DNA of 64,000 bases, from assembly GCF_004348825.1 (NCBI RefSeq), contig NZ_SMJU01000006.1, positions 186,001-250,000 of the forward strand, written 5' to 3'. The notes under the pieces were generated by a model that was given only the letters and a program-made list of their open reading frames with translations, did not search any database and was not told the DNA's origin. The translations under genes were made by a program, and so were the position numbers. The DNA comes from Arundinibacter roseus. GTDB taxonomy: Bacteria > Bacteroidota > Bacteroidia > Cytophagales > Spirosomataceae. Below are positions 1 to 64,000 of the stretch, piece by piece (position 1 is the stretch's first letter; each line of letters begins with the position of its first letter).

Positions 1-463
1 CGTCTTCATCCAGCGAATCCAGGATAAAATCGGCGATAAGTTGCTGCCTTTCACTCAAACGCAGAAAATGAATTTGTTCTTTGAGCTCATCTCTAAACGA
101 AACCGTTTCAACCACGGGCCGTGTATAAAGCTCATCGTCAGGCGTATAGTTGTTAGAGTAGGTTTTGTAATCAGGTACATCATTATCTCTGAACTCGTCC
201 CAATCGTAGTAATCCTGCATGGAAGGCGCCTCGTCGTCGCCTACCCCAACAGTTTCTCCTTTGTCCAAAAAATCCTCCACACGCTCACTTTCTGCGGGCT
301 CCTCATCCTTGTCTTTTCCCTCTTCCAAAACCGGATTTTCCTCCATTTCCTCCTTGATCCGATGTTCCAGTTCAAGCGTTGTCAGGTGCAGCAAATTGAG
401 CATCTGAATTTGTAAAGGGGAGTATTTCAACGTTTGACGTTGAACTTGGGCTTGTCTCTGCAT
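1..463 (-). CDS. rpoN: RNA polymerase sigma-54 factor RpoN, N-terminal part (3' end outside window)
   Basis: Reading the minus strand from the ATG at 463 gives an uninterrupted 154-codon frame that runs off the left edge. Residues about 10-50 match sigma-54 region I, the glutamine/leucine-rich activator-interacting segment (LKYSPLQIQMLNLLHL, then an ELE...IKEEMEENPVLEEG stretch). A long acidic linker typical of region II follows, and then the start of the core-binding domain (residues about 125-154, LRLSERQQLIADFILDSLDE). Sigma-54 recruits RNA polymerase to -24/-12 promoters and needs an AAA+ activator. The C-terminal helix-turn-helix and RpoN box are not in the window, so integrity of the gene cannot be judged. 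The plus-strand frames over this stretch are shadows. No convincing -24/-12 promoter was found elsewhere in the window. Confidence 0.9.
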   Translation of the reverse strand, partial: MQRQAQVQRQTLKYSPLQIQMLNLLHLTTLELEHRIKEEMEENPVLEEGKDKDEEPAESERVEDFLDKGETVGVGDDEAPSMQDYYDWDEFRDNDVPDYKTYSNNYTPDDELYTRPVVETVSFRDELKEQIHFLRLSERQQLIADFILDSLDED

Positions 464-759
464 GTGCTAACTTTTGTTCTTAGAGTGTAATTTCACACTA
501 GTTGTTAAAAAAACTGATTCCAGGCTTGCATACTTGTCACACGAATGGTCCTGATTATCTTACACAGGCTTGCTTTTTATAGGAAGTGTAGGGCTAATTC
601 TATCGTTCTCAACATATATAGCAAGGAAAATGAGCAATATTTATCTACTATCAGAAAGTAAACGGATTAGGCATCCTTTTATCAACAATCGCACCCGCGT
701 TAAAATTTCCCCAATCTGTGGAAAAATATCCACCCTAATCACTGTGTGAAGTTTTCTCT
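464..759. promoter_or_regulatory. Divergent intergenic region between rpoN and a histidine kinase gene
   Basis: These 296 bases separate two divergent genes, so they must hold both promoters. There is no open frame of note. An imperfect palindrome with 5-base arms (AGTGT / ACACT) lies at 482-497, just upstream of rpoN, and could be an operator, but such a short repeat is weak evidence. I could not pick a clear TTG / TAnnTTTG promoter for either gene. Confidence 0.4.
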
Positions 760-2208
760 ATGAAGAATCTTTCTTCTGTCCGCATGTTGACTCGTATATT
801 GAACGAAGGGCAACTATCGTGGGCCATTCGTTTGCTGTTTATCGTTTCCATATTCCTGATTATTATTCTTTCATTCAGCTACCATTCCATTAATCGGGAA
901 TTAATTTTCTATTCCGAACGCGTGGATCACACGCATGATGTTTTGGATAAAATTAAGGATATAAATTCGAAATTACACGAGGTGACATACTACGGACGGG
1001 GTTTTCTTATCATGGGCGATTCGTCGAACAAAGAACAGATGTTGCATAAATTAGGCGTAATGCCTGCAATGGTCGATGAACTAATGCAGCTTTCGGAGGA
1101 TAACGTTGTTCAGCAGGAAAAAACCAAATTACTCAGGCAGGCAATTGAAACCTTCGGTAATCGGGTCAGAATTTATGCTCAGGAAAATCCCCTGATTTAC
1201 ACAAATGAACAAAAAAAGAGCCTGTTGATGGCAGGCTCGACACGCACACTGGAAGTAGTGAGGATTTTGAATGAAATGTCAGAGACAGAAACCAAGCTGA
1301 TGGCCAATCGGTTGCAAAGCCGAAATAATTACAAACAACAGATTTTTCGATTCAATTGGGTAATCATGGGCGTTGCGCTCATTTTTCTGGTTTCTGCCTT
1401 TATCTTACTCGAACGTGAGCTTGCCCAAAACAAGATGTATAAGGCTGAACTTGAAAACAAGGTTGATAATCTGAACCGTTCCAACAGCGAACTGGAACAG
1501 TTTGCGTACGTTGCGTCGCATGATTTACAGGAACCTTTGCGAAAAATTCGATCATTTACCAATCTTCTGGTTACACGAAATAGTTCGCATCTCAATCAGG
1601 ATACCATGCAATTATTGGAGAAAATTGATCGATCAGCCAATCGGATGCAATTGTTGATTGATGATCTGCTGGCGTTTTCCCGGGTAATTGATATGTCACA
1701 AAATGCCGAAGAAATTGATTTGAACGATATTATGGACGAAGTAAAGACCAATTTGTCGTCTATCATTCGGGAAAAATCGGCGCAAATCAATCAGCAAATT
1801 TTACCTACTATTGTGGGGTATAATATTCAAATTTTGCAACTTTTCCAGAATCTCATTTCTAATTCATTGAAATATAGCAAGCTGAATGAGAGGCCGGTTA
1901 TTGATATTTTTGTTCAGGAAGTTTGGGGATATGAAATTCCGGGGGTAAAAGAATCACAGCAGGACTTGCCTTTTTACTGCATCAAAATTTTTGATAACGG
2001 AATTGGATTTAAAAAAGAATATGCTGAGAAAATTTTTGTAATTTTCCAGCGGCTACACGGTCAGGAGAAATTCCAGGGATCAGGCATTGGTCTGGCAATT
2101 TGCCGGAAGGTCATTTCAAATCATAACGGCTACATTATCGCAGATGGGAAAGAGCAGCAGGGGGCCAGTTTTTTTGTATATTTGCCCAAGCAAACACTTC
2201 AATCGTAA
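760..2208 (+). CDS. Membrane sensor histidine kinase with CHASE3-like input domain
   Basis: The 482-residue protein has a membrane segment at about 22-42, a helical periplasmic region to about 198 that looks like a CHASE3 domain, and a second membrane segment at about 199-218. A short coiled coil and a complete kinase core follow. The HisKA H-box has the phospho-acceptor His254 (ASHDLQEPLRKI), the N-box lies near 363-371, G1 is DNGIG at 412-416 and G2 is GSGIGL at 440-445. The H-box is of the phytochrome-like HDLQEPLR type common in Bacteroidota. It should autophosphorylate in response to an unknown signal and pass phosphate to the receiver protein encoded 15 bases downstream. The start is the first ATG of the frame. 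Confidence 0.88.
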   Translation: MKNLSSVRMLTRILNEGQLSWAIRLLFIVSIFLIIILSFSYHSINRELIFYSERVDHTHDVLDKIKDINSKLHEVTYYGRGFLIMGDSSNKEQMLHKLGVMPAMVDELMQLSEDNVVQQEKTKLLRQAIETFGNRVRIYAQENPLIYTNEQKKSLLMAGSTRTLEVVRILNEMSETETKLMANRLQSRNNYKQQIFRFNWVIMGVALIFLVSAFILLERELAQNKMYKAELENKVDNLNRSNSELEQFAYVASHDLQEPLRKIRSFTNLLVTRNSSHLNQDTMQLLEKIDRSANRMQLLIDDLLAFSRVIDMSQNAEEIDLNDIMDEVKTNLSSIIREKSAQINQQILPTIVGYNIQILQLFQNLISNSLKYSKLNERPVIDIFVQEVWGYEIPGVKESQQDLPFYCIKIFDNGIGFKKEYAEKIFVIFQRLHGQEKFQGSGIGLAICRKVISNHNGYIIADGKEQQGASFFVYLPKQTLQS

Positions 2209-2223
2209 TCCAGACGACATAAC

Positions 2224-2640
2224 ATGCTAAGTCAAAATATTATCATGGCAGACGACGATGCTGATGATCGTTTTCTGGTTCAGGCTGCGTTTGAAGATAA
2301 TAAAATAAATCAGAAAATTTTATTATTTGAAGACGGAGAACAACTTCTCGAACACCTTTATAATCAATCAACTTTGGGAGATACCCGGTTCATTTTATTG
2401 GACCTGAATATGCCTAAGCGTGATGGTCGTGAAGTACTTCGAACGCTTAAATCAAACAAAGAGCTAAGCAAAATACCCATCATTGTATTTAGTACATCCA
2501 AAGCTCCTGACGACATTAATTCCTCCTATCAACTCGGTGCCAATAGTTACGTGGTAAAGCCATCAAGCTATGAACATTTGAAAGAGGTAATTCAGAAAAT
2601 CAGTGATTTCTGGCTTGATACTGCTGTCTCGCCCTATTAA
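2224..2640 (+). CDS. Single-domain response regulator (Rcp1-like receiver)
   Basis: This is a 138-residue stand-alone CheY-like receiver. The acidic pocket is D10-D11-D12, the phospho-acceptor is D60 in LLDLNMP, the conserved Ser/Thr lies at 90-92 (FSTS) and the lysine is K112 (VVKPSS). It has the longer loop after the first helix seen in Rcp1-type partners of phytochrome-like kinases. It starts 15 bases after the kinase gene ending at 2208, so the two almost certainly form an operon and a phosphorelay. There is no output domain, so it must act by protein contact or pass phosphate on. The family call is secure; the target is unknown. Confidence 0.9.
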   Translation: MLSQNIIMADDDADDRFLVQAAFEDNKINQKILLFEDGEQLLEHLYNQSTLGDTRFILLDLNMPKRDGREVLRTLKSNKELSKIPIIVFSTSKAPDDINSSYQLGANSYVVKPSSYEHLKEVIQKISDFWLDTAVSPY

Positions 2641-2646
2641 GCAGAA

Positions 2647-3135
2647 TCAGGAAACTGTGCCGGGATTGGCTGGCACCACAGGTATTATTTCTTCCTGTCT
2701 GCTGTCAAATTCACCCATAGAGGCAGCTTCCTTTTCAATCAGCTTCACTTCGGGTTCTTTTTCATCGGTCACTTTTTTGACCCATTTCAGCCCGGCAATC
2801 AGCCAATCTCTGCCATTTTTTTGAGTATAGTTGATCGCCACATTTTCGAGCACATGCGGCAAAAGAATGTTCAAAGGCATTGGCAGCCGGCGTAAAGCCG
2901 TGCGCCCGATCAAGGTATTCAACCCAAGTTGCAGCCCATTGCCGAGCAACCCTTTCTTTCCACTGCCGACCAATTTATTTGTAAACATCTGCCGGGCAAC
3001 CGATGAAACCAACCGCAGAGGTTTTACTTCTTCCTGCCAATTGCGGGAGTCAGCTATAAGTCTTGACTTCGCCACCTGTAAATCGTTGTGGGCCTGTGCG
3101 CGCTGCGCTTTCAGATCATCATACGAGTTTATCAT
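2647..3135 (-). CDS. Conserved hypothetical protein, cotranscribed with a holin-like membrane protein
   Basis: I do not recognise a named domain in these 162 residues. The N-terminal 35 residues are charged and helical (MINSYDDLKAQRAQAHNDL). A moderately hydrophobic, glycine-rich middle (about 60-100) could be amphipathic or membrane-associated, and an acidic Glu-rich tail follows. The start overlaps the end of the upstream minus-strand gene by 17 bases (3119-3135), which implies translational coupling with the holin-superfamily protein. In Bacteroidota such proteins sit with phage-holin-like and YtxH proteins in envelope or stress clusters; that link is inference. Its end meets the convergent receiver gene with only 6 bases between. 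Confidence 0.7.
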   Translation of the reverse strand: MINSYDDLKAQRAQAHNDLQVAKSRLIADSRNWQEEVKPLRLVSSVARQMFTNKLVGSGKKGLLGNGLQLGLNTLIGRTALRRLPMPLNILLPHVLENVAINYTQKNGRDWLIAGLKWVKKVTDEKEPEVKLIEKEAASMGEFDSRQEEIIPVVPANPGTVS

Positions 3136-3487
3136 CCTGATTTCGATATAATAGTTTTAGAAAATGATTCATTATGGGCATAAAAAGCAGCTTTTTACGG
3201 TTTGCATACAGCACACCGCCAACGATGCCATACAGCGCTGAGACAATTAGAAAACCCAACGGATAGCTTACGAGCAACTCTCCTACCCAAAGTGCGAGTG
3301 AAACACTGATAAAGAATAGAAAAAATATTGCTAAAATAGCCAGGCAGAGAGACATAACTACGGTAGTGGCAATGTTGGCCGTACGATCAGACACTTCCAG
3401 TGCAATCATATTCCAGCGCGCCTCTACATAATCTATCAAATGTTGATAGGTCTGTTCAGCCCTTTCTTTTGCGTCTTGTAGTAACAT
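3119..3487 (-). CDS. Phage holin family / Holin-X-like small membrane protein
   Basis: The 122-residue protein has a charged N-terminal helix (about 1-35), then two adjacent membrane helices at about 42-66 and 73-95, and a basic C-terminal tail. This layout matches the putative holin superfamily III (Holin-X, PF07332). These proteins are common outside phages and their function is unknown. There is no endolysin or phage gene nearby, so lysis is unlikely. It overlaps the downstream hypothetical gene by 17 bases, and a YtxH gene lies upstream on the same strand, giving a probable three-gene unit. Confidence 0.72.
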   Translation of the reverse strand: MLLQDAKERAEQTYQHLIDYVEARWNMIALEVSDRTANIATTVVMSLCLAILAIFFLFFISVSLALWVGELLVSYPLGFLIVSALYGIVGGVLYANRKKLLFMPIMNHFLKLLYRNQDDKLV

Positions 3488-3596
3488 AGTTTCAAATAGT
3501 TAAGGGTAAGGTGATGGATAAATTTTATGGAAAGAGGTAACACTAACAAAATTAAGTAGCATTACCTCTCTCCTGAAACTAAGAAATATCCTACTC

Positions 3597-3884
3597 TTAG
3601 TTCATTTTATTTATCTTAGTTCGAGCATCGCCCAGTCTTTCGTCGGCTGTTTCGACAGCTTCATCTTTAAGAGCGGCACCATTTTTAACCAAACGGTCGG
3701 CGGCATCCTGCACTTTTACCTTACCTTTTTCCAGTGAATCAAGTACGTCGGAAGCCCAGTCATTCGCCGATTTCTTGATTTTTTTGCGAGTTTGATCTCC
3801 TTGTTCAGGAGCAAAAAGCATCCCGATGGCGGCTCCCGCTGCTGCTGCAGTCAATATGCTCCAAAATACTTTGCTATTTGTCAT
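3597..3884 (-). CDS. YtxH domain-containing protein
   Basis: The 95-residue protein begins with one membrane segment (about 8-27) containing the YtxH-type GMLFAPEQG turn, followed by a highly charged amphipathic helix. The family (PF12732) is associated with general stress in Firmicutes and is widespread in Bacteroidota; its biochemical role is unknown. It is first in a minus-strand series with the holin-like and hypothetical genes. An 8-base inverted repeat (3533-3540 / 3562-3569, loop 21) lies in the gap behind it and might attenuate transcription. Confidence 0.85.
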   Translation of the reverse strand: MTNSKVFWSILTAAAAGAAIGMLFAPEQGDQTRKKIKKSANDWASDVLDSLEKGKVKVQDAADRLVKNGAALKDEAVETADERLGDARTKINKMN

Positions 3885-4210
3885 GATTAAATGGTTTTAG
3901 TTAATTGAAATTGATTTAACGTATATTATGGTCTTATGTAAACAGTAGTAAAAAAGACTGTTCCAAAGGCTGTATGGCCATTTGCAGCAAAAAAACGGAA
4001 AGATTGCGTGCAGGGTTTTCTACACCCTGTGGAATCTGCTTCTAAAAAAAAACAGATATTAAAAAAAAATAGAAAATAGTGTCATCCGTGGCAAGGTTCT
4101 TTTAAATGCTCATTTTGCAAGCAGTTAACATGTTTACACATATAGCAACTCACTGCGAGTAATAAGTTACTTTAACATCTTTATAGTCATGTTAACACAC
4201 TGAATTCAGT
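3885..4210. promoter_or_regulatory. Intergenic region upstream of ytxH-like and response regulator genes, with inverted repeat
   Basis: This AT-rich 326-base divergent region has no open frame worth calling. A perfect 9-base inverted repeat, GTTAACATG at 4124-4132 and CATGTTAAC at 4188-4196, brackets the probable promoter of the receiver gene starting at 4211. The arms are 55 bases apart, a layout that would suit a looping regulator. A small CAGGG / CCCTG hairpin (around 4011-4030) lies nearer the ytxH side. The role of either is inference. Confidence 0.45.
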
Positions 4211-4588
4211 ATGAGAATTGTAATAATTGAGGATGAAATCGAATTGGGTCATTTGATACAGAACTTTTTACGTAAAAAAATTCCGGGAAAAGATCCTAAT
4301 CAGATCAAAATTGCGACTAACATTCGGGATGGTTTGCACTTTATAGAAGAGATGCATCCGGATTGGATTTTTCTGGATAATAATTTGCCCGATGGCAAAG
4401 GCATTAATATTATTGAAAATATCAAGCAGTTTGGTACTTCCCGCGTCATTATGATGAGCGCTATGAGTAATCTGAAAGAAGAAGCCCTGAAACGCGGCGT
4501 TGATTACTTTATGGATAAACCCATAAGTTTTGTAGAAATTCAAAAGATTTTGAATGAAAACAATGGCTTTACTCCTTCATTATCCTAA
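4211..4588 (+). CDS. Orphan single-domain response regulator
   Basis: The 125-residue protein is a CheY-fold receiver with acidic E7-D8, phospho-acceptor D56 (IFLDNNLPDG), S83 and K103 (MDKP), and no output domain. There is no kinase beside it: its neighbours are the divergent YtxH gene and the convergent AI-2E permease gene. The LPDGKG signature is close to receivers of NtrC-type regulators, so it may be a stand-alone relay or sink. The cognate kinase could be elsewhere in the genome or be one of the hybrid kinases in this window. Confidence 0.86.
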   Translation: MRIVIIEDEIELGHLIQNFLRKKIPGKDPNQIKIATNIRDGLHFIEEMHPDWIFLDNNLPDGKGINIIENIKQFGTSRVIMMSAMSNLKEEALKRGVDYFMDKPISFVEIQKILNENNGFTPSLS

Positions 4589-4615
4589 CTTCCATTGGAG
4601 TCGGTAAGCCTTTGA

Positions 4616-5812
4616 TTACAAGTGAATTCGTGGCTCCAAGCCTTGGGGAAGTGGCTCAATCTGAGCATCTTTCAGGGCTGTTACTATTGGTTCTTCGTCC
4701 TTATTTACGGCCTGTTCAATAGCCTCTTCTTCCTGATCAGAAAATACAAACGGTGGTTCGTCGGGTGAAGGTTCGCCCAAAATATAACCAAAGGCTTTTA
4801 ACCGCTCTGAATGATCGAGAATCACCTTCAATATAGCGATCATTGGAAGCGCAAGCACCATACCGGCAATTCCCCAAAGCATTCCCCCGAGAAGTAAAGC
4901 CAAGATTGCCATCAATGGATTGATGCTGATTTTGGATCCGACGATATAGGGCGTTATGAAATTTCCTTCCAGAAACTGTATCAATAAAAAGGAAGCTCCC
5001 ACTCCTACGGCGTACATGGGCGATTCTTTGGTAACAAGCGCCATCATGATGGGCAACGAGGAGCCAATCATGACTCCAATGTAGGGAATCAATAGTAGCA
5101 ATGCTGCGAAAAATCCAAAAAATACGGCATACTGAATCCCGAGTACCAACAGACTGATGGTGTTGAGCGCACCTACAATAACCATGACAATGAAGAGCCC
5201 CGCCAGGTAATTGTGGACGACATCATAGATTCGGAAAAGTATCCGATTAATTCGCTTTTTTTCGTCTTTACCGAGAAGCCTATACAGAAACGTACAAAAG
5301 AAGTTTCGGTAATACAGCATAAAGAACATGTAGAGCGGAATGAGTACCAAATCGGCCAGGATAGAAGTAGTTTTGAGCAAAGCCGTGGAGCCATTGTCTT
5401 GTAAAATCCGGGCAGACATATTCCCTAAATCGTTGACGGCTGAGGGCGATTTGAAGCCAAATGTTTGACCAATCCATACCCTAAACTCCTGAAACATGCG
5501 CTCTGCCTTGATCCGGAAACCAGGCCACATATCAATCATGTCTGAAATCTGTATAAAGGATATATACAGGATTCCGGCAATAAGACCTAAGAAAAGAATG
5601 AGCGTAAACAAGATCGAAGGGACCTTGCCAAAACCTTTGCTTTCAAAGTGAAAATTGATCGGAGAAACCAGAATTGAAAGCAAAACTGAGACTAAAACCG
5701 GAACTAAAAAGGGTCGCAAAATAACCAACCAATAGACACCAATTGTAACCACAATCATCGTAATACACGTGCGGATAAGTTTGGCATTGGCTGACACAAT
5801 CGGCTGATTCAT
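4616..5812 (-). CDS. AI-2E family transporter (permease)
   Basis: The 398-residue protein has paired membrane helices at the N-terminus (about 14-50), one at about 62-85, a soluble stretch to about 145, and then four or five more helices to about 340. This is the layout of the AI-2E/PerM exporter family (PF01594). The glycine-rich PIVGSKISINPLMAILALLLG motif region, broken here across about 286-306, is characteristic. Substrates in the family vary (autoinducer-2, Na+/H+ exchange), so none is assigned. The last 60 residues are a soluble acidic tail. An AAAGGAG sequence lies 13 bases before the ATG (5826-5832), which is unusual in this phylum. It has no obvious operon partner. Confidence 0.87.
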   Translation of the reverse strand: MNQPIVSANAKLIRTCITMIVVTIGVYWLVILRPFLVPVLVSVLLSILVSPINFHFESKGFGKVPSILFTLILFLGLIAGILYISFIQISDMIDMWPGFRIKAERMFQEFRVWIGQTFGFKSPSAVNDLGNMSARILQDNGSTALLKTTSILADLVLIPLYMFFMLYYRNFFCTFLYRLLGKDEKKRINRILFRIYDVVHNYLAGLFIVMVIVGALNTISLLVLGIQYAVFFGFFAALLLLIPYIGVMIGSSLPIMMALVTKESPMYAVGVGASFLLIQFLEGNFITPYIVGSKISINPLMAILALLLGGMLWGIAGMVLALPMIAILKVILDHSERLKAFGYILGEPSPDEPPFVFSDQEEEAIEQAVNKDEEPIVTALKDAQIEPLPQGLEPRIHL

Positions 5813-6359
5813 ACGGGCGGTTATTCTCCTTTAATAATACAATTTTCTGATGTGCCGAAAGGCTTGTAAAGATAACGTGATTTGCAGGATTCTATTGAGT
5901 CAAAAAATCTACAAATTGTTGACTTTGATGAATTTTATACAAATGCTTTAGGACAGGTCACAATAAATGATCGGACGAGCTGTCCGATCATTTACTCTCC
6001 TTAACCATAAACCACCACATCATACATAGTGAAAAGTTGAATATTTTCGGTAGTAAGTATGCGATAAGAAGAGTTGCTAAATAGTCGTACCAAACAAAAC
6101 GTTGCAATATTGCCTGACAATCACCGTGTCAAAATGTATTTTGTGAATTTCTGTTCCCTACTTGCTCAACAGTCGGGCATCCATTTCTACAATCAGTTTT
6201 TTGCGGGGTCGGGTCTTTATTAAAGGCAAAAAAGCAAACGCTGACCCTATACGTTTGGCTAAGTTTAAAATTTTTGTTTTCAAAAACATACACAGGTATT
6301 GTTCTTTTAGAACTATTGGTAATAAACAGAAAATTTGCACAAAAATTAACACGTCAATT
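5813..6359. promoter_or_regulatory. Long intergenic region with a 13-bp perfect inverted repeat
   Basis: This 547-base stretch has no convincing gene. The open frame that enters from 6162 is only an upstream extension of the lipoprotein gene. At 5964-5994 there is a perfect 13-base inverted repeat (TAAATGATCGGAC / GTCCGATCATTTA) with a 5-base loop. It is not followed by a T-run on either strand, so an operator or RNA hairpin is more likely than a terminator. A TACGTTTG box at 6250-6257 fits the Bacteroidota -7 consensus, but I see no good -33 partner. A short GTTCT / AGAAC repeat lies near 6300-6312. Confidence 0.45.
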
Positions 6360-6818
6360 ATGAAGAAGATCACATTAACCGGAATATCACTCATTTGCGC
6401 AGGTTTCCTCTTCCTGTCGTCCTGCACCCCACAAGATCGTAATCAGGCAGAAAACTCTGCCGAGCGAGTTGAGAATGAGATGGAAGAAGGGTATGATGAA
6501 ACCAAGAGTGATATAAATCAGGCTTCCAACGAGTTTAAGGCAAATTGGAAGGAAGATAAGGCCAAGCTCCAGGCAGAAGTGAACCAGACGATTGACAGGC
6601 TTGACCGTAAAATCGAGGAAACCGATGCGAAATTGAAAGAAGCTACAAAGGAAGAAAAAGCTCGCTGGCAGGAGCGCAAAAAGGAATTGCGTGAAGAACG
6701 GGACGAGTTGAAGTCTTCGCTGGCAAATGTTAAGGATGAATCTGAGGAAGATTGGACGGCATTTAAGAATAAAGTCCGCAGCAGTGTCAATAAGATCGAA
6801 GCTGATCTTGAAGATTAA
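6360..6818 (+). CDS. Coiled-coil lipoprotein
   Basis: The start is taken at the ATG at 6360 because it begins a classical lipoprotein signal: MKK, a hydrophobic stretch, then the lipobox LSSC with acylated Cys at about 21. The frame stays open upstream to 6162, but that extension would bury the signal. The mature part (about 130 residues) is almost wholly charged and helical, with repeating KxELREER-type heptads, so a long coiled coil at the envelope is likely. It has no known catalytic domain. Glu/Lys-rich lipoproteins of this kind often accompany stress genes in Bacteroidota, which fits its neighbours. A clear terminator follows. Confidence 0.8.
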   Translation: MKKITLTGISLICAGFLFLSSCTPQDRNQAENSAERVENEMEEGYDETKSDINQASNEFKANWKEDKAKLQAEVNQTIDRLDRKIEETDAKLKEATKEEKARWQERKKELREERDELKSSLANVKDESEEDWTAFKNKVRSSVNKIEADLED

Positions 6819-6835
6819 TCCTGAAACAAAATTAG

Positions 6836-6868
6836 GATGGGTTCATCCAGGCGTGAGCCCATCTTTTT
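6836..6868 (+). terminator. Rho-independent terminator after the lipoprotein gene
   Basis: A 10-base stem with one G-U pair (GATGGGTTCA at 6836-6845, TGAGCCCATC at 6854-6863) and an 8-base loop is followed directly by five T residues. Confidence 0.85.
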
Positions 6869-6939
6869 AGTCAACTATATCCAACTATTTATTCTTCAAT
6901 AGATTAACTTGCGAAAGCAGGAATAAAAATGATACGCAG

Positions 6940-7134
6940 ATGAATTCTTTATTTTCAAGAAAACCGATTCGTATTTTTCTCATTTCCTTGTTTGTGATCA
7001 TTATGGGAATGACCGTTTTGTTACATCAATACTCCAACCGGCAACCTACCCCAACCAATATGCAGGGCGTAGTGGCATCGGACACGATTTCAGGGGACAT
7101 AATAAAATCTGAACAATCAAAACTTCAACAGTAG
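6940..7134 (+). CDS. Small single-pass membrane or exported protein, unknown function
   Basis: The 64-residue frame has a basic N-terminus (SRKPIR), one hydrophobic segment at about 11-29 and a polar Ser/Thr/Gln-rich tail. This looks like a small anchored or secreted protein. I do not recognise a family. Support for it being real comes from its isolated position between two terminator hairpins and its plausible signal/anchor. The stop codon forms part of the following hairpin. The alternative is a non-coding stretch with a chance frame. Confidence 0.5.
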   Translation: MNSLFSRKPIRIFLISLFVIIMGMTVLLHQYSNRQPTPTNMQGVVASDTISGDIIKSEQSKLQQ

Positions 7135-7168
7135 CGTCCAACCATCAATTTATGGTGGTTGGACGCTA
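7132..7168. terminator. Bidirectional terminator hairpin between convergent genes
   Basis: A perfect 13-base inverted repeat (TAGCGTCCAACCA at 7132-7144, TGGTTGGACGCTA at 7156-7168) with an 11-base loop lies between the small membrane protein gene and the convergent GH13 gene. The T-tail is weak, but the position and perfect stem suggest termination for both sides. Confidence 0.7.
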
Positions 7169-7176
7169 CCAACTTT

Positions 7177-9012
7177 TCAGCTCTGCGTGTACAGGCAGGC
7201 AGAATAAGGCGGCAGGCCTAGACTTGCAAACTGCGGTTTTTGATCGCGGGAACCTTCCGCTGTATGTACAGAACCGATCATTTTATCAGTAAATTCTGCA
7301 TCATAACCTTTCCAATCGCTATTGAAACGGGCATGCCACTCGCCGGGATGTGGAAAACCAACTTCGTAATGATCGTACGCCTGCGCTGAAAAATTGAGCG
7401 CAACCACCACATCGTCGCCAGGGCCACCTTCTTTCCACCGATGATAAATCAGAATCTTTTTCTCCTCATCTATCCGCAAAATTTCCACATGCTGCCCCAT
7501 GAGCCCAGCTGTATTTCCATCAAAATTGCGACGCAGCCGAATCAGATCCCGGTGCAGATTGACAAAACCGCTGAACTTGTCCAACCGGCTCCAATCCAAC
7601 GGATCCGTATCCGAAAACCATTTATCTTCCAGCGAAGGTTGCCCCTGAAAAATCATAGGAATGCCGGGAGTCGTCAGGACAAGAGCCATGCCGAGTGCAG
7701 CCCTTTTTTTGGAATAATAGTTATTGACATCGTCAAATGCGATTTCTTCGGCAACCCTCGCCTTCCCATTTGCTACTTCATCGTGAGACTCCGTGTACAC
7801 GATCCGCTCAAAAGCATCTGAATTATAGCGATGCAAAACCGCCTCAGCAACGGCAGTCATGCTACGGTCCTGATCGTGGGCAGTAATAATTGCTTCGCGT
7901 ACCGGATGCACAAACTCAGCGTCCCACTGTGCGCCATATCCCCAGCCACCATTGCTGATTTTTTCAGTAATGGCTTCCAGCGAATGCATGTCTTCGGCAA
8001 TCGTCAATTTGTGAGGGTATTTCTCCCGAATCTCACCGTTGATCCACTGAATCAGGTCCTTGCCTTCCGGAATATCATTTCCGGGATTACCATCGGCCTT
8101 TACGTTCCGAATATAAGGTACCATGTCCATGCGGAGTCCATCCACACGATATTCCTCAATCCACATCATCGCATTGTCCCGAATGTAGCGCCGCACCTCT
8201 TCGCGGCCAAAGTCCGGTCGGGTATTTCCCCAGGGAGTTTCTGAACGCCAGTCGTTATAAAAATAAATGCCGCCACCGTCATTTTCAGACCAGCCGTCAA
8301 ACTGCCAGAGATCCATGTCTGAGGGGCCAAAATGATTATAAACCACATCCAGAATCACGGCAATACCATGCGCATGTGCTGCTTTAACGAAGGCCTTGAA
8401 GCCATCAGGCCCGCCGTAATCTGACTCAATAGAAAACGGAAAAGCGGGATTGTAACCCCAGGAGGTTGAACCTGGAAATTCAAATACAGGCATTAATTCA
8501 ATGGCATTGATACCGAGTTCCTGCAAATAGGGAAGTTTATCAATCGCTGAATAAAAATTCCCCGTAGGTTCATTTTCACGAACATGAAAAGTACCTACGT
8601 GCATCTCATAAATTACGAGCTCGTTCCAGGAAGGCATCACATAATCATCATCTTCCCAATCAAAAGCCGATTGATCATAAATAACACCGTTGCCGATTGA
8701 ATTGGTGAGTTTTAGTGCATATGGATCATTTTTGTATAGATCACCCGAGGGAGTTTTAAGTAAAAACTTATACTCATCGCCTGGTTTTGCTTCATCTACC
8801 TGCCCGGCCCAATAGCCTCCGCCTTCCGACATCAAGAGATGCTTATCGGTATCCCAATTTGAAAAACTTCCAATAACCTGCACTGATTTGGCATGAGGTG
8901 CCCACACTCTGAAAAAAACACCTGACGAATGTGGAAGCGCTCCCATACCGGGAATTGAAATTTGATGGTCTTTTTCCTTTTTTTTACTGGTACTAATAGT
9001 CGTTGAAGCCAT
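7177..9012 (-). CDS. GH13 alpha-glucan enzyme, branching-enzyme-like (CBM48 + alpha-amylase domain)
   Basis: I use the ATG at 9012 (611 residues), because the 18 extra residues of the longer frame (to 9066) are unlike the family. Residues about 26-115 form a CBM48/E-set domain (VFFRVWAPHAKSVQVIG). The (beta/alpha)8 barrel follows, with DVVYNH at 222-227, the nucleophile D296 in GLRMD, the acid/base E340 in IAED and the transition-state D411 in SHDE. All catalytic residues are present. The order fits 1,4-alpha-glucan branching enzymes or malto-oligosyl hydrolases of the same clan; the exact activity cannot be settled by eye. No glycogen synthase or phosphorylase is nearby, so it acts from a separate locus on glycogen-type glucan. 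Confidence 0.82.
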   Translation of the reverse strand: MASTTISTSKKKEKDHQISIPGMGALPHSSGVFFRVWAPHAKSVQVIGSFSNWDTDKHLLMSEGGGYWAGQVDEAKPGDEYKFLLKTPSGDLYKNDPYALKLTNSIGNGVIYDQSAFDWEDDDYVMPSWNELVIYEMHVGTFHVRENEPTGNFYSAIDKLPYLQELGINAIELMPVFEFPGSTSWGYNPAFPFSIESDYGGPDGFKAFVKAAHAHGIAVILDVVYNHFGPSDMDLWQFDGWSENDGGGIYFYNDWRSETPWGNTRPDFGREEVRRYIRDNAMMWIEEYRVDGLRMDMVPYIRNVKADGNPGNDIPEGKDLIQWINGEIREKYPHKLTIAEDMHSLEAITEKISNGGWGYGAQWDAEFVHPVREAIITAHDQDRSMTAVAEAVLHRYNSDAFERIVYTESHDEVANGKARVAEEIAFDDVNNYYSKKRAALGMALVLTTPGIPMIFQGQPSLEDKWFSDTDPLDWSRLDKFSGFVNLHRDLIRLRRNFDGNTAGLMGQHVEILRIDEEKKILIYHRWKEGGPGDDVVVALNFSAQAYDHYEVGFPHPGEWHARFNSDWKGYDAEFTDKMIGSVHTAEGSRDQKPQFASLGLPPYSACLYTQS

Positions 9013-9118
9013 ATATAACTTAGTGGTTTTTTTAATGGTTAAATACGTTATTTTAAAACGAAGCAAGGGACGATCCGCAGACCCTCCCTTTCTTTATGGT
9101 TTTTGTACTATTGCTTTA

Positions 9119-9583
9119 TTAATCGGCATGCGCATGTAAAACCGCAATGCGATTTTTGGCCGCACGCAATTCTTCCAATTGATTGGTAAGCACAGCATAC
9201 AGAGCATCCGGGATGCGAACATCATCGTCGTCAAATTTCAGCGCGTCCTCATACGATCCGACGATTGTCTGCTCACCAAATTCGCAGGAACTGAGCACTG
9301 TTTCGCGGTCTTTCCCGGTTACGGCAGCTTTCAAATCCATCCATGCTTTGTGGATATCGCCCAAAAATGTATTATCAGAAGGCAATTCGCCGCCATATTT
9401 TACAATCTCAGCATTCAGATCTGCCCGAAACTGCCGGCTTTGCTGTGCATAAAAACTAAATAGTGCCAGCAAATCTGCATCTGTGGTGTCGTCCTTAGCA
9501 CGCTCATACCCCTCAATTCTGTCATAGTGCAGCTTTATAAGCCGCTTCAACACGCTTTGCGCTTTCTCCATTGTATTTTTCAT
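9119..9583 (-). CDS. PA2169 family four-helix-bundle protein (DUF2383)
   Basis: This is a 154-residue all-helical protein. It matches the PA2169/DUF2383 family in its first helix (LKRLIKLHYDRIEGYERA), in the SRQFRADL segment and in the GEQTIVGSYEDAL segment. The fold resembles ferritin-like bundles, but I see no clear pair of ExxH iron ligands, so an iron role is not claimed. It is often found with stress-induced genes. It lies upstream of the GH13 gene on the same strand (107 bases to the chosen GH13 start), so cotranscription is possible. Confidence 0.85.
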   Translation of the reverse strand: MKNTMEKAQSVLKRLIKLHYDRIEGYERAKDDTTDADLLALFSFYAQQSRQFRADLNAEIVKYGGELPSDNTFLGDIHKAWMDLKAAVTGKDRETVLSSCEFGEQTIVGSYEDALKFDDDDVRIPDALYAVLTNQLEELRAAKNRIAVLHAHAD

Positions 9584-9797
9584 GATAAGGATTTATTTAT
9601 TGATGAATTATTTTTTCAGGGAAAATAAAAAAGCCTTACCAAATCGCTTTTGACATTATTTGGGGAATAGCCCGGCTAATTTATACCTTATGGGAAAGTG
9701 AATTGAGCACAATTTTCTACAAGATTTGATGTGCAAGGCTATACGTTATAGTCTCTTTAAAGTACAGCTGATTCTACTTTCCAGGGTATAAATCAAA

Positions 9798-9831
9798 AAA
9801 GTCACCTTCGTAACTAACCGAAGATGACTTT
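9798..9831 (-). terminator. Rho-independent terminator after ctlX
   Basis: A 13-base stem with one mismatch (AAAGTCACCTTCG at 9798-9810, CGAAGATGACTTT at 9819-9831) and an 8-base loop is followed on the minus strand by a run of T. It lies 31 bases beyond the end of ctlX. Confidence 0.8.
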
Positions 9832-9861
9832 AAAAAAAATAACGTAAGGTCTCTTTTTGTT

Positions 9862-10818
9862 CTATTTCAAAGGCAAATGAATTTCAGCCATCATGCAGCG
9901 GGCCGAGCCACCACCATTTCCTTCAATTACTGACAAATCAGCGTGAACCAATGCGGCATAATCGTCCAGAGCATCCCGCTGCTGTTCAGTTAAAGCATGA
10001 AATGCTCTTGACGACATCATGAGCACTTTTGTCTCTTTTTGGGTACGAACCAGCAGCATGTTCCCGGCAAAAGCGGCCATTTGATCCAGTGTAATTTCAA
10101 CAATATACTTTCCAGTTTCTTCCAAAACTGACCGCACCAGATTTCTTTCATCGGGATTTTTTATGGCTTCCAGGCATATCACTGCAAACACGTCGCCCAC
10201 ACACATGAGTACATTTGTATGGTAAATAGGTACGTTCCTGCTGTCGACGGCTTCAAACTGAACAATCTCGTAGCCCGTAGCGTCGGCAAATGCCTGCAAT
10301 ACTTCCGGGTGTGTGCGGGGCGAAAGACAGGCGTAGGCAATCTTAAACCGTCGGTCGAGCACCATACTGCCGGTGCCTTCGAGGTACTTTCCTTCCTGCT
10401 CAAAGTGTGTCAGATCAATGATTTCTTCTACATGATAGGTTTTTCGCAACTCGTCGATAATATCCATGCGACGCTCTGCCCGGCGGTTTAGAGCCATCAT
10501 GGGATACAGCACAACTTTTCCGCTTTGATGCAGCGAAATCCAGTTGTTGGGAAATATCGAGTCCGGCGTAAAGGGCTGTGGGGTATCATCAAAGACAGTG
10601 AGCTGCACACCCGTAGATGTAAGCACATGAACCATTTGTTCAAACTCCTCGGCAGCTTTTTGATGGGCTATTTCTGCCGTAGATTCGGCAAACTGTACAT
10701 CCTGAAACTCGTTGCTCCCGGCTGTTTCGTCATTAAACGTAAAGCGAACCGGACGAATCATCAGGATCCGGGAGGTCGACTGCGGCTGCACGTGCGTGGA
10801 CGTATGAATAACTCGCAT
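9862..10818 (-). CDS. ctlX: Citrulline/guanidino hydrolase CtlX-like, amidinotransferase superfamily
   Basis: The 318-residue protein has the pentein-fold signatures of CtlX (FN0238-type): PDSIFPNNW at about 85-93, an LEGTG motif with E147, the catalytic His200 (PIYHTNVL) and the catalytic Cys308 in GNGGGSARC near the C-terminus. Proteins of this group hydrolyse guanidino or ureido compounds; the name reflects a proposed role in citrulline use. It lies directly downstream of an arginine deiminase gene on the same strand (106-base gap), which supports a joint role in arginine/citrulline breakdown. Length is normal for the family. Confidence 0.83.
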   Translation of the reverse strand: MRVIHTSTHVQPQSTSRILMIRPVRFTFNDETAGSNEFQDVQFAESTAEIAHQKAAEEFEQMVHVLTSTGVQLTVFDDTPQPFTPDSIFPNNWISLHQSGKVVLYPMMALNRRAERRMDIIDELRKTYHVEEIIDLTHFEQEGKYLEGTGSMVLDRRFKIAYACLSPRTHPEVLQAFADATGYEIVQFEAVDSRNVPIYHTNVLMCVGDVFAVICLEAIKNPDERNLVRSVLEETGKYIVEITLDQMAAFAGNMLLVRTQKETKVLMMSSRAFHALTEQQRDALDDYAALVHADLSVIEGNGGGSARCMMAEIHLPLK

Positions 10819-10924
10819 AGGTAATATATATTAAAGTTGTATGGTCAGGTTTTGCTAATTTACTAGTCAGATCAATGGATTACAACTCAATCTTTATCAG
10901 ATCTTTACCAGGCTATATGTGTAT

Positions 10925-12382
10925 TTAAAGTTGCTCGCGAAAAATCGGCATGCTCATGCAGTGCGATCCGCCGCGGGCGCGCGAGAGTTCAGCCGATGGC
11001 AACATAATGAACGTATCTGTCAGAGTATCCGGGGAAAGTTCATCAGCCTCAAATTTTTGTAGCAGATCAGCCGCCTTAATGACCCGAAACCCCTGTTCCC
11101 GAAAGGCGTCGAGAGTTTTGTCATTACGGTCGTAGCCAATAACCACACCATCTTTAAGAGCCAGCAAATTGCAGGAATCAGTCCACTGTTCGCGGTCGCC
11201 AAAAGGGAATTCGTTATTTCCGGAATAAATAAACTTTACTTCCTCGCGGCATTCCAGGTCATTTCGGCTAATATCTGCCAGCAAATCTTCCAGATTTTCA
11301 ATCTCAATGGGCTTGTGTTCCAGCCCCTTAATAAACTGTAATATTTTCAGATCCTGATCAATGGCTTTGGGGGCAAAAAAATGGAGCACATCTTTTTTCC
11401 TCGAATCATCGCCCACCCGGCCCAGGGTACTGAGCAAAACCCACATATTTTTCTTAACCTGAGTAAAAATCGTGTCAATATGCATATAATCACGTTTCTT
11501 CGGGATTTTGACAATCGTGATGGTATCAACAACATTTTTCTCAAAAAGTATTTTCATGGTTTGCTGTGCAGCGTAGAGTGTCGTCCGCTCGCTGCACCCG
11601 ATCAGCAGGTGCCGGGGTGCCACCATCATTACGTCGCCGCCTTCCAGCGTTGAACGGTTATAATCGCTGTGCTTTTCGTCTTCGGGCAGCAAAAAATGCT
11701 TTTCATTATCCGGAATCTCAATGATTTTATCCCGGTAAGATTCAAAGACAGGATGGTAAAAGAAAATGTACTGCGCCAGTAAAGACTCCCTTGTGCGGGC
11801 AGTTTTCGCCGGTTTGTTGAGCAGAATGTGATCATTAATTATGATACCGATGTCGCGTGTAAATATCAGGTTGGGAAGCGGTGCAAAGAGCATCTGTTTA
11901 TTTGGAAGCGAACCTGAAATAAAGATCATGGAAAGTGTAGCCGGTTCGACGCTCTTTAATTCCTGCTGCGTACGAAAAGAACAGCGCTCAATGCCACATA
12001 TGGCTGCAATCAGCTGCGTGCGAATACCTTCATCTTCCAGAATGTAGGTGAGCATACTTTGCAGATCCATGACCTTGTCAGAATTAAAATAGCCTTCTCC
12101 GCCAGGTTTGTAGAATGCCCTCGTTGGGTCAGCATCAATAGACGCAATTTTTCCCCGAACTTTGTCAGGATCCAGAAAATAGAGCAGCAATTTTACGTAA
12201 TAATCGTATTCATCACGACGCATCGTGTCCAAATGCACAATATCTTCAAACAGCCAATCCTGCGCTTTGGATGGTACAACTTTGCCCAAACCACCGTCGG
12301 GGCTATGGATCAGCAGACGCCTGAGCCGTCCTACTTCTGACGAAACATTGATTTTTTCTGAGGTATTATCCAGGTTTATCAT
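10925..12382 (-). CDS. Arginine deiminase family protein
   Basis: At 485 residues this is longer than classical ArcA (about 410). Deiminase motifs are in order: RRLLIHSP near the start, FTRDIG with the substrate-binding Asp, LEGGDV, HIDTIF with the catalytic His, and GGSHC with the nucleophile Cys475 near the C-terminus. The predicted reaction is arginine to citrulline plus ammonia. The extra length is a Bacteroidota feature and the substrate could differ. There is no arcB, arcC or arcD next to it; instead CtlX follows, so the product citrulline may be handled by CtlX rather than by the fermentative ADI pathway. That is inference. Confidence 0.82.
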   Translation of the reverse strand: MINLDNTSEKINVSSEVGRLRRLLIHSPDGGLGKVVPSKAQDWLFEDIVHLDTMRRDEYDYYVKLLLYFLDPDKVRGKIASIDADPTRAFYKPGGEGYFNSDKVMDLQSMLTYILEDEGIRTQLIAAICGIERCSFRTQQELKSVEPATLSMIFISGSLPNKQMLFAPLPNLIFTRDIGIIINDHILLNKPAKTARTRESLLAQYIFFYHPVFESYRDKIIEIPDNEKHFLLPEDEKHSDYNRSTLEGGDVMMVAPRHLLIGCSERTTLYAAQQTMKILFEKNVVDTITIVKIPKKRDYMHIDTIFTQVKKNMWVLLSTLGRVGDDSRKKDVLHFFAPKAIDQDLKILQFIKGLEHKPIEIENLEDLLADISRNDLECREEVKFIYSGNNEFPFGDREQWTDSCNLLALKDGVVIGYDRNDKTLDAFREQGFRVIKAADLLQKFEADELSPDTLTDTFIMLPSAELSRARGGSHCMSMPIFREQL

Positions 12383-12620
12383 AGGGTTTTTAGTTGCAAT
12401 GGATGTGTCTACAAAATAAACAGTTTTTTATTTAGGAATCAGGATAAGCGCCTGAACCACGCTACACGTAAACAAAGCGCTTTCACAGGGAACAACCGCA
12501 CGCTCATATTAGTTATAGAACATGGAACAGTTGTTTAGAAAGGTTCTAATCACAATTTCTTTTAACGGGCAAAGCTTAGTACTTTTGCGCAAATTACTAC
12601 CCATCTATTTTTAATATTTC
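12383..12620 (+). promoter_or_regulatory. Divergent promoter region, with -7 box for the suf operon
   Basis: TACTTTTG at 12580-12587 matches the Bacteroidota -7 consensus TAnnTTTG and lies 33 bases before the sufC start. A clear -33 TTG at the right distance is not present. The same 238-base gap must also drive the divergent arginine deiminase gene. I saw no IscR- or Fur-like palindrome. Confidence 0.45.
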
Positions 12621-13385
12621 ATGATGCTCAAAATTAACGACTTACGCGCCTCAATTGAAGGCAAAGAAATACTTAGAGGAATAAATCTGGAAGTTAAAGC
12701 CGGAGAAGTACACGCCATCATGGGTCCCAACGGATCAGGAAAGAGTACATTGGCTTCTGTATTGGCTGGCCGGGAAGAATACGAAGTAACAGGCGGCGAA
12801 GTACTTTTTGATGAAAAAGACCTGCTGGACCTCGCCCCCGAAGCACGGGCGGCAGAAGGCATTTTTCTGGCTTTTCAATATCCTGTTGAAATCCCAGGCG
12901 TTACCACAATCAATTTTCTCAAAACTGCGGTTAACGAAATCCGTAAATATAAAGGTCAGCCACCTCTGGACGCTGCTCAGTTTTTGAAAATGGTTCGTGA
13001 AAAGGCCAAACTTGTCAGTATGAATGATTCTCTGCTAAAAAGAGCACTCAACGAAGGATTTTCGGGTGGAGAGAAAAAAAGAAATGAGATTTTTCAAATG
13101 GCAGTTCTCGAACCCAAATTGGCCATTTTGGACGAAACAGATTCAGGACTCGATATTGATGCCCTGCGCATTGTGGCCGAAGGTGTAAACACGCTGCGCT
13201 CACCCGAGCGTGCTACAATCGTGGTTACGCACTATCAGCGCCTGCTTGATTATATAGTACCCGACTACGTTCACGTACTATACAAAGGTCGTATCGTAAA
13301 ATCGGGCACCAAAGAACTGGCTCTCGAACTGGAAGAAAAAGGCTACGACTGGATCAAAGCCGAAGTAGACGCTACAATGGCCTGA
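12621..13385 (+). CDS. sufC: Fe-S cluster assembly ATPase SufC
   Basis: The 254-residue ABC-type ATPase has Walker A GPNGSGKST at 35-43, Q-loop AFQYPVEIPG near 89-98, signature FSGGEKKR near 146-153 and Walker B with LAILDETDSGLDID near 168-181. The DETDSGLD form is typical of SufC. It drives the SufBCD scaffold in assembling Fe-S clusters in the cytosol. It is the first gene of the operon; sufB, usually beside it, is absent from the window. The start has two adjacent ATG codons (12621 or 12624). Confidence 0.96.
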   Translation: MMLKINDLRASIEGKEILRGINLEVKAGEVHAIMGPNGSGKSTLASVLAGREEYEVTGGEVLFDEKDLLDLAPEARAAEGIFLAFQYPVEIPGVTTINFLKTAVNEIRKYKGQPPLDAAQFLKMVREKAKLVSMNDSLLKRALNEGFSGGEKKRNEIFQMAVLEPKLAILDETDSGLDIDALRIVAEGVNTLRSPERATIVVTHYQRLLDYIVPDYVHVLYKGRIVKSGTKELALELEEKGYDWIKAEVDATMA

Positions 13386-13422
13386 TTTTCTTTTTTTTCT
13401 ATTTACTTTTCTCCGATTTGAC

Positions 13423-14736
13423 ATGAGTACCGAAACCATAGATCTTAAATCACAGCTTATTGCCGATTTTAATAGTCGGGAGAAAGCTATAAACGGGAAG
13501 GCTCAAACGTCCTTTCATCAAGCCAAACGCAAGGCTTTACATACATTTGAAACGCTCGGATTTCCAACTCCCCGAAACGAAGAATGGAAATACAGCAACG
13601 TCAAGAATCTGATTAGTCAGACTTATGATTTTGAGGCTGCACATGCCATTACTGCCGACTTGCTGAACGATGTCCGCATTCCAAATCTAAGCGGAAACGT
13701 ACTTTTTTTTATTAATGGAAAATACGAAGCCGGACTTTCAACGATCGTTTCTCCTGCCGAACAGCTAACTATTTTGCCGTTACAGGAAGCGGTCGAAACA
13801 CAAGCGGAGGTATTTGAGGCTCATTTTGGGACGCTTGCCGATGCTACCACCGAAGCCTTCACGGCACTCAATACGGCTTTTGCCGGCGAGGGCTTGTTTC
13901 TTCACGTTCCGGCAGGAGCAGTGGTTGAACAACCCGTGATCCTGCATTTTATTAATGATACCCGGCAGCAAAATGTCGGCACGCAGCCTCGAAATCTGTT
14001 TATCATTGAGAAAAATGCCGAACTCCTCATCACCGAAACCTTCATGACCGTTGGCGATGCGCATTCGTTTACCAACAGTGTGACCGAAATTCACATGGCG
14101 CCCGAAGCGCGTGTACAGTACTATAAGGTACAAAACGAAAGCGATCAGGCGTATCACGTCGGAACGACGCAGGTGCGGGTTTCGGACAATGGACATTTTT
14201 ATGCCGCAACAGTTTCGCTGAACGGTGGGTTTATCCGGAATAACCTCAATATTGCTCTGGACGGTGAGCATTGCGAGGCTTTTATGTACGGACTTTATTT
14301 CCCAGACGGCAAGCAACATATTGACAATCACACAATTGCTGATCACCGCAAGCCAAACTCCCAAAGCAACGAGTTGTACAAAGGGGTTTTGAGAGGCAAA
14401 TCGACGGGAGTGTTTAATGGTAAAATCTTCGTGCGTGAAGACGCTCAGAAAACCAACGCTTTTCAATCCTGCAAAAACGTGGTCCTTTCTACGGAAGCAA
14501 CGATGAATACAAAACCTCAGCTGGAAATTTTTGCGGATGATGTAAAATGTTCACACGGTACAACTACCGGACAGCTGGATGAGGAAGCGCTGTTTTACAT
14601 GCGTTCGCGGGGAATTTCAAAACCAGAAGCGCTTAGCCTGCTGATGTTTGCCTTTTGCGAGGACGTGATCAGCCAAATAAAGATCGAATCCATTCGGGAA
14701 TATCTCGAAGGAATAATTCTAAAAAAACTTTCCTGA
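13423..14736 (+). CDS. sufD: Fe-S cluster assembly protein SufD
   Basis: The 437-residue protein has an N-terminal helical part with the NEEWKYSN motif (about 52-60) shared by SufD proteins, then a long right-handed beta-helix core and a C-terminal domain ending ...EDVISQIKIESIREYLEGI. The conserved SufB/SufD core motif KCSHGTTTGQLDEEALFYM lies near 375-395 and contains the interface His. SufD pairs with SufB and SufC in the scaffold complex. The gene follows sufC by 37 bases. Its length and motif order argue for SufD rather than SufB. Confidence 0.94.
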   Translation: MSTETIDLKSQLIADFNSREKAINGKAQTSFHQAKRKALHTFETLGFPTPRNEEWKYSNVKNLISQTYDFEAAHAITADLLNDVRIPNLSGNVLFFINGKYEAGLSTIVSPAEQLTILPLQEAVETQAEVFEAHFGTLADATTEAFTALNTAFAGEGLFLHVPAGAVVEQPVILHFINDTRQQNVGTQPRNLFIIEKNAELLITETFMTVGDAHSFTNSVTEIHMAPEARVQYYKVQNESDQAYHVGTTQVRVSDNGHFYAATVSLNGGFIRNNLNIALDGEHCEAFMYGLYFPDGKQHIDNHTIADHRKPNSQSNELYKGVLRGKSTGVFNGKIFVREDAQKTNAFQSCKNVVLSTEATMNTKPQLEIFADDVKCSHGTTTGQLDEEALFYMRSRGISKPEALSLLMFAFCEDVISQIKIESIREYLEGIILKKLS

Positions 14737-14784
14737 ACCTGTTGAGAATCAGGCCGGGAATACTCCTTGAACAGGATCTGAAAC

Positions 14785-16011
14785 ATGTCAGAAAACTTGA
14801 ATATTCAACAAATCAGAGCGGACTTTCCGATTCTGAATGAAGTTATAAACGGGAAACCGCTGGTCTATTTTGACAACGCAGCTACTACCCAAAAACCCCG
14901 GCAGGTGCTCGACGCCCTGCTGGGTTATTACGAGCACAGCAACGCCAATATTCACCGCGGCATTCATCATTTGGCCGAAAAAGCCACGTCTGAATTTGAA
15001 GCCACACGGCGTCGCATTCAGGAATTTTTAAATGCCCGGCTTTCGGAGGAAATTATCTTTACCTACGGCACAACCGACAGCATAAATCTGGTGGCGCAGA
15101 CCTACGGCAGAGCATTCCTGAAAGCTGGTGATGAAGTGATTATCAGTACGATGGAACATCATTCCAATATTGTACCCTGGCAAATGGTCTGTGAAGAAAC
15201 CGGCGCCGTTCTACGGGTCATTCCCATTAATGACGAAGGGGAATTGCTTATGGACGAATACGAAAATATGCTTTCTGAGCGCACTAAATTTGTGTCAGTA
15301 GTACATGTATCCAACGCATTGGGCACCATAAATCCTGTGGCTGAGATTATCCAAAAAGCGCATGCAGTTGGTGCCAAAGTACTGATTGACGGGGCGCAGG
15401 CAACGGCACACATTGATTTGGATGTGCAGGCGCTTGATTGTGATTTTTATACATTTTCGCTTCACAAACTGTACGGCCCCACAGGCATGGGTACGTTATA
15501 TGGCAAAAAGGAATTGCTGGACGCTATGCCGCCGTATCGGGGTGGCGGAGAAATGATTAAGGAGGTTACGTTTGAAAAAACTACCTACAACGAACTTCCT
15601 TATAAGTTTGAAGCCGGTACGCCTAACATTGCGGACGTAGTGGCAGCCAAAGCCGCTTTTGATTATGTAGATACGCTTGGCAAACCACACATTGCTGCTT
15701 ACGAACACGAATTGCTCACCTATGCCACGGATGCCCTGCAAGACATTGACGGTCTGCGGATTGTGGGACAGGCAAAGCAAAAAGTAAGTGTCGTTTCCTT
15801 TGTTATGGAAGGTATTCATCATCAGGACATTGGTGTTTTACTCGATCAGCAGGGAATTGCCGTCCGTACGGGACATCATTGTACGCAGCCACTCATGCAA
15901 CGATTTGGGATTGCCGGAACCACCCGTGCCTCGTTTGCTGTTTACAACACAACCGAAGAAATCGATCGGTTGGTGCAGGGCCTGCACAAAGTTAAAAAGA
16001 TGCTGGGCTGA
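14785..16011 (+). CDS. sufS: SufS cysteine desulfurase
   Basis: This is a 408-residue PLP enzyme of aminotransferase class V. The PLP lysine is K228 (FSLHKLYGP), the HHSN motif lies at 125-128, and the persulfide Cys366 is in RTGHHCTQP, the short loop form that marks group II (SufS) rather than IscS. It takes sulfur from cysteine and passes it to SufE, encoded just downstream. It lies 48 bases after sufD, in the operon. Confidence 0.96.
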   Translation: MSENLNIQQIRADFPILNEVINGKPLVYFDNAATTQKPRQVLDALLGYYEHSNANIHRGIHHLAEKATSEFEATRRRIQEFLNARLSEEIIFTYGTTDSINLVAQTYGRAFLKAGDEVIISTMEHHSNIVPWQMVCEETGAVLRVIPINDEGELLMDEYENMLSERTKFVSVVHVSNALGTINPVAEIIQKAHAVGAKVLIDGAQATAHIDLDVQALDCDFYTFSLHKLYGPTGMGTLYGKKELLDAMPPYRGGGEMIKEVTFEKTTYNELPYKFEAGTPNIADVVAAKAAFDYVDTLGKPHIAAYEHELLTYATDALQDIDGLRIVGQAKQKVSVVSFVMEGIHHQDIGVLLDQQGIAVRTGHHCTQPLMQRFGIAGTTRASFAVYNTTEEIDRLVQGLHKVKKMLG

Positions 16012-16051
16012 GTTTCATTGCCCTTTGAGTACAATAGTTGACTAAAAAATC

Positions 16052-16474
16052 ATGCAGATAAACGAAATTCAGGACGAGTTAATCGAGGACTTTTCGCTCT
16101 TTGACGAGTGGGAAAGCAAATACGAGTACATCATTGATATGGGCAAACAGCTCGCTCCCCTGAATGAAGCGTACAAAACCGAAGAAAATATCATCAAAGG
16201 CTGTCAGTCACGTGTATGGCTGCATGCCTATATTGAAGATGACGTGTTAAAATTTGAAGCGGATAGCGATGCTATTATCGTAAAAGGGCTCGTGAGTATG
16301 CTTGTGAAAGTACTTTCAGGACATAAACCCGAAGAAATTGCTCAGGCAGATCTATACTTTATGGAGCGTATCGGCCTGCATCAACACCTGGCTCAAACCC
16401 GATCAAACGGTTTGGCGAGCATGGTTAAACAAATGAAAACCTATGGCCTTGCCTATCAAAGTATTAACCAATAG
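16052..16474 (+). CDS. sufE: SufE sulfur acceptor protein
   Basis: The 140-residue protein carries the acceptor Cys51 in IIKGCQSRVWL, the SufE hallmark, followed by the ALV/GLVSML region and the GLHQHLAQTRSNG motif near 110-122. It takes persulfide sulfur from SufS and delivers it to the scaffold. The gene lies 40 bases after sufS and 11 bases before the next gene. Confidence 0.95.
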   Translation: MQINEIQDELIEDFSLFDEWESKYEYIIDMGKQLAPLNEAYKTEENIIKGCQSRVWLHAYIEDDVLKFEADSDAIIVKGLVSMLVKVLSGHKPEEIAQADLYFMERIGLHQHLAQTRSNGLASMVKQMKTYGLAYQSINQ

Positions 16475-16485
16475 AACCTATACCT

Positions 16486-16812
16486 ATGGAAAATAGCACC
16501 CTGACCGAAGCGGAATTGAAGGAGGAAATTGTGAAGGCAATCAAGTCGGTCTACGACCCCGAAATTCCGGTGGATGTATACGAGCTTGGGCTGATTTATG
16601 ACCTCAAAATTTTCCCAATTAATAATGTATACGTTTCTATGACCCTTACATCGCCTTCGTGCCCTTCCGCTGGAAGTTTGCCGGGTGAAGTAGAACAGAA
16701 AATCCGGGAAGTACCGGGCGTCAACGATGTAAGCCTCGAACTGACCTTTGACCCGCCCTACTCTACCGAAATGATGTCAGAAGAGGCAAAGCTCGAATTA
16801 GGATTTATGTAA
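16486..16812 (+). CDS. SUF-system DUF59/MIP18 family protein (SufT-like)
   Basis: The 108-residue protein has the DUF59 core: DPEIPVDVYELGLIYDL near 24-40 and the conserved Cys59 in SPSCPSAGSLP. Members of this family act late in Fe-S protein maturation, probably handing clusters to targets. It lacks the extra N-terminal domain of longer SufT proteins. Its place 11 bases after sufE supports a role in cluster delivery. Confidence 0.92.
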   Translation: MENSTLTEAELKEEIVKAIKSVYDPEIPVDVYELGLIYDLKIFPINNVYVSMTLTSPSCPSAGSLPGEVEQKIREVPGVNDVSLELTFDPPYSTEMMSEEAKLELGFM

Positions 16813-16880
16813 TCCCCTAGTAATCCTTTATTTATACTTTATAAATTTTTCATTTTACTTCAACCTTAAACAAACATACT

Positions 16881-17309
16881 ATGTATCCTCCCCACTTAGT
16901 GGCTCCTATGAAGGCCGAACTAACAAGCGTAGGTTTTACCGAACTGCTTTCTGCCGAAGACGTAGACAACTACATGGCCAAAGCTGAGGGCACGACTCTC
17001 GTGATGATTAACTCCGTATGCGGATGCGCAGCCGGGGCGGCTCGTCCGGGTGTGAAAGCCGCACTTTCCCGTAGCGAAATTAAGCCTGATCATCTGGTAA
17101 CCGTTTTTGCCGGTGTTGATGGAGAAGCCGTTAGCAAAATGCGCGAGTATACCTTACCGTATCCTCCCTCGTCGCCTGCAATTGCGCTTTTCAAAGACGA
17201 TGAACTGATTCATTTCATTGAGCGTCATCATATTGAAGGTCGCTCAGCCGAAATGATCGCTCAGCATCTTCAAATGGCATTTGAAGAGTTTTGTGGAGAA
17301 AAAGCCTGA
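16881..17309 (+). CDS. BrxA/BrxB family bacilliredoxin
   Basis: The 142-residue protein has the CGC motif of the YphP/YqiW family (C47-G-C49 in NSVCGCAAGAARPG) in a thioredoxin-like fold and normal family length. In Firmicutes these proteins remove bacillithiol from thiols; in this phylum they probably act on low-molecular-weight thiol adducts or as a disulfide reductase. It follows the suf operon with a 68-base gap and precedes a strong terminator, so it may be the last gene of the same transcript. A link to oxidative protection of Fe-S assembly is inference. Confidence 0.9.
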   Translation: MYPPHLVAPMKAELTSVGFTELLSAEDVDNYMAKAEGTTLVMINSVCGCAAGAARPGVKAALSRSEIKPDHLVTVFAGVDGEAVSKMREYTLPYPPSSPAIALFKDDELIHFIERHHIEGRSAEMIAQHLQMAFEEFCGEKA

Positions 17310-17329
17310 TTTTACTTATGTTTAGTGGT

Positions 17330-17364
17330 AGAAAGGCGACCTTTGAGGTTGCCTTTCTGCTTTT
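17330..17364 (+). terminator. Rho-independent terminator after the bacilliredoxin gene
   Basis: A 12-base stem with one G-U pair (AGAAAGGCGACC at 17330-17341, GGTTGCCTTTCT at 17347-17358) and a 5-base loop is followed by GCTTTTT. It closes the suf transcription unit. Confidence 0.88.
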
Positions 17365-17470
17365 TGAAGCATGGGTTTTTGCTTGAACAAAATCTTGTGT
17401 AAACCAAACAAGTAGTAAATTCGTTAAAAAACGAAGAACATCTCACCTGATCCAAATCTCTACGAATACT

Positions 17471-18577
17471 ATGCTTGGACATCATTTTTCAAAATATATT
17501 CCCGAAGAACAAGGCGCCAATAGCAAGTTTGATCAACTGCTGTCCATTTTTCAGCAACTGCTCCTGATGTCGTCCGGCAACGTGTCTGACGCTATGTCGT
17601 GGCTAAGCGAACTGGATCGCCGCTACAATCTGACGAGTGACCAATACGGAATTGGCGATTTTTATGATGAACTGAAACGAAAAGGGTACATTACCGAAAA
17701 GGATGGCGAAGGGCAGGTATCAATGACCGCCAAAAGTGAACAAAGTATTCGTAAAAGTGCTTTGGAAGAAATTTTTGGTAAATTAAAACGCTCAAAATCC
17801 GGCGGAAATCATCACACACCATTTACCGGTGCTGGCGATGAGCTAAGCAGCGATGTACGATCCTATCAATTCGGAGATACACTCGATCAGATTTCTATGA
17901 CGGAATCTATCAAAAATGCACAGGTAAATCACGGCATTGGCGATTTTACTCTTATGGAAAATGATTTGGAAGTAGTTGAAAAAGAGCAGAAAACAACTAC
18001 ATCAACCGTGATGATGATTGACATTAGTCATTCCATGATTTTGTATGGAGAAGATCGCATCACTCCGGCAAAAAAAGTAGCGTTGGCACTGGCAGAGCTG
18101 ATCAAAACGAAATATCCGAAAGACTCACTCGAAATAATTGTTTTTGGAAATGACGCCTGGCAAATTCAGATTAAAGATCTTCCTTTCCTGGAAGTTGGGC
18201 CTTATCATACCAATACCGTAGCCGGAATTGAGCTGGCAATGGATTTGCTCCGGCGAAAGAAAACCCGAAACAAACAGATTTTTATGATTACGGACGGCAA
18301 GCCGACCTGTCTGAAAGAAGGGATTCGTTACTACAAAAACAGCTTTGGACTGGATCGCAAAATTGTCAGCAAAACGCTTACACTGGCCGCCCAATGTCGC
18401 CGTCTTGATATTCCGGTTACGACCTTCATGATTGCGTCTGATCCTTATCTGAAAGAATTTGTACAGAAGTTCACCAAAGTAAATAACGGTCGGGCCTATT
18501 ATAGCAATTTGCAGGGATTGGGGGGATTTGTACTGGAAGATTTTCAACGAAACCGACGGAAGAATTTTAAGAACTGA
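17471..18577 (+). CDS. VWA domain protein, ChlD-like partner of a MoxR/Mg-chelatase-type ATPase
   Basis: The 368-residue protein has a helical N-terminal half (1-170, no recognised domain) and a von Willebrand A domain at about 176-360. It carries a complete MIDAS: D184-I-S186-H-S188, T248 and D275 (ITDGKP). It has no signal peptide or membrane segment, so it is cytosolic. Such proteins work with ChlI/MoxR-like AAA+ ATPases to load metal or remodel a target. A fitting ATPase gene lies at 37068-38627 in this window, not next to it. It stands alone as a transcription unit between two terminators. Confidence 0.82.
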   Translation: MLGHHFSKYIPEEQGANSKFDQLLSIFQQLLLMSSGNVSDAMSWLSELDRRYNLTSDQYGIGDFYDELKRKGYITEKDGEGQVSMTAKSEQSIRKSALEEIFGKLKRSKSGGNHHTPFTGAGDELSSDVRSYQFGDTLDQISMTESIKNAQVNHGIGDFTLMENDLEVVEKEQKTTTSTVMMIDISHSMILYGEDRITPAKKVALALAELIKTKYPKDSLEIIVFGNDAWQIQIKDLPFLEVGPYHTNTVAGIELAMDLLRRKKTRNKQIFMITDGKPTCLKEGIRYYKNSFGLDRKIVSKTLTLAAQCRRLDIPVTTFMIASDPYLKEFVQKFTKVNNGRAYYSNLQGLGGFVLEDFQRNRRKNFKN

Positions 18578-18585
18578 TTTTTTAC

Positions 18586-18629
18586 CATTAAAAAAGGGCT
18601 TTGCACGAATGCAAAGCCCTTTTTTAATG
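18586..18629. terminator. Bidirectional terminator, perfect 20-bp hairpin
   Basis: The arms 18586-18605 and 18610-18629 are perfectly complementary with loop CGAA. Both ends carry six A or T bases inside the stem, so it can terminate the VWA gene (+) and the BON-LysM gene (-). Confidence 0.93.
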
Positions 18630-18645
18630 CCTGTTACTCTACTTC

Positions 18646-19104
18646 TTACAAAGCAGGAATACGCAAAACCTGACCCGGATAAATCTTGTCAGGATGCGAA
18701 AGCATAGGCTTGTTTGCTTCAAAAATGACCGGATATTTCATCATATCATTGTAGTATGTTTTCGCAATTTTAGAAAGCGTATCGCCTTTTTCAACCGTAT
18801 GATACTGCGCTTCGGGAGCAGGTTCGGCAACGGTCATGCGGTTGTCCACAACGGCAACTCCTTCTACATTTCCAACGGCCAACGCAATTTTCTCTGAATC
18901 TTCCTGCTTAGCGGTTTCACCTTCCAGAATTACTGTATCGCCTGCCGTTTTTACGGCAATTGTATTATAAGGCAAACCAAGTGCTTTTACGTGAGCAAGC
19001 AAGGCACTGGCCCGTAGGGGTTCAACTTCGGGAGTAGCCGCAACGACTTCTTCCTTCTTGAATATTTTTTCTCCTACTCCTTTAAAAAATGACATCAATC
19101 CCAT
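18646..19104 (-). CDS. BON and LysM domain protein (Kbp/YgaU-like)
   Basis: The 152-residue protein has a BON domain at about 28-92 (VKTAGDTVILEGE, GNVEGVAVVDN) and a LysM domain at about 99-151 (YHTVEKGDTLSKIA ... PDKIYPGQVLRIP). Domain order and length match E. coli YgaU/Kbp (149 residues), a cytosolic K+-binding protein. There is no signal peptide, which also fits Kbp rather than a secreted wall-binding protein. K+ binding is inferred from the family. An alternative start is the ATG three codons downstream. Confidence 0.88.
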   Translation of the reverse strand: MGLMSFFKGVGEKIFKKEEVVAATPEVEPLRASALLAHVKALGLPYNTIAVKTAGDTVILEGETAKQEDSEKIALAVGNVEGVAVVDNRMTVAEPAPEAQYHTVEKGDTLSKIAKTYYNDMMKYPVIFEANKPMLSHPDKIYPGQVLRIPAL

Positions 19105-19220
19105 GAGTTCTTTGTTTTTAGTGTATTATTAGAAAATGTTTTTCCAAATCTAGGTCTTTTCAGGTGCCCTACAATTCCTTAGACTAAAAAAAAACAAATC
19201 GTCACAGATAAATTACATCT

Positions 19221-19595
19221 TTATGTAATTTCCAGTGCGGCTGCAAAAGACCGAAAATCTTTTTTGAATTGCCGGTAATTCTGATCGTAATAAAACATTT
19301 CTTCCCGTAAATACTTAAAATCTTCCTTCAATTCGTTTTTGGGTACAGGTTCAGCTCTAACTTCCATACACATCAGCTTTTCATTGGATGAAATTTCGGC
19401 CAGAAGATTATTGACCAAACGAACAAAGTGGTGGAGTTCACCGACTAATTCCGCCCGTTTATGAGGCAGGATTTTTTCTTCTCTTTGGGTTAAAAAACGC
19501 TCAAAAATGGCAAGTTCGCGGCGGTTAAATTCCAGCTGATTTTGCCAGAGCATGTGCTCAAAATGCATGTTTTTAATGGTTTTCATCGTTTCCAT
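19221..19595 (-). CDS. Hypothetical helical protein
   Basis: The 124-residue protein is predicted to be helical throughout and rich in Phe, Glu, Arg and Lys (HMLWQNQLEFNRRELAIFER, then long amphipathic stretches). I do not recognise a family. It has no membrane segment. It lies 12 bases downstream of the universal stress protein gene on the same strand, so it is very likely cotranscribed and stress-related. The stop codon overlaps a small AAATTACAT / ATGTAATTT palindrome (19210-19231). An alternative ATG three codons in is equally possible. Confidence 0.72.
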   Translation of the reverse strand: METMKTIKNMHFEHMLWQNQLEFNRRELAIFERFLTQREEKILPHKRAELVGELHHFVRLVNNLLAEISSNEKLMCMEVRAEPVPKNELKEDFKYLREEMFYYDQNYRQFKKDFRSFAAALEIT

Positions 19596-19607
19596 ACGCT
19601 GTTGATG

Positions 19608-20468
19608 TTAAAGTAATTCCCATTCACTTGACGGTAATTCTTCCGACGAATCGGAGACGTTCTCAGTAAGCACCAAAAGGGGTACTTCGGCCTGATAGGC
19701 AAGAATTCTGCTTGTGCTTCGATTTAACAGTACATCCCACAGACTCCGGTTATGAGAAACTGTTACCAGTAGATCAGTATGATGATTCGACAAATATTCT
19801 TCGATTCCTTCCAGGGTCGAGTCATCTTTCATAAAAAAATGAAGAGGTTCAAAATCTTCAAAGTATTGATTTAAAAGCGCTTGCCTTTCCTGATCTACCT
19901 CTTTTGCAGACTGTTCAGGTTCCAGAATGCTCAAAAAAACCAGCTTTGATTTTCCAGCCTCCAACACCTCCGCCACAGGCTTAAACAAGGTTTGCGATTT
20001 GAAATTGGAATAGTCCGTTGCAATTACAAAATCCTGAAGCGGCCGCAGTGCAGCAGATATTGGCACCACCAAAACCGGACAAGGAGCCGTTCGGATGATT
20101 TCGGTTGCCACACTTCCCAGCCAAATACTATCACCATTGCCCGTAGCTCCCACAACGACAAGTTCGCTTGGCTGCTTGGCGTACAATTCACTAACGGCAA
20201 TGTATATATTACCTCCAATAGCCGTTCCCGAAAGTGCGTGGTACGGATTTAGTTCATATTCTTTCTTGAACCCTTCTACATAGTCGTTCATCATCGCCTG
20301 AGCATCTCTGCCAATCTGATCGTCCAGAAAATCTGAGGCTTCGGGAAGCTGCGCATAGCTATGCAGGAGGCTGAACTCACACGCCTGTGCGTGGTACATG
20401 TGCATGGCAAACAACAGCGCATGACGGGCTGCCGCAGAATAGTCGGTCAGTACTAGTATTTTTTTCAT
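19608..20468 (-). CDS. Universal stress protein, tandem UspA domains
   Basis: The 286-residue protein has two Usp domains, at about 1-140 and 150-275. The first carries the ATP-binding loop GATGNGDSIWLGSVATEII near 110-128, followed by APCPVLVVP. In the second this loop is degenerate (VTVSHNRSLWDVLLNRSTSR), so it may not bind nucleotide. Tandem Usp proteins are common in Bacteroidota and respond to stress. It heads a two-gene unit with the helical hypothetical protein. Confidence 0.88.
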   Translation of the reverse strand: MKKILVLTDYSAAARHALLFAMHMYHAQACEFSLLHSYAQLPEASDFLDDQIGRDAQAMMNDYVEGFKKEYELNPYHALSGTAIGGNIYIAVSELYAKQPSELVVVGATGNGDSIWLGSVATEIIRTAPCPVLVVPISAALRPLQDFVIATDYSNFKSQTLFKPVAEVLEAGKSKLVFLSILEPEQSAKEVDQERQALLNQYFEDFEPLHFFMKDDSTLEGIEEYLSNHHTDLLVTVSHNRSLWDVLLNRSTSRILAYQAEVPLLVLTENVSDSSEELPSSEWELL

Positions 20469-20645
20469 GAGTTAAGTTCGTCCAAAATTTTAGTAAGGAC
20501 TTCTGTTTAGGAATAAAGAATAATAACTTTACCCAAGATACATTTTTTTAGTATCCGTAAAGCCTGATGCCTTTTCAAAGCTACCTTTTGCCTACTTTTT
20601 TTTTCATGATGCCCCTCAATTAGAGGACTGAAATTTATCATTCTT

Positions 20646-21644
20646 ATGAAAATCGCACTTTTTAGTACCAAGTCTTACGACCGCGAATATTTTGATCGCT
20701 ATGGCCAAGACTACCCGCATGAGATCACATACTTTGACAATCGGCTCACAAGTCAATCGGTCCCGCTTGCGGAGGGATTTCGGGCAGTTTGTGCGTTTGT
20801 GAACGACTCGCTCGATGCCGAAGTCATCGAAAAACTTTCTGCACTAGGCGTTGAATTGCTCGTACTTCGCTGCGCAGGCTACAATCATGTAGACCTTGAT
20901 GCCGCCAAGAAAGCCAAAATGGCCATTGTACGAGTGCCGGCGTACTCGCCTCACGCTGTGGCCGAACACGCCGTGGCGTTAATTTTGACTTTGAATCGAA
21001 AAACCCACAAAGCCTACAACCGGGTTCGGGAGGGGAATTTTTCGTTGGATCGGCTGGATGGTTTTGATTTGTATCAGAAAACCATTGGAGTGATTGGTAC
21101 GGGTAAGATCGGTCAGGTTTTTTGTAAAATTATGCAGGGATTTGGCTGCAAAGTACTGGCCTATGACCCATTTCCGAACAAAGAATTAATTGCGCAGGGC
21201 ATCGTTTACAGTTCGATGGAAGAGTTACTTAAAACATCTGATATTGTTTCTCTACATTGCCCGCTGACTCCGGAAAACTATCATCTGATTCAGGCCGATA
21301 CGTTAGATAAAATGAAAGAGGGTGTAATGATTATCAATTCCAGCCGGGGTGCGTTGATTGATACCAAAGCCATTATTAAGGCCTTAAAATCTAGGAAAGT
21401 AGGGTACTTGGGAATTGACGTGTATGAGCAGGAAGCCGATTTTTTCTTTCAGGATCATTCTGAAACGATCATTACTGACGATACACTGATGCGTTTGATG
21501 AGTTTTCCGAATGTATTGATTACTTCTCATCAGGGATTTTTTACGGATGAAGCCCTTGCCCAAATTGCAATTACCTCGCTCGAAAACCTGACTGCATTTG
21601 AAAAAGGCGAATTTATTGAAGAAAACACAGTATTACGAGCCTAA
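20646..21644 (+). CDS. ldhA: D-2-hydroxyacid dehydrogenase, fermentative D-lactate dehydrogenase type
   Basis: The 332-residue protein has the LdhA pattern throughout: MKIALFSTKSYDREYF at the N-terminus, LRCAGYNHVDL near 76-86, NAD-binding GTGKIGQVF near 151-159, INSSRGALIDT near 231-241 with the substrate Arg, Glu in DVYEQEADFFF and the catalytic His in TSHQGFF. It reduces pyruvate to D-lactate with NADH. It is a stand-alone gene. Its last 12 bases overlap the end of the convergent membrane protein gene. The longer C-terminal region distinguishes it from glyoxylate reductases. Confidence 0.9.
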   Translation: MKIALFSTKSYDREYFDRYGQDYPHEITYFDNRLTSQSVPLAEGFRAVCAFVNDSLDAEVIEKLSALGVELLVLRCAGYNHVDLDAAKKAKMAIVRVPAYSPHAVAEHAVALILTLNRKTHKAYNRVREGNFSLDRLDGFDLYQKTIGVIGTGKIGQVFCKIMQGFGCKVLAYDPFPNKELIAQGIVYSSMEELLKTSDIVSLHCPLTPENYHLIQADTLDKMKEGVMIINSSRGALIDTKAIIKALKSRKVGYLGIDVYEQEADFFFQDHSETIITDDTLMRLMSFPNVLITSHQGFFTDEALAQIAITSLENLTAFEKGEFIEENTVLRA

Positions 21645-22205
21645 GGGTGTAAGGGGTTTCTTTCTAAACAGGAGAAGCCCCACACCTACCAATAAGACCA
21701 CACTAGTTATTAAAGTAGCACCCCATTTGATCTGATTGGCAGCAGATGTAAGCCAAACTACCGGATCGGAAAAGTTAGGAAAAGTAGTAATGAGCGTTAT
21801 AATCCCTACGTTTTCCAGGTAATCAGCTAACAAAATAAACAATGGTACGAGGTTAATCCATCGCCAGTAACTTGCCGGAAACAAAATCTTTTTATAAATA
21901 AGGGATAAAATAGATAAAAAAAGCAGCGTGTAGAGAATTGGATATATACCGTCTGCCAGTAGCTCCGTCCAAAGATATATTTGCCGTCCATTTTCACCCA
22001 ATATAGTTAGAACTTCCATTGCCTCCGCTTTGGTAAATCCAATGTGTAAATCAAGAACATCAGCTGCGGCTCCCTGCCCCATTTTAGTTTGGAGAGCCGG
22101 AAATAAAAGTACGTTAATCCCGATTACCAAAACGAGGAACAGCAGCATTCTCCGGGTAGTGAGGTGCGTATAACACCAATCAGAAAGGATAAAAAGTGTT
22201 TTCAT
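21633..22205 (-). CDS. Multi-pass membrane protein, unknown function
   Basis: The 190-residue protein has about four hydrophobic helices, near 19-37, 88-106, 119-140 and 160-180. The first loop (about 40-85) is soluble and carries a GFTKAEAMEVL stretch. I do not recognise a named family. It has no conserved polar residues of an obvious transporter. It is a single gene convergent with ldhA (12-base overlap of the 3' ends) and divergent from the Nudix regulator gene. Confidence 0.75.
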   Translation of the reverse strand: MKTLFILSDWCYTHLTTRRMLLFLVLVIGINVLLFPALQTKMGQGAAADVLDLHIGFTKAEAMEVLTILGENGRQIYLWTELLADGIYPILYTLLFLSILSLIYKKILFPASYWRWINLVPLFILLADYLENVGIITLITTFPNFSDPVVWLTSAANQIKWGATLITSVVLLVGVGLLLFRKKPLTPLGS

Positions 22206-22339
22206 GAATGCACGTTTGAAATATTTAAGTACTGTAAATCAGAAAGTTCAAAAAATCTACTTTCCATGAATACAGAATAAATAGTTTGATTCAAAGACCC
22301 GATTGTTCAACCTTCCCCTTAACCTAAAAAAACTCCACG

Positions 22340-23059
22340 ATGTCTGAAACCTATCGCTATCCACACGGCGACCGGCTGTTGGTTGCCATTGACTGTATCA
22401 TTTTTGGCTACGACGAAACCGGCCTGAAAGTTTTGCTCGTCAAACGACACATTGAGCCTGGAAAAGGTCAGTGGGCGCTGATGGGTGGACTGCTCAATGC
22501 ACAGGAAACGCTGGACGAAGCTGCCCGGAGAATTTTGATTATATTAACCGGTATGCACGATGTGTATCTGGAAGAATTGAAGGTTTTCAGTGAGGTAGAT
22601 CGGGATCCCGTAGAGCGCACAATTTCGGTAACTTATTTTGCATTAATTAATATTCATAATTACGAGCATCAGATTTCGACAGACTACGAAGCCCGGTGGT
22701 TTTCGATCTCACATTTACCTGAACTTCTGTTTGATCATGCACATATGATCACCTATGCCAAGAATAAGTTGAAGTATAAAGCAGCACTTCATCCCATTGG
22801 TTTTGAATTACTTCCTGAAAAATTTACCCTGACACAACTGCGAAATCTATACGATTCCATTTTTGAGACCGAATTGGATAAAGGTAATTTTCGACGTATG
22901 ATTCTTGCCTCAGGCCTTCTGATTCAATTATGGGAAAAAGACAAAAGTGCGTCCAAAAAAGGCGCTTACTTTTATCAGCTAGACGAAAAAAAATACAAAG
23001 AAAAATTCAATAGCTTCCTGAATCTGACGCCGAACAGCAAAACAATATCCTGGCAATAA
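22340..23059 (+). CDS. Nudix-fold transcriptional regulator (NrtR/AraR-like), degenerate Nudix box
   Basis: The 239-residue protein has a Nudix fold at about 10-145 and a C-terminal winged helix at about 155-230 (FTLTQLRNLYDSIF ... NFRRMIL). This is the architecture of NrtR and the Bacteroidota AraR regulators. The Nudix box (G50-G71) keeps G50, E56 and R64, but the three metal-binding Glu expected at 65, 68 and 69 are Ile, Ile and Leu (RILIIL). Hydrolase activity is therefore unlikely, and a ligand-sensing DNA-binding role fits better. No sugar gene cluster is adjacent, so the ligand is unknown. A terminator follows about 160 bases on. Confidence 0.85.
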   Translation: MSETYRYPHGDRLLVAIDCIIFGYDETGLKVLLVKRHIEPGKGQWALMGGLLNAQETLDEAARRILIILTGMHDVYLEELKVFSEVDRDPVERTISVTYFALINIHNYEHQISTDYEARWFSISHLPELLFDHAHMITYAKNKLKYKAALHPIGFELLPEKFTLTQLRNLYDSIFETELDKGNFRRMILASGLLIQLWEKDKSASKKGAYFYQLDEKKYKEKFNSFLNLTPNSKTISWQ

Positions 23060-23218
23060 ATGCTCGATTTTTGCAAAAAAAGAGCCTGTTTCCAATGACT
23101 TTTGTAATCTTTTTATCTTTATTTTTTGAATTTGGTTTTTAAAAGTTATTTTTACTTTTAAATCCTTAATTATGCTGATTCAAGATTTTTTCTCATAGGT
23201 TAATTGATAATGGTTAGA

Positions 23219-23252
23219 CGCTCCCGAATTTGTCGGGGGCGCTCTTTTTTTT
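23219..23252 (+). terminator. Rho-independent terminator
   Basis: A 9-base stem with one G-U pair (CGCTCCCGA at 23219-23227, TCGGGGGCG at 23233-23241) is followed by CTC and eight T residues. It lies 160 bases after the Nudix regulator gene and 34 before the sigma factor gene. The unusually long leader leaves room for a small RNA between 23060 and 23218. Confidence 0.88.
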
Positions 23253-23285
23253 GTTGTGAAAATATTGACAATCGTCACCTAATCC

Positions 23286-23852
23286 ATGCAATCAGTTCTT
23301 AAACCAGAAGATCTCATACTTTGGAAAGACTTCAAAAACAGCAGTTCAGAAGCTTTCTCACTCCTATATTCTACCTATTTCCCTATTCTCATAACCTACG
23401 GAAAACGGCTGGGTGCTGATCCAATGGCAGTTCAGGATGCTGTTCATGACCTTTTTCTGGATTTGTGGCGCATGCGGGAAAATCTTTCTGATTCGGTGTC
23501 AATACAATTTTATTTATGCCGTTCCCTGCGACGCAGGCTGCATATACAGGCAAAAATGCTGTTGCCAATACTTGAAGAATCGCCGGAGAGGCAGCCACAG
23601 ACCGAGTGTTTTGAATCTGCGCTGATTCGGGAAGAAGCGGCGCAATATGCCTGCTTGTTTTTGGATAAAATGCTGGAAGTACTTTCCCGTCGGGAAAAAG
23701 AAGTTGTTTTATTGAAATACTACAAAAACAATTCCGTACGTGAAGTAGCTAATTTGCTGGCTATAAAAGAGCAAACTGTTCGAAATCTGATGCATCGGGC
23801 TATGCTCAAATTAAGGAAACAATCATTTAACGCATCATCTCTATACGTTTAA
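23286..23852 (+). CDS. ECF RNA polymerase sigma factor
   Basis: The 188-residue protein has sigma region 2 at about 20-85 (FSLLYSTYFPILITYGKRLG ... VQDAVHDLFLDLW) and region 4 at about 120-180 (LSRREKEVVLLKYYKN, then VREVANLLAIKEQTVRNLMHRA with the recognition helix). This is the FecI/sigma-70-like ECF type abundant in Bacteroidota. The gene usually following it, a FecR-type anti-sigma factor and a SusC/TonB receptor, is missing: glpD is next. It is therefore an orphan whose targets and regulator lie elsewhere. Confidence 0.9.
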   Translation: MQSVLKPEDLILWKDFKNSSSEAFSLLYSTYFPILITYGKRLGADPMAVQDAVHDLFLDLWRMRENLSDSVSIQFYLCRSLRRRLHIQAKMLLPILEESPERQPQTECFESALIREEAAQYACLFLDKMLEVLSRREKEVVLLKYYKNNSVREVANLLAIKEQTVRNLMHRAMLKLRKQSFNASSLYV

Positions 23853-23885
23853 CTTTGAACGTTCCTCCCCGATCGCTTCTTTTTT

Positions 23886-23911
23886 TTGCACTTTAAAAGA
23901 GTGTAAATTTG
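23886..23911 (+). promoter_or_regulatory. Putative promoter of glpD
   Basis: TAAATTTG at 23904-23911 matches the -7 box TAnnTTTG. A TTG at 23886-23888 is somewhat too close (15 bases) for the usual -33 spacing. Transcription starting just after 23911 would exclude a start codon at 23909 and supports the ATG at 23948 for glpD. Confidence 0.4.
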
Positions 23912-23947
23912 TGGCTTACTCCTGCTTTGCTCATTTACTGCATATCT

Positions 23948-25585
23948 ATGAATCGCCCCAAAAATGTAACGCAACTCTCCACTGAAACATTCGACATTTG
24001 TATTATCGGCGGAGGAGCGAGCGGGGCCGGATGTGCCCTCGATGCTGCGCTCAGAGGCTACAAAGTGGCTTTAATAGACCGTAAAGATTTTGCGTCAGAA
24101 ACCTCTTCCCGATCTACCAAACTCATACATGGCGGCGTACGCTATTTGGAGCAAGCCTTTATGAAACTGGATTTAGGTCAGTTAAAGCAAGTTCGGCATG
24201 GGCTGGAAGAACGCCGGATTGTATTAAAAAATGCCCCGCATCTAGCGCATCCTCTGGCTTTACTTACACCAGTATTCTCCTGGTTTGAAGGACTTTATTA
24301 TGGCATTGGATTAAAAATATACGATTGGTTTGCCAATGATTCTACGCTCCCCAAAGGAAAATGGCTTACCAAAAAGGAAGTACTGAAACGTATGCCTACA
24401 CTTCGTAAAGAAACCCTGCACAGCGCGGTATTGTACTACGACGGTCAGCTGGATGACGCTCGCTACTGCCTGGCGCTTGCACAATCGGCCTCCGAAAAAG
24501 GTGTTGTGGTAGCCAATTATGTAGAAGTAACTGGTTTTGTAAAAAATGAAGATTCACAGCTTTCGTCTGCATTGGTCACGGATACACTTTCCGATCAATC
24601 CTTTGCTATCCAATCACGTATATTTATTAACTGTACAGGTACATTTGCCGATACCATTCGACACATGGCCAATCCAAAGCTTCCTGTTCGTATGCGGCCA
24701 AGTAAAGGCGTGCATGTGGTACTGCCATTTGAAACGCTGAACAGCACCGATGCGATGCTGATTCCAAAAACGAGCGATGGTCGGGTGGTGTTTGCGATTC
24801 CATTTGAGGGAAAACTGCTGGTTGGTACTACTGATACAGAGTACAAAAACCCTGAACTGGAACCGATATTGATTGAGGAAGAAGTCGATTTCTTGTTGGA
24901 AACATTACGACCTTATGTAAAAAAACTACCGGAACGACAAGACGTACAGGCGGGATTTGGCGGGTTGCGACCCTTGTTGGCGGCTGACCCCACAAAATCG
25001 ACCAAAAGATTGACGAGAGATCATGAAGTGGAGCACGACGACGTTTCAAATTTGGTAAGTTTATTAGGTGGAAAATGGACTACCTACCGCCTGATGGCGA
25101 AAGATACGCTGGATAAAGTTGATGAATTATTTGGCGAAAATAAGGCTTGCCTTACAGCAGACTACCCGCTTGCCGGGAGCATTGGCTACGAGCCGGAAGC
25201 CTGGAAATTGATTAAAGAACAAACTGCCCTGAGCGAGGAAACCTGCCGACAGATCAATGGAAGGTATGGTTCGCGGTATCCCGAAATTATAACTTTGATC
25301 ACTCAAAACCCGGATTTGGCGCAGCGATTAGTACCTGCTTATCCGTATCTGTGGGCAGAGGTTATATACGCAGTTCAGCATGAAATGGCGGTCTCGCCGC
25401 GTGACATCCTTGCCCGTAGGCTGCGACTGGAAATTACCGACTGGCAAGCCACGCTACAATGCCTGCCTGTGGTGTGTGATCTGATGGAAAAAGAACTGAA
25501 CTGGTCCTCCGAAACCCGCGAAAAAATGGAAAAAACCTACGCAGAGCAACTCCAAGTATACTGTAAAAGTGCCGGACTTTTGTAG
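23948..25585 (+). CDS. glpD: Aerobic glycerol-3-phosphate dehydrogenase GlpD
   Basis: I use the ATG at 23948 (545 residues). The 13 residues before it in the open frame are not family-like and overlap the promoter. The FAD-binding GGGASG lies at 21-26 after the first beta strand, followed by SSRSTKLIHGGVRYLEQA (about 50-67), a GlpD/GlpO hallmark, and GKWTTYRLMA near 372-381. It oxidises glycerol-3-phosphate to dihydroxyacetone phosphate and passes electrons to quinone at the inner membrane. No glpK or glpF is adjacent. It lies downstream of the ECF sigma gene with its own apparent promoter. Confidence 0.93.
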   Translation: MNRPKNVTQLSTETFDICIIGGGASGAGCALDAALRGYKVALIDRKDFASETSSRSTKLIHGGVRYLEQAFMKLDLGQLKQVRHGLEERRIVLKNAPHLAHPLALLTPVFSWFEGLYYGIGLKIYDWFANDSTLPKGKWLTKKEVLKRMPTLRKETLHSAVLYYDGQLDDARYCLALAQSASEKGVVVANYVEVTGFVKNEDSQLSSALVTDTLSDQSFAIQSRIFINCTGTFADTIRHMANPKLPVRMRPSKGVHVVLPFETLNSTDAMLIPKTSDGRVVFAIPFEGKLLVGTTDTEYKNPELEPILIEEEVDFLLETLRPYVKKLPERQDVQAGFGGLRPLLAADPTKSTKRLTRDHEVEHDDVSNLVSLLGGKWTTYRLMAKDTLDKVDELFGENKACLTADYPLAGSIGYEPEAWKLIKEQTALSEETCRQINGRYGSRYPEIITLITQNPDLAQRLVPAYPYLWAEVIYAVQHEMAVSPRDILARRLRLEITDWQATLQCLPVVCDLMEKELNWSSETREKMEKTYAEQLQVYCKSAGLL

Positions 25586-25594
25586 CCTGAAAAT

Positions 25595-27733
25595 CTATTT
25601 CATTAGTTCAGTCAGGATTTTTTGAGCAGCAATGGAAATTATGGTTCCAGGCCCAAAAACACCTTTAACTCCGGCATCGTACAAGAACTGATAATCCTGC
25701 GCGGGAATCACTCCTCCCGCAATGACCATAATATCTTCCCGACCGAGTATTTTCAATTCCTCAATCAGCTGAGGAACAAGGGTTTTGTGTCCTGCTGCCA
25801 AACTGGAAGCACCAACTACGTGAACGTCATTTTCGGTAGCCTGTCGCGCCACCTCAGCAGGTGTCTGAAAAAGCGGCCCCATATCCACATCAAATCCTAC
25901 GTCAGCAAAACTCGTAGCGATAATGTGTGCGCCCCGGTCGTGGCCGTCCTGCCCCATTTTCGCAACCATGATTCGGGGTCTGCGACCTTCCAATTCGGTA
26001 AATTGATCAGCCATTTCTTTGGCCAATCTGAAATTTTCGTCGTCTGAAATCTCTGCTTTATACACGCCTGAAATGGATCTGATTGTTGCTTTATACCGAC
26101 TAAAAACGCTTTCCATGGCATCGGAAATTTCTCCCAAAGTTGCCCGACAACGGGCAGCTTCGACGGCCAAAGCCAGCAAATTGGTTTCAAGCTGCGTGCC
26201 GCCTTCGCCAGTGCAGGCATCGGTAAGTGCACGCAATGCTTCTTGTACTTTTTCTACGTCGCGGCTTGCTTTTATTTGCTGCAACCGCTCAATTTGAGAC
26301 ATTCGAACAGCCTGATTATCTATGGACAATACGTCAATTTCTTCTTCACTATCTGGTCGGTATTTATTTACACCCACACAAATACTTTTTCCCGCATCAA
26401 GCCGCGCCTGTTTGCGGGCGGCCGCTTCTTCAATTCTCATTTTAGGCAATCCCGTTTCGATCGCTTTCGCCATCCCTCCAAGTGCCTCTACTTCTTCAAT
26501 GAGCTCAGTAGCTTTTTTTATTAGCTCATCTGTCAAATATTCTACATAGTATGAACCACCCCAGGGATCGACGGAACGGCAAACGTCGGTTTCATGCTGT
26601 AAAAAGAGTTGCGTATTGCGAGCAATTGCCGCCGAAAAATCTGTGGGCAAAGCCATGGCTTCGTCCAGCGAATTGGTATGCAGAGACTGCGTGTGCCCCT
26701 GCACGGCAGCGAGGGCTTCCAGAGTTGTTCGGGCAATATTATTAAATGGATCCTGTTCTGTCAGGCTATATCCACTCGTTTGGCAGTGTGCCCGCAAAGC
26801 CAGCGACTTATCATTAGTTGCACCCAGAGATTTTACCAGTTGTGCCCACAAAACCCGTCCGGCACGAAGCTTGGCAATTTCCATAAAATAGTTCATGCCA
26901 ATTCCCCAGAAAAACGAAAGACGAGGCGCAAACTGATCAATCTGCATCCCGGCCCGCAACCCGGTACGGAGGTATTCCAGCCCATCTGCCAGCGTATAGG
27001 CCAACTCCAAATGAGCCGGCGCACCTGCCTCGTGCATGTGATACCCGCTGATACTAATGGAATTGAATTTTGGCATGAATTGGGCGGTATATGAAAAAAT
27101 ATCGCCAATAATGCGCATCGAAGGTTCGGGTGGATAGATGTACGTATTGCGCACCATGAACTCCTTCAAAATATCGTTCTGAATAGTACCCGCTAATTTT
27201 TCGGGAGAAACACCCTGTTCTTCGGCCGCAACGATATAAAATGCCATAATCGGGATCACGGCTCCGTTCATGGTCATGGAAACCGACATTTCGTCCAGCG
27301 GAATCTGATCAAACAAAATTTTCATATCTTCCACCGAATCAATGGCAACACCCGCTTTGCCAACGTCGCCTTCCACGCGCGGATGATCCGAGTCGTAGCC
27401 GCGGTGCGTCGCCAGATCGAAAGCCACGGAAAGACCTTTTTGGCCTGCCGCCAAATTGCGTCGATAAAAAGCGTTGGATTCTTCGGCGGTTGAAAAACCA
27501 GCGTATTGCCGAATCGTCCAGGGCCGCTGCAGGTACATGCTCGCATAGGGTCCGCGCAAAAATGGCGGAATACCCGCTCCAAATCCAAGGTGACTGGCAT
27601 TTAGAGTATCATTTCCAGCATACCATGTTTTCAGTTTGATTCCTTCGGATGTTGGAAATGGTTTTTCTGAATTATTTCCGCCATCATTTTTTTGTTGATC
27701 ACCCGGAAAAAGAGGTTTAAATAGTGGTTTCAT
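25595..27733 (-). CDS. mutB: Methylmalonyl-CoA mutase large (catalytic) subunit
   Basis: I choose the ATG at 27733 (712 residues), 10 bases after the mutA stop. The longer frame to 27760 would overlap mutA by 17 bases and add nine residues. The N-terminal barrel has [18 protein letters not shown] near 70-87 and the substrate pocket. The C-terminal cobalamin domain (last about 130 residues) carries [12 protein letters not shown] with the base-off/His-on ligand, followed by GPLFQTP. It interconverts (R)-methylmalonyl-CoA and succinyl-CoA as a heterodimer with MutA. The G-protein chaperone gene meaB, often next door, is not in the window. Confidence 0.95.
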
Positions 27734-27743
27734 AGCCGAAAGG

Positions 27744-29129
27744 TTAGGCAAAAAGGTCATCCAGTGTATAGGATGGAAGAAGGTTTAGTGTAGAAATCAG
27801 AACCGAAGATCTTTTATTTTCCTTACGCTCCGGCAATCCTGTTTCCGACAAAGTGTGCTGTTTGGGTTGGCCAACGATTCGTTTTTCGGTTGATTGATAG
27901 GCAGCTTTTTGGTCAGTCCAGGCAACAGCTAGCCTATCCTGAATAAAATTTTCCTGGAATGCAGGTACCAAACCGCCTTTTTCTTCTATTTCTAAAAATA
28001 AATCCCAGCTCGCAGTAGCTATTTTTTGGGTAAGGAGTTCCAGGTAATACGCACCGCCGGCGGGGTCAGCCACTTTTTCCAGATAACTTTCATGTTTCAA
28101 AACCAGCGAAATATTGCGGGCGATACGTTCTGAAAACTCACTGGGCTCGGACGAAGCCTGATCAAACGGCAAAATCGTGAGGGCATCGCAACCGCCCGAA
28201 ACTGCGCTCATGGCCTCGGCGGTGTGCCGCACCAGGTTTGTATGCGGGGCATGTACAGACTGATAGAACCGCGAGCTCTGAGCCTGTATAAATGCCTGAC
28301 AAAGTTCGTCAGGCAAGCCGTATGCCCTCGTAACCTGCCGATACAGATAGCGCAGGGCACGTAGTTTAGCTAGTTCGGTCAGGTAGTTTGTGCCGATAGC
28401 TATTGAAAACACCACTCGGTTTGCCGCCAATAGAGCTGAAACTCCCTGCCCGGTGAGCAAATCCATATACGTCACAAAAGAGGCCATGGTAAAGGCCAGC
28501 TCCTGCACTACATCAGCGCCTGCTTCATGAAACACATGACTTTCAACTTTATAGGATCGAAATTCTTTCATCGCTTTGGTGAGCGACATTCCTTCTGCCA
28601 CGGCTTGCACAGCTGCTTCGTAGGGTTTGCCGTGCTTCATCCAGTTGGCTAATGGATCATACACAAGACCGCCTTTGAGGTAATAAGCAGAATTACGGCT
28701 AAGTTCGGCTATAAGTTGTGAGGGGTTTTCGGATGAATCCAGAAAAATGGGTGTATCCGTCAGGCGGATAGTGTGTAGGGTTTTTGAAAGTTCTAAATTC
28801 AGGAGGCCGGTTTCACTGGCTGAGATCCACATCCCGTCTGCCCCACGGTCAAGTTGATAGCGCATCAACTCATTGGTAACTTTTGGATCATTGAATCGGA
28901 TGGATGGAATAGTCAACCAACCCGGATTTTTCTTCTGACAAGCCCGAATATCCGCAATTAAGGAGTTGTTTTCAGTTTCATCGGCGACAAAATAGGGTTC
29001 GAGGGACACATTTTTTGCCGGTTTGTACCACGTGTCTTCGTAGGTTCTGCCGCGCAGTTCCTGTTCTACCTGCTTTTTCCAGGAAGATTTATCTGCTTTT
29101 CCAAAATCGGACACTAACGAAAAACTCAT
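27744..29129 (-). CDS. mutA: Methylmalonyl-CoA mutase small subunit, lacking the cobalamin domain
   Basis: The 461-residue protein aligns with the barrel domain of Mut[23 protein letters not shown] near 16-37, ending with an [10 protein letters not shown] ... KRIVG stretch. It has no cobalamin-binding DxHxxG domain. Classical small subunits are about 620 residues with a degenerate C-terminal domain, so this one is about 150 residues shorter. It is upstream of and next to mutB. MutA is structural and does not bind cobalamin in the known enzymes, so the short form may be functional. A -7-like box (CAAATCTA on the plus strand, 29169-29176) lies about 40 bases upstream. Confidence 0.9.
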
Positions 29130-29168
29130 AAAAAAGTAAGAAAAAATTGCACCAACTATTCATCCAGA

Positions 29169-29176
29169 CAAATCTA
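29169..29176 (-). promoter_or_regulatory. Putative -7 box of the mutAB operon
   Basis: On the minus strand the sequence reads TAGATTTG, a perfect TAnnTTTG. It lies 40 bases before the mutA start, with no clear -33 element. Confidence 0.35.
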
Positions 29177-29309
29177 CAAATTTGATATTACATTTTTTTG
29201 ATTGCCTCCTAGGCCGATTTTGATTTGGCCTTTTACCATGTTGGATTATTCCGTTAGTTTTAGGGAGAGGCTTGATTTAGGAAAAAGGGAATGTTAAATT
29301 CATGGCAGT

Positions 29310-29342
29310 TTTGAGAGACACTTGATCTATTTACTATCTTTG
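29310..29342 (+). promoter_or_regulatory. Promoter of dnaA
   Basis: TTTG at 29310-29313 and TATCTTTG at 29335-29342 are separated by 21 bases, close to the Bacteroidota -33/-7 layout (TTTG, 19-21 bases, TAnnTTTG). The expected start of transcription, about 29349, is just upstream of the dnaA ATG at 29361. Confidence 0.65.
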
Positions 29343-29360
29343 CGCTCCCTAAAATTGAAC

Positions 29361-30812
29361 ATGACACCAGACCAGCTAAGTATCACCTTGGAAAGAGTTG
29401 CACCTCCGCGCGAAGTGGACCTTGTATGGGGTAAGTGCCTCCATGTAATTCAGGAGAATATACCGGATCAAAGCTTCAAAACGTGGTTTGAGCCGATTCG
29501 TCCCCTGAAATTAAATGGGAAGGTACTTACTATTCAGGTACCTAGTCAGTTCTTTTACGAGTGGCTGGAAGATAATTACGTACACCTTTTACGGAAAGCA
29601 CTCGACTTTTCGATCGGGCGTGATGGCCTGCTCGAATATTCCATCATCGTTGATCCGGGGACAGAGCGGCACAAGCCCCGTACAGTTAATGTGCCAACCG
29701 TAAAAACTCCCCAAAACTCCAAACCTGATAATTTTCAGACAGATCCGCGACTTGGTTCAACTGCACCCAAAGATCAGGACTCGCTGCAACTCGATACGTA
29801 TCTAAATCCTAACTACTCGTTCGACAATTTTATTGAAGGAGATTGCAACCGATTGGCCCGTTCGGCAGGCTTTGCCGTAGCCCAACGGCCTGGTTTGACA
29901 TCATTTAATCCATTGATGGTTTATGGTGGTGTCGGTTTGGGAAAAACACACCTTGTGCAGGCAATCGGCAATTATATCCGAAATCATTTTGAGGATAAGG
30001 TGGTGATGTACGTTTCTTCCGAAAAATTCACGAATCAGTTTATCAACTCTATTCGGAATAATGTTTTGCAGGATTTTACCGACTTCTACATGAAGGTAGA
30101 CGTGTTGGTGATTGATGACGTGCAGTTTTTATCAGGAAAAGAAAAAACGCAGGATACGTTTTTCCATATTTTCAATCACCTGCATCAACTTGGTAAACAG
30201 ATAATCATGACAAGCGACCGCCCTCCCCGCGAATTGCAGGGATTGCAGGATCGTCTTTTGTCGCGCTTCAAATGGGGATTAACGGCAGATTTGCAAACTC
30301 CTGATTTTGAAACCCGGATTGCTATTATCCAGAAAAAATTACAGGCAGAAGGTATTTTTATTGAATACGATGTAATTGAGTACGTGGCACATAGCGTCAA
30401 CACTAACGTGCGGGAACTTGAAGGTGTCATTATTTCGCTGATGGCACAAGCATCCCTTACGCGTCAGAATATCGACGTGGAGCTCGCAAAAAATACGCTC
30501 AAAAACATTGTGATGAATGAGGAAAAAGAAGTCACAATTGATACCATTCAGGAAATCGTAGCCGACTTTTTTACCATCAGTATTGCCGATTTGAAGAGTA
30601 AAAGCCGGAAAAAAGAGAATGTGTATCCGCGCCAACTAGCCATGTTTTTGGCCAAAGAATTTACGGATCTGCCCTTAAAATCCATCGGCTACCACTTTGG
30701 CGGTCGCGACCACAGCACGGTTATTCACTCGATTCAGTGCGTCAATGAACTGATGGGTTCGGATTCGGATGTGGAAGAAACAATTCTGAAACTACGCAGC
30801 TATTTCAAATAG
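29361..30812 (+). CDS. dnaA: Chromosomal replication initiator DnaA
   Basis: The start is the ATG at 29361 (483 residues). The open frame reaches back to 29322, but that part overlaps the promoter. Domain I covers about 20-95 (VWGKCLHVIQENIPDQSFKT), followed by a flexible linker. The AAA+ domain has Walker A GGVGLGKT at 189-196 and Walker B VLVIDDVQFLSG with sensor motifs. The C-terminal domain IV has the signature YHFGGRDHSTV starting near 444. It binds DnaA boxes and melts oriC. No DnaA-box cluster was seen upstream, so the origin is probably not here. Its stop codon overlaps the start of the next gene (TAGTG). Confidence 0.96.
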   Translation: MTPDQLSITLERVAPPREVDLVWGKCLHVIQENIPDQSFKTWFEPIRPLKLNGKVLTIQVPSQFFYEWLEDNYVHLLRKALDFSIGRDGLLEYSIIVDPGTERHKPRTVNVPTVKTPQNSKPDNFQTDPRLGSTAPKDQDSLQLDTYLNPNYSFDNFIEGDCNRLARSAGFAVAQRPGLTSFNPLMVYGGVGLGKTHLVQAIGNYIRNHFEDKVVMYVSSEKFTNQFINSIRNNVLQDFTDFYMKVDVLVIDDVQFLSGKEKTQDTFFHIFNHLHQLGKQIIMTSDRPPRELQGLQDRLLSRFKWGLTADLQTPDFETRIAIIQKKLQAEGIFIEYDVIEYVAHSVNTNVRELEGVIISLMAQASLTRQNIDVELAKNTLKNIVMNEEKEVTIDTIQEIVADFFTISIADLKSKSRKKENVYPRQLAMFLAKEFTDLPLKSIGYHFGGRDHSTVIHSIQCVNELMGSDSDVEETILKLRSYFK

Positions 30813-31789
30813 TGACGGAGCCCATTTTGTTGAAGCGGCAGGAAATAAATGACCACGCCTGGAATTCGCTTTTGACAAAATCCGTCTATCAATCTCCCTA
30901 CGCATATACTGGTTACCTAGACTGTGTATCACCCAATTGGCAGGCACTTGTGTGGCCTTCGACCACGCAATACAAGATAATTCTACCACTTCCGATCAAA
31001 AAAAAATGGGGAATTACCGTCATTCAACAGCCGCTGTTTTGCCAGTTTTTGGGTTTTTTTTCTGAAAAAGATCTGGAAGTAGAACAAGTACTTTCATTTT
31101 TGAAAGTACTGCACAGGCATTTCAGATATATCTCGCTGTATGCATTTCATCCCTTGCAAACCAACCTGCTCGCTACTATTTTACCATCTTATCCATTTAC
31201 GCAGGTTGGTTTATTCTCTACACACTGGCTATCATTAAATCAATCCTATGATGATATATATCAAAACTATAAACCGGATCGTAGAAAAAACCTGACACGG
31301 GCGGTTCGCTGGGATTGGCATTCAGAAGTTTCGGAGGATATTGAACCGTTGATTGCACTATTTGAGCAAAACCACGCCGAAAAACTCCCCTCGGGGGTTC
31401 ATCCCGAAGCGTATCACATACTCCGTACACTTTCAGAGTATCTTTTATCAAACGGAATTGGGAGGCTTTTGTATGTAAGAAAAAATGGGGAAGTATGTGC
31501 CGGAATTTTACTAATTGAGACAGCGACCTGTGGGATTTATATCTTTAATGCTGCCGACAACTCGGGAAGAAAAGGAAATGCCCGTTCTTATTTATTAAAT
31601 GAGTACTTTAAAGAAAAGGAGAATTTAAATCTGATTTTTGACTTTGAAACTCCTGAAATAGAGAACATTGCGAATTTTTACGAAAGTTTTGGCGCAAAGA
31701 AAATGGAGTACTTAACGCTCAAAAAAAATAATCTGCCGTTTCCTTTCCGACAGATTCAGGAATTAAGAAAATGGATTATTTCTGAATAA
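30812..31789 (+). CDS. GNAT/FemAB-like acyltransferase (BioF2-like), GTG start
   Basis: The 325-residue protein begins with GTG at 30812, sharing one base with the dnaA stop codon. No in-frame ATG occurs near the N-terminus. The fold reads as a duplicated GNAT/FemAB-type transferase: a central basic stretch YKPDRRKNLTRA near 150-161, then a C-terminal half with GRLLYVRKNGEVCAGILL (about 212-229) and a GNARSYLLNEY acyl-CoA-loop-like segment (about 252-262). The substrate is unknown; peptidoglycan or lipid modification are possibilities in the family. Coupling to dnaA is notable. Its 3' end overlaps the convergent DUF3108 gene by 14 bases. Confidence 0.7.
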   Translation: MTEPILLKRQEINDHAWNSLLTKSVYQSPYAYTGYLDCVSPNWQALVWPSTTQYKIILPLPIKKKWGITVIQQPLFCQFLGFFSEKDLEVEQVLSFLKVLHRHFRYISLYAFHPLQTNLLATILPSYPFTQVGLFSTHWLSLNQSYDDIYQNYKPDRRKNLTRAVRWDWHSEVSEDIEPLIALFEQNHAEKLPSGVHPEAYHILRTLSEYLLSNGIGRLLYVRKNGEVCAGILLIETATCGIYIFNAADNSGRKGNARSYLLNEYFKEKENLNLIFDFETPEIENIANFYESFGAKKMEYLTLKKNNLPFPFRQIQELRKWIISE

Positions 31790-32597
31790 TAAATTCATTT
31801 CGCAAACCGCGGTACGATTTAAGATCCATTTCCAGCGCACCGATCCACAAGTCTACTTCGGCTTTTACAGGCACTTTGTTTTCATCATCCGATACCCAAA
31901 TCCGAATGGAATTCTCGCCTTTAAACAACTTATTCTCAGGCATTACCGGATTCAGTTTTAACACTTTCATCCTTCCAAACTTAGTTTTTATTACTTCTTT
32001 TCCACGGTATCGCACCCGCATTGGAAACACCTCATCCGAAAAGAACGTAGGAAGTTCTACAATTTGCCCTTCACTAATCTTGTCAAAATTTATGGTTCTA
32101 AGAAAATAGTAGCCGCTGATGACATCATGTATATTGTCGGGAACTTTATACGATTTCTTTTCCCCTTTTTCTTCTGCATAAACCACGTCGCTGCCGTGAT
32201 TAAATGTCAGGGTTTCTTCTTTGCGGTAGCTATTTTCCTGAATATTCCGGTAAAACATTTGTGGTAAAATCGCCGAAGTATCAATGTACGATCGCCACTG
32301 ATCACGTACACGCGAGACAAGATCAAACGCACCTACCGTACGACCGGTCACATTGACGCGGTAGCAGGGGCGATTGTTTACCTTCACAATCGAATTGCTC
32401 ACTTCTACCTTAGCTTCAGCCGCATTGATAAAACCATAGTGTACCCTATATTCGAGCCGTTCGCCTTTACCAAAGCTATTGTTGGGCACGCGCCGGTAGC
32501 TGTCGCGCATGGTAAAAGCCATGACGCTAAGGCCAGCCATAATCAGGAGTACCAACAGGTAAAAACGACGATTATTATTTACTTTGGAAATACTCAT
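31776..32597 (-). CDS. DUF3108 domain-containing exported protein
   Basis: The 273-residue protein has an N-terminal membrane/signal segment at about 12-29. The DUF3108 core follows: GERLEYRVHYGFINAAEAKVE near 43-63, then VTGRTVGAFDLVSRVRDQW and a C-terminal VWVSDDE-type motif (IRIWVSDDENKVPVKAE, about 228-244). The family is periplasmic, of unknown function, and probably forms a lipocalin-like beta barrel. Its start overlaps the end of the upstream peptidase gene by 4 bases (ATGA-type), so the two are translationally coupled. Confidence 0.85.
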   Translation of the reverse strand: MSISKVNNNRRFYLLVLLIMAGLSVMAFTMRDSYRRVPNNSFGKGERLEYRVHYGFINAAEAKVEVSNSIVKVNNRPCYRVNVTGRTVGAFDLVSRVRDQWRSYIDTSAILPQMFYRNIQENSYRKEETLTFNHGSDVVYAEEKGEKKSYKVPDNIHDVISGYYFLRTINFDKISEGQIVELPTFFSDEVFPMRVRYRGKEVIKTKFGRMKVLKLNPVMPENKLFKGENSIRIWVSDDENKVPVKAEVDLWIGALEMDLKSYRGLRNEFIIQK

Positions 32598-33628
32598 AGA
32601 GAAGGATATTTTTCCTTTAAATACAATAAATACTTTCTAAAGTCACGATTAAATTTGTTCTCAAACTCATCCCGAAAGATATTCTGCCTGGATTTATATG
32701 TCTTGTACGCAATAAAATACGCATTATTAGGCAGTTTGGTTTCTTCCGATGGCTTTTTCTTATTCAACGTCAGCGTTCCCCCAAGTAGTGTATCGGCCGA
32801 AGTCACAATCTGTTGGATGAGTCGGTATTTGAGTGAATCTTTCTTCGACAAACTATCAACTCCTGGCAGACGTTTGTATAAGCTATCAAGTTGCCGGGCA
32901 CCGCGCAGCACATGCTGTGCGTAAGCATCGTTATATTTTTTAGAAAATTCATATTTTTTCAATTGAACCGATTCGGCACCGTATTTCTGCGTCAAAAACC
33001 GAATTGCGCCCCAATCGCCGACAAAGCTTGCCAGGTTTTCATTGAGTTCGAGGTTGTCTTTGACGAAAAGCGTTCCGTGAGTCAATTCGTGCAAAATAAG
33101 GTTGGCCAAACTACCTTCCGAACGGGCAAGCATGCTGGACAGAATGGGATCTTTAAGGTAGCCGAGGGTCGACCATGCCGAAACTTCACTAATTTCAGTA
33201 TCAAGTCCTTCGGCCATAAGCGCTTTTTCTTCCTGTACGGCTCGGGTTGAGTCAAAAAAGCCTTTATAAGAAAATGTGCCAATAATTGGAAATTTCCATT
33301 CCCGGGCTTGCAACTGATACTTTTCCGAAGCAGTTAGTACCCACAAAATTGGTTTTCCGTGCTGATTATAGAATGTGGTGTAATTTTTTGAAGGATTCAG
33401 ACCAAGCGAATCAACGCCAAATTGTTTGATTTCTTCAATGAGTCGAATTTTCTGTTTAAGCGAATCCGGGAAAGAGGCATCATGTAAAACATCCTCAACA
33501 TCCGTTACATTCATCAGTATTTTTACCTGCCCGCTTGCCTGCATCCATGCATAACTAACGAGGTTGCGGTAAAATAAGCCTACTAAAAACAGCACGAGCA
33601 AGAGAACTGCTATGGTTTTTTTTATCAT
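32594..33628 (-). CDS. Putative zinc aminopeptidase (PF10023 family)
   Basis: The 344-residue protein has one N-terminal membrane anchor (about 5-25), the PF10023 pattern SAWSTLGYLKDPILSSML near 150-167, and a zinc site H180-E-L-T-H184 with a downstream Glu in NENLASFVGD (about 196-205). It should be a membrane-anchored metallopeptidase facing the periplasm; the substrate is unknown. The Glu/zinc pattern is intact, so activity is expected. It is the first gene of a coupled pair with the DUF3108 protein. Confidence 0.85.
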   Translation of the reverse strand: MIKKTIAVLLLVLFLVGLFYRNLVSYAWMQASGQVKILMNVTDVEDVLHDASFPDSLKQKIRLIEEIKQFGVDSLGLNPSKNYTTFYNQHGKPILWVLTASEKYQLQAREWKFPIIGTFSYKGFFDSTRAVQEEKALMAEGLDTEISEVSAWSTLGYLKDPILSSMLARSEGSLANLILHELTHGTLFVKDNLELNENLASFVGDWGAIRFLTQKYGAESVQLKKYEFSKKYNDAYAQHVLRGARQLDSLYKRLPGVDSLSKKDSLKYRLIQQIVTSADTLLGGTLTLNKKKPSEETKLPNNAYFIAYKTYKSRQNIFRDEFENKFNRDFRKYLLYLKEKYPSL

Positions 33629-33653
33629 AAAAAATCGTTTTGAAAGCCAGGAA

Positions 33654-33703
33654 AGGCCTGTGCGTTTGGGTAAAAATTAATTTTTTAACCCTTGCACAAG
33701 CCT
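33654..33703 (-). terminator. Imperfect inverted repeat, possible terminator of the desaturase gene
   Basis: The outer arms (AGGCCTGTGC at 33654-33663, GCACAAGCCT at 33694-33703) and inner GGGTAAAAATTAATTTTTTAACCC-like arms pair with mismatches. It lies between the desaturase gene and the peptidase gene on the minus strand. There is no clean T-tail, so confidence is moderate. Confidence 0.4.
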
Positions 33704-33782
33704 TTATCCCCTTGCTCAAAACGATAGATGTGGGTGTACTTGTTCCCCACCAAATAAAATCAGATACTAATACTCCTGGAAA

Positions 33783-34529
33783 CTACATATAGTGTAGATC
33801 GTTATTAGGCTTTAATCGAATGATTTTCAGGGCATGAAGTAATTTTATGAATGGATACGTAGGATCAAATTCAAACCAGCGAACACCGAAATTTGCCCTT
33901 CCACCAAACTTATGATGATTGTTGTGATAAGATTCGCCCATCATCAAAAAATCAAAAGGAAGCAGGTTTTTGGCCGTATCGTCTACTTTAAAGTTAACGT
34001 ATCCATACCGGTGCGCATACCAGTTAATAATAACTCCATGTACGGGCCCCATCAAAAAATGAATGGGCAACAGCAAAAACATCCACCACTCAGTGGCAAA
34101 TTGTACATAAAACCAGATGTAAAAAACACCCCAACCAAGCCGTGACAACCAATTATCGCCAATTTTTTCAATAAATGCCCAATGAGGAACACCCTTCTTG
34201 AACTTTGCTTCAATGGAATCGCGGTGATGCAGGATATTGTTGTAATAATTCTTCGTTTTCCACATCATATCAAACAAACTACTCGAAAAACTGGGAGAAT
34301 GCGGATCTTCTTCGGTATCTGCGTGAGCATGATGCAGGCGATGCATGACGCCGTAAGCATAAGGGCTCAAAAAGGATGATCCCTGAAAAATCCATGTTAG
34401 GGTGTAAAAGATTTTTTCCCAGGTTGGGCTCATCGTAAACATTTTGTGAGCCGCATAACGATGCAGAAAAAAGGTTTGCATCAGTAAAGAAAGATACCAA
34501 TGCGCAACAAAAAAGAGGAAGATTTCCAT
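33783..34529 (-). CDS. Acyl-CoA (delta-9 type) fatty acid desaturase
   Basis: The 248-residue protein has all three histidine boxes of the membrane desaturases: HRYAAH at 23-28, HRLHHAH at 63-69 and HNNHH at 202-206. The hydrophobic pairs between them fit a di-iron enzyme in the inner membrane. It is at the short end for the family. It would introduce a double bond into fatty acids for membrane fluidity and needs an electron donor that is not encoded nearby. The start is the ATG just ahead of the first hydrophobic helix. Confidence 0.88.
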   Translation of the reverse strand: MEIFLFFVAHWYLSLLMQTFFLHRYAAHKMFTMSPTWEKIFYTLTWIFQGSSFLSPYAYGVMHRLHHAHADTEEDPHSPSFSSSLFDMMWKTKNYYNNILHHRDSIEAKFKKGVPHWAFIEKIGDNWLSRLGWGVFYIWFYVQFATEWWMFLLLPIHFLMGPVHGVIINWYAHRYGYVNFKVDDTAKNLLPFDFLMMGESYHNNHHKFGGRANFGVRWFEFDPTYPFIKLLHALKIIRLKPNNDLHYM

Positions 34530-34602
34530 TTAAATTAACATTTTTTGACTACTAATTTTTAGCAAAAGTACGGGGCTTTAATTTTGCAAAAGATGAGCAG
34601 GA

Positions 34603-35775
34603 TCAGTTTTGGAGGTTTTTTTGTTCTTTCAGGAGATTTTCTTTGAGTGTATAGTGCAGGTAAATACCTTCGGAATGTTCTATTTTTCGAGTTTGCAGAT
34701 CCAGCGTAGGTTCCAGACGGGCAGTAAGGCTCAGGCCTCCGCCAAGTTCAACAGTTTTTGAGAAACGCAGCATGAGCCAATTTCGGTGCGGTTGCCAAAA
34801 TGAAGGCGAATTAAGTCGTCGGGAATCTGAAATAAACAAATCACCGCCGTAGTCGGAGCGGTAACGGGTACCGTTCCAGTAACTCAGCATGAGGTCTACC
34901 CATCGGGTTTTAAGTGACGAATTTATGTAAAACGCTTGTCCATTTCTATGAGTGGTAGTTCCATCCAAATTCCCCAGCAAGTAAGGTTCCAGATCAAGTG
35001 AAGAAAAAAGTGGCGATGAGAAAAAACGCCTGCAACGAAAACCGATGGCACCTTGTGTAGTTGTACGGACCGGAAGATTGGTACGAATGCCCTGACCGCC
35101 GGCATGGAAAACTGTCACGTGCGGTAACACCAAAAACTCCCAGGCTGTATATTTTACAAGCGGAATCTGAGCTGATAATCCTCCCCAAAAATGTTCCTGA
35201 CGCACATAGCCCGGAAGCGTGTTTTGCGGATAGCTGATCCAAAAATCAAAAAACGAAGCAGGACTCACATAATTAATTTGCAGACCGTTTTCAATGGGTG
35301 ACGTCAACCCTCTCTCAAAATTATATAGAGGTTCCGGCAATCGGTGACTAAGATTACCTTCCAGCGTCCCAAAGAGGAAATTCCAATTGGAATGAGAAAG
35401 CTTGAATGTCAGCAGTGGTTGAAGGACAGGACGACTAGTTTCACCAAAATCATTTCGCCAAAAAACACCACCTTTCAGTAAGATTGCAGGAGAAATGCGG
35501 TATACAAAAGCTGGTGAAAGCTGTGTTCCCCAAAGCGTGTAGCCGTCCTGATGCGAATTAAAATATTCGTTGTTTTTTACAAAACCCAGCATATCCACCT
35601 GAACATCTAAACGCCGGGTAGAATCAAGGGAAAGGCGATTTTCAAACGCCCGATTGTCAGGCTGAGCACGCGCAGGCAGTGAACCTCGATACCCTATCAG
35701 AAGGAAAATAAGCACAAGTAGGAATGGTATTTGCAAGGGATCTTTCACAGCCAAAAAGTGTTGATTATAATACAA
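34603..35775 (-). CDS. Putative outer-membrane beta-barrel protein, unknown function
   Basis: The 390-residue frame starts with a TTG at 35775. A GTG ten codons in (35748) is an equally good start, and no ATG precedes the signal. A hydrophobic signal-like segment ends near PARAQ (about residue 38). The mature part has many alternating, aromatic-terminated beta strands (e.g. LLTFKLSHSNWNFLFGTLEG), typical of an outer-membrane barrel. I do not recognise a family. It is divergent from recA. Confidence 0.62.
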   Translation of the reverse strand: MYYNQHFLAVKDPLQIPFLLVLIFLLIGYRGSLPARAQPDNRAFENRLSLDSTRRLDVQVDMLGFVKNNEYFNSHQDGYTLWGTQLSPAFVYRISPAILLKGGVFWRNDFGETSRPVLQPLLTFKLSHSNWNFLFGTLEGNLSHRLPEPLYNFERGLTSPIENGLQINYVSPASFFDFWISYPQNTLPGYVRQEHFWGGLSAQIPLVKYTAWEFLVLPHVTVFHAGGQGIRTNLPVRTTTQGAIGFRCRRFFSSPLFSSLDLEPYLLGNLDGTTTHRNGQAFYINSSLKTRWVDLMLSYWNGTRYRSDYGGDLFISDSRRLNSPSFWQPHRNWLMLRFSKTVELGGGLSLTARLEPTLDLQTRKIEHSEGIYLHYTLKENLLKEQKNLQN

Positions 35776-35782
35776 AAAGCAG

Positions 35783-35813
35783 TTGCCTATATCAAAAATA
35801 AATCATATATTTA
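35783..35813 (+). promoter_or_regulatory. Putative recA promoter
   Basis: TTG at 35783-35785 and TATATTTA at 35806-35813 are 20 bases apart, close to the Bacteroidota -33/-7 pattern, and lie about 80 bases before the recA start. No LexA-like palindrome is evident. Confidence 0.5.
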
Positions 35814-35891
35814 CACTATAATAAAGAAGCAAACAAGGCTGTTAAGCCATTACTTGATTGACCAACAAAAATAACTTTTCAAACTTCCTTT

Positions 35892-36956
35892 ATGGCACAA
35901 ACTGTTGATGCAGACAGCAAATTAAAGGCGCTGCAAACTACACTCGAAAAACTAGACAAAACCTACGGTAAAGGTACCGTCATGCGTCTCAGTGACAGCA
36001 AAGTACTGGACGTTCCCACAATTTCAACCGGCTCTCTTGGCCTTGATTTGGCCCTCGGAATCGGTGGTGTGCCCAGGGGAAGAATCGTAGAAATTTATGG
36101 TCCGGAATCTTCCGGAAAAACGACGCTTGCCATGCACTGCATTGCGGAGGCTCAAAAAAGAGGCGGCCTTGCGGCTATCGTAGATGCAGAGCACGCATTT
36201 GACCGCTCCTATGCGGAAAAGCTGGGCATTGATACCAAAAATCTGCTGATTTCTCAGCCTGATAGCGGCGAACAGGCTCTTGAAATTACCGAGCATTTGA
36301 TCAGCAGCGGCGCCCTTGATATTATCGTAATTGACTCCGTTGCGGCTCTTGTTCCGCGGGCTGAGCTTGAAGGCGAAATGGGCGATAGCAAAATGGGTTT
36401 GCAGGCACGTTTGATGTCTCAGGCACTGCGTAAACTTACCGGTGTTATCAGTAAAACGGGTTGCTGCTGTATTTTTATCAATCAGTTGCGTGAAAAAATC
36501 GGAGTTATGTTCGGGAATCCTGAAACAACTACCGGTGGAAACGCCCTGAAATACTATTGCTCCATCCGTCTTGACATTCGTCGGGTAGGTCAGATCAAGG
36601 AAAGTGCTGACAATATTCTTGGAAACCGCACGCGAGTGAAGGTTGTCAAAAATAAGCTCGCACCTCCTTTCAAAGTAATTGAGTTTGACATCATGTATGG
36701 TGAAGGTATTTCCAAGGCCGGAGAAATAATTGACCTTGCGGTTGAGCTGGAAATTGTAAAAAAATCCGGTTCCTGGTTCAGTTACGACGGAAATCGGCTT
36801 GGGCAGGGACGTGATGCGGTGAAAGCGCTCATCAAAGACAACCCCGAGTTGATGGAAGAGCTCGAAGCCAAAATCAAGCTTAAAGTAAATGGTGATCCCG
36901 ATGCGTTGATTGATACGAGCGAACCAAATAAAGTAGATGATGGTGCTCCGGAATAG
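35892..36956 (+). CDS. recA: Recombinase RecA
   Basis: The 354-residue protein has Walker [10 protein letters not shown] at 70-78, the VDAEHAFD motif near 95-102, [20 protein letters not shown] with Walker B near 144-163, loop L1 and L2 regions ([14 protein letters not shown] near 213-226), and an acidic C-terminal tail. It coats single-stranded DNA, drives strand exchange and promotes LexA-type autocleavage. It is a single-gene unit closed by a strong palindrome. Confidence 0.98.
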
Positions 36957-36972
36957 TTGTTAAAAAAATGTT

Positions 36973-37019
36973 ATTACAAGAAATGCCCGACCAAATTTTG
37001 GTCGGGCATTTCTTGTAAT
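36973..37019. terminator. Bidirectional terminator, 47-bp perfect palindrome
   Basis: The arms 36973-36995 and 36997-37019 are perfectly complementary around a single central T (36996). It lies 16 bases after recA and 48 bases before the end of the convergent AAA ATPase gene. The realistic hairpin has a 4-base loop. Confidence 0.9.
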
Positions 37020-37067
37020 TGAACTATCAAATCATCTTTCTATTGAGCCGTCGAACCGACAAATCAT

Positions 37068-38627
37068 TTAAAACGGACGGTTGGTATCGTCATCGTCGTC
37101 ATCATCAAAGTCAAATCCAAATTGATCGTCATCGTCTTCATCATCAGGTCCGGAAAACATACTGCTTACCAAATCTTTAAAATGCATGCCCCGATCCAGA
37201 GCCTGCTTGCCAATCAGCGAATATTCGGCCATGCCATGAAGCGCAAACTCCATCATAAAAAGTTTTTCTTCCTTGCCCAAACGCGACGTAAACTCGTCCA
37301 CAAAATCGTCCAATCCTTCAATAGTTTTCAGACGTGCTTCATATTCCCGGTTACTCATGTCGCTCATGAGATCCATTTCATTGGAAGCTCCAAACCAATC
37401 GACTACTTTTCCAAATGGATTTTTCTTTGCTTTCTTGGCTTTTTCGGGATTTGGGAAAAAGTTTAAAAACTGAGTACGAATAGCTTTCCCAATCAAATTC
37501 TGCGCCACGATTACCGGACCTTCCACTTCACCTTCATATACCAGCTCCACTTTTCCACAGATTGCGGGAACGACGCCGTAAAGGTCCGAAACGCGCACGT
37601 GCGTCTCTTTTTCGCTATTCAGCAAAGCTCGGCGCTCGGCTGCGCTCAACAGGCTCTCATAGGCCGAAATCGTCATTCGGGCTGATACTCCGCTCTTACT
37701 ATCTACGTATTCACTTTCACGAGCTTCAAACGCAATCTGTTCGATTAATACTTTTATGAGCTGATTCGTACGAATCATTCCCTTTTGTTCAGCTTTTACT
37801 ACGGCCTCCTGCTCGGTAATTCGCTGACCAATTTCCAGAGTTTTTGGATAGTGGGTTACAATTTGACTGTCAATCCGGTCTTTCAGAGGCGTTACAATAC
37901 TTCCGCGGTTGGTATAATCCTCAGGATTGGCCGTGAATACAAATTGAATATCGAGCGGTAAGCGTAGTTTAAACCCACGGATTTGAATATCCCCTTCCTG
38001 TAAAATATTAAACAAAGCCACCTGAATCCGCGCCTGTAAATCGGGAAGCTCGTTAATGACAAATATACCACGGTGCGAACGAGGGATAAGACCAAAGTGA
38101 ATCACACGTTCGTCTGAATAAGGGAGTTTCAAAGTAGCAGCCTTGATAGGATCCACATCACCAATCAAATCCGCAATTGATACATCCGGTGTAGCTAATT
38201 TTTCGGTATAGCGCTCAGAACGATGCATCCACGAAATAGGCGTTTGATCGCCTTTCTCTTCTACCATATCTTTTGCCATTCGGGAGAGAGGCTCCATCGG
38301 ATCGTCGTTCAGATCTGTGCCTTCCACAAACGGAATATATTCGTCAAGCAAATTGACCATCATGCGGGCAATTCGCGTTTTGGCCTGCCCTCTAAGTCCC
38401 AGAAGGTTAATGTTATGCATCGAAAGAATCGCTCTTTCAACATCCGGAATAACCGTATCCTCATAGCCCCAAATTCCTGGAAAAACTTCTTCTTTCCGTT
38501 GAATTTTATGGATAAGATTATCCCTCAATTCCTGTTTGATAGGTTTAGGGCGATAGCCAACGGCTTTTAGTTCCCCTAATGTATGAATGGCAAGTTTCTG
38601 TTTTGAATTGAGATCGGCGTAGTTCAT
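37068..38627 (-). CDS. MoxR/Mg-chelatase-subunit-I-like AAA+ ATPase
   Basis: The 519-residue protein has Walker A GLRGQAKT at 77-84 (Ala before Lys, as in other MoxR types), a long insertion with PDVSIADLIGDVDP, then IPRSHRGIFVINELPDL with the Walker B acid near 205-221. The sensor 1 region is VFTANPEDYTNRG. It resembles ChlI/BchI-like ATPases rather than classical MoxR. The last about 25 residues are a run of Asp (DDDDQFGFDFDDDDDDD), an unusual acidic tail. A VWA protein at 17471-18577 is its likely partner. No chlorophyll genes are present, so metal chelation for pigments is not proposed. Confidence 0.82.
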   Translation of the reverse strand: MNYADLNSKQKLAIHTLGELKAVGYRPKPIKQELRDNLIHKIQRKEEVFPGIWGYEDTVIPDVERAILSMHNINLLGLRGQAKTRIARMMVNLLDEYIPFVEGTDLNDDPMEPLSRMAKDMVEEKGDQTPISWMHRSERYTEKLATPDVSIADLIGDVDPIKAATLKLPYSDERVIHFGLIPRSHRGIFVINELPDLQARIQVALFNILQEGDIQIRGFKLRLPLDIQFVFTANPEDYTNRGSIVTPLKDRIDSQIVTHYPKTLEIGQRITEQEAVVKAEQKGMIRTNQLIKVLIEQIAFEARESEYVDSKSGVSARMTISAYESLLSAAERRALLNSEKETHVRVSDLYGVVPAICGKVELVYEGEVEGPVIVAQNLIGKAIRTQFLNFFPNPEKAKKAKKNPFGKVVDWFGASNEMDLMSDMSNREYEARLKTIEGLDDFVDEFTSRLGKEEKLFMMEFALHGMAEYSLIGKQALDRGMHFKDLVSSMFSGPDDEDDDDQFGFDFDDDDDDDTNRPF

Positions 38628-38696
38628 GTAGGAATGATAAAATGAATCAGGATTGATACGTTAGGCTAACAAAGCCACAATTGAAATGGTTTGAAA

Positions 38697-39503
38697 TCAC
38701 ATGCCATAAAACCTCATGAGCAGGAATTCAAAAAAACGTTGGGGCAGGATAATTCGTAACCAAACCGTGGCTCGCTGCACAATTGGCCCAACGGTATAAT
38801 GCAATCTTGGCTTTGGGGTATGTATGATTTTTTCAATAGCTCTGGCAATAATGATGGGTTGTGCCGCGTGGCTGACTTCGTCATTGATCTGCCGATGTAC
38901 TTTTGAGAATTTGGCAGCATACACTGAATCTTCCCGAAGATTCGCAACCAGTCTGTGACTGTTAATATTGGTAGAAATATCGCCCGGCAAGACGCTGCAA
39001 ACCTGAATGTTAAATTCTTTTAATTCCATGCTCAAAGACTCTGTCATGGTTTCAAGTGCTGCTTTACTTGCTGTATATATCCCACGAAAAGGGAGCCCCA
39101 TGCCCGACGCAATCGAACTGATGTTCAGAATAAACCCGTGTCGCTGCTTTCTAAAAATCGGGATTACGCTTCTACATACTCGCAAAACACCCAGCACATT
39201 TGTATTGAAAACGGTATTGACCAACTCATCGGTTGTTTCTTCAAGCGGGCCTGCTAACCCAAGTCCGGCATTGTTAATCAGCACATCAATTTGGCTGGTC
39301 TGAGCCAGAATCTGTTGTACAGCACTTTTTACCGACTCCTCCGAAGTAACATCCATACAGACCCATTCGAAGGTGACATTTTCTGGCTGACTTCTGCTAG
39401 CGCCAAATACCCGATGTCCTTTACTTGCCAGATATTGGGCAGTAGACAGTCCAATTCCTGACGAGGCCCCGGTAATCAATATTACTTTGGATTTGGTTAA
39501 CAT
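38697..39503 (-). CDS. Short-chain dehydrogenase/reductase (SDR family)
   Basis: The 268-residue Rossmann protein has the cofactor motif TGASSGIG at 11-18, NNAG at 77-80 and the catalytic Ser near 130, Tyr143 and Lys147 (YTASK). The classical SDR layout and length fit NAD(P)-dependent oxidoreductases. The C-terminal hydrophobic stretch (VWLRIILPQRFFEFLL) is common in SDRs acting on lipids or steroids. The substrate is unknown. It is a single gene between the AAA ATPase gene and rny, all on the minus strand. Confidence 0.88.
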   Translation of the reverse strand: MLTKSKVILITGASSGIGLSTAQYLASKGHRVFGASRSQPENVTFEWVCMDVTSEESVKSAVQQILAQTSQIDVLINNAGLGLAGPLEETTDELVNTVFNTNVLGVLRVCRSVIPIFRKQRHGFILNISSIASGMGLPFRGIYTASKAALETMTESLSMELKEFNIQVCSVLPGDISTNINSHRLVANLREDSVYAAKFSKVHRQINDEVSHAAQPIIIARAIEKIIHTPKPRLHYTVGPIVQRATVWLRIILPQRFFEFLLMRFYGM

Positions 39504-39586
39504 TACAGTGTAAAAAATCGGAAGTCAAAGTTAAATGGAGAGAATGCCTTGTTCAACTTCATGGCGCAGGTAGGGCAAGGATGTAT

Positions 39587-39626
39587 AAAAAAACCTATGA
39601 CTCTTTCCAAAGTCATAGGTTTTTTT
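39587..39626 (-). terminator. Rho-independent terminator after rny
   Basis: A perfect 16-base stem (39587-39602 / 39611-39626, core ACCTATGACT) with an 8-base loop has seven A at one end and seven T at the other. It lies 14 bases beyond the rny stop on the minus strand. Confidence 0.9.
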
Positions 39627-39639
39627 ATGAAAAATAAAA

Positions 39640-41205
39640 TTAACGAGCGTACGCTACTGAACGCATCTCCCGGATTACGGTAATTTTGATTTGTCCGGGA
39701 TACTGCATTTCTTTTTCAATTTTTTGTGAAATATCAAAAGACAGCAAACTTGCTTTTTCGTCTGTTACGTTTTCTGCATCCACAATTACCCGAATCTCAC
39801 GACCGGCCTGAATCGCATAGCATTTTTCAACGCCGTCAAAGGCTGTGGCAAGATTTTCAAGGTCACGCAAACGCTTGATATACGACTCCATCATTTCGCG
39901 ACGCGCCCCCGGTCTTGATCCGGAAATGGCATCACAAACCTGAATAATGGGTGAAATTATACTCGTTTTCTCGATCTCATCGTGGTGGGCACCAATGGCG
40001 TTGCATACTTCGGGGTGTTCCTTATATTTCTTGGCAAGCTCCATACCCAGCAAAGCGTGAGGCATTTCGGATTCTTCGTGCCATACTTTTCCAATGTCAT
40101 GCAGCAATCCGGCACGTTTGGCAAGTTTGGCATTCAAACCAAGTTCGGCGGCCATCGTGGCGCAAAGTTTGGCTACTTCGCGTGAATGTTGCAATAGATT
40201 TTGTCCATAAGACGAACGGAAACGCATCCGCCCAATCATCTTGACAAGTTCAGGATGCAACCCGTGAATCCCCAAATCGATCACGGTACGCTCCCCTATT
40301 TCTACGATTTCGTCTTCTATGTTCTTCCGGGTTTTGGCCACCACCTCCTCAATGCGAGCCGGGTGGATACGACCGTCCTGAACCAAACGATGCAGCGAAA
40401 GCCGGGCTATTTCGCGACGAACCGGATCAAATCCTGAGATCACAATAGCTTCGGGGGTATCGTCCACAATTATTTCTACACCGGTTGCGGCTTCCAGTGC
40501 CCGAATATTTCGACCTTCCCGACCAATGATTTTTCCTTTGATATCATCATTTTCGATATTAAATACCGACACACAGTTTTCAATTGCGTGCTCAGCAGCG
40601 GTACGCTGAATGGTTTCGATCACGATTTTCTTGGCTTCTTTGGTAGCCGTCAGACGAGATTCCTCCATCACGGATTTGATGTGGGAAGCGGCCTTTGATT
40701 CGGCTTCGGCCCGAAGCGCATCTACAAGTTGTTCACGTGCTTCTTCGGCGGTCAGATTCGCAATTTTTTCAAGCTGAGTCACTTGTTGGCTCAGCATTTT
40801 CTCGGCTTCTTCTCGACGTTTGGTGGCGACTTCGGTTTGTTGAGTCAGCGTATTTTTCAGTGTTTCCAGTTCATTTTCCCGGCGTTTATTTTGTTCCAGG
40901 AGTTGTGAGATATTCTGTTCACGCTGCTTCAACTTTTGTTCATTAGATTGAAGAATATTGCGTTTTTTATTGGCATCTTCCTCAAATTCAGATTTAAGCT
41001 TCAGGTATTTTTCCTTGGCTTCAAGGATACGGTCTTTTTTGATATTCTCGGCGCTAATTTCTGCATTACGAATTATTTCAGCGGCTCTTGTTTGAGCCTC
41101 AGCTTCTTTCTTGTCGAAAGATTTCTGAAAAATCATTTTCCCGAAAAATATCCCGATTGTCAAGGCAACGACATCGGAGAATAGTAGTACTAAAAAGTCT
41201 GGCAT
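39640..41205 (-). CDS. rny: Ribonuclease Y
   Basis: The 521-residue protein has an N-terminal membrane anchor (about 3-24), a long charged coiled coil to about 190 (with [21 protein letters not shown]-type heptads), a KH domain near 213-275 ([16 protein letters not shown]) and an HD domain near 335-430 ([13 protein letters not shown] with the metal ligands). It is a membrane-bound endoribonuclease for mRNA turnover. Length is typical. It is the last gene of the pheT-zapA-rny series on the minus strand. Confidence 0.96.
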
Positions 41206-41310
41206 AATGAGGTCCTGTTAAATAGGGTTGTGTACCGTTAAATGTAAACAGGCAATTTAGATACCGAACTGTTGGATTGAAGCAAGTATATGTGAGAAAT
41301 AAGACTTAAT

Positions 41311-41610
41311 TCACAGGGCCTCCGAAACGGTGGAATCAAGATCATCTACCCGATCTTCAAGAGCAGCAATTAATTTATTGAGCTGATCCTGAGCCTTTTG
41401 AAGCGCCACCAAACAATCTATCGATGTAAGTGAAATGGCTTCTAATGGACTATACCCTTTTTCCTGGTGTATTTTTATCTTGTGCAAGAAAACTTCGTAT
41501 CCTTCCCGGTAGTACACTTCGTGCTCTGCCGGTACGCTTAGATTAAACCCTTTATCAAGTATTTTGATGAATACGGTTGCATATGACTTTGGCTTACTAT
41601 TATCCATCAT
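41311..41610 (-). CDS. zapA: Cell division protein ZapA
   Basis: The 99-residue protein fits ZapA: a beta-hairpin start (ATVFIKILDKGFNLSVPAE), a short helix and then a long C-terminal coiled coil (LVALQKAQDQLNKLIAALED). It bundles FtsZ filaments at the Z ring. Its start overlaps the stop of the upstream coiled-coil gene by an ATGA junction (41607-41610), so the two are translationally coupled. Two adjacent ATG codons are possible starts. Confidence 0.85.
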   Translation of the reverse strand: MMDNSKPKSYATVFIKILDKGFNLSVPAEHEVYYREGYEVFLHKIKIHQEKGYSPLEAISLTSIDCLVALQKAQDQLNKLIAALEDRVDDLDSTVSEAL

Positions 41611-41951
41611 AAGGTTTCTTCAAGCATTTCTATGCACTTATCAATCTCATGTATATATCGTTCAACTGAGTCTTTCAGTTCGGCTAAACCGTCTGTGGGT
41701 GTCAGCTTATTACTGACAATCTTAGCGAAATTTTTAGATTTATTAAAGTCTTTCTGCAAAGAACTGTAATTTTTCTGGATTTGTTTCACCTCGTCTGTCA
41801 GCTGTTTATTGGCTGCTCTCAACTCTGCATTTTCACGTTCAAGCTTTATCAGATCCCATTTTTGCTTATCCTTAATAGCAATTAAATGCCTAATTTTTTC
41901 TTTTAGGTCAATCAATTTTCTATTTAGGTTGTGAGTGGGATAAACGGCCAT
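41607..41951 (-). CDS. Small coiled-coil protein coupled to zapA (ZapB-like by position)
   Basis: The 114-residue protein is almost entirely heptad repeat (KWDLIKLERENAELRAANKQ, ELKDSVERYIHEIDKC) with no other domain. Overlap with zapA by ATGA and its location behind pheT suggest a division role. ZapB in proteobacteria is also a small coiled coil that binds ZapA, but I see no sequence signature proving homology. Structure or pull-down data would be needed. It is read from the minus strand 8 bases after pheT ends. Confidence 0.75.
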   Translation of the reverse strand: MAVYPTHNLNRKLIDLKEKIRHLIAIKDKQKWDLIKLERENAELRAANKQLTDEVKQIQKNYSSLQKDFNKSKNFAKIVSNKLTPTDGLAELKDSVERYIHEIDKCIEMLEETL

Positions 41952-41959
41952 AGCATGAA

Positions 41960-44374
41960 TTACTTTCGAATGATTGCACCCAATTCTTTCTCAAACGCAG
42001 CCATCAGTCGCTGCATAGTTTTATCAATAACTTTCTCTGTAAGTGTTTGTTGTGAATCCTGCAACAAAAAGCTGAGCGCGTAGGCCTTCTTTCCGTTCAG
42101 GGCAGCTCCTTCAAACACGTCAAAAACATTTACCTCTTTTACCAATTGTTTTTCGGTACGATTCGCTACTTTTTTTACCTGATCAAAGCTAATACTTTTT
42201 TCAAGCACAAGAGATAAATCCCGGCGAACTTCCGGAAAACGTGGTACTTCCCGGAACTGCACCATGGCATTGTATTGCTTCAAAAGAAAATCCCAATCAA
42301 AATCTGCATACCAAACAGGAATTTTCAGACCGGCTTTTTTGGTCAGTGCCGGATTTACCAACCCAAACTGCACAATTGGCTTTTTGTGAAGGATATACGA
42401 AATGGCACTTTGAAATATTTTGGAAGAACAGTCTTCCGTTTCCACGCCGCGCATTCGCATCGTGGCCAATACCTGCTGCACAGCACCCGATAGGTCATGA
42501 AATTCCAGTTCTTCACTTTTTCCCTGCCAGGTTTCGGCCTGTTTTTGCCCGGTCATAAAGAGGCACAAATGAGTCTTTTCTACGTATTTTTCTCCAACGA
42601 GGTGATACGTTTTGCCAAATTCAAAAAGCTTCAAATCGCTCTGCTTTCGATTCACATTGTATGCCACGGTTTCGAGCCCTGTAAAAAGCATCGTTTGCCG
42701 CATAACCGATAAATCTTCACTCAAATAATTCAGAATCTGAACCGGCTCACCCAGAAGTTCGTCCGAAAGCATATCCTGTCCGGCAGGCCGGGTCAGTGAG
42801 TTGTTAATGATTTCAAAAAAACCATTTCCAACCAGCAGCTCTCCACAGCGCAAACGGAGTTTGTCAGGATCGTTTAGGGGGAAATCGGATAAGAAATCAG
42901 AACTCATCGAAGCCGACAGCTCCACCTGATCGAACCCATAAATGCGTAATATCTCTTCAATCACATCTGCTTCGCGCTGTACATCCACCCGATAAGGCGG
43001 CACAACAGCCAGAAAACCCAGGTCAGTTTGGTTTTCAATTCGGATATCCAAACTTTCTAAAATCGAGTGCATCAGCGATCGATCCAGTTTTTTTCCAATC
43101 AACCGATCGACATTTTTATAGCTAACCGGAACCTGAAAATCCTGAATTGGATTCGGGTACAGGTCAATTACTCCGGATGCAATTGTTCCACCCGCCAATT
43201 CAACCAACAGCAAAGCGGCTCTTTTTAGGGCAAATACTGGCAAATTGGGATCCGTACCTCGCTCAAAACGAAAAGATGCGTCTGTTTTAAGACCAAAACG
43301 TTGGGCAGTTTTACGAACCCATGCAGGAGAAAAATAGGCCGATTCAAGAAAAATGGCTGTTGTTTCAGACGACACACCAGAGGTTTTTCCACCAAAAACT
43401 CCCGCAATGCACATCGGTATATCGCCATCGCAAATCATCAGATCAGTAGCAGAAAGAGTACGCTCCTGATCGTCAAGGGTGGTAAACTTTGTGCCTTCCG
43501 GCAAAGTTTTAACTACTACTTTGCCGCTACTGATTTTGGCAGCGTCAAAAGCATGCAGCGGCTGCCCAAGCTCGTGGCAAACGTAGTTTGTGACATCAAC
43601 CACATTATTAATTGGACGCACGCCAATAGCTTCAAGACGTTCTTTTAGCCATTTGGGCGATTCTTTCACCGTTAGTCCGGTGAGCGTGACTCCACAATAG
43701 CGTGGCGATGCTTCCGGTTCTTCTACCGAAACGTCAATCGGTAATGTAGTAGCTGTTACGGAAAAGGCATCCACCGAAGGAAGTTTAATTTCCCGCTGTA
43801 AAACAGCCCGAAGATCCCGCGCAACTCCAACATGTGAGGCTGCATCGGCCCGGTTGGGGGTTAGTCCAATTTCTAAAACATGATCAGACTGTAAACCAAA
43901 ATAATCCGCAGCCGGCGTGCCTACGGGTAAATCCGTTGACAAAACTAAAATTCCTTCATGAGAGTGGCCGATTCCCAATTCATCTTCCGCACATATCATA
44001 CCTTCGGAAAGCGCACCTCTAATTTTGGCTTTTTTCATAACCAACGGCTGCTCACTGCCCGTTGGGTAAAGCGTTGCACCAATCGGCGCTACCACTACCA
44101 TTTGCCCTGCAGCTACATTAGGTGCTCCACAAACAATTGACAGGATATTTTCAGCCCCAATGTCAACAGTTGTAAGGCTTAACTTATCCGCATCCGGGTG
44201 CTTTTCACAGGTAAGAACTTTCCCGATCACAACTCCCTTCAATCCTCCTTTTATAGTTTCAACTTCTTCAATTCCTTCAACTTCCAGTCCGGTGGCGGTT
44301 AGCAAGGCCCCAACTTCCTCGGGACTTTCGGGTATATCCAACAGCTCGCCGAGCCACTTATACGAAATCTTCAT
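41960..44374 (-). CDS. pheT: Phenylalanine--tRNA ligase beta subunit
   Basis: The 804-residue protein has the standard domain order: N-terminal tRNA-binding (EMAP-like) domain at about 40-150 (GVVIGKVLTCEKHPDADKL), B3/B4 editing domain with PNRADAASHVGVARDL near 173-188, B5 and the catalytic-like core, and a C-terminal ferredoxin-fold anticodon domain at about 710-803 (FREVPRFPEVRRDLSLV). It pairs with PheS, which is not in the window, to charge tRNA-Phe. It heads the pheT / coiled coil / zapA / rny series. Confidence 0.97.
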   Translation of the reverse strand: MKISYKWLGELLDIPESPEEVGALLTATGLEVEGIEEVETIKGGLKGVVIGKVLTCEKHPDADKLSLTTVDIGAENILSIVCGAPNVAAGQMVVVAPIGATLYPTGSEQPLVMKKAKIRGALSEGMICAEDELGIGHSHEGILVLSTDLPVGTPAADYFGLQSDHVLEIGLTPNRADAASHVGVARDLRAVLQREIKLPSVDAFSVTATTLPIDVSVEEPEASPRYCGVTLTGLTVKESPKWLKERLEAIGVRPINNVVDVTNYVCHELGQPLHAFDAAKISSGKVVVKTLPEGTKFTTLDDQERTLSATDLMICDGDIPMCIAGVFGGKTSGVSSETTAIFLESAYFSPAWVRKTAQRFGLKTDASFRFERGTDPNLPVFALKRAALLLVELAGGTIASGVIDLYPNPIQDFQVPVSYKNVDRLIGKKLDRSLMHSILESLDIRIENQTDLGFLAVVPPYRVDVQREADVIEEILRIYGFDQVELSASMSSDFLSDFPLNDPDKLRLRCGELLVGNGFFEIINNSLTRPAGQDMLSDELLGEPVQILNYLSEDLSVMRQTMLFTGLETVAYNVNRKQSDLKLFEFGKTYHLVGEKYVEKTHLCLFMTGQKQAETWQGKSEELEFHDLSGAVQQVLATMRMRGVETEDCSSKIFQSAISYILHKKPIVQFGLVNPALTKKAGLKIPVWYADFDWDFLLKQYNAMVQFREVPRFPEVRRDLSLVLEKSISFDQVKKVANRTEKQLVKEVNVFDVFEGAALNGKKAYALSFLLQDSQQTLTEKVIDKTMQRLMAAFEKELGAIIRK

Positions 44375-44452
44375 GCAATAATTAAATAAACGGTTCTTTT
44401 AGATACTAAAAAGAAAACGATTTCCCGAATCCTTACTTTACAATCTTCAAAA

Positions 44453-45109
44453 TTAATGTTTTTCTTCTACATATTTTTCACCTGCTGCAATTGCTACTGT
44501 CAACGTATTTTCGGCAGGAGGCAGCGGACAGGCAAAATCGGGGGCGTAGGCGCAGTAAGGATTATAAGCTTTATTAAAATCTATAATCAAAGAATTATTC
44601 TGCATTTCTTCAACAGGAATATCAATGTAACGCCCTCCTCCATAAGTCTCTTCACCGCTCGTCTGATCCCGAAAAAGAACTGAAATCACGCTTTCGTTTT
44701 TCAATAAAAGCAAGCGTTGAGCTGAGCCATTGACTGTAAAATCTGCGTATGCGAGACGTTCATAGGTATCAGAAGTGCCGTCGGTGTACGAAATTTTCAA
44801 TTCCTTTTCGGCTCCTTCGTAGGGTGTCAGTGTAGCTACAACCCGATGTGCCAGCGACGGCTCGTAGTAATGCAGGCCGTGAAAAGTAGCTTTTTCCTCA
44901 ATTGGCGACTCTTCGGAAGTACGAAACAACTCATCTTTTTGTTTCCTTTGCAGTTCAATCTCTGCGGTATGCTCCTCAGCGGTTATATTTTCGTTCAAAG
45001 TACCCGCAGAAGAAGCAGTATTTGATTGAAAAGTTTCCACGAAAAAATAAGTCAAAATGGCAAGAAGCATCGCTAGGGTACTCCACCGAATAATTTTATT
45101 TTTAAACAT
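44453..45109 (-). CDS. DUF1684 domain-containing exported protein (first paralog)
   Basis: The 218-residue protein has an N-terminal signal/anchor (about 10-25) and the DUF1684 core. This includes GEETYGGGRYIDIP near 152-165 and DFNKAYNPYCAYAPDFACP near 178-196, with conserved Cys residues and a Pro-Pro ENTL end. Function in the family is unknown. A second copy lies at 56822-57439. It is a single gene divergent from ribE. Confidence 0.88.
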   Translation of the reverse strand: MFKNKIIRWSTLAMLLAILTYFFVETFQSNTASSAGTLNENITAEEHTAEIELQRKQKDELFRTSEESPIEEKATFHGLHYYEPSLAHRVVATLTPYEGAEKELKISYTDGTSDTYERLAYADFTVNGSAQRLLLLKNESVISVLFRDQTSGEETYGGGRYIDIPVEEMQNNSLIIDFNKAYNPYCAYAPDFACPLPPAENTLTVAIAAGEKYVEEKH

Positions 45110-45235
45110 TGTGTACGTAAAATTTATAGGGACAAAATTCAGATGTTATCCAGTGAATAGCAAATATTCTTTTGATGGCACTGGCAAAAATTTGTCATAA
45201 TTTAATGAATCATTTATAATCCTACCCAAAAAAGT

Positions 45236-45820
45236 ATGTTTACAGGCATCATCGAATCTATTGGAAGAATTGTTCAGAAAACGCAGGAAGGTACCAATGT
45301 TACGTTTGACGTGTGGTCGGAGCTTACGCATGAACTGAAAGTTGATCAAAGCGTGAGTCACAACGGCGTGTGTCTGACCGTCACTGACATTCAAAATGAT
45401 ACCTACCGGGTAACAGCCGTAGAAGAAACGCTGCTTAAAACCAATCTTGGTGCACTTGAAGCCGGCAGCCTTGTGAATTTGGAACGCTGCATGCCCGCCA
45501 ATGGGCGCTTTGACGGGCATATTGTGCAGGGCCACGTGGATCAGACGGGACGTTGTACACAGGTTCAGGAACGTGAGGGAAGTTGGTTGTACGATTTCTG
45601 GTACGATTCCTCAATCGGGAATATTACGGTAGAAAAAGGTTCGATTTGTATCAACGGGGTAAGTTTGACGGTGTTTAATTCGCAGCCGGATGGTTTTCGG
45701 GTGACGATCATTCCGTACACCTATTCGCACACTAATTTTCAGGATTTACAGCCCGGCGACCTGGTAAACCTCGAATTTGACATTCTTGGAAAATACGTGC
45801 AACGAATAATGAGCCGCTAA
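45236..45820 (+). CDS. ribE: Riboflavin synthase alpha chain
   Basis: The 194-residue protein has two lumazine-binding repeats, at about 1-90 and 95-190. It starts with the invariant MFTGIIESIGRI, and SHNGVCLTV and SICINGVSLTV mark the two halves. It joins two 6,7-dimethyl-8-ribityllumazine molecules to make riboflavin. The 126-base leader shows no FMN riboswitch. Other rib genes are not nearby. Confidence 0.97.
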   Translation: MFTGIIESIGRIVQKTQEGTNVTFDVWSELTHELKVDQSVSHNGVCLTVTDIQNDTYRVTAVEETLLKTNLGALEAGSLVNLERCMPANGRFDGHIVQGHVDQTGRCTQVQEREGSWLYDFWYDSSIGNITVEKGSICINGVSLTVFNSQPDGFRVTIIPYTYSHTNFQDLQPGDLVNLEFDILGKYVQRIMSR

Positions 45821-45894
45821 ACCGCCGGAATATTGGTGAGGTAAAATATTACTCCTATTTTTACCGTTCAGAACGAAATGCTCCTTACAAGCCC

Positions 45895-46686
45895 ATGGCT
45901 AAAATAAGTACGAACTCCCGCAAGGACCTTTACATACATATCGGTATCATTATTTCTTTAATTACCGTTCTCTTTCTTGCCTTCTTTTTTCTTTACTTAC
46001 CCATCCGAACCAACCACGGGGAATCTATCACTGTGCCGGACATTCGAAATATGAGCGCTTTGGAACTTGAAGATTTTCTGGACGAACGGGATCTGCGTTT
46101 TGAGGTAGACTGTACGTTCGTGCCCAATGTTGCTCCCCTCACCGTAGTGGCTCAATACCCGCAGCCGGGCTCCAAGGTAAAAGAAGGGCGTAAAATCTAC
46201 GTAACCGTTGTCGCCCGCACCGCTCCGATGGTAAAAATGCCCAAACTTACGGATATGACACAACGGAGCGCCCAAATGATCCTGAAAAGTGAAGGGCTGG
46301 AAGTTGGGAATTTGCGGTACGTACCCGATTTGGCTCAGGGAGCAGTTTTGAAGCAACTGTATAAAGGTCAGGAGATTTTGCCGGGACAGCCGATTGCCAA
46401 AGGGTCAAAAATTGATTTGGAAATTGGCGATGGTTTGGGGGCAACTGCTTTTGATATGCCAAGCGTAGTTGGTATGATTTTGGATGAAGCTAAGTTTCAA
46501 ATCGTGGGCGCCGGGTTAAAAGTTGGCCAAATTATGTATGTCGAGCAGGAAGGCGTAGAACCCGGAATGATTGTCAGGCAAAACCCGGAGCCGGGCAATA
46601 AAACCCGCATTGGCGACGTAATTGACCTATGGGTGGTAGGCCCGCTCGAAGAATCGCCTTCTGAAACTGATGAACAACCGCAATAA
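45895..46686 (+). CDS. PASTA domain membrane protein
   Basis: The 263-residue protein has one membrane anchor at about 16-38 and then three PASTA domains at about 42-108, 112-178 and 182-250 (VPDIRNMSALELEDFL, MPKLTDMTQRSAQMIL, MPSVVGMILDEAKFQI). There is no kinase or transpeptidase domain. PASTA domains bind muropeptides in Gram-positive kinases and PBPs; in Bacteroidota the stand-alone form may bind peptidoglycan in the periplasm. It shares 17 bases with the next gene, whose product is sent to the type IX system. Confidence 0.9.
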   Translation: MAKISTNSRKDLYIHIGIIISLITVLFLAFFFLYLPIRTNHGESITVPDIRNMSALELEDFLDERDLRFEVDCTFVPNVAPLTVVAQYPQPGSKVKEGRKIYVTVVARTAPMVKMPKLTDMTQRSAQMILKSEGLEVGNLRYVPDLAQGAVLKQLYKGQEILPGQPIAKGSKIDLEIGDGLGATAFDMPSVVGMILDEAKFQIVGAGLKVGQIMYVEQEGVEPGMIVRQNPEPGNKTRIGDVIDLWVVGPLEESPSETDEQPQ

Positions 46687-48550
46687 TTTAACTCCGACTG
46701 GTCGCGCCTATCCTTCCCTGAAAATCCTGTGGCTTTGCCTGGGGCTTTGTTCTTTGATGCATCAATCTGCGCTGGCTCAGCTCGAAGTTGTGCCTTTGGG
46801 CAAAACCACTCCACGAGTGCAAGCAACGTCAGATGTCAGGTCAAGTCGGATTCAGGCTCTTTCTCTGCCATTTTTTGATGATTTTTCTACCTCTGCTACA
46901 CAACCTGATCCACTGCTTTGGATGCCCGGTAGCGGGGTTTATATCAACAATACCCTCACTACCGGTCACCCGTCAATAAATGTAGCTACGTTTGACGGGT
47001 TGAATGCTGCGGGAATTCCGTATAATTTTGTAAACGAACTGGCTGAGGGTGATACCGATACACTTACTTCTGCTCCTATTAATTTAGGTGGATTAACAGC
47101 AGCCGATTCTATTTATTTAAGTTTTTACTGGCAGGCGCAGGGCCTTGGTGAACGTCCGGACGATTTGGACACGCTCCGCCTCGAATTTCTGACTGCTAAC
47201 GGAAGCTGGGAATCGGTGTGGCAACGCCCTGGTGGCGACATAGATTCGGCATTTCAGCAATCGTTCATTCCGGTGCTCGCAACAAAGTACCTTCATGCTG
47301 CTTTTCAATTTAGATTCAGGTCTTTCGGGCGTCTTTCCGGTGCTTTTGATACGTGGCACCTGGATTATATTTATCTCGATAAAAACCGAACGCTGGCCGA
47401 TCCATTCATTAAAGACATAGCCGTGCGCAAGCCGCTTACGCCTTTATTGAAAGGGTATACCTCCATGCCTTTCAAACAATATTATGCTGATCCTGCCGCC
47501 GCAACTGCCGATTCGGTACGTACCGACATTGTTAACCTGTTTAATAACTTCAACTTCACATCCTATACTTTTACCATCACGGATGAGGTGAGTCAGCGCG
47601 AAATTCAGCGTTTTCAGGAGCCTGTATCCAGTTTTATCGCTGCCAAACAGACTCAAACCAAGAGTATCGGAATTGCCCCTTTCACTAAACCGACAGACGG
47701 ACAAACCCGCATGAGGCTCCGGTATACGTTCGATTTACTGACAACTGATGATCAAAACCCCACGATTCCTTCCGTTAATTTACGACGAAATGACACCATC
47801 AGCGCCGTAGCTGAACTCGCCGATTACTACGCATACGATGATGGAAGCGCGGAATTCGGCATTCGCATGAATCAACGCCTTGGCCGCACAGCCGTACGAT
47901 TTGTCCTGCAACAACCCGACACACTGGGAGGTGTACGAATGGCAATGGTTCCCTTTCGGAAAGACATCGGCGGGCAGGGATTTACGATTCAGGTATGGAG
48001 CAATCGGGACGGCAGGCCCGACCGGGTTGTGTATCAAAAATCAGTGCCGGTTCGTTACGGGACCGTGCGCAATGAGTTTATTGACTATCCTTTTGATTTT
48101 GGTGTAGCTGTTTCGGATACGTTTTACATTGGCTGGCTCCAAATCAGCGAAGATGCGCTTTCGGTTGGTTTTGATCGAAATTCAATTTCTGGAAGTTCAC
48201 AGATTTTTTCAAACCTTTCGCAAGATTGGGCCCAAAACACTGAAATTCAAGGGAGTATCATGCTTCGCCCCTACTTTGGCGGAAAAACGAGCGGTGTAAT
48301 TACCGGTCCGGTCTTTACACCCGAATTCCGCTTGCAGGTATTTCCAAATCCTACTTCCGGAGTTATTCAATGGAACAATGAACTTACTCAAATTGATATT
48401 TTTGATATAAAGGGAACACGTGTGAAAACTATTTTGCCCCAAAACGGTCAAAAGGAAGCTGACCTTTCTGAACTATCCGAAGGAATGTACGTGTTTCGAT
48501 TATCAGACGGCCTGCGCTGGTTTACACAGAAAATCGTTTTAAAAAAATAA
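46670..48550 (+). CDS. T9SS type A sorting domain-containing secreted protein
   Basis: The 626-residue protein has a signal peptide (about 17-37, ending ALAQ) and a beta-rich body without a named enzyme domain. A C-terminal type IX sorting domain covers the last about 75 residues (LQVFPNPTSGVIQW ... GMYVFRLSDG ... KIVLKK). It would cross the outer membrane through the Por/Gld/Spr machinery and be attached or released. The middle includes a jelly-roll-like stretch (FDDFSTSATQPDPLLW, YLSFYWQAQG). It overlaps the PASTA gene by 17 bases, so it is probably translated from the same message. Confidence 0.88.
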   Translation: MNNRNNLTPTGRAYPSLKILWLCLGLCSLMHQSALAQLEVVPLGKTTPRVQATSDVRSSRIQALSLPFFDDFSTSATQPDPLLWMPGSGVYINNTLTTGHPSINVATFDGLNAAGIPYNFVNELAEGDTDTLTSAPINLGGLTAADSIYLSFYWQAQGLGERPDDLDTLRLEFLTANGSWESVWQRPGGDIDSAFQQSFIPVLATKYLHAAFQFRFRSFGRLSGAFDTWHLDYIYLDKNRTLADPFIKDIAVRKPLTPLLKGYTSMPFKQYYADPAAATADSVRTDIVNLFNNFNFTSYTFTITDEVSQREIQRFQEPVSSFIAAKQTQTKSIGIAPFTKPTDGQTRMRLRYTFDLLTTDDQNPTIPSVNLRRNDTISAVAELADYYAYDDGSAEFGIRMNQRLGRTAVRFVLQQPDTLGGVRMAMVPFRKDIGGQGFTIQVWSNRDGRPDRVVYQKSVPVRYGTVRNEFIDYPFDFGVAVSDTFYIGWLQISEDALSVGFDRNSISGSSQIFSNLSQDWAQNTEIQGSIMLRPYFGGKTSGVITGPVFTPEFRLQVFPNPTSGVIQWNNELTQIDIFDIKGTRVKTILPQNGQKEADLSELSEGMYVFRLSDGLRWFTQKIVLKK

Positions 48551-48569
48551 ATTTAAACCTCTCAAAACC

Positions 48570-48878
48570 ATGGATATTACAGTACAAGAACTAAAAGAAC
48601 GGCTGGATAAAGGTGAAAAAATTCACTTTTATGATGTTCGGGAAGAATATGAATATGAGGCTGATAATCTGGATGCGATCCTGATTCCGCTGGGCGACTT
48701 GCCCGACCGGATTGAAGAACTGGAACCGTTTAAGGAAGAAGAAATCATCATTCATTGCCGTTCCGGCGCCCGTAGTGGTAATGCCCAAAAGTTCCTTCAG
48801 GCTAATGGTTTTACTAATGTACGAAATGTACTAGGCGGAATTTTGGCTTATCGCGAACTGGAAGAAAGCGAAGCCTGA
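48570..48878 (+). CDS. Rhodanese-like domain protein
   Basis: The 102-residue single rhodanese domain has the active-site Cys in IIHCRSGARSG (about 69-79), a six-residue loop of the sulfurtransferase type, and the FYDVREEYEYE motif near 20-30. It has no signal peptide and should be a cytosolic sulfur carrier. It follows the T9SS cargo gene by 19 bases and precedes a terminator. Confidence 0.92.
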   Translation: MDITVQELKERLDKGEKIHFYDVREEYEYEADNLDAILIPLGDLPDRIEELEPFKEEEIIIHCRSGARSGNAQKFLQANGFTNVRNVLGGILAYRELEESEA

Positions 48879-48906
48879 TTTAGAGGACCAAATGGTTTTT
48901 CAATAT

Positions 48907-48946
48907 AAATGGTCATGAGATTATGTATCTCATGACCATTTTTTTA
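48907..48946. terminator. Terminator between rhodanese gene and miaA
   Basis: A perfect 15-base stem (48907-48921 / 48927-48941, core ATGGTCATGAGAT) with a 5-base loop is followed by T on the plus strand. It can also serve the convergent miaA, whose stop it overlaps slightly. Confidence 0.88.
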
Positions 48947-49852
48947 GGTATACATTTGGTCCAAAATGTACTGCTTTAACTCCTGATACTGATCTGGATG
49001 AAACCACGTATAATTCCCCTGATGCCTGAACCAGGTAAGTTGGCGCTTGGCATAGCGCCGTGAATTTTGTTTAAGAATCCTAACCATTTCCTGATAATCA
49101 TAATTCCCATCCAAAAAACCATACACTTCTTTATAACCCACTGTCTGCAAGGCATTTTGTGCACGATAAGCTTGAAATTGACGGGCTTCCTCCACCAGGC
49201 CATCCGCAAGCATTTGGTCCATTCGGGCTTCGATCCGTTGGTATAGCTCCGTTCGATCACGATCCAGGCCAATTAAGAGCTGTCGAAATGGTCTTTCTGC
49301 TTTTGCCTGCGAATGAAACGAGGACATCGGCAGGCCGGATGAGTAGTACACTTCCAGAGCACGTACTACCCGCTGGGGATTACAAAACTCGCTGGTTTGA
49401 GCAAAAAGCGGATCAACTCGCTGCAACTCGGCCTGTAAAAAATCGAGCCCATCTTCCCGAAGCCGCCGCGACAGCTCCTCCCGAAGGCCAGCCTCGGGCT
49501 GAGGCAAAAAGTCCAGACCTTCACACAAAGCTTTGATATAAAGCCCCGAACCTCCGGTAACTACAACGCAATCCTTGCGCGCAAAGATTTTGTCCAGCTG
49601 GGTTAGAGCATCCCGTTCAAAATCACCTGCACTATAAAGATTGGCGATTGATTGGGTGTTTATAAAATGATGACGTACCTGTTGAAGTTCCTCCCTGGTG
49701 GGCTTTGCGGTTCCGATTGTCAGCTCCTGATAGAACTGACGCGAATCTGCTGAAACTATCTCGGTATTCAGATCCTTTGCCAATTGCAGGCAAAGCGATG
49801 TTTTACCTACGGCCGTTGGCCCGGCCACTACAATCAGGTATTTGTCAGTCAC
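48944..49852 (-). CDS. miaA: tRNA dimethylallyltransferase MiaA, GTG start
   Basis: The 302-residue protein has the P-loop GPTAVGKTSL at 11-20, SADSRQFYQELTIGTAKP (about 35-52), GGSGLYIKAL near 99-108 and RRYAKRQLTWFRHQ (about 267-280), all MiaA hallmarks. It adds the isopentenyl group to A37 of tRNAs reading UNN codons. The start codon is GTG at 49852; no in-frame ATG lies just upstream. It is a single gene. Confidence 0.96.
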   Translation of the reverse strand: MTDKYLIVVAGPTAVGKTSLCLQLAKDLNTEIVSADSRQFYQELTIGTAKPTREELQQVRHHFINTQSIANLYSAGDFERDALTQLDKIFARKDCVVVTGGSGLYIKALCEGLDFLPQPEAGLREELSRRLREDGLDFLQAELQRVDPLFAQTSEFCNPQRVVRALEVYYSSGLPMSSFHSQAKAERPFRQLLIGLDRDRTELYQRIEARMDQMLADGLVEEARQFQAYRAQNALQTVGYKEVYGFLDGNYDYQEMVRILKQNSRRYAKRQLTWFRHQGNYTWFHPDQYQELKQYILDQMYT

Positions 49853-49907
49853 GTTTGGGATTATCCGCTTTTTGTTGGAATTTTATTCGCAACAAATTTA
49901 GTAGACT

Positions 49908-50567
49908 ATGGATTTCACCACGCTTCTTTTTTTTCTTATTTCACTGACCATAGGCGCAGGAGGTGGCATTGGCGTATATTATTTTTGGTCAGGAAGGCAT
50001 CGTCAGAAATCTGAACCACAAAAAGAGGCAACGGTTTTACTGGAACGCATCGAAAAAGTATTTAAAGTCGTGATGGCCGAAGGATACTTTACCGAAATTT
50101 ATACCTATCAGCACAATAAAGAAATTTGGCATCTTTTCCAGGACCGCAAAAAAGCGTTGGTGATTGCCAAAGCGAAAGTTTTGGTGGGGTTTGATTTTGG
50201 TAAAATGCGCCTGCATGTAGAAGGAGAACAGCGCAAAATTATTGTAGAGTTTTTTCCGTCTCCAGAGATTTTGTCAATGGATACTGATTATAAATTTTAT
50301 GACATTGAGCAAGGCTGGATCAACCGCTTTCAAAGTGATGATTATACCGCAATTCTTTCGGAGGCCAAAATTACGATGAGCGAAAAAGCGATGGAAAGTG
50401 ATTTACCACGCATTGCCAATAATCAGATTCAGTTGATGATGTTTCAATTGGCCGCTTCCATGAATTGGAAAATTGACCTGCAACTTTCTCCCGACAACCA
50501 GAAAATGCTCAGCAAGCTATCCACTTATCGGGAATTGGAAGCAGACATTGAACCTCTAAACGATTAA
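49908..50567 (+). CDS. DUF4230 domain-containing membrane protein
   Basis: The 219-residue protein has an N-terminal membrane anchor (about 5-27) and the DUF4230 core (KKALVIAKAKVLVGFDFGKM near 81-100, then a VEFFPSPEILSMD strand pair). This family has a fold like the anti-sigma or DUF4230 beta domain and unknown function. It lies convergent to the hybrid kinase gene and divergent from miaA. Confidence 0.83.
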   Translation: MDFTTLLFFLISLTIGAGGGIGVYYFWSGRHRQKSEPQKEATVLLERIEKVFKVVMAEGYFTEIYTYQHNKEIWHLFQDRKKALVIAKAKVLVGFDFGKMRLHVEGEQRKIIVEFFPSPEILSMDTDYKFYDIEQGWINRFQSDDYTAILSEAKITMSEKAMESDLPRIANNQIQLMMFQLAASMNWKIDLQLSPDNQKMLSKLSTYRELEADIEPLND

Positions 50568-50585
50568 TTAAAATTTAGTTGGAAA

Positions 50586-52109
50586 TTATCGCCCGCTATG
50601 TTTTGCGATTTTTTGAAACAACTCCTTTGGGTTAAATGGCTTGGTAACGTAATCGCTCATGCCAATTTGAAACGCCAAATCCTGATTACTTAGCGTAGCA
50701 GAAGCGGTAAGTGCGATGATTGGAATTTTTATGTCCAGCTCCCTGATTTTTTCCGTAGCCGTGTAGCCATCCATCACCGGCATCTGAATATCCATCAGGA
50801 TAAGATCATACTTTTGCGGCTCGTACATTTCGAGGGCGATTTTTCCATTTTCGGCCAAATCTACCTCAATATTCCAGCGTTCCAGAAACTTGCGCGCAAC
50901 TTTTACATTCATAGGATAATCTTCCACCAGCAAAATACGCAGTCCTTTCAAGGTAAATTCATTGAGGTGATAAGTGCTCGACTCGTCCACTCGCACACGC
51001 TGATCGGCGCCCAAATCCAGTTCCAGCGTAAAGTAAAAACGTGAACCTTTGCCAACCTCACTTTCAATCTGAATTTCGCTCCCGTACAGTTCCAGTAGTT
51101 TTTTGGTAATTACAAGCCCTAAACCAGTTCCGCCAAACTCCCGGGTAGTTTGAGAATTTGCCTGCGTAAAGCGGTCGAATATAAGTTGTTGTTTGTTTTT
51201 TGGAATGCCAATTCCGGTATCTGTAACCGAAAAATCGAGGGTTACTTTTGTTTCAGTTTTACTTTGCAGAGAAAGCTCGATCGTGATACTGCCATTTCTT
51301 GTGAATTTCACCGCATTGGAAACCAGATTGGATATGATTTGTCCTAACCTCAGAATATCTCCCATCAATACCTGCGGCACATCATCATCAATCATCAATT
51401 TAATCTTATTCCCTTTTTCTTCGGCTTTGACCTGATTTGCCTTTTTGATGTTTGAAACCAGCTGTTTTACATCAAATGGTACTTTTTCAAGATCTACTTT
51501 CCCAGCTTCTATTTTACTAAAATCCAGAATATCATTGATCAGAACGTGAAGGTTATCGGTTGAGAATTGAAGAATACGAAGGTTTTCGGCCATATTGTGC
51601 GACACCTCCTCCTGTTGCATCAGGTACGTAAGCCCCACAATGGCATTGAGCGGCGTACGAATTTCGTGGCTCATCATGGACAAAAACTCGGACTTTGCGT
51701 GCGTTGCCAATTCGGCTATTTCCTTAGATTTTCGTAGCTCAGCCTCTACTTTTTTACGATGCTCAATTTGTACCTGAAGCACATCGACAAGAGCAAGTAA
51801 ATTATTGGAATCGAGTGATTTGTTTATGAATTCATCCTGCATTTCCAGCGAGCGAATGGCCTCCATTAGTTTTTCAACCGATAGCCTTCGCTCATTTATT
51901 TCCTTGGTAAGTTTTGCATTGATTGAGGCGTACTCCTTTTCGTTCAATTGCGAAGAATGCTCAAATAATTCTTTATCACGTTCAAAGTTTCGATACGACT
52001 CGTTGACCACCCGAATAAAATTCTGAAAATGTTCGTTTTCTGCAATACTTTCGGGGAGATATTTACTTAGCTGTTTTCGTAACAGGGGATGAAAATTCGG
52101 TTGGTCCAT
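50586..52109 (-). CDS. Soluble hybrid histidine kinase with C-terminal receiver
   Basis: The 507-residue protein has no membrane segment. It has a coiled-coil N-terminus (about 1-135, no PAS or GAF), HisKA with His148 (MSHEIRTPLNA), a full ATPase domain (N-box in ISNLVSNAVKFT, G1 DTGIG, G2 GTGLGL) and a receiver at about 389-507 with phospho-Asp about 440 (LMDIQMPVMDG). The start lies 4 bases after the end of the FIST protein gene, so the FIST protein is very likely the input for this kinase. Phosphate may be passed to an HPt protein encoded elsewhere. Confidence 0.9.
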   Translation of the reverse strand: MDQPNFHPLLRKQLSKYLPESIAENEHFQNFIRVVNESYRNFERDKELFEHSSQLNEKEYASINAKLTKEINERRLSVEKLMEAIRSLEMQDEFINKSLDSNNLLALVDVLQVQIEHRKKVEAELRKSKEIAELATHAKSEFLSMMSHEIRTPLNAIVGLTYLMQQEEVSHNMAENLRILQFSTDNLHVLINDILDFSKIEAGKVDLEKVPFDVKQLVSNIKKANQVKAEEKGNKIKLMIDDDVPQVLMGDILRLGQIISNLVSNAVKFTRNGSITIELSLQSKTETKVTLDFSVTDTGIGIPKNKQQLIFDRFTQANSQTTREFGGTGLGLVITKKLLELYGSEIQIESEVGKGSRFYFTLELDLGADQRVRVDESSTYHLNEFTLKGLRILLVEDYPMNVKVARKFLERWNIEVDLAENGKIALEMYEPQKYDLILMDIQMPVMDGYTATEKIRELDIKIPIIALTASATLSNQDLAFQIGMSDYVTKPFNPKELFQKIAKHSGR

Positions 52110-52113
52110 TGGA

Positions 52114-53253
52114 TCAATATTCTGAAAAAGTTGTGATAGTCATGGTTTGATTATGCAGCTCGCAAGATACAGAAGGATTCAATCGGGAAATCTCACCGTA
52201 TGAATAAAAACCAGTAATTACGGTTTCCGGACCCACCATTTCTCTCACCGCTTCTACTTCCTCTTCGGTTCGCTGTCCCAATACAAGCTTCCGACCCACG
52301 CAACTGATCAGCAACGTTAATTGGGGAGGATTTTCAAAGTTACGAATCGAACTCGACGCCGCCGAAGAGGAAGCCTCAATGAGACGGTCAAAATTTGCCT
52401 TCATAAATCGTACCAATGCACCTTTGGGAACATCACCCGCAAACGTCATACTTTTTTTCTCTTCATCAATTGTCAAAATTGTTCGAACCACGGGTTCAGC
52501 ATCTAAGCTCGTTCGCATCGAAAGCGGGAACAACAATGCTCCGGCCGGGAGCTCAGCAGCGAACCGACCGAGGTATTCTTTATATAAATCCAAAGCAGCT
52601 ATATCACCAATAGAAAATAACGTATTGTACTCAGAATGAGTAACTTCCCGCTCGGGACCAAAAACATCCCAACCGCCATTTGTTCCATGACCCACAGTCA
52701 GACTATAGCCATAGAGCCCAATGCCAACCACATTGCCTGGTTCAGCTTCCTGATTCAGCCCAACGAGTGTTTTCTCGAACCGGGCTTCATCACCGGCCAA
52801 ACCTCCGGAAATTGAGGTATTTTCCTTTACCTGAGCATTTAACGAAACCAGTAAGGCACTACCATTGACGCGGCTCCCGTCGGAAATTAACAAAATAGCC
52901 GCCAAATCATCGGCGGCCAATTCCTTCCCTATTTTTTCTCCTACGCTTCCGCTTTCGTAATGATCCTGAATTTGATATTGAACCGCCTTCACCTGCGTTT
53001 TCTGGAACTGAATGGCCGTGACAATAATCGTATAGTCATTAACGGTATCGTTGTAAATCTCTCCTGCTGTGGAGTTTATAACAATTTCAGCCTGCGGATA
53101 TTTCTCACGAAGGAAGGCATAAGGCAGGCATTCTTCCAGGCAGTGCCGTTCTCCAAAGGCAAGCACAAGCTGGGCAGAATCGGCAGAAAAATCGGTAGGC
53201 GTAGATAAAACTTCCCATTCCTGATTGCGGTAAACAACCTGTTGAGTTCTCAT
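52114..53253 (-). CDS. FIST domain sensor protein
   Basis: The 379-residue protein has a FIST_N domain (about 25-215; ADDLAAILLISDGSRVNG, SISGGLAGD) and a FIST_C domain (about 225-360; IGDIAALDLYKEYLG, ending ETVITGFYSYGEI). FIST proteins are thought to bind small ligands such as amino acids and to feed two-component pathways. It is encoded 4 bases before a soluble hybrid kinase that lacks its own sensor domain. It has no transmembrane segment, so it senses the cytosol. Confidence 0.88.
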   Translation of the reverse strand: MRTQQVVYRNQEWEVLSTPTDFSADSAQLVLAFGERHCLEECLPYAFLREKYPQAEIVINSTAGEIYNDTVNDYTIIVTAIQFQKTQVKAVQYQIQDHYESGSVGEKIGKELAADDLAAILLISDGSRVNGSALLVSLNAQVKENTSISGGLAGDEARFEKTLVGLNQEAEPGNVVGIGLYGYSLTVGHGTNGGWDVFGPEREVTHSEYNTLFSIGDIAALDLYKEYLGRFAAELPAGALLFPLSMRTSLDAEPVVRTILTIDEEKKSMTFAGDVPKGALVRFMKANFDRLIEASSSAASSSIRNFENPPQLTLLISCVGRKLVLGQRTEEEVEAVREMVGPETVITGFYSYGEISRLNPSVSCELHNQTMTITTFSEY

Positions 53254-53431
53254 ATTTTTTTGAAAGAAGTAGGTTTAGGAAAAGCGTTTTAACTTGATGG
53301 AAAAAAGAGGATTCACTTTTGGGATAAATGTACAATTTTATGCACATTTTCGTAAATCTGTATTCAAAAAATACTGTATATCCGGTATTTAAAATGAATT
53401 TTGTTTAAGTTGTGCATGAAATAAAAAATCC

Positions 53432-55012
53432 TCAGCTATTCCCTTCACCCAAAGGCTCCACGAGAATAACTTCTTCTTTTTCAATTAATACAGCACCGGG
53501 AGGCAAACCCTTGGGTTTACGAACATATTTTTTGGGAGTTACAATTACCGGACACAGGCTGTCGGTTCGTCGTTTGGAGTAAAAAGCGGCAATTTGTGCG
53601 GCACGTTCTATGACAGGAACTGGAAAAGGTTTTCCGGCCTGATACTTTATAATGACATGCGACCCGCTCACATCCCGGGCATGCAGCCAAAGATCTTCTT
53701 TGAAGGCAAATTGCTGAGTCAGTAAATCGTTATTTTTTGCGTTTTTTCCTATCAAAATCACAAAACCCTGAAAGTCTAATTTCTTAAATAATTGGACCGG
53801 ATCAATCGCTGTTTTTGCATGCGTAAATCCATTCTTTTTCAGGTATCCTCTCAGTTCTTTTAATAGTTCAATGGAGTCGATTGCGTTCAAATGCTGTTGA
53901 AGAGTAATCAATTCAGCTTCTCGTGCGGCTATACTTTCCTGCAATTTTTCAATTTCTATTTTCTCATTTTTTGCCTTTCGGTAGTAAACTTCTGCATTTT
54001 TTTGAGGAGAAAGATCTTTCTTTAATTTTATTATAATTGGTAAATCCCGGTAAAAATCATAGAGTTCTACCTGCGTGGATCGCTCGGAAATTTGATGTAA
54101 ATTAGCCATCAGAATATGTCCCATTTCTTCATTCTTCCGCCCTTCTTCCAGCAAAATCAATTTCTTATATGAATTGGCCAGGTAATTTTCTGTTTGAACC
54201 AATCTTTTGCGGAGTTGCTTTGTCCAATCGGCCTTTTCTTTGTCAATTGTACTGCGCCGTGCAAAGGCATAATAAAATCTGTTTGCGGCTTCCAGCGGAT
54301 CCGTAAATTCTTCCAGAATATGGCCCACCGGCAATAAAGAAAGTGTCGGAATATGGTTTAGTCGGGTTAAATAAAAAGTAGGATTTTCCAGCTTTTGTAC
54401 TGTATTTTCTAACAATTCCCAGCACTCTTTGGGCTGTTCAATAGTTTTAAACTCTTCCTCTATATACGCTTTGACTACTTTCCCGAAGGTGGGAAAGATA
54501 GTTTCAAAAGCACCGTTGTTTTCCAGAAATACCTCGTAGGTTTGACTAAGCGGCCGATGAAGGTCTGTAAGCGAAAGATTTTGATCGCCGGTAAGTTTAT
54601 TATTAAATAGATCAACCACAGCTCCCTGAGGATTGAAGTGAGCAATATTGGAGCGATTGCCAAATAATTTAAAAACTAGTAAGTCGCCTTTTTCGAGGTA
54701 AAGCCCGAGTGCACGCTCATTTAGAAATACCTCTACTTTTATCACAACCTGATCGTACAGGACCGTAAAAAGATCAATGCTATTGCGCCGGGCGCGATCA
54801 AATTGTTCCGGGAAACTCAGCGCCGAAAAATCAGGCCGGAGGGAAGCTTTCAAAAAGAAAGGTTTATAAAAATTGACCTTGCCACGGGCTTCGGCAAAAA
54901 CCATCAGAAGCTCATCTTTTTCCTGACTAAACGCTTCTACAAATCGTTTGCCAACAATTTTTTGATGAATGTGGGGAGCTAGCTGCCGTAGGAAATAGTA
55001 GTTCTGATGCAC
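53432..55012 (-). CDS. NFACT family protein, RqcH-like ribosome-associated quality control factor
   Basis: The 526-residue protein has NFACT-N at about 5-180, a helical middle to about 400 with coiled-coil arms, and NFACT-R at about 410-520 (LHARDVSGSHVIIKY, then PKKYVRKPKGLPPGAV). RqcH/Rqc2 proteins bind stalled 50S subunits and add Ala tails. The start is a GTG at 55012 (no ATG nearby). It follows a PhnP-like hydrolase gene by 45 bases in the same direction. The older name, fibronectin-binding protein FbpA, refers to the same fold. Confidence 0.86.
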   Translation of the reverse strand: MHQNYYFLRQLAPHIHQKIVGKRFVEAFSQEKDELLMVFAEARGKVNFYKPFFLKASLRPDFSALSFPEQFDRARRNSIDLFTVLYDQVVIKVEVFLNERALGLYLEKGDLLVFKLFGNRSNIAHFNPQGAVVDLFNNKLTGDQNLSLTDLHRPLSQTYEVFLENNGAFETIFPTFGKVVKAYIEEEFKTIEQPKECWELLENTVQKLENPTFYLTRLNHIPTLSLLPVGHILEEFTDPLEAANRFYYAFARRSTIDKEKADWTKQLRKRLVQTENYLANSYKKLILLEEGRKNEEMGHILMANLHQISERSTQVELYDFYRDLPIIIKLKKDLSPQKNAEVYYRKAKNEKIEIEKLQESIAAREAELITLQQHLNAIDSIELLKELRGYLKKNGFTHAKTAIDPVQLFKKLDFQGFVILIGKNAKNNDLLTQQFAFKEDLWLHARDVSGSHVIIKYQAGKPFPVPVIERAAQIAAFYSKRRTDSLCPVIVTPKKYVRKPKGLPPGAVLIEKEEVILVEPLGEGNS

Positions 55013-55057
55013 TGAAATTGTTGGTTTTACAAATAGTTCCTGATACCCGAAAGCCGA

Positions 55058-55819
55058 TCAGAGCGAAAGTCTCAACCCATCAAACGCTAAATGTACGTTG
55101 GGTGGTAATTCTTTTTCCACGGCATCATGGAGGCCCATTTTGTGGCTTAGGTGAGTAAGGTAGGCCAGCGGAATATTGAGCCGGTCGATGAGGTCCAGGG
55201 CTTGCGAAAGGGTAAAATGCGACAGATGCGCTTCGCGTTGCAAGGCATCCAAAACCAGTACGCGTGTTCCTTCAATCTTTTCAAGCTCAATTTCTGAAAT
55301 ATAGTTGGCATCGGTGATGTACGTAAAATCACCGATACGATAGCCAAAAACCGGCAGCGTATGATGCATCACTTCAATGGGTTGAAAAGCAACACCATCT
55401 ACACAAAAAGGAGAATTTTCGATAGTATGTAACTGAAATCGGGGAACGCCGGGGTAGCGTTTTTCAGAAAAAGCATAGGCAAATTCTGTTTTTATCTGAT
55501 TCAAAACTTCCTCCCTTCCGTACAGAGGCATGTCTTTTTTTTGCAGGAAATTGAAAGCCCGCACATCGTCAAGCCCGGCTGTATGATCTTTGTGTTGATG
55601 TGTAAAAACCACAGCATCAAGCTTATGAACATCGGCTCTGAGCATTTGAGCACGAAAATCAGGCCCGGCATCAATGACGAAAGTTTTTCCTTTTTCTTCT
55701 ATCAGAACAGAGGCACGGAGCCGTTTGTCACGAAAATCCAGGGAACGACAAACGGCACATTCGCAGGCGATCACGGGAACCCCCTGCGATGTGCCTGTTC
55801 CAAGAAAGGTAACCTTCAT
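55058..55819 (-). CDS. PhnP-like metallo-beta-lactamase-fold phosphodiesterase
   Basis: The 253-residue protein starts with the family motif GTGTSQGVP and a zinc-binding Cys pair (C21-A-V-C24 in ACECAVC). It then has the core H74-x-H76-x-D78-H79 (FTHQHKDHTAG) and later His ligands. It resembles PhnP and related cyclic-phosphate or nucleotide phosphodiesterases; with no phn operon here the substrate is open. It lies 5 bases downstream of a receiver gene and 45 bases upstream of the NFACT gene, so the three form a probable operon. Confidence 0.86.
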   Translation of the reverse strand: MKVTFLGTGTSQGVPVIACECAVCRSLDFRDKRLRASVLIEEKGKTFVIDAGPDFRAQMLRADVHKLDAVVFTHQHKDHTAGLDDVRAFNFLQKKDMPLYGREEVLNQIKTEFAYAFSEKRYPGVPRFQLHTIENSPFCVDGVAFQPIEVMHHTLPVFGYRIGDFTYITDANYISEIELEKIEGTRVLVLDALQREAHLSHFTLSQALDLIDRLNIPLAYLTHLSHKMGLHDAVEKELPPNVHLAFDGLRLSL

Positions 55820-55824
55820 GAACG

Positions 55825-56202
55825 TTATTCTGTCAAATTTGCCACCACTTCCACAAGGCGGTCAAAATTTAGGGGTTTCATGAGCGCATCGTTGAAGCCT
55901 GCTTCTTTGAAGTCACCATCTGTATAATTTTTGGCATTTCCAGTTATAGCCACAATCGGTGTTTTCGACTTTTTATCATCGCTCATGCTTCGGATTTTGC
56001 GGGCACATTCCATGCCATCCATGATAGGCATATTGATATCGAGCAAAATAATATCAAAGTCTTCTTTTTCAAGAAGCTGCAACACTTGCTCGCCATTTTT
56101 GACGGCCGTGATCTCGTAATTTTGAAATTCAAGAATTTTCCGAGCTAAATTTTGAATCACCGAGCTATCTTCGGCAATCAATACGCGTTTGGTGTACGAC
56201 AT
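55825..56202 (-). CDS. Single-domain response regulator (CheY-like)
   Basis: The 125-residue receiver has E11-D12, phospho-acceptor D55 (IILLDINMPIMDG), T87 and K109 (LMKPLNF), and no output domain. It is 5 bases upstream of the PhnP-like gene and reads in the same direction. The kinase genes on either side (50.6 kb and 57.5-61 kb) are candidate partners. Confidence 0.9.
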   Translation of the reverse strand: MSYTKRVLIAEDSSVIQNLARKILEFQNYEITAVKNGEQVLQLLEKEDFDIILLDINMPIMDGMECARKIRSMSDDKKSKTPIVAITGNAKNYTDGDFKEAGFNDALMKPLNFDRLVEVVANLTE

Positions 56203-56282
56203 GGGACGTTGATCGTGTTTTAAAGTTAATTTGGCATGGTGAATTTAGGTATAATTCTATAAAGAATACAAAAAAGGAGTCT

Positions 56283-56825
56283 ATGAACCCAGAATTTCGT
56301 CCAAAAAAATATGTGGTAGGGGTCATTGGCCCGCGTGCCCTTCCAAAGAAATCTGCTGCCTATACGTTTGTAGAAAATCTGGGGAAAGCGCTTATCAATG
56401 AAGGTTTTAGTATCGTTTGTGGCGGGCGCACAGGCGCCATGGAAGCCGTGTGCAAAGGAGCCTGTGAAGCCGAAAGTTATTCGTTTGGTTGCACCATCGG
56501 AATTTTGCCGGGCAAAGAAAAATCATCCGCAAACCCATACTGTGACCTCGTCATTCCGACTGGAATAGGTGTCGCCCGAAACTTGATTCTGGTTCAGACC
56601 GCTGATATTTTGGTGGCAATTGGGGGAGGAAGCGGCACACTTTCCGAACTTGCGTTTTCATGGCAAAATGGCAAACACGTGATTTGCTGTACTAACTTCG
56701 GCGGATGGTCTGCTGAATTGGCGGGCCGTTCACTTGACCCGCATCATCAGAATCTTTTCCATCCGGCTTCCACGATTGAAGAAATTTTATCTTTGCTCAA
56801 CCACTATTTACCTACAAAAAAATGA
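56283..56825 (+). CDS. TIGR00725 / LOG-like Rossmann-fold protein
   Basis: The 180-residue protein has the LOG-like fold: VIGPRALP at the start, VCGGRTGAMEAVCKGACEA near 46-64, and GGGSGTLSELAFSW near 121-134. It fits TIGR00725 (molybdenum-cofactor-carrier-like / DprA-LOG clan). The phosphoribohydrolase motif PGGxGTxxE of true LOG proteins is replaced by GGGSGTLSE, so activity on cytokinin precursors is uncertain. It overlaps the next gene by ATGA (56822-56825). Confidence 0.85.
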   Translation: MNPEFRPKKYVVGVIGPRALPKKSAAYTFVENLGKALINEGFSIVCGGRTGAMEAVCKGACEAESYSFGCTIGILPGKEKSSANPYCDLVIPTGIGVARNLILVQTADILVAIGGGSGTLSELAFSWQNGKHVICCTNFGGWSAELAGRSLDPHHQNLFHPASTIEEILSLLNHYLPTKK

Positions 56826-57439
56826 AGTCAGGGTTTACCGCAAAAATTACACTCGCTTTCTGCCTGACCTTCGGTCTGCTTGGAGTACATGCGCAGAGTT
56901 TTCAACATCAAACGGAGGAGCACCGTGAAAAATATAAACAGGAGTTTCTAACCTCAGAAAACTCTCCTTTAAAAGAAGCTGATCTGGAATTTTTGCGTTT
57001 TTTTGAACCTGATTCTTCGTTTCAGGTGCATGCCAAATTTGTAAAAACTACCGGAAGTGAGCCCTTTTCTATGCCTACGTACAGCGGACAACAAAAAGAG
57101 TATATCAAATTCGGAGAATTGCACTTCACTTTACATGGGCAACTGCTCACGTTAGCGATGTATCGTAGCCTGAGTTTAATGCAGGTAGCCGCCTACCGCG
57201 ACTACCTGTTTGTTCCTTTTAAAGACCCTACCAACGGTGAGGAAACCTACGGCGGCGGTCGATATATGGATTTTAGGCTTAAAGATATCAGCGAAACGGG
57301 TGTTTTGCTGGATTTCAATAAAGCGTATAATCCTTATTGCGCCTATTCGGATGGCTATAATTGCCCGATTCCTCCGAAAGAAAATCATTTATCACTGGAA
57401 ATCAGAGCCGGAGAAAAGGGATTTGGCAAAGAACATTAG
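56822..57439 (+). CDS. DUF1684 domain-containing exported protein (second paralog)
   Basis: The 205-residue protein has a signal peptide (about 1-22, ending VHAQ) and the DUF1684 core with GEETYGGGRYMDF near 139-151 and DFNKAYNPYCAYSDGYNCP near 165-183. It is clearly related to the protein at 44453-45109. It is translationally coupled to the LOG-like gene. The gene ends 20 bases before the convergent hybrid kinase gene. Confidence 0.88.
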   Translation: MKSGFTAKITLAFCLTFGLLGVHAQSFQHQTEEHREKYKQEFLTSENSPLKEADLEFLRFFEPDSSFQVHAKFVKTTGSEPFSMPTYSGQQKEYIKFGELHFTLHGQLLTLAMYRSLSLMQVAAYRDYLFVPFKDPTNGEETYGGGRYMDFRLKDISETGVLLDFNKAYNPYCAYSDGYNCPIPPKENHLSLEIRAGEKGFGKEH

Positions 57440-57458
57440 CCTTGATTTTCCCCTTGGT

Positions 57459-60400
57459 TTATAGCCAATCATCCAGCCAACTTTTGTAATTTTCCAGGAA
57501 TCGCCCGTATGCCTTTTGGAGTTGAGGCAAGGCCGTGGAAAGCGTTGAAGTGTCGTCATGTTTCAGACGGCCTTCGGCATCTTTGGCAATCTCGGCAACC
57601 TGCATTACACCAACGGTTCCTGCACTTCCTTTCAGCGTATGCAGGTGACTCTTAACCGTAGCCATATCACCCGTCTCAAAAGCGGTGATCGCCTCACCTA
57701 CCAATTCGTTGGACTCTGTCACAAAATCTTCATACACCGACAACACAAGATCTTTCCCGCCGATTTGTTTCAGTTGATCCACAATCTCCCGATCCAGTAC
57801 GGGCAGGGCCATTTCACGGGCAATAGCCAGCTGTTTTTCGCTCATTTTGCGTGTAGAAGCAGACCCAATCATTGCCTGAACTTTGGCGATCAGGTGCTGT
57901 GCCCGAATCGGTTTTGCCACGTAATCGTCCATGCCCTGATTCAAAAAACGCTCCCGATCTTCTTTCATGGAGTAGGCCGTCATTGCCACAATAGGTGGCA
58001 AGCCGGTTGCGTATTTTTCATGAAGCTTTTTGGTCGTTTCCACCCCGTCCATGTCGGGCATCTGAATATCCATGAAAATGATGTCATACATTCCTTTCTC
58101 TGCCGTGACTACATCCTCTACCTTTTGCAAAGCTTCAAAACCACTTTCTGCTGTTTCGACTACACAGCCGGCTTTTTTCAGGATTTCACTTGCCACTTTC
58201 CGGTTCACCATATTATCATCAACCAGTAAAATGAAGGGATGATAGGTCTCAAAAATATTATCAATATAGGCTTCTTCCTCATTTTCGACTACTGATGCCG
58301 GGGCAATTGAGGTCTCTTTGGTTTCAAACGTAAACCAGAACATGCTGCCTTCGCCCATAGACGAAACTACGCCAATATCGCCGTTCATCAGGTGGCACAA
58401 CTGCCGAGAAATGGAAAGCCCAAGCCCCGTGCCACCATATGATTTGCGGGAAGAATTGTCGACTTGTGTAAAAGAAGTAAACAGAATTTTTTGATCTTCT
58501 TCCGAAATCCCTATTCCCGAGTCATACACTTCTACTTTGATCCGATTTTTCTTACCCTGCTTTTCCAGCAAATGCACTTTGATTTTCACGGCGCCATTAT
58601 CCGTAAATTTCAGAGCATTGGATGTCAGATTTGACAAAATTTGCAGGAGGCGGGTTTGGTCGGCAATGATGTACCTCGGCACCTCAGGTGCAAGCTGATA
58701 CGTGAGAGTAGTGTTCTTATTACGAGCCGTTTGGCTAAACAACGAAACCAGTTTTTCCAACAATTCCTGAATGGAAAGCGGCATTTCGTGCAGTGCCATT
58801 TTACCTGCTTCTATTTTGGACAAATCCAGAATATCATTTAAAATATGCAGCAGTGTTTCGGACGACCGTTTGATCGTTTGAATGTAATCGCGCTGTTCGT
58901 CGTTGAGTTTTGTATTAATCAAAAGGTCAATCATCCCAATCACGCCATTCATTGGCGTTCGGATTTCATGGCTCATATTAGCCAAAAATCCTTCCTTCAC
59001 TTTCAACGAGTGCTCGGCCTGCTCCTTGGCTTTCAGCAATTCCAGTTCATTCCGTTTCAGCGCCGTAATGTCACGCGCCAGCACGGCTACTTCCGACGGT
59101 CTGCCTTTGTCGTTGGTGAACATCAGCATATTGAACATAAACTGCCGTTCACTGCCGTCTTTCACCCGCAGCGTTGCTTCTACGTTGCGCAGGCTTTTGT
59201 CGCGACGGAGTTTAATGAGCGATTTATGAATCAGTTTACGGTCAAAGAAAAAATCCGTAATAGGTCTGCCCATCACTTCCTGAGGCGTGTACCCTGTTCG
59301 TTTGAGCACCGACGGGCTGATCATCGTAATAATTCCCTGCCGATCCATGCGGCAATAAATGTCCTGCAAGTTTTCAAAAATCCCGCGGAACACTTCCTCA
59401 CTTTGTCGCAGCGATATTTCGGCCTGCTTGCGACGGGTAATGTCCCGCGCAATACCCGAAACCTCCTCAATCAGTCCACCGGTATACAGAATCGGATTAA
59501 GGTAAAATTCAAGCCACATTTCTGAGCCATCACGGGTATCAATCTTCATCTCAAAGTACTGCAACTCACCCCGAAACGCCTGTCGATACCGGTTTTCAAG
59601 CGAGCGTCGATTTTGTGAACCCACCATTCGCCAGCCAAGTTTTTCGGTACTAACGTTCAAAGACGGCGCGGTATGTAATTGACTTTCAATTAAATCCGAA
59701 TAATTTCTATTGAAAGATGTCAACTGCATACTCTTATTCACAGACCAAATCAGGTGCGAGCTACTGTCAAAAATCGCATTGAGGCGGGCGGCATATTTGT
59801 TAAGTTCTTCTTCGTTTTGCTTTCGGGCAATTGCCAGGGCTACCTGCCCGGAAATAAATTCGAGCAGTTCAAGGTCGCGGGCATCGTAGGTATTTGGGTT
59901 GTCATAGGACTTCACACCGATAATCCCTGTCACGCGGTCGCCGATGCGAAGCGGCACACACAGCAACACTTCCGGCGTAGAACCGTAAAGGTACAAACTG
60001 TTGGTAGTAGCAAGTTTCTGAATATCTTCTTTGTATAAAAACAGCGGACGATTCGAAGCAATTGCGTATTCAGTAAGCCCGTTTCCCAGGCGCCTTTTGG
60101 TAAATTTCAGATTACCTTTAAAATATTGATCAATATAGTATGGGAAATAAAGAAAGCTCTTGGATTGATCGTAGAGGGCAATAAAGAAGTTTTTTACATC
60201 AATAATTTTTCCCAATTCCAAATGAATATTGTGGTAAAATTCGTCCAGATTTTGGGTGCTTATGGTCCAGTTTGCAATGCTGTAATAGAGATTCTGTGCG
60301 CGTTCGGCTCTGATTTTTTCCGTAAAATCGTGTAAAATACATCGAAAAGCCGTTGGTGTTCCATTGTCAAACCGGCAATTGACGCTACCCGTCAGGAATA

Positions 60401-61070
60401 TTTTGCGACCACTTTTACTCAAAAAAACCGTTTCAAAGTAAGGAATCTCCTCCCCTTTCTGAATGCGATTTAGTTGGCTCAACGTTTCGTCTTTAAACTT
60501 TGGATACAAAATATCTGCCAGAGTCATGGAGGCAATTTCGTCCAGCCCGTAGCCCAAAACCTCACGCCAGGCACGGTTTACGAAGATAAATTTACCGTCA
60601 AGCGTAATGAGTTGAATGAGGTCACTTGTGTTGTCGACCAGATCCTGTAACTGCGTATTGGACCGCGACAGTGCTGATTCCATCCGGAGACGGCGCGTGA
60701 TGTCGTCACCCACAAGGGTGAATGATGCAGGTCTGCCGTTTTCATTTTTAAGCAAAACGGAATTAATGGCCACCGTCCGCATTCCTGCATTTTTAGATAA
60801 AATTGGAAACTCTCGCCGCTCAATTTTCACTCCACGGTAGAGAGCATCTTCCAGCAAATCCTGCACTTCTTCCCGTTCAAATTCAGGAATTAATACACTA
60901 AGCAGATTTTCACCGATGAGATCAATTTCCTGCCAGCCGGTTTTTTTCAGGGTATAAGGGCTAACAGAAAGTATTTTCAGATCAATATCAAGCGTGATAC
61001 CGATCAGATTCAGGTGGTCAAGTGTCATGTTGACAGACTGCCATTCTTCAAAAGAACGTATGGTTTCCAT
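57459..61070 (-). CDS. Large soluble hybrid histidine kinase (PAS-PAS-GAF-PAS-PAS-HK-REC-HPt)
   Basis: I use the ATG at 61070 (1203 residues); the longer frame would overlap rsmA. Domains in order: PAS about 20-130 and 140-260, GAF about 275-425 (LLEFISGQVALAIA), PAS about 430-555 and 565-685, HisKA about 700-765 with His in MSHEIRTPMNG, ATPase about 810-925 (DSGIGI, GTGLGLS), receiver about 955-1075 (FMDIQMPDMDG), HPt about 1095-1200 with His in HTLKGSAGTVGV. It has no membrane segment. It contains a whole phosphorelay and needs only an outside receiver. It is divergent from rsmA. Confidence 0.92.
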   Translation of the reverse strand: METIRSFEEWQSVNMTLDHLNLIGITLDIDLKILSVSPYTLKKTGWQEIDLIGENLLSVLIPEFEREEVQDLLEDALYRGVKIERREFPILSKNAGMRTVAINSVLLKNENGRPASFTLVGDDITRRLRMESALSRSNTQLQDLVDNTSDLIQLITLDGKFIFVNRAWREVLGYGLDEIASMTLADILYPKFKDETLSQLNRIQKGEEIPYFETVFLSKSGRKIFLTGSVNCRFDNGTPTAFRCILHDFTEKIRAERAQNLYYSIANWTISTQNLDEFYHNIHLELGKIIDVKNFFIALYDQSKSFLYFPYYIDQYFKGNLKFTKRRLGNGLTEYAIASNRPLFLYKEDIQKLATTNSLYLYGSTPEVLLCVPLRIGDRVTGIIGVKSYDNPNTYDARDLELLEFISGQVALAIARKQNEEELNKYAARLNAIFDSSSHLIWSVNKSMQLTSFNRNYSDLIESQLHTAPSLNVSTEKLGWRMVGSQNRRSLENRYRQAFRGELQYFEMKIDTRDGSEMWLEFYLNPILYTGGLIEEVSGIARDITRRKQAEISLRQSEEVFRGIFENLQDIYCRMDRQGIITMISPSVLKRTGYTPQEVMGRPITDFFFDRKLIHKSLIKLRRDKSLRNVEATLRVKDGSERQFMFNMLMFTNDKGRPSEVAVLARDITALKRNELELLKAKEQAEHSLKVKEGFLANMSHEIRTPMNGVIGMIDLLINTKLNDEQRDYIQTIKRSSETLLHILNDILDLSKIEAGKMALHEMPLSIQELLEKLVSLFSQTARNKNTTLTYQLAPEVPRYIIADQTRLLQILSNLTSNALKFTDNGAVKIKVHLLEKQGKKNRIKVEVYDSGIGISEEDQKILFTSFTQVDNSSRKSYGGTGLGLSISRQLCHLMNGDIGVVSSMGEGSMFWFTFETKETSIAPASVVENEEEAYIDNIFETYHPFILLVDDNMVNRKVASEILKKAGCVVETAESGFEALQKVEDVVTAEKGMYDIIFMDIQMPDMDGVETTKKLHEKYATGLPPIVAMTAYSMKEDRERFLNQGMDDYVAKPIRAQHLIAKVQAMIGSASTRKMSEKQLAIAREMALPVLDREIVDQLKQIGGKDLVLSVYEDFVTESNELVGEAITAFETGDMATVKSHLHTLKGSAGTVGVMQVAEIAKDAEGRLKHDDTSTLSTALPQLQKAYGRFLENYKSWLDDWL

Positions 61071-61186
61071 GGGGTGTTTAGGAATACTGGTGAACGGGAG
61101 GAAATGCAAAAATCTTAACTGAACTAAATCTACTAATTTAGCCGTAATTTTAGGGTTAATTCGATCAAATTCAAATTTAGAGCCTT

Positions 61187-61966
61187 TTGAAAGTACGCGC
61201 AAAAAAACATCTTGGCCAGCATTTCCTCCGGGATCAGGCTATCGCTCAACGCATTGTGCAGAGTATGAGCCTTCATCAACAGTACACAAAAGTGCTGGAA
61301 ATTGGCCCTGGCATGGGTGTACTTACGCAATATTTACTACCTAATCCGTCCTTTGAAACCTATGTTATCGAAATTGACCGTGAATCGGTAGTTTATTTAA
61401 AAGAACATTTTCCTGAGCTTACTCCCAGAATTGTGGAAGGTGATTTTTTAAACTGGAAACTGTCCGAACTTACAACCGAACCCGTCGGAATTATTGGCAA
61501 TTTTCCCTATAATATTTCATCCCAAATCTTTTTCAGCGTTTTAAAACAACGCAATCAGGTGCCGGAAGTAGTATGTATGTTACAAAAAGAAGTAGCAAGA
61601 CGGATTGCCTCGCCACCGGGCAATAAAGAATATGGAATTCTGAGCGTACTGTTACAGGCATTCTATGATATAGACTATCTGTTTAGTGTTCCTCCGGGCG
61701 CTTTTGACCCGCCACCGAAGGTACAATCGGGCATCATCCGGCTCCGGCGAAATACTACCGAAGAACTTGCCTGCGACGAAGCACTTTTTTTCCGAGTGGT
61801 TAAAACCGGGTTCAATCAACGTCGCAAAACCCTGCGCAATGCGCTGAAACCTTTGGGTGTGACCTTTGAGTCGGAATATCTTGACAAACGGGCCGAGCAA
61901 CTGAGCGTATCTGATTTTGTGACCCTTACCCAAAGTATTGAAGCCGCTTCGGCAGATCTTTCCTAA
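61187..61966 (+). CDS. rsmA: 16S rRNA dimethyladenosine transferase RsmA (KsgA), TTG start
   Basis: The 259-residue protein starts at TTG 61187. An in-frame TAG stop three codons upstream (61178-61180) and the conserved start KKHLGQHFLRD leave no other choice. It has the SAM motif LEIGPGMGVLT at about 37-47 and the catalytic NFPY at 105-108. It dimethylates A1518 and A1519 of 16S rRNA late in 30S assembly. It is followed after 31 bases by mgtE on the same strand. Confidence 0.96.
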   Translation: MKVRAKKHLGQHFLRDQAIAQRIVQSMSLHQQYTKVLEIGPGMGVLTQYLLPNPSFETYVIEIDRESVVYLKEHFPELTPRIVEGDFLNWKLSELTTEPVGIIGNFPYNISSQIFFSVLKQRNQVPEVVCMLQKEVARRIASPPGNKEYGILSVLLQAFYDIDYLFSVPPGAFDPPPKVQSGIIRLRRNTTEELACDEALFFRVVKTGFNQRRKTLRNALKPLGVTFESEYLDKRAEQLSVSDFVTLTQSIEAASADLS

Positions 61967-61997
61967 CCTCCGAGAAGCAGTAAATCCATGATTCAGC

Positions 61998-63350
61998 ATG
62001 ACTTTCGAACTTACCAAAGACTACCTTGACCATATCCTGGATCTGATTGAAAAGCAAGATTCGGCCACGCTCAAAATCGAAATGGAAGGGCTGTACCCGG
62101 CAGACGTCACGGGTATTTTGTACGAAATGGAGAGTCAGGAAGCCCGCTATCTTATTAATCAGCTCGACACAAAGATAGGGGCCGAAATTCTGGCCGACCT
62201 TGATCCGCCGGAGCGACGCGAGTTTTTAAAGAATTTTACTTCCGAAGAAATTTCCCGCTACGTCAATCTATTTGATTCTGATGATGCCGTGGATTTGCTG
62301 AACGAACAGCCGATCCGCGTACGCGAAGAAGTTATTGCCTTGTTGGAAGACCGCGAGCAGGCTCGTTTTATTCTGGATTTGCTGCACTACGACGAAGATG
62401 TAGCCGGTGGCTTGATGCAAAAAGAGCTGGTTAAAGCCAACGTAAACTGGAACATGAATCAGTGCATTGAAGAGCTTCGTAAGCAGGCCGAAGATGTCGA
62501 GAAAGTGTATGCCGTGTACGTGGTCGACGATCACGAACGTTTGCTTGGCTTACTTTCGCTGAAGAAAATTGTGCTGGCACACAAAAACACCAAGGTTGAA
62601 AGCATCTACGATCAGGACTTTATTTTTGTAGAAACCTACCGCCCTGCCGAGGAAGTTGCCGAACTCATGCAGCGCTATGACCTCGACGCAGTTCCGGTTG
62701 TAAATGTGCAGGGAAAACTTTTGGGACGAATTACGATTGACGACATCGTGGACGTCATTACCGAACAGGCAAGTTCTGACACGCTGGCAATGGCCGGTAT
62801 TACGGGAGATGTGGAGGAAGACGACACCGTTTGGCGACAAACACAGGCCCGGCTTCCGTGGTTGCTGGTGGGTATGATGGGTGGAATTCTGGCTGCAAAA
62901 TTTATTGGTTTCTTTGAAGGTGATCTCAAAATTGTTCCGGCAATGGCGGCCTTTATTCCAATTATTGGTTCTACAGGTGGCAACGTTGGCATCCAAACGT
63001 CTTCTATTATTTTACAAAGTCTGGCAGACAAATCGGGCCTCGACACGGGCGTTTGGCAGCGGCTTATACGAATGTTCGCGGTGGCGCTCATCAATGGACT
63101 TATTATCAGTCTGATCGTTTTCGGATTCAATTTGCTTATTGGCAATGAATTACAATTAGCACTCGTGGTTTCTTCCGCTTTGTTGTCGGTAGTTTTTCTG
63201 GCCTCATTCATGGGGACGGTCACGCCGTTAGCTTTGGACAAGCTGGGAATAAATCCTGCGGTTGCTTCTGGGCCTTTCATCACCACCGCCAATGACCTCA
63301 TCGGCTATGGAGTTTATTTTGGTCTTGCTCATTTGCTACTTGACCTGTAA
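61998..63350 (+). CDS. mgtE: Magnesium transporter MgtE
   Basis: The 450-residue protein has an N-terminal superhelical domain (1-130), tandem CBS domains (about 135-255; GGLMQKELVKANV, VPVVNVQGKLLGRITIDD) and five membrane helices (about 285-450). The pore signature IPIIGSTGGNVGIQTSS lies near 321-337. It imports Mg2+ and is gated by Mg2+ binding to the cytosolic domains. No Mg2+ riboswitch is visible upstream. It shares a probable transcript with rsmA. Confidence 0.95.
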   Translation: MTFELTKDYLDHILDLIEKQDSATLKIEMEGLYPADVTGILYEMESQEARYLINQLDTKIGAEILADLDPPERREFLKNFTSEEISRYVNLFDSDDAVDLLNEQPIRVREEVIALLEDREQARFILDLLHYDEDVAGGLMQKELVKANVNWNMNQCIEELRKQAEDVEKVYAVYVVDDHERLLGLLSLKKIVLAHKNTKVESIYDQDFIFVETYRPAEEVAELMQRYDLDAVPVVNVQGKLLGRITIDDIVDVITEQASSDTLAMAGITGDVEEDDTVWRQTQARLPWLLVGMMGGILAAKFIGFFEGDLKIVPAMAAFIPIIGSTGGNVGIQTSSIILQSLADKSGLDTGVWQRLIRMFAVALINGLIISLIVFGFNLLIGNELQLALVVSSALLSVVFLASFMGTVTPLALDKLGINPAVASGPFITTANDLIGYGVYFGLAHLLLDL

Positions 63351-63370
63351 ATCAGTCCAACAAATTAGAA

Positions 63371-63408
63371 ATCCTGAGCCATTCCAAATATGGACATTGG
63401 CTCAGGAT
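63371..63408. terminator. Bidirectional hairpin between mgtE and ssb
   Basis: A perfect 11-base inverted repeat (ATCCTGAGCCA at 63371-63381, TGGCTCAGGAT at 63398-63408), with an inner TCC/GGA pairing, lies between the convergent mgtE and ssb genes. There is no T-tail, so function as a terminator is likely but not certain. Confidence 0.65.
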
Positions 63409-63419
63409 ACAGGTCGAAT

Positions 63420-63749
63420 TCAAGCCACCTCTTTTTTCTTTCCTTCCTCAATTTTGTAGGCCACGATTTCAGTTATACGTACCGTTTGATCTTCTTTATT
63501 CTGATATTGCCGGTAGTTGATTTTTCCTTCAACTGATATAAATTTCCCCTTCGCGACCAATCGCTCGCATTGCTCGGCCAATTTACCCCACGCCACCACC
63601 GTGTGCCAGGTCGTATTAGTCACTTCCTCCTGATTCTTATTCAGGTACGTTTCGTTGGTGGCTACGCTAAATGATGCTACTTTGCCATTGTCAAATTCGC
63701 GAACGGTTACTTCACGTCCTACATTGCCCATTAATTTTACGGTATTCAT
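63420..63749 (-). CDS. ssb: Single-stranded DNA-binding protein, short form without acidic tip
   Basis: I use the ATG at 63749 (109 residues). The longer frame to 63932 adds residues unlike Ssb. The OB fold starts MNTVKLMGNVGREVTVRE and includes WHTVVAWGKLAEQCE near 48-62 and ISVEGKINYRQYQNKE. The C-terminus ends EEGKKKEVA: it is basic and lacks the DDDIPF-type acidic tip that recruits repair proteins. It may be a secondary Ssb, with the full-length replication Ssb elsewhere. Confidence 0.93.
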   Translation of the reverse strand: MNTVKLMGNVGREVTVREFDNGKVASFSVATNETYLNKNQEEVTNTTWHTVVAWGKLAEQCERLVAKGKFISVEGKINYRQYQNKEDQTVRITEIVAYKIEEGKKKEVA

Positions 63750-63972
63750 AGTTTTGATTGTTAAGTGGACTAGCCACGGTGAAAATGAGTTGATTAACTG
63801 ATGGGACAAAGGTGCAGGGTTCTGGAAAAATAAGTCGGTTCGTAATTGTTTATAGTCGGATAAAAACAGTTGTAGTCGTTTGCAAATGGATAATAGTTTT
63901 GTACATTTAGGAAAAAACGAATCAAAAAACATTAATTAAATCGTATCAGTTTTTAACTAAATCTCCCTCTAA

Positions 63973-64000
63973 ATGAAAACCTGCCTTGAATGTGGTGTGG
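63973..64000 (+). CDS. Start of a small Cys-rich protein, truncated by window edge
   Basis: The last 28 bases open with ATG and read MKTCLECGV, giving a CxxC pair. This start is like that of small zinc-ribbon proteins common in Bacteroidota, but nine residues are not enough for a family call. Confidence 0.35.

Follow-up and report, generated by a model that had tools for sequence, protein, structure and literature searches.

In a 64,000-nucleotide stretch of the Arundinibacter roseus genome (hereafter the window), a gene coding for a FIST protein directly precedes one coding for a soluble hybrid histidine kinase. The pair is real and widely conserved, and a functional link between its two members is very likely. 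The kinase begins with a helical module, denoted KN, which sequence comparisons indicate is probably the part onto which the FIST protein docks and that receives its signal. The pair is a variant of the NosP/NahK kind of two-protein sensor.

Both genes are on the minus strand. The FIST protein (379 residues, positions 52114 to 53253) was characterized by Pfam, an AlphaFold2 model, and fold and residue comparisons. It consists of N- and C-terminal FIST domains, at residues 28 to 216 (Pfam FIST, E = 5.1e-36, 124.8 bits for a cut-off of 23.2) and 220 to 357 (FIST_C, E = 1.1e-35, 123 bits for a cut-off of 28.5). According to the open reading frame coordinates and the junction sequence, four bases (52110 to 52113, minus strand) separate its stop from the kinase start, as a previous sequence-only reading had it, and the two genes probably form one transcription unit. 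The kinase (507 residues, 50586 to 52109) is composed of KN followed by HisKA (138-203), HATPase_c (250-365) and Response_reg (392-501), with no other Pfam domain. The HisKA His, HATPase_c and the receiver Asp are all present, as befits a hybrid histidine kinase, and the phosphoacceptor H148 and the receiver residue D440 are invariant in an alignment of 18 kinases. No PAS, GAF or CHASE domain was detected in the kinase by Pfam at E ≤ 0.01, and a membrane segment is unlikely in either protein (maximal 19-residue Kyte-Doolittle means of 1.06 for the kinase and 1.23 for the FIST protein), in agreement with the earlier description of a kinase devoid of such domains. No output gene adjoins the pair at the window locus, and the upstream neighbors in three loci (YchF, Dabb, MerC) have no shared theme. 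A few kb from the pair, the window also codes for a PAS/GAF hybrid kinase with an Hpt domain (1247 residues, 57459 to 61202) and a stand-alone receiver (125 residues, 55825 to 56202); we found no evidence tying either to the pair.

KN corresponds to kinase residues 6 to 128 approximately (51726 to 52094, minus strand), as supported by the HMM envelope, alignment, adjacency counts and model helices. In the AlphaFold2 model of the kinase (18 sequences, mean pLDDT of 79.4, pTM of 0.55), residues 8 to 135 are predicted to be mostly helical, with helices at 26 to 87 and 104 to 165, the second of which continues into the DHp helix with moderate confidence. No family for KN was found in Pfam or NCBIfam: scans of 47 members yielded scattered weak matches, such as Ferritin (E = 0.0025, below the cut-off) and NahK (E = 0.0046) for the window KN, and in single members the match was to the beginning of the following domain. 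The NahK model was matched by 4 of the 47 members at E ≤ 0.01, with a best value of 1.8e-5. Searches of the PDB with KN returned only weak coiled-coil matches (best E = 0.0049). On these grounds the assignment of KN to a known family was rejected.

We analyzed the conservation of the pair at increasing distances, starting from KN as well as from FIST in 59 relatives, 150 genomes of the family and a phylum-wide sample of 296 genomes. Single-sequence searches of the relatives detected the FIST protein in 23 genomes, including 18 strong matches (E of 3.8e-97 or better; closest relative at 71% identity), and kinase residues 1 to 130 in 19 genomes (20 matches). By coordinates, the kinase N-terminus adjoins FIST in 18 of 18 strong-FIST genomes, and two N-terminus matches have no FIST neighbor (the second copy in G026, and G052). 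In the family, a profile search gave a FIST match in 79 genomes, of which we retained the 70 with E < 1e-100 for the counts, the other nine having weaker FIST matches or fragments. These 70 genomes represent 21 of the 36 genera sampled, and KN is directly downstream of FIST in all of them. Conversely, 78 KN matches were found in 72 of the 150 genomes, 70 of them adjoining FIST and eight without a FIST neighbor. In the phylum-wide sample, FIST_N was matched in 70 genomes and KN in 39, and 34 of 41 KN matches directly follow a FIST gene; four of the other seven are weak, with E of 1e-4 or worse. The conservation across Bacteroidota that the sequence-only reading had suggested checking is thus borne out, and kinases carrying KN are not commonly found without FIST neighbors.

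In Bacteroidota, KN is missing beside many FIST genes that belong to other subtypes. In 61 loci including that of the window, KN is next to 43 of 65 FIST genes, and 20 of the 22 KN-less genes are distant from the window FIST group. One other FIST subtype occurs as two to four successive genes in L100, L101, L110, L130 and G305 (C4:176970-181526); in the first four of these loci, the next gene codes for a kinase without detected KN. Over all collected loci, a KN gene is next to 111 of 146 distinct FIST genes by ORF picking, a procedure that misplaced genes in the high-GC loci L137, L138, L191 and L216. The intergenic gap has a median of 2 bp, and 107 of the 111 pairs are at most 30 bp apart (110 of 114 before the duplicates L142, L165 and L183 were removed from the counts of gaps, adjacency and distances).

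Scanning 84,980 species, each represented by a single genome, revealed at least 589 related stretches, and the best 80 loci were analyzed. A KN gene is next to 71 of the 82 FIST genes that they contain, and a six-frame search added two cases with KN just after FIST, in a MAG labelled Gemmatimonadota (L191) and in Propionivibrio (L216). The remaining nine FIST genes are at a contig end (L152), first in a tandem FIST pair (L186, L218), followed by genes for H-NOX and a kinase without detected KN (L188, L193), upstream of a hybrid kinase whose N-terminus is shortened (L206), 137 bp from a kinase (L219), or without any KN partner seen (L177, L215). Among the matches listed, from which genomes very close to that of the window may be missing, the closest named FIST proteins are those of Emticicia agri (67% identity) and Emticicia sp. 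BO119 (66%), both of the Bacteroidota, Cytophagales, followed by those of Arsenicibacter and Spirosoma (58%). KN was also found in MAGs assigned to the Acidobacteriota (L178), the Ignavibacteria (L190) and the Balneolaceae (L183), assignments that may be wrong. On two Azospirillum plasmids, a FIST gene (39% identity of the product) is separated by 4 bp from a downstream gene for a hybrid kinase with PAS, its domain composition having been verified in one of the two; the kinase N-termini match KN (E = 1.9e-11 and 2.3e-11). A Legionella longbeachae plasmid carries a FIST gene (41% identity of the product) with no kinase adjoining.

The 71 KN proteins from these best 80 of at least 589 loci comprise HATPase_c (65), HisKA (65), receiver (53), PAS (25), Hpt (12), SpoIIE (5) and HisKA_3 (1) domains; outside this set, the L132 protein has HisKA_2 and that of L128 only PAS and GAF. 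The same module thus precedes outputs that vary. In five loci (L162:9137-10138, L163, L169, L184, L201), KN is fused to a SpoIIE (PP2C-type) phosphatase directly after FIST, with no other Pfam match at E ≤ 0.001. SpoIIE is a non-kinase output for the FIST-KN cassette, and KN stays with FIST while the output shifts from kinase to phosphatase. As the loci with SpoIIE and the other output types were fetched via FIST, the counts are uninformative on the frequency of such KN proteins without FIST. That KN heads PAS-containing, HisKA_2 and HisKA_3 kinases as well as SpoIIE phosphatases behind FIST indicates that it probably receives the FIST signal. The retention of KN with such varied outputs also argues against the idea that the two genes are functionally unlinked and were inherited together by chance, an idea that would be compatible with their adjacency, since gene order may persist passively. 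Given in addition the invariable co-occurrence in 21 genera, the very short gaps and the presence of the pair on Azospirillum plasmids, we consider this idea extremely improbable, and chance adjacency of FIST and KN genes was rejected.

Covariation pointed in the same direction as the variety of outputs. Pairwise distances of KN and FIST are correlated (r = 0.77) in 93 distinct pairs, those of the 111 that have a suitable kinase core. The correlation between KN and FIST given the kinase core is 0.57, as against 0.17 between the kinase core and FIST given KN; with the three duplicates included the values were 0.78, 0.585 and 0.18, and the highest of 1,000 permutations reached 0.147. Shared ancestry inflates these values; their contrast nevertheless points to KN, rather than the kinase core, as what is linked to FIST. 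Together with the co-occurrence, this supports the two-protein sensor proposed by the sequence-only reading, in which the helical N-terminus of the kinase would receive the signal of the FIST protein. We regard it as highly likely that FIST signals through KN.

We compared the pair with known systems, as described in the parts of the cited papers that were available. NosP proteins belong to the FIST proteins, and their genes frequently accompany those of kinases (PMC12570481, PMC8846402, PMC11784011, PMC11237717), and the published NosP-type analogues bind heme/NO and control the adjoining kinases (PMC12570481, PMC8846402, PMC11784011). In NosP-NosK-NosR of Burkholderia pseudomallei, as in the window, a FIST protein is found beside a soluble, sensor-less kinase. 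NosP serves there as an auxiliary sensor; NosK has no recognized sensor domain and approximately 130 residues ahead of DHp, it is bound by NosP in two-hybrid assays, and its autophosphorylation is inhibited by NosP, an effect that an NO donor strengthens (PMC12570481). The likeness is one of description: NosK is made of DHp and CA only, with its regulator NosR in the operon, whereas the window kinase has a fused receiver. The NosP-NahK systems of Pseudomonas and Legionella similarly have a FIST protein followed by a kinase under NosP control (PMC11784011, PMC11237717, PMC12997753), and NahK of Pseudomonas is a hybrid kinase like that of the window. As the architecture and mechanism of NosP-NosK are published (PMC12570481), those proposed by the sequence-only reading are already described in kind, and that reading went too far in calling the pair a candidate for an undescribed metabolite-sensing system.

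The pair nevertheless differs from these systems. Unlike NosP, the window FIST protein is below the cut-off of the NosP model NF041558 (46.3 bits versus 450, E = 3e-12) and is therefore not a member of that equivalog. No over-cut-off NosP match was found in the window's own genome, and BLASTP against one over-cut-off NosP aligned only a portion of the protein, at 26% identity (E = 0.027). The kinase does not belong to NahK/ErcS' by the corresponding models either (149.7 bits versus 1500 for NF041831, 178.5 versus 400 for NF041832), and eleven other kinase models outrank the better of the two. The N-termini of kinases adjacent to NosP-type proteins appear to differ from KN, to which they may or may not be homologous: hhalign gave a probability of 10% (E = 0.003), and the top HMM match in 30 NosP-type loci had an E value of 1.3e-4. 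The window variant is thus characterized by its FIST subgroup, the KN module, the fused receiver and the lack of an adjoining output gene.

To look for ligand-related residues, we aligned 46 FIST sequences of the window group, 29 of NosP type and 19 others; the NosP-type set was defined by at least 307 bits with the NosP model, 11 of the 29 exceeding the cut-off, and one of the 30 loci was dropped because its FIST was missed. C318 is invariant in all three groups, H367 is conserved at 93% in the window group, 97% in the NosP type and 74% in the others, and conservation of Y224 and Y352 is seen in the window and NosP-type groups. In contrast, a Cys conserved at 97% in NosP-type proteins is N60 in the window FIST protein, and a NosP-type His (79%) is G194, a Gly that is invariant in the window group. 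C318 aligns with C326 of human FBXO22 in a weak match (E = 0.28-0.29; position counted along the alignment). Thus, as C318 and H367 are common to other FIST groups and C318 corresponds to the FBXO22 residue, they are no proof of heme binding. C326 of FBXO22 is engaged by aldehyde degraders through a proposed covalent bond (PMC13316043).

The AlphaFold2 model of the FIST protein (pLDDT of 95.4, pTM of 0.92) has the fold of the human FBXO22 FIST domain (8ua3, 8ua6, 8s7d, 8s7e; Z of 21.6-22.8, rmsd of 3.4-3.5 over 256-267 residues with VIA-align). FBXO22 is an F-box protein for ubiquitination, 12-13% identical and without a kinase. The fold is also common to chorismatases (Z of 14.8, rmsd of 3.7, 227 residues) and cyanuric acid hydrolases, both of which are small-metabolite enzymes. 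By sequence alone, a search of solved structures with the FIST protein gave no match, and in a profile search the best E value was 0.12. The likeness of FIST to chorismatases was already known from FBXO22 (PMC11185555). These features suggest that the FIST protein might sense a cytosolic small molecule other than heme/NO, either an electrophile or carbonyl via C318 or another metabolite: its group is far under the NosP cut-off and without two NosP-typical residues, the Cys that aligns with a proposed aldehyde-binding residue is invariant (PMC13316043), and the fold is that of metabolite enzymes. However, the bacterial FIST proteins characterized in the available parts of the literature, NosP of several species and Vibrio cholerae CdpA, respond to NO/heme, and FIST genes are repeatedly found beside H-NOX genes. 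We lean against another ligand, which is nonetheless a serious possibility.

H-NOX proteins are an established family of heme NO sensors. The genes of 178 to 180 codons beside two FIST-KN pairs code for H-NOX proteins (HNOB, E = 2.2e-39 and 5.2e-49), from which we built an H-NOX model. Of 144 loci, 13 have H-NOX at most two genes from FIST, 11 of them arranged as H-NOX, kinase, FIST, KN kinase and two as FIST, H-NOX, kinase. In the 150 family genomes, H-NOX was matched in 43 and the FIST-KN pair in 70, with 28 having both. In 12 of these 28 genomes the two are within 30 kb, at approximately 3.4 kb in five, 5-6 kb tail to tail in four (among them G521, whose H-NOX is broken) and 22-23 kb in three, versus some 0.3 genomes expected by chance (our estimate for 6-Mb genomes). 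At the genome level, H-NOX is present in 28 of 70 genomes with the pair versus 15 of 80 without it (Fisher p = 0.006, kinship ignored), a weak association, and weight was therefore placed on the local linkage. The window genome has an H-NOX gene beside a PAS hybrid kinase gene, on a contig other than that of the pair; we take the IHVEVQKLYP stretch of its product to be the proximal-His region. FIST genes near hnox were already known from a neighborhood analysis (PMC8738867). H-NOX/HnoK likewise associates a stand-alone heme NO sensor with the kinase that it controls, and it is beside the FIST pair in some relatives (PMC8846402, PMC8738867); its sensor is of the HNOB rather than the FIST family.

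Two loci contain remnants of these genes. In L278 (G521 C123:51348-51551), an H-NOX remnant with an in-frame stop, upstream of a hybrid kinase gene, is oriented tail to tail to a FIST-KN pair that is intact. In L274:4814-6832 (G518 C23), broken FIST pieces (ORFs of 86 and 77 codons) lie between two H-NOX genes, and the same genome harbors an intact FIST-KN pair elsewhere (C2).

The proximity of H-NOX raises the alternative that FIST is no sensor itself, but a ligand-free scaffold or kinase regulator that answers another protein such as H-NOX. The FIST domain of FBXO22 is a protein-docking surface with no obvious ligand pocket (PMC11185555), and the gene order FIST, H-NOX, kinase in L188 and L193, with no KN found in the kinase, would fit such a role. 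Nevertheless, H-NOX is missing from 42 of the 70 family genomes that carry the pair, and for Pseudomonas NosP both complexes with NO and the dissociation of NO are tabulated (PMC12889525), making this alternative improbable. A review states only that FIST may bind NO and/or heme (PMC8846402), and heme itself is reported as the signal for B. thailandensis NosP (PMC13259868) and for the FIST portion of CdpA from V. cholerae (PMC8846402). By analogy with NosP and from the H-NOX neighbors, heme/NO is the leading candidate ligand, a proposal whose chances we judge to be even; the low NosP score, the missing NosP-typical residues and the 42 genomes with the pair but devoid of H-NOX weigh against it. 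The amino acids or fatty acids considered in the sequence-only reading gained no support, the H-NOX neighbors lending indirect support to NO/heme. Copper nitrite reductase is over the cut-off in one of 150 family genomes (G022), which lacks the pair, so that by this marker there is no link to denitrification, and such a link was rejected. Matches to that enzyme at E ≤ 0.001 occur in 76 of the 150 genomes; those other than the G022 one are presumably other multicopper proteins.

The pair would constitute a cytosolic two-protein sensor resembling NosP/NahK, its FIST protein taking up a cofactor or ligand, most likely heme reporting NO or heme itself, and docking onto KN. The ligand state would alter the helical geometry from KN to the DHp helix and thereby set the autophosphorylation of H148, after which the phosphate would pass to D440 on the same chain and then to an Hpt protein and a regulator. 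Sequence data establish the pair, its conservation, the specific tie of KN to FIST and the variety of outputs, while docking, the direction of the effect, the heme/NO ligand and the downstream partner are inferred. Taken as a whole, with docking on KN and heme/NO as the ligand, we find this proposal evenly poised between right and wrong. More tentatively, and with more doubt than belief, KN could be an undescribed portable receiver for FIST, the FIST-KN cassette driving hybrid, PAS-, HisKA_2 or HisKA_3 kinases or SpoIIE phosphatases in Bacteroidota and some other phyla; beside H-NOX, both heme sensors would then feed one double NO (or NO/heme) gate. KN represents a defined partner module for FIST proteins, with some 120 residues marking the possible entry of the signal. 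With the pair, the FIST/NO theme reaches environmental Bacteroidota, and no experimental work on it in these bacteria turned up in the available parts of the open-access literature.

In two loci (L106:5100-6455 and L083:7111-8511), a gene for an NtrC-like response regulator, a sigma-54 activator, is directly upstream of FIST. The KN kinases of both loci are long, that of L106 containing PAS domains, and the NtrC-like regulator is possibly the output that is absent at the window locus.
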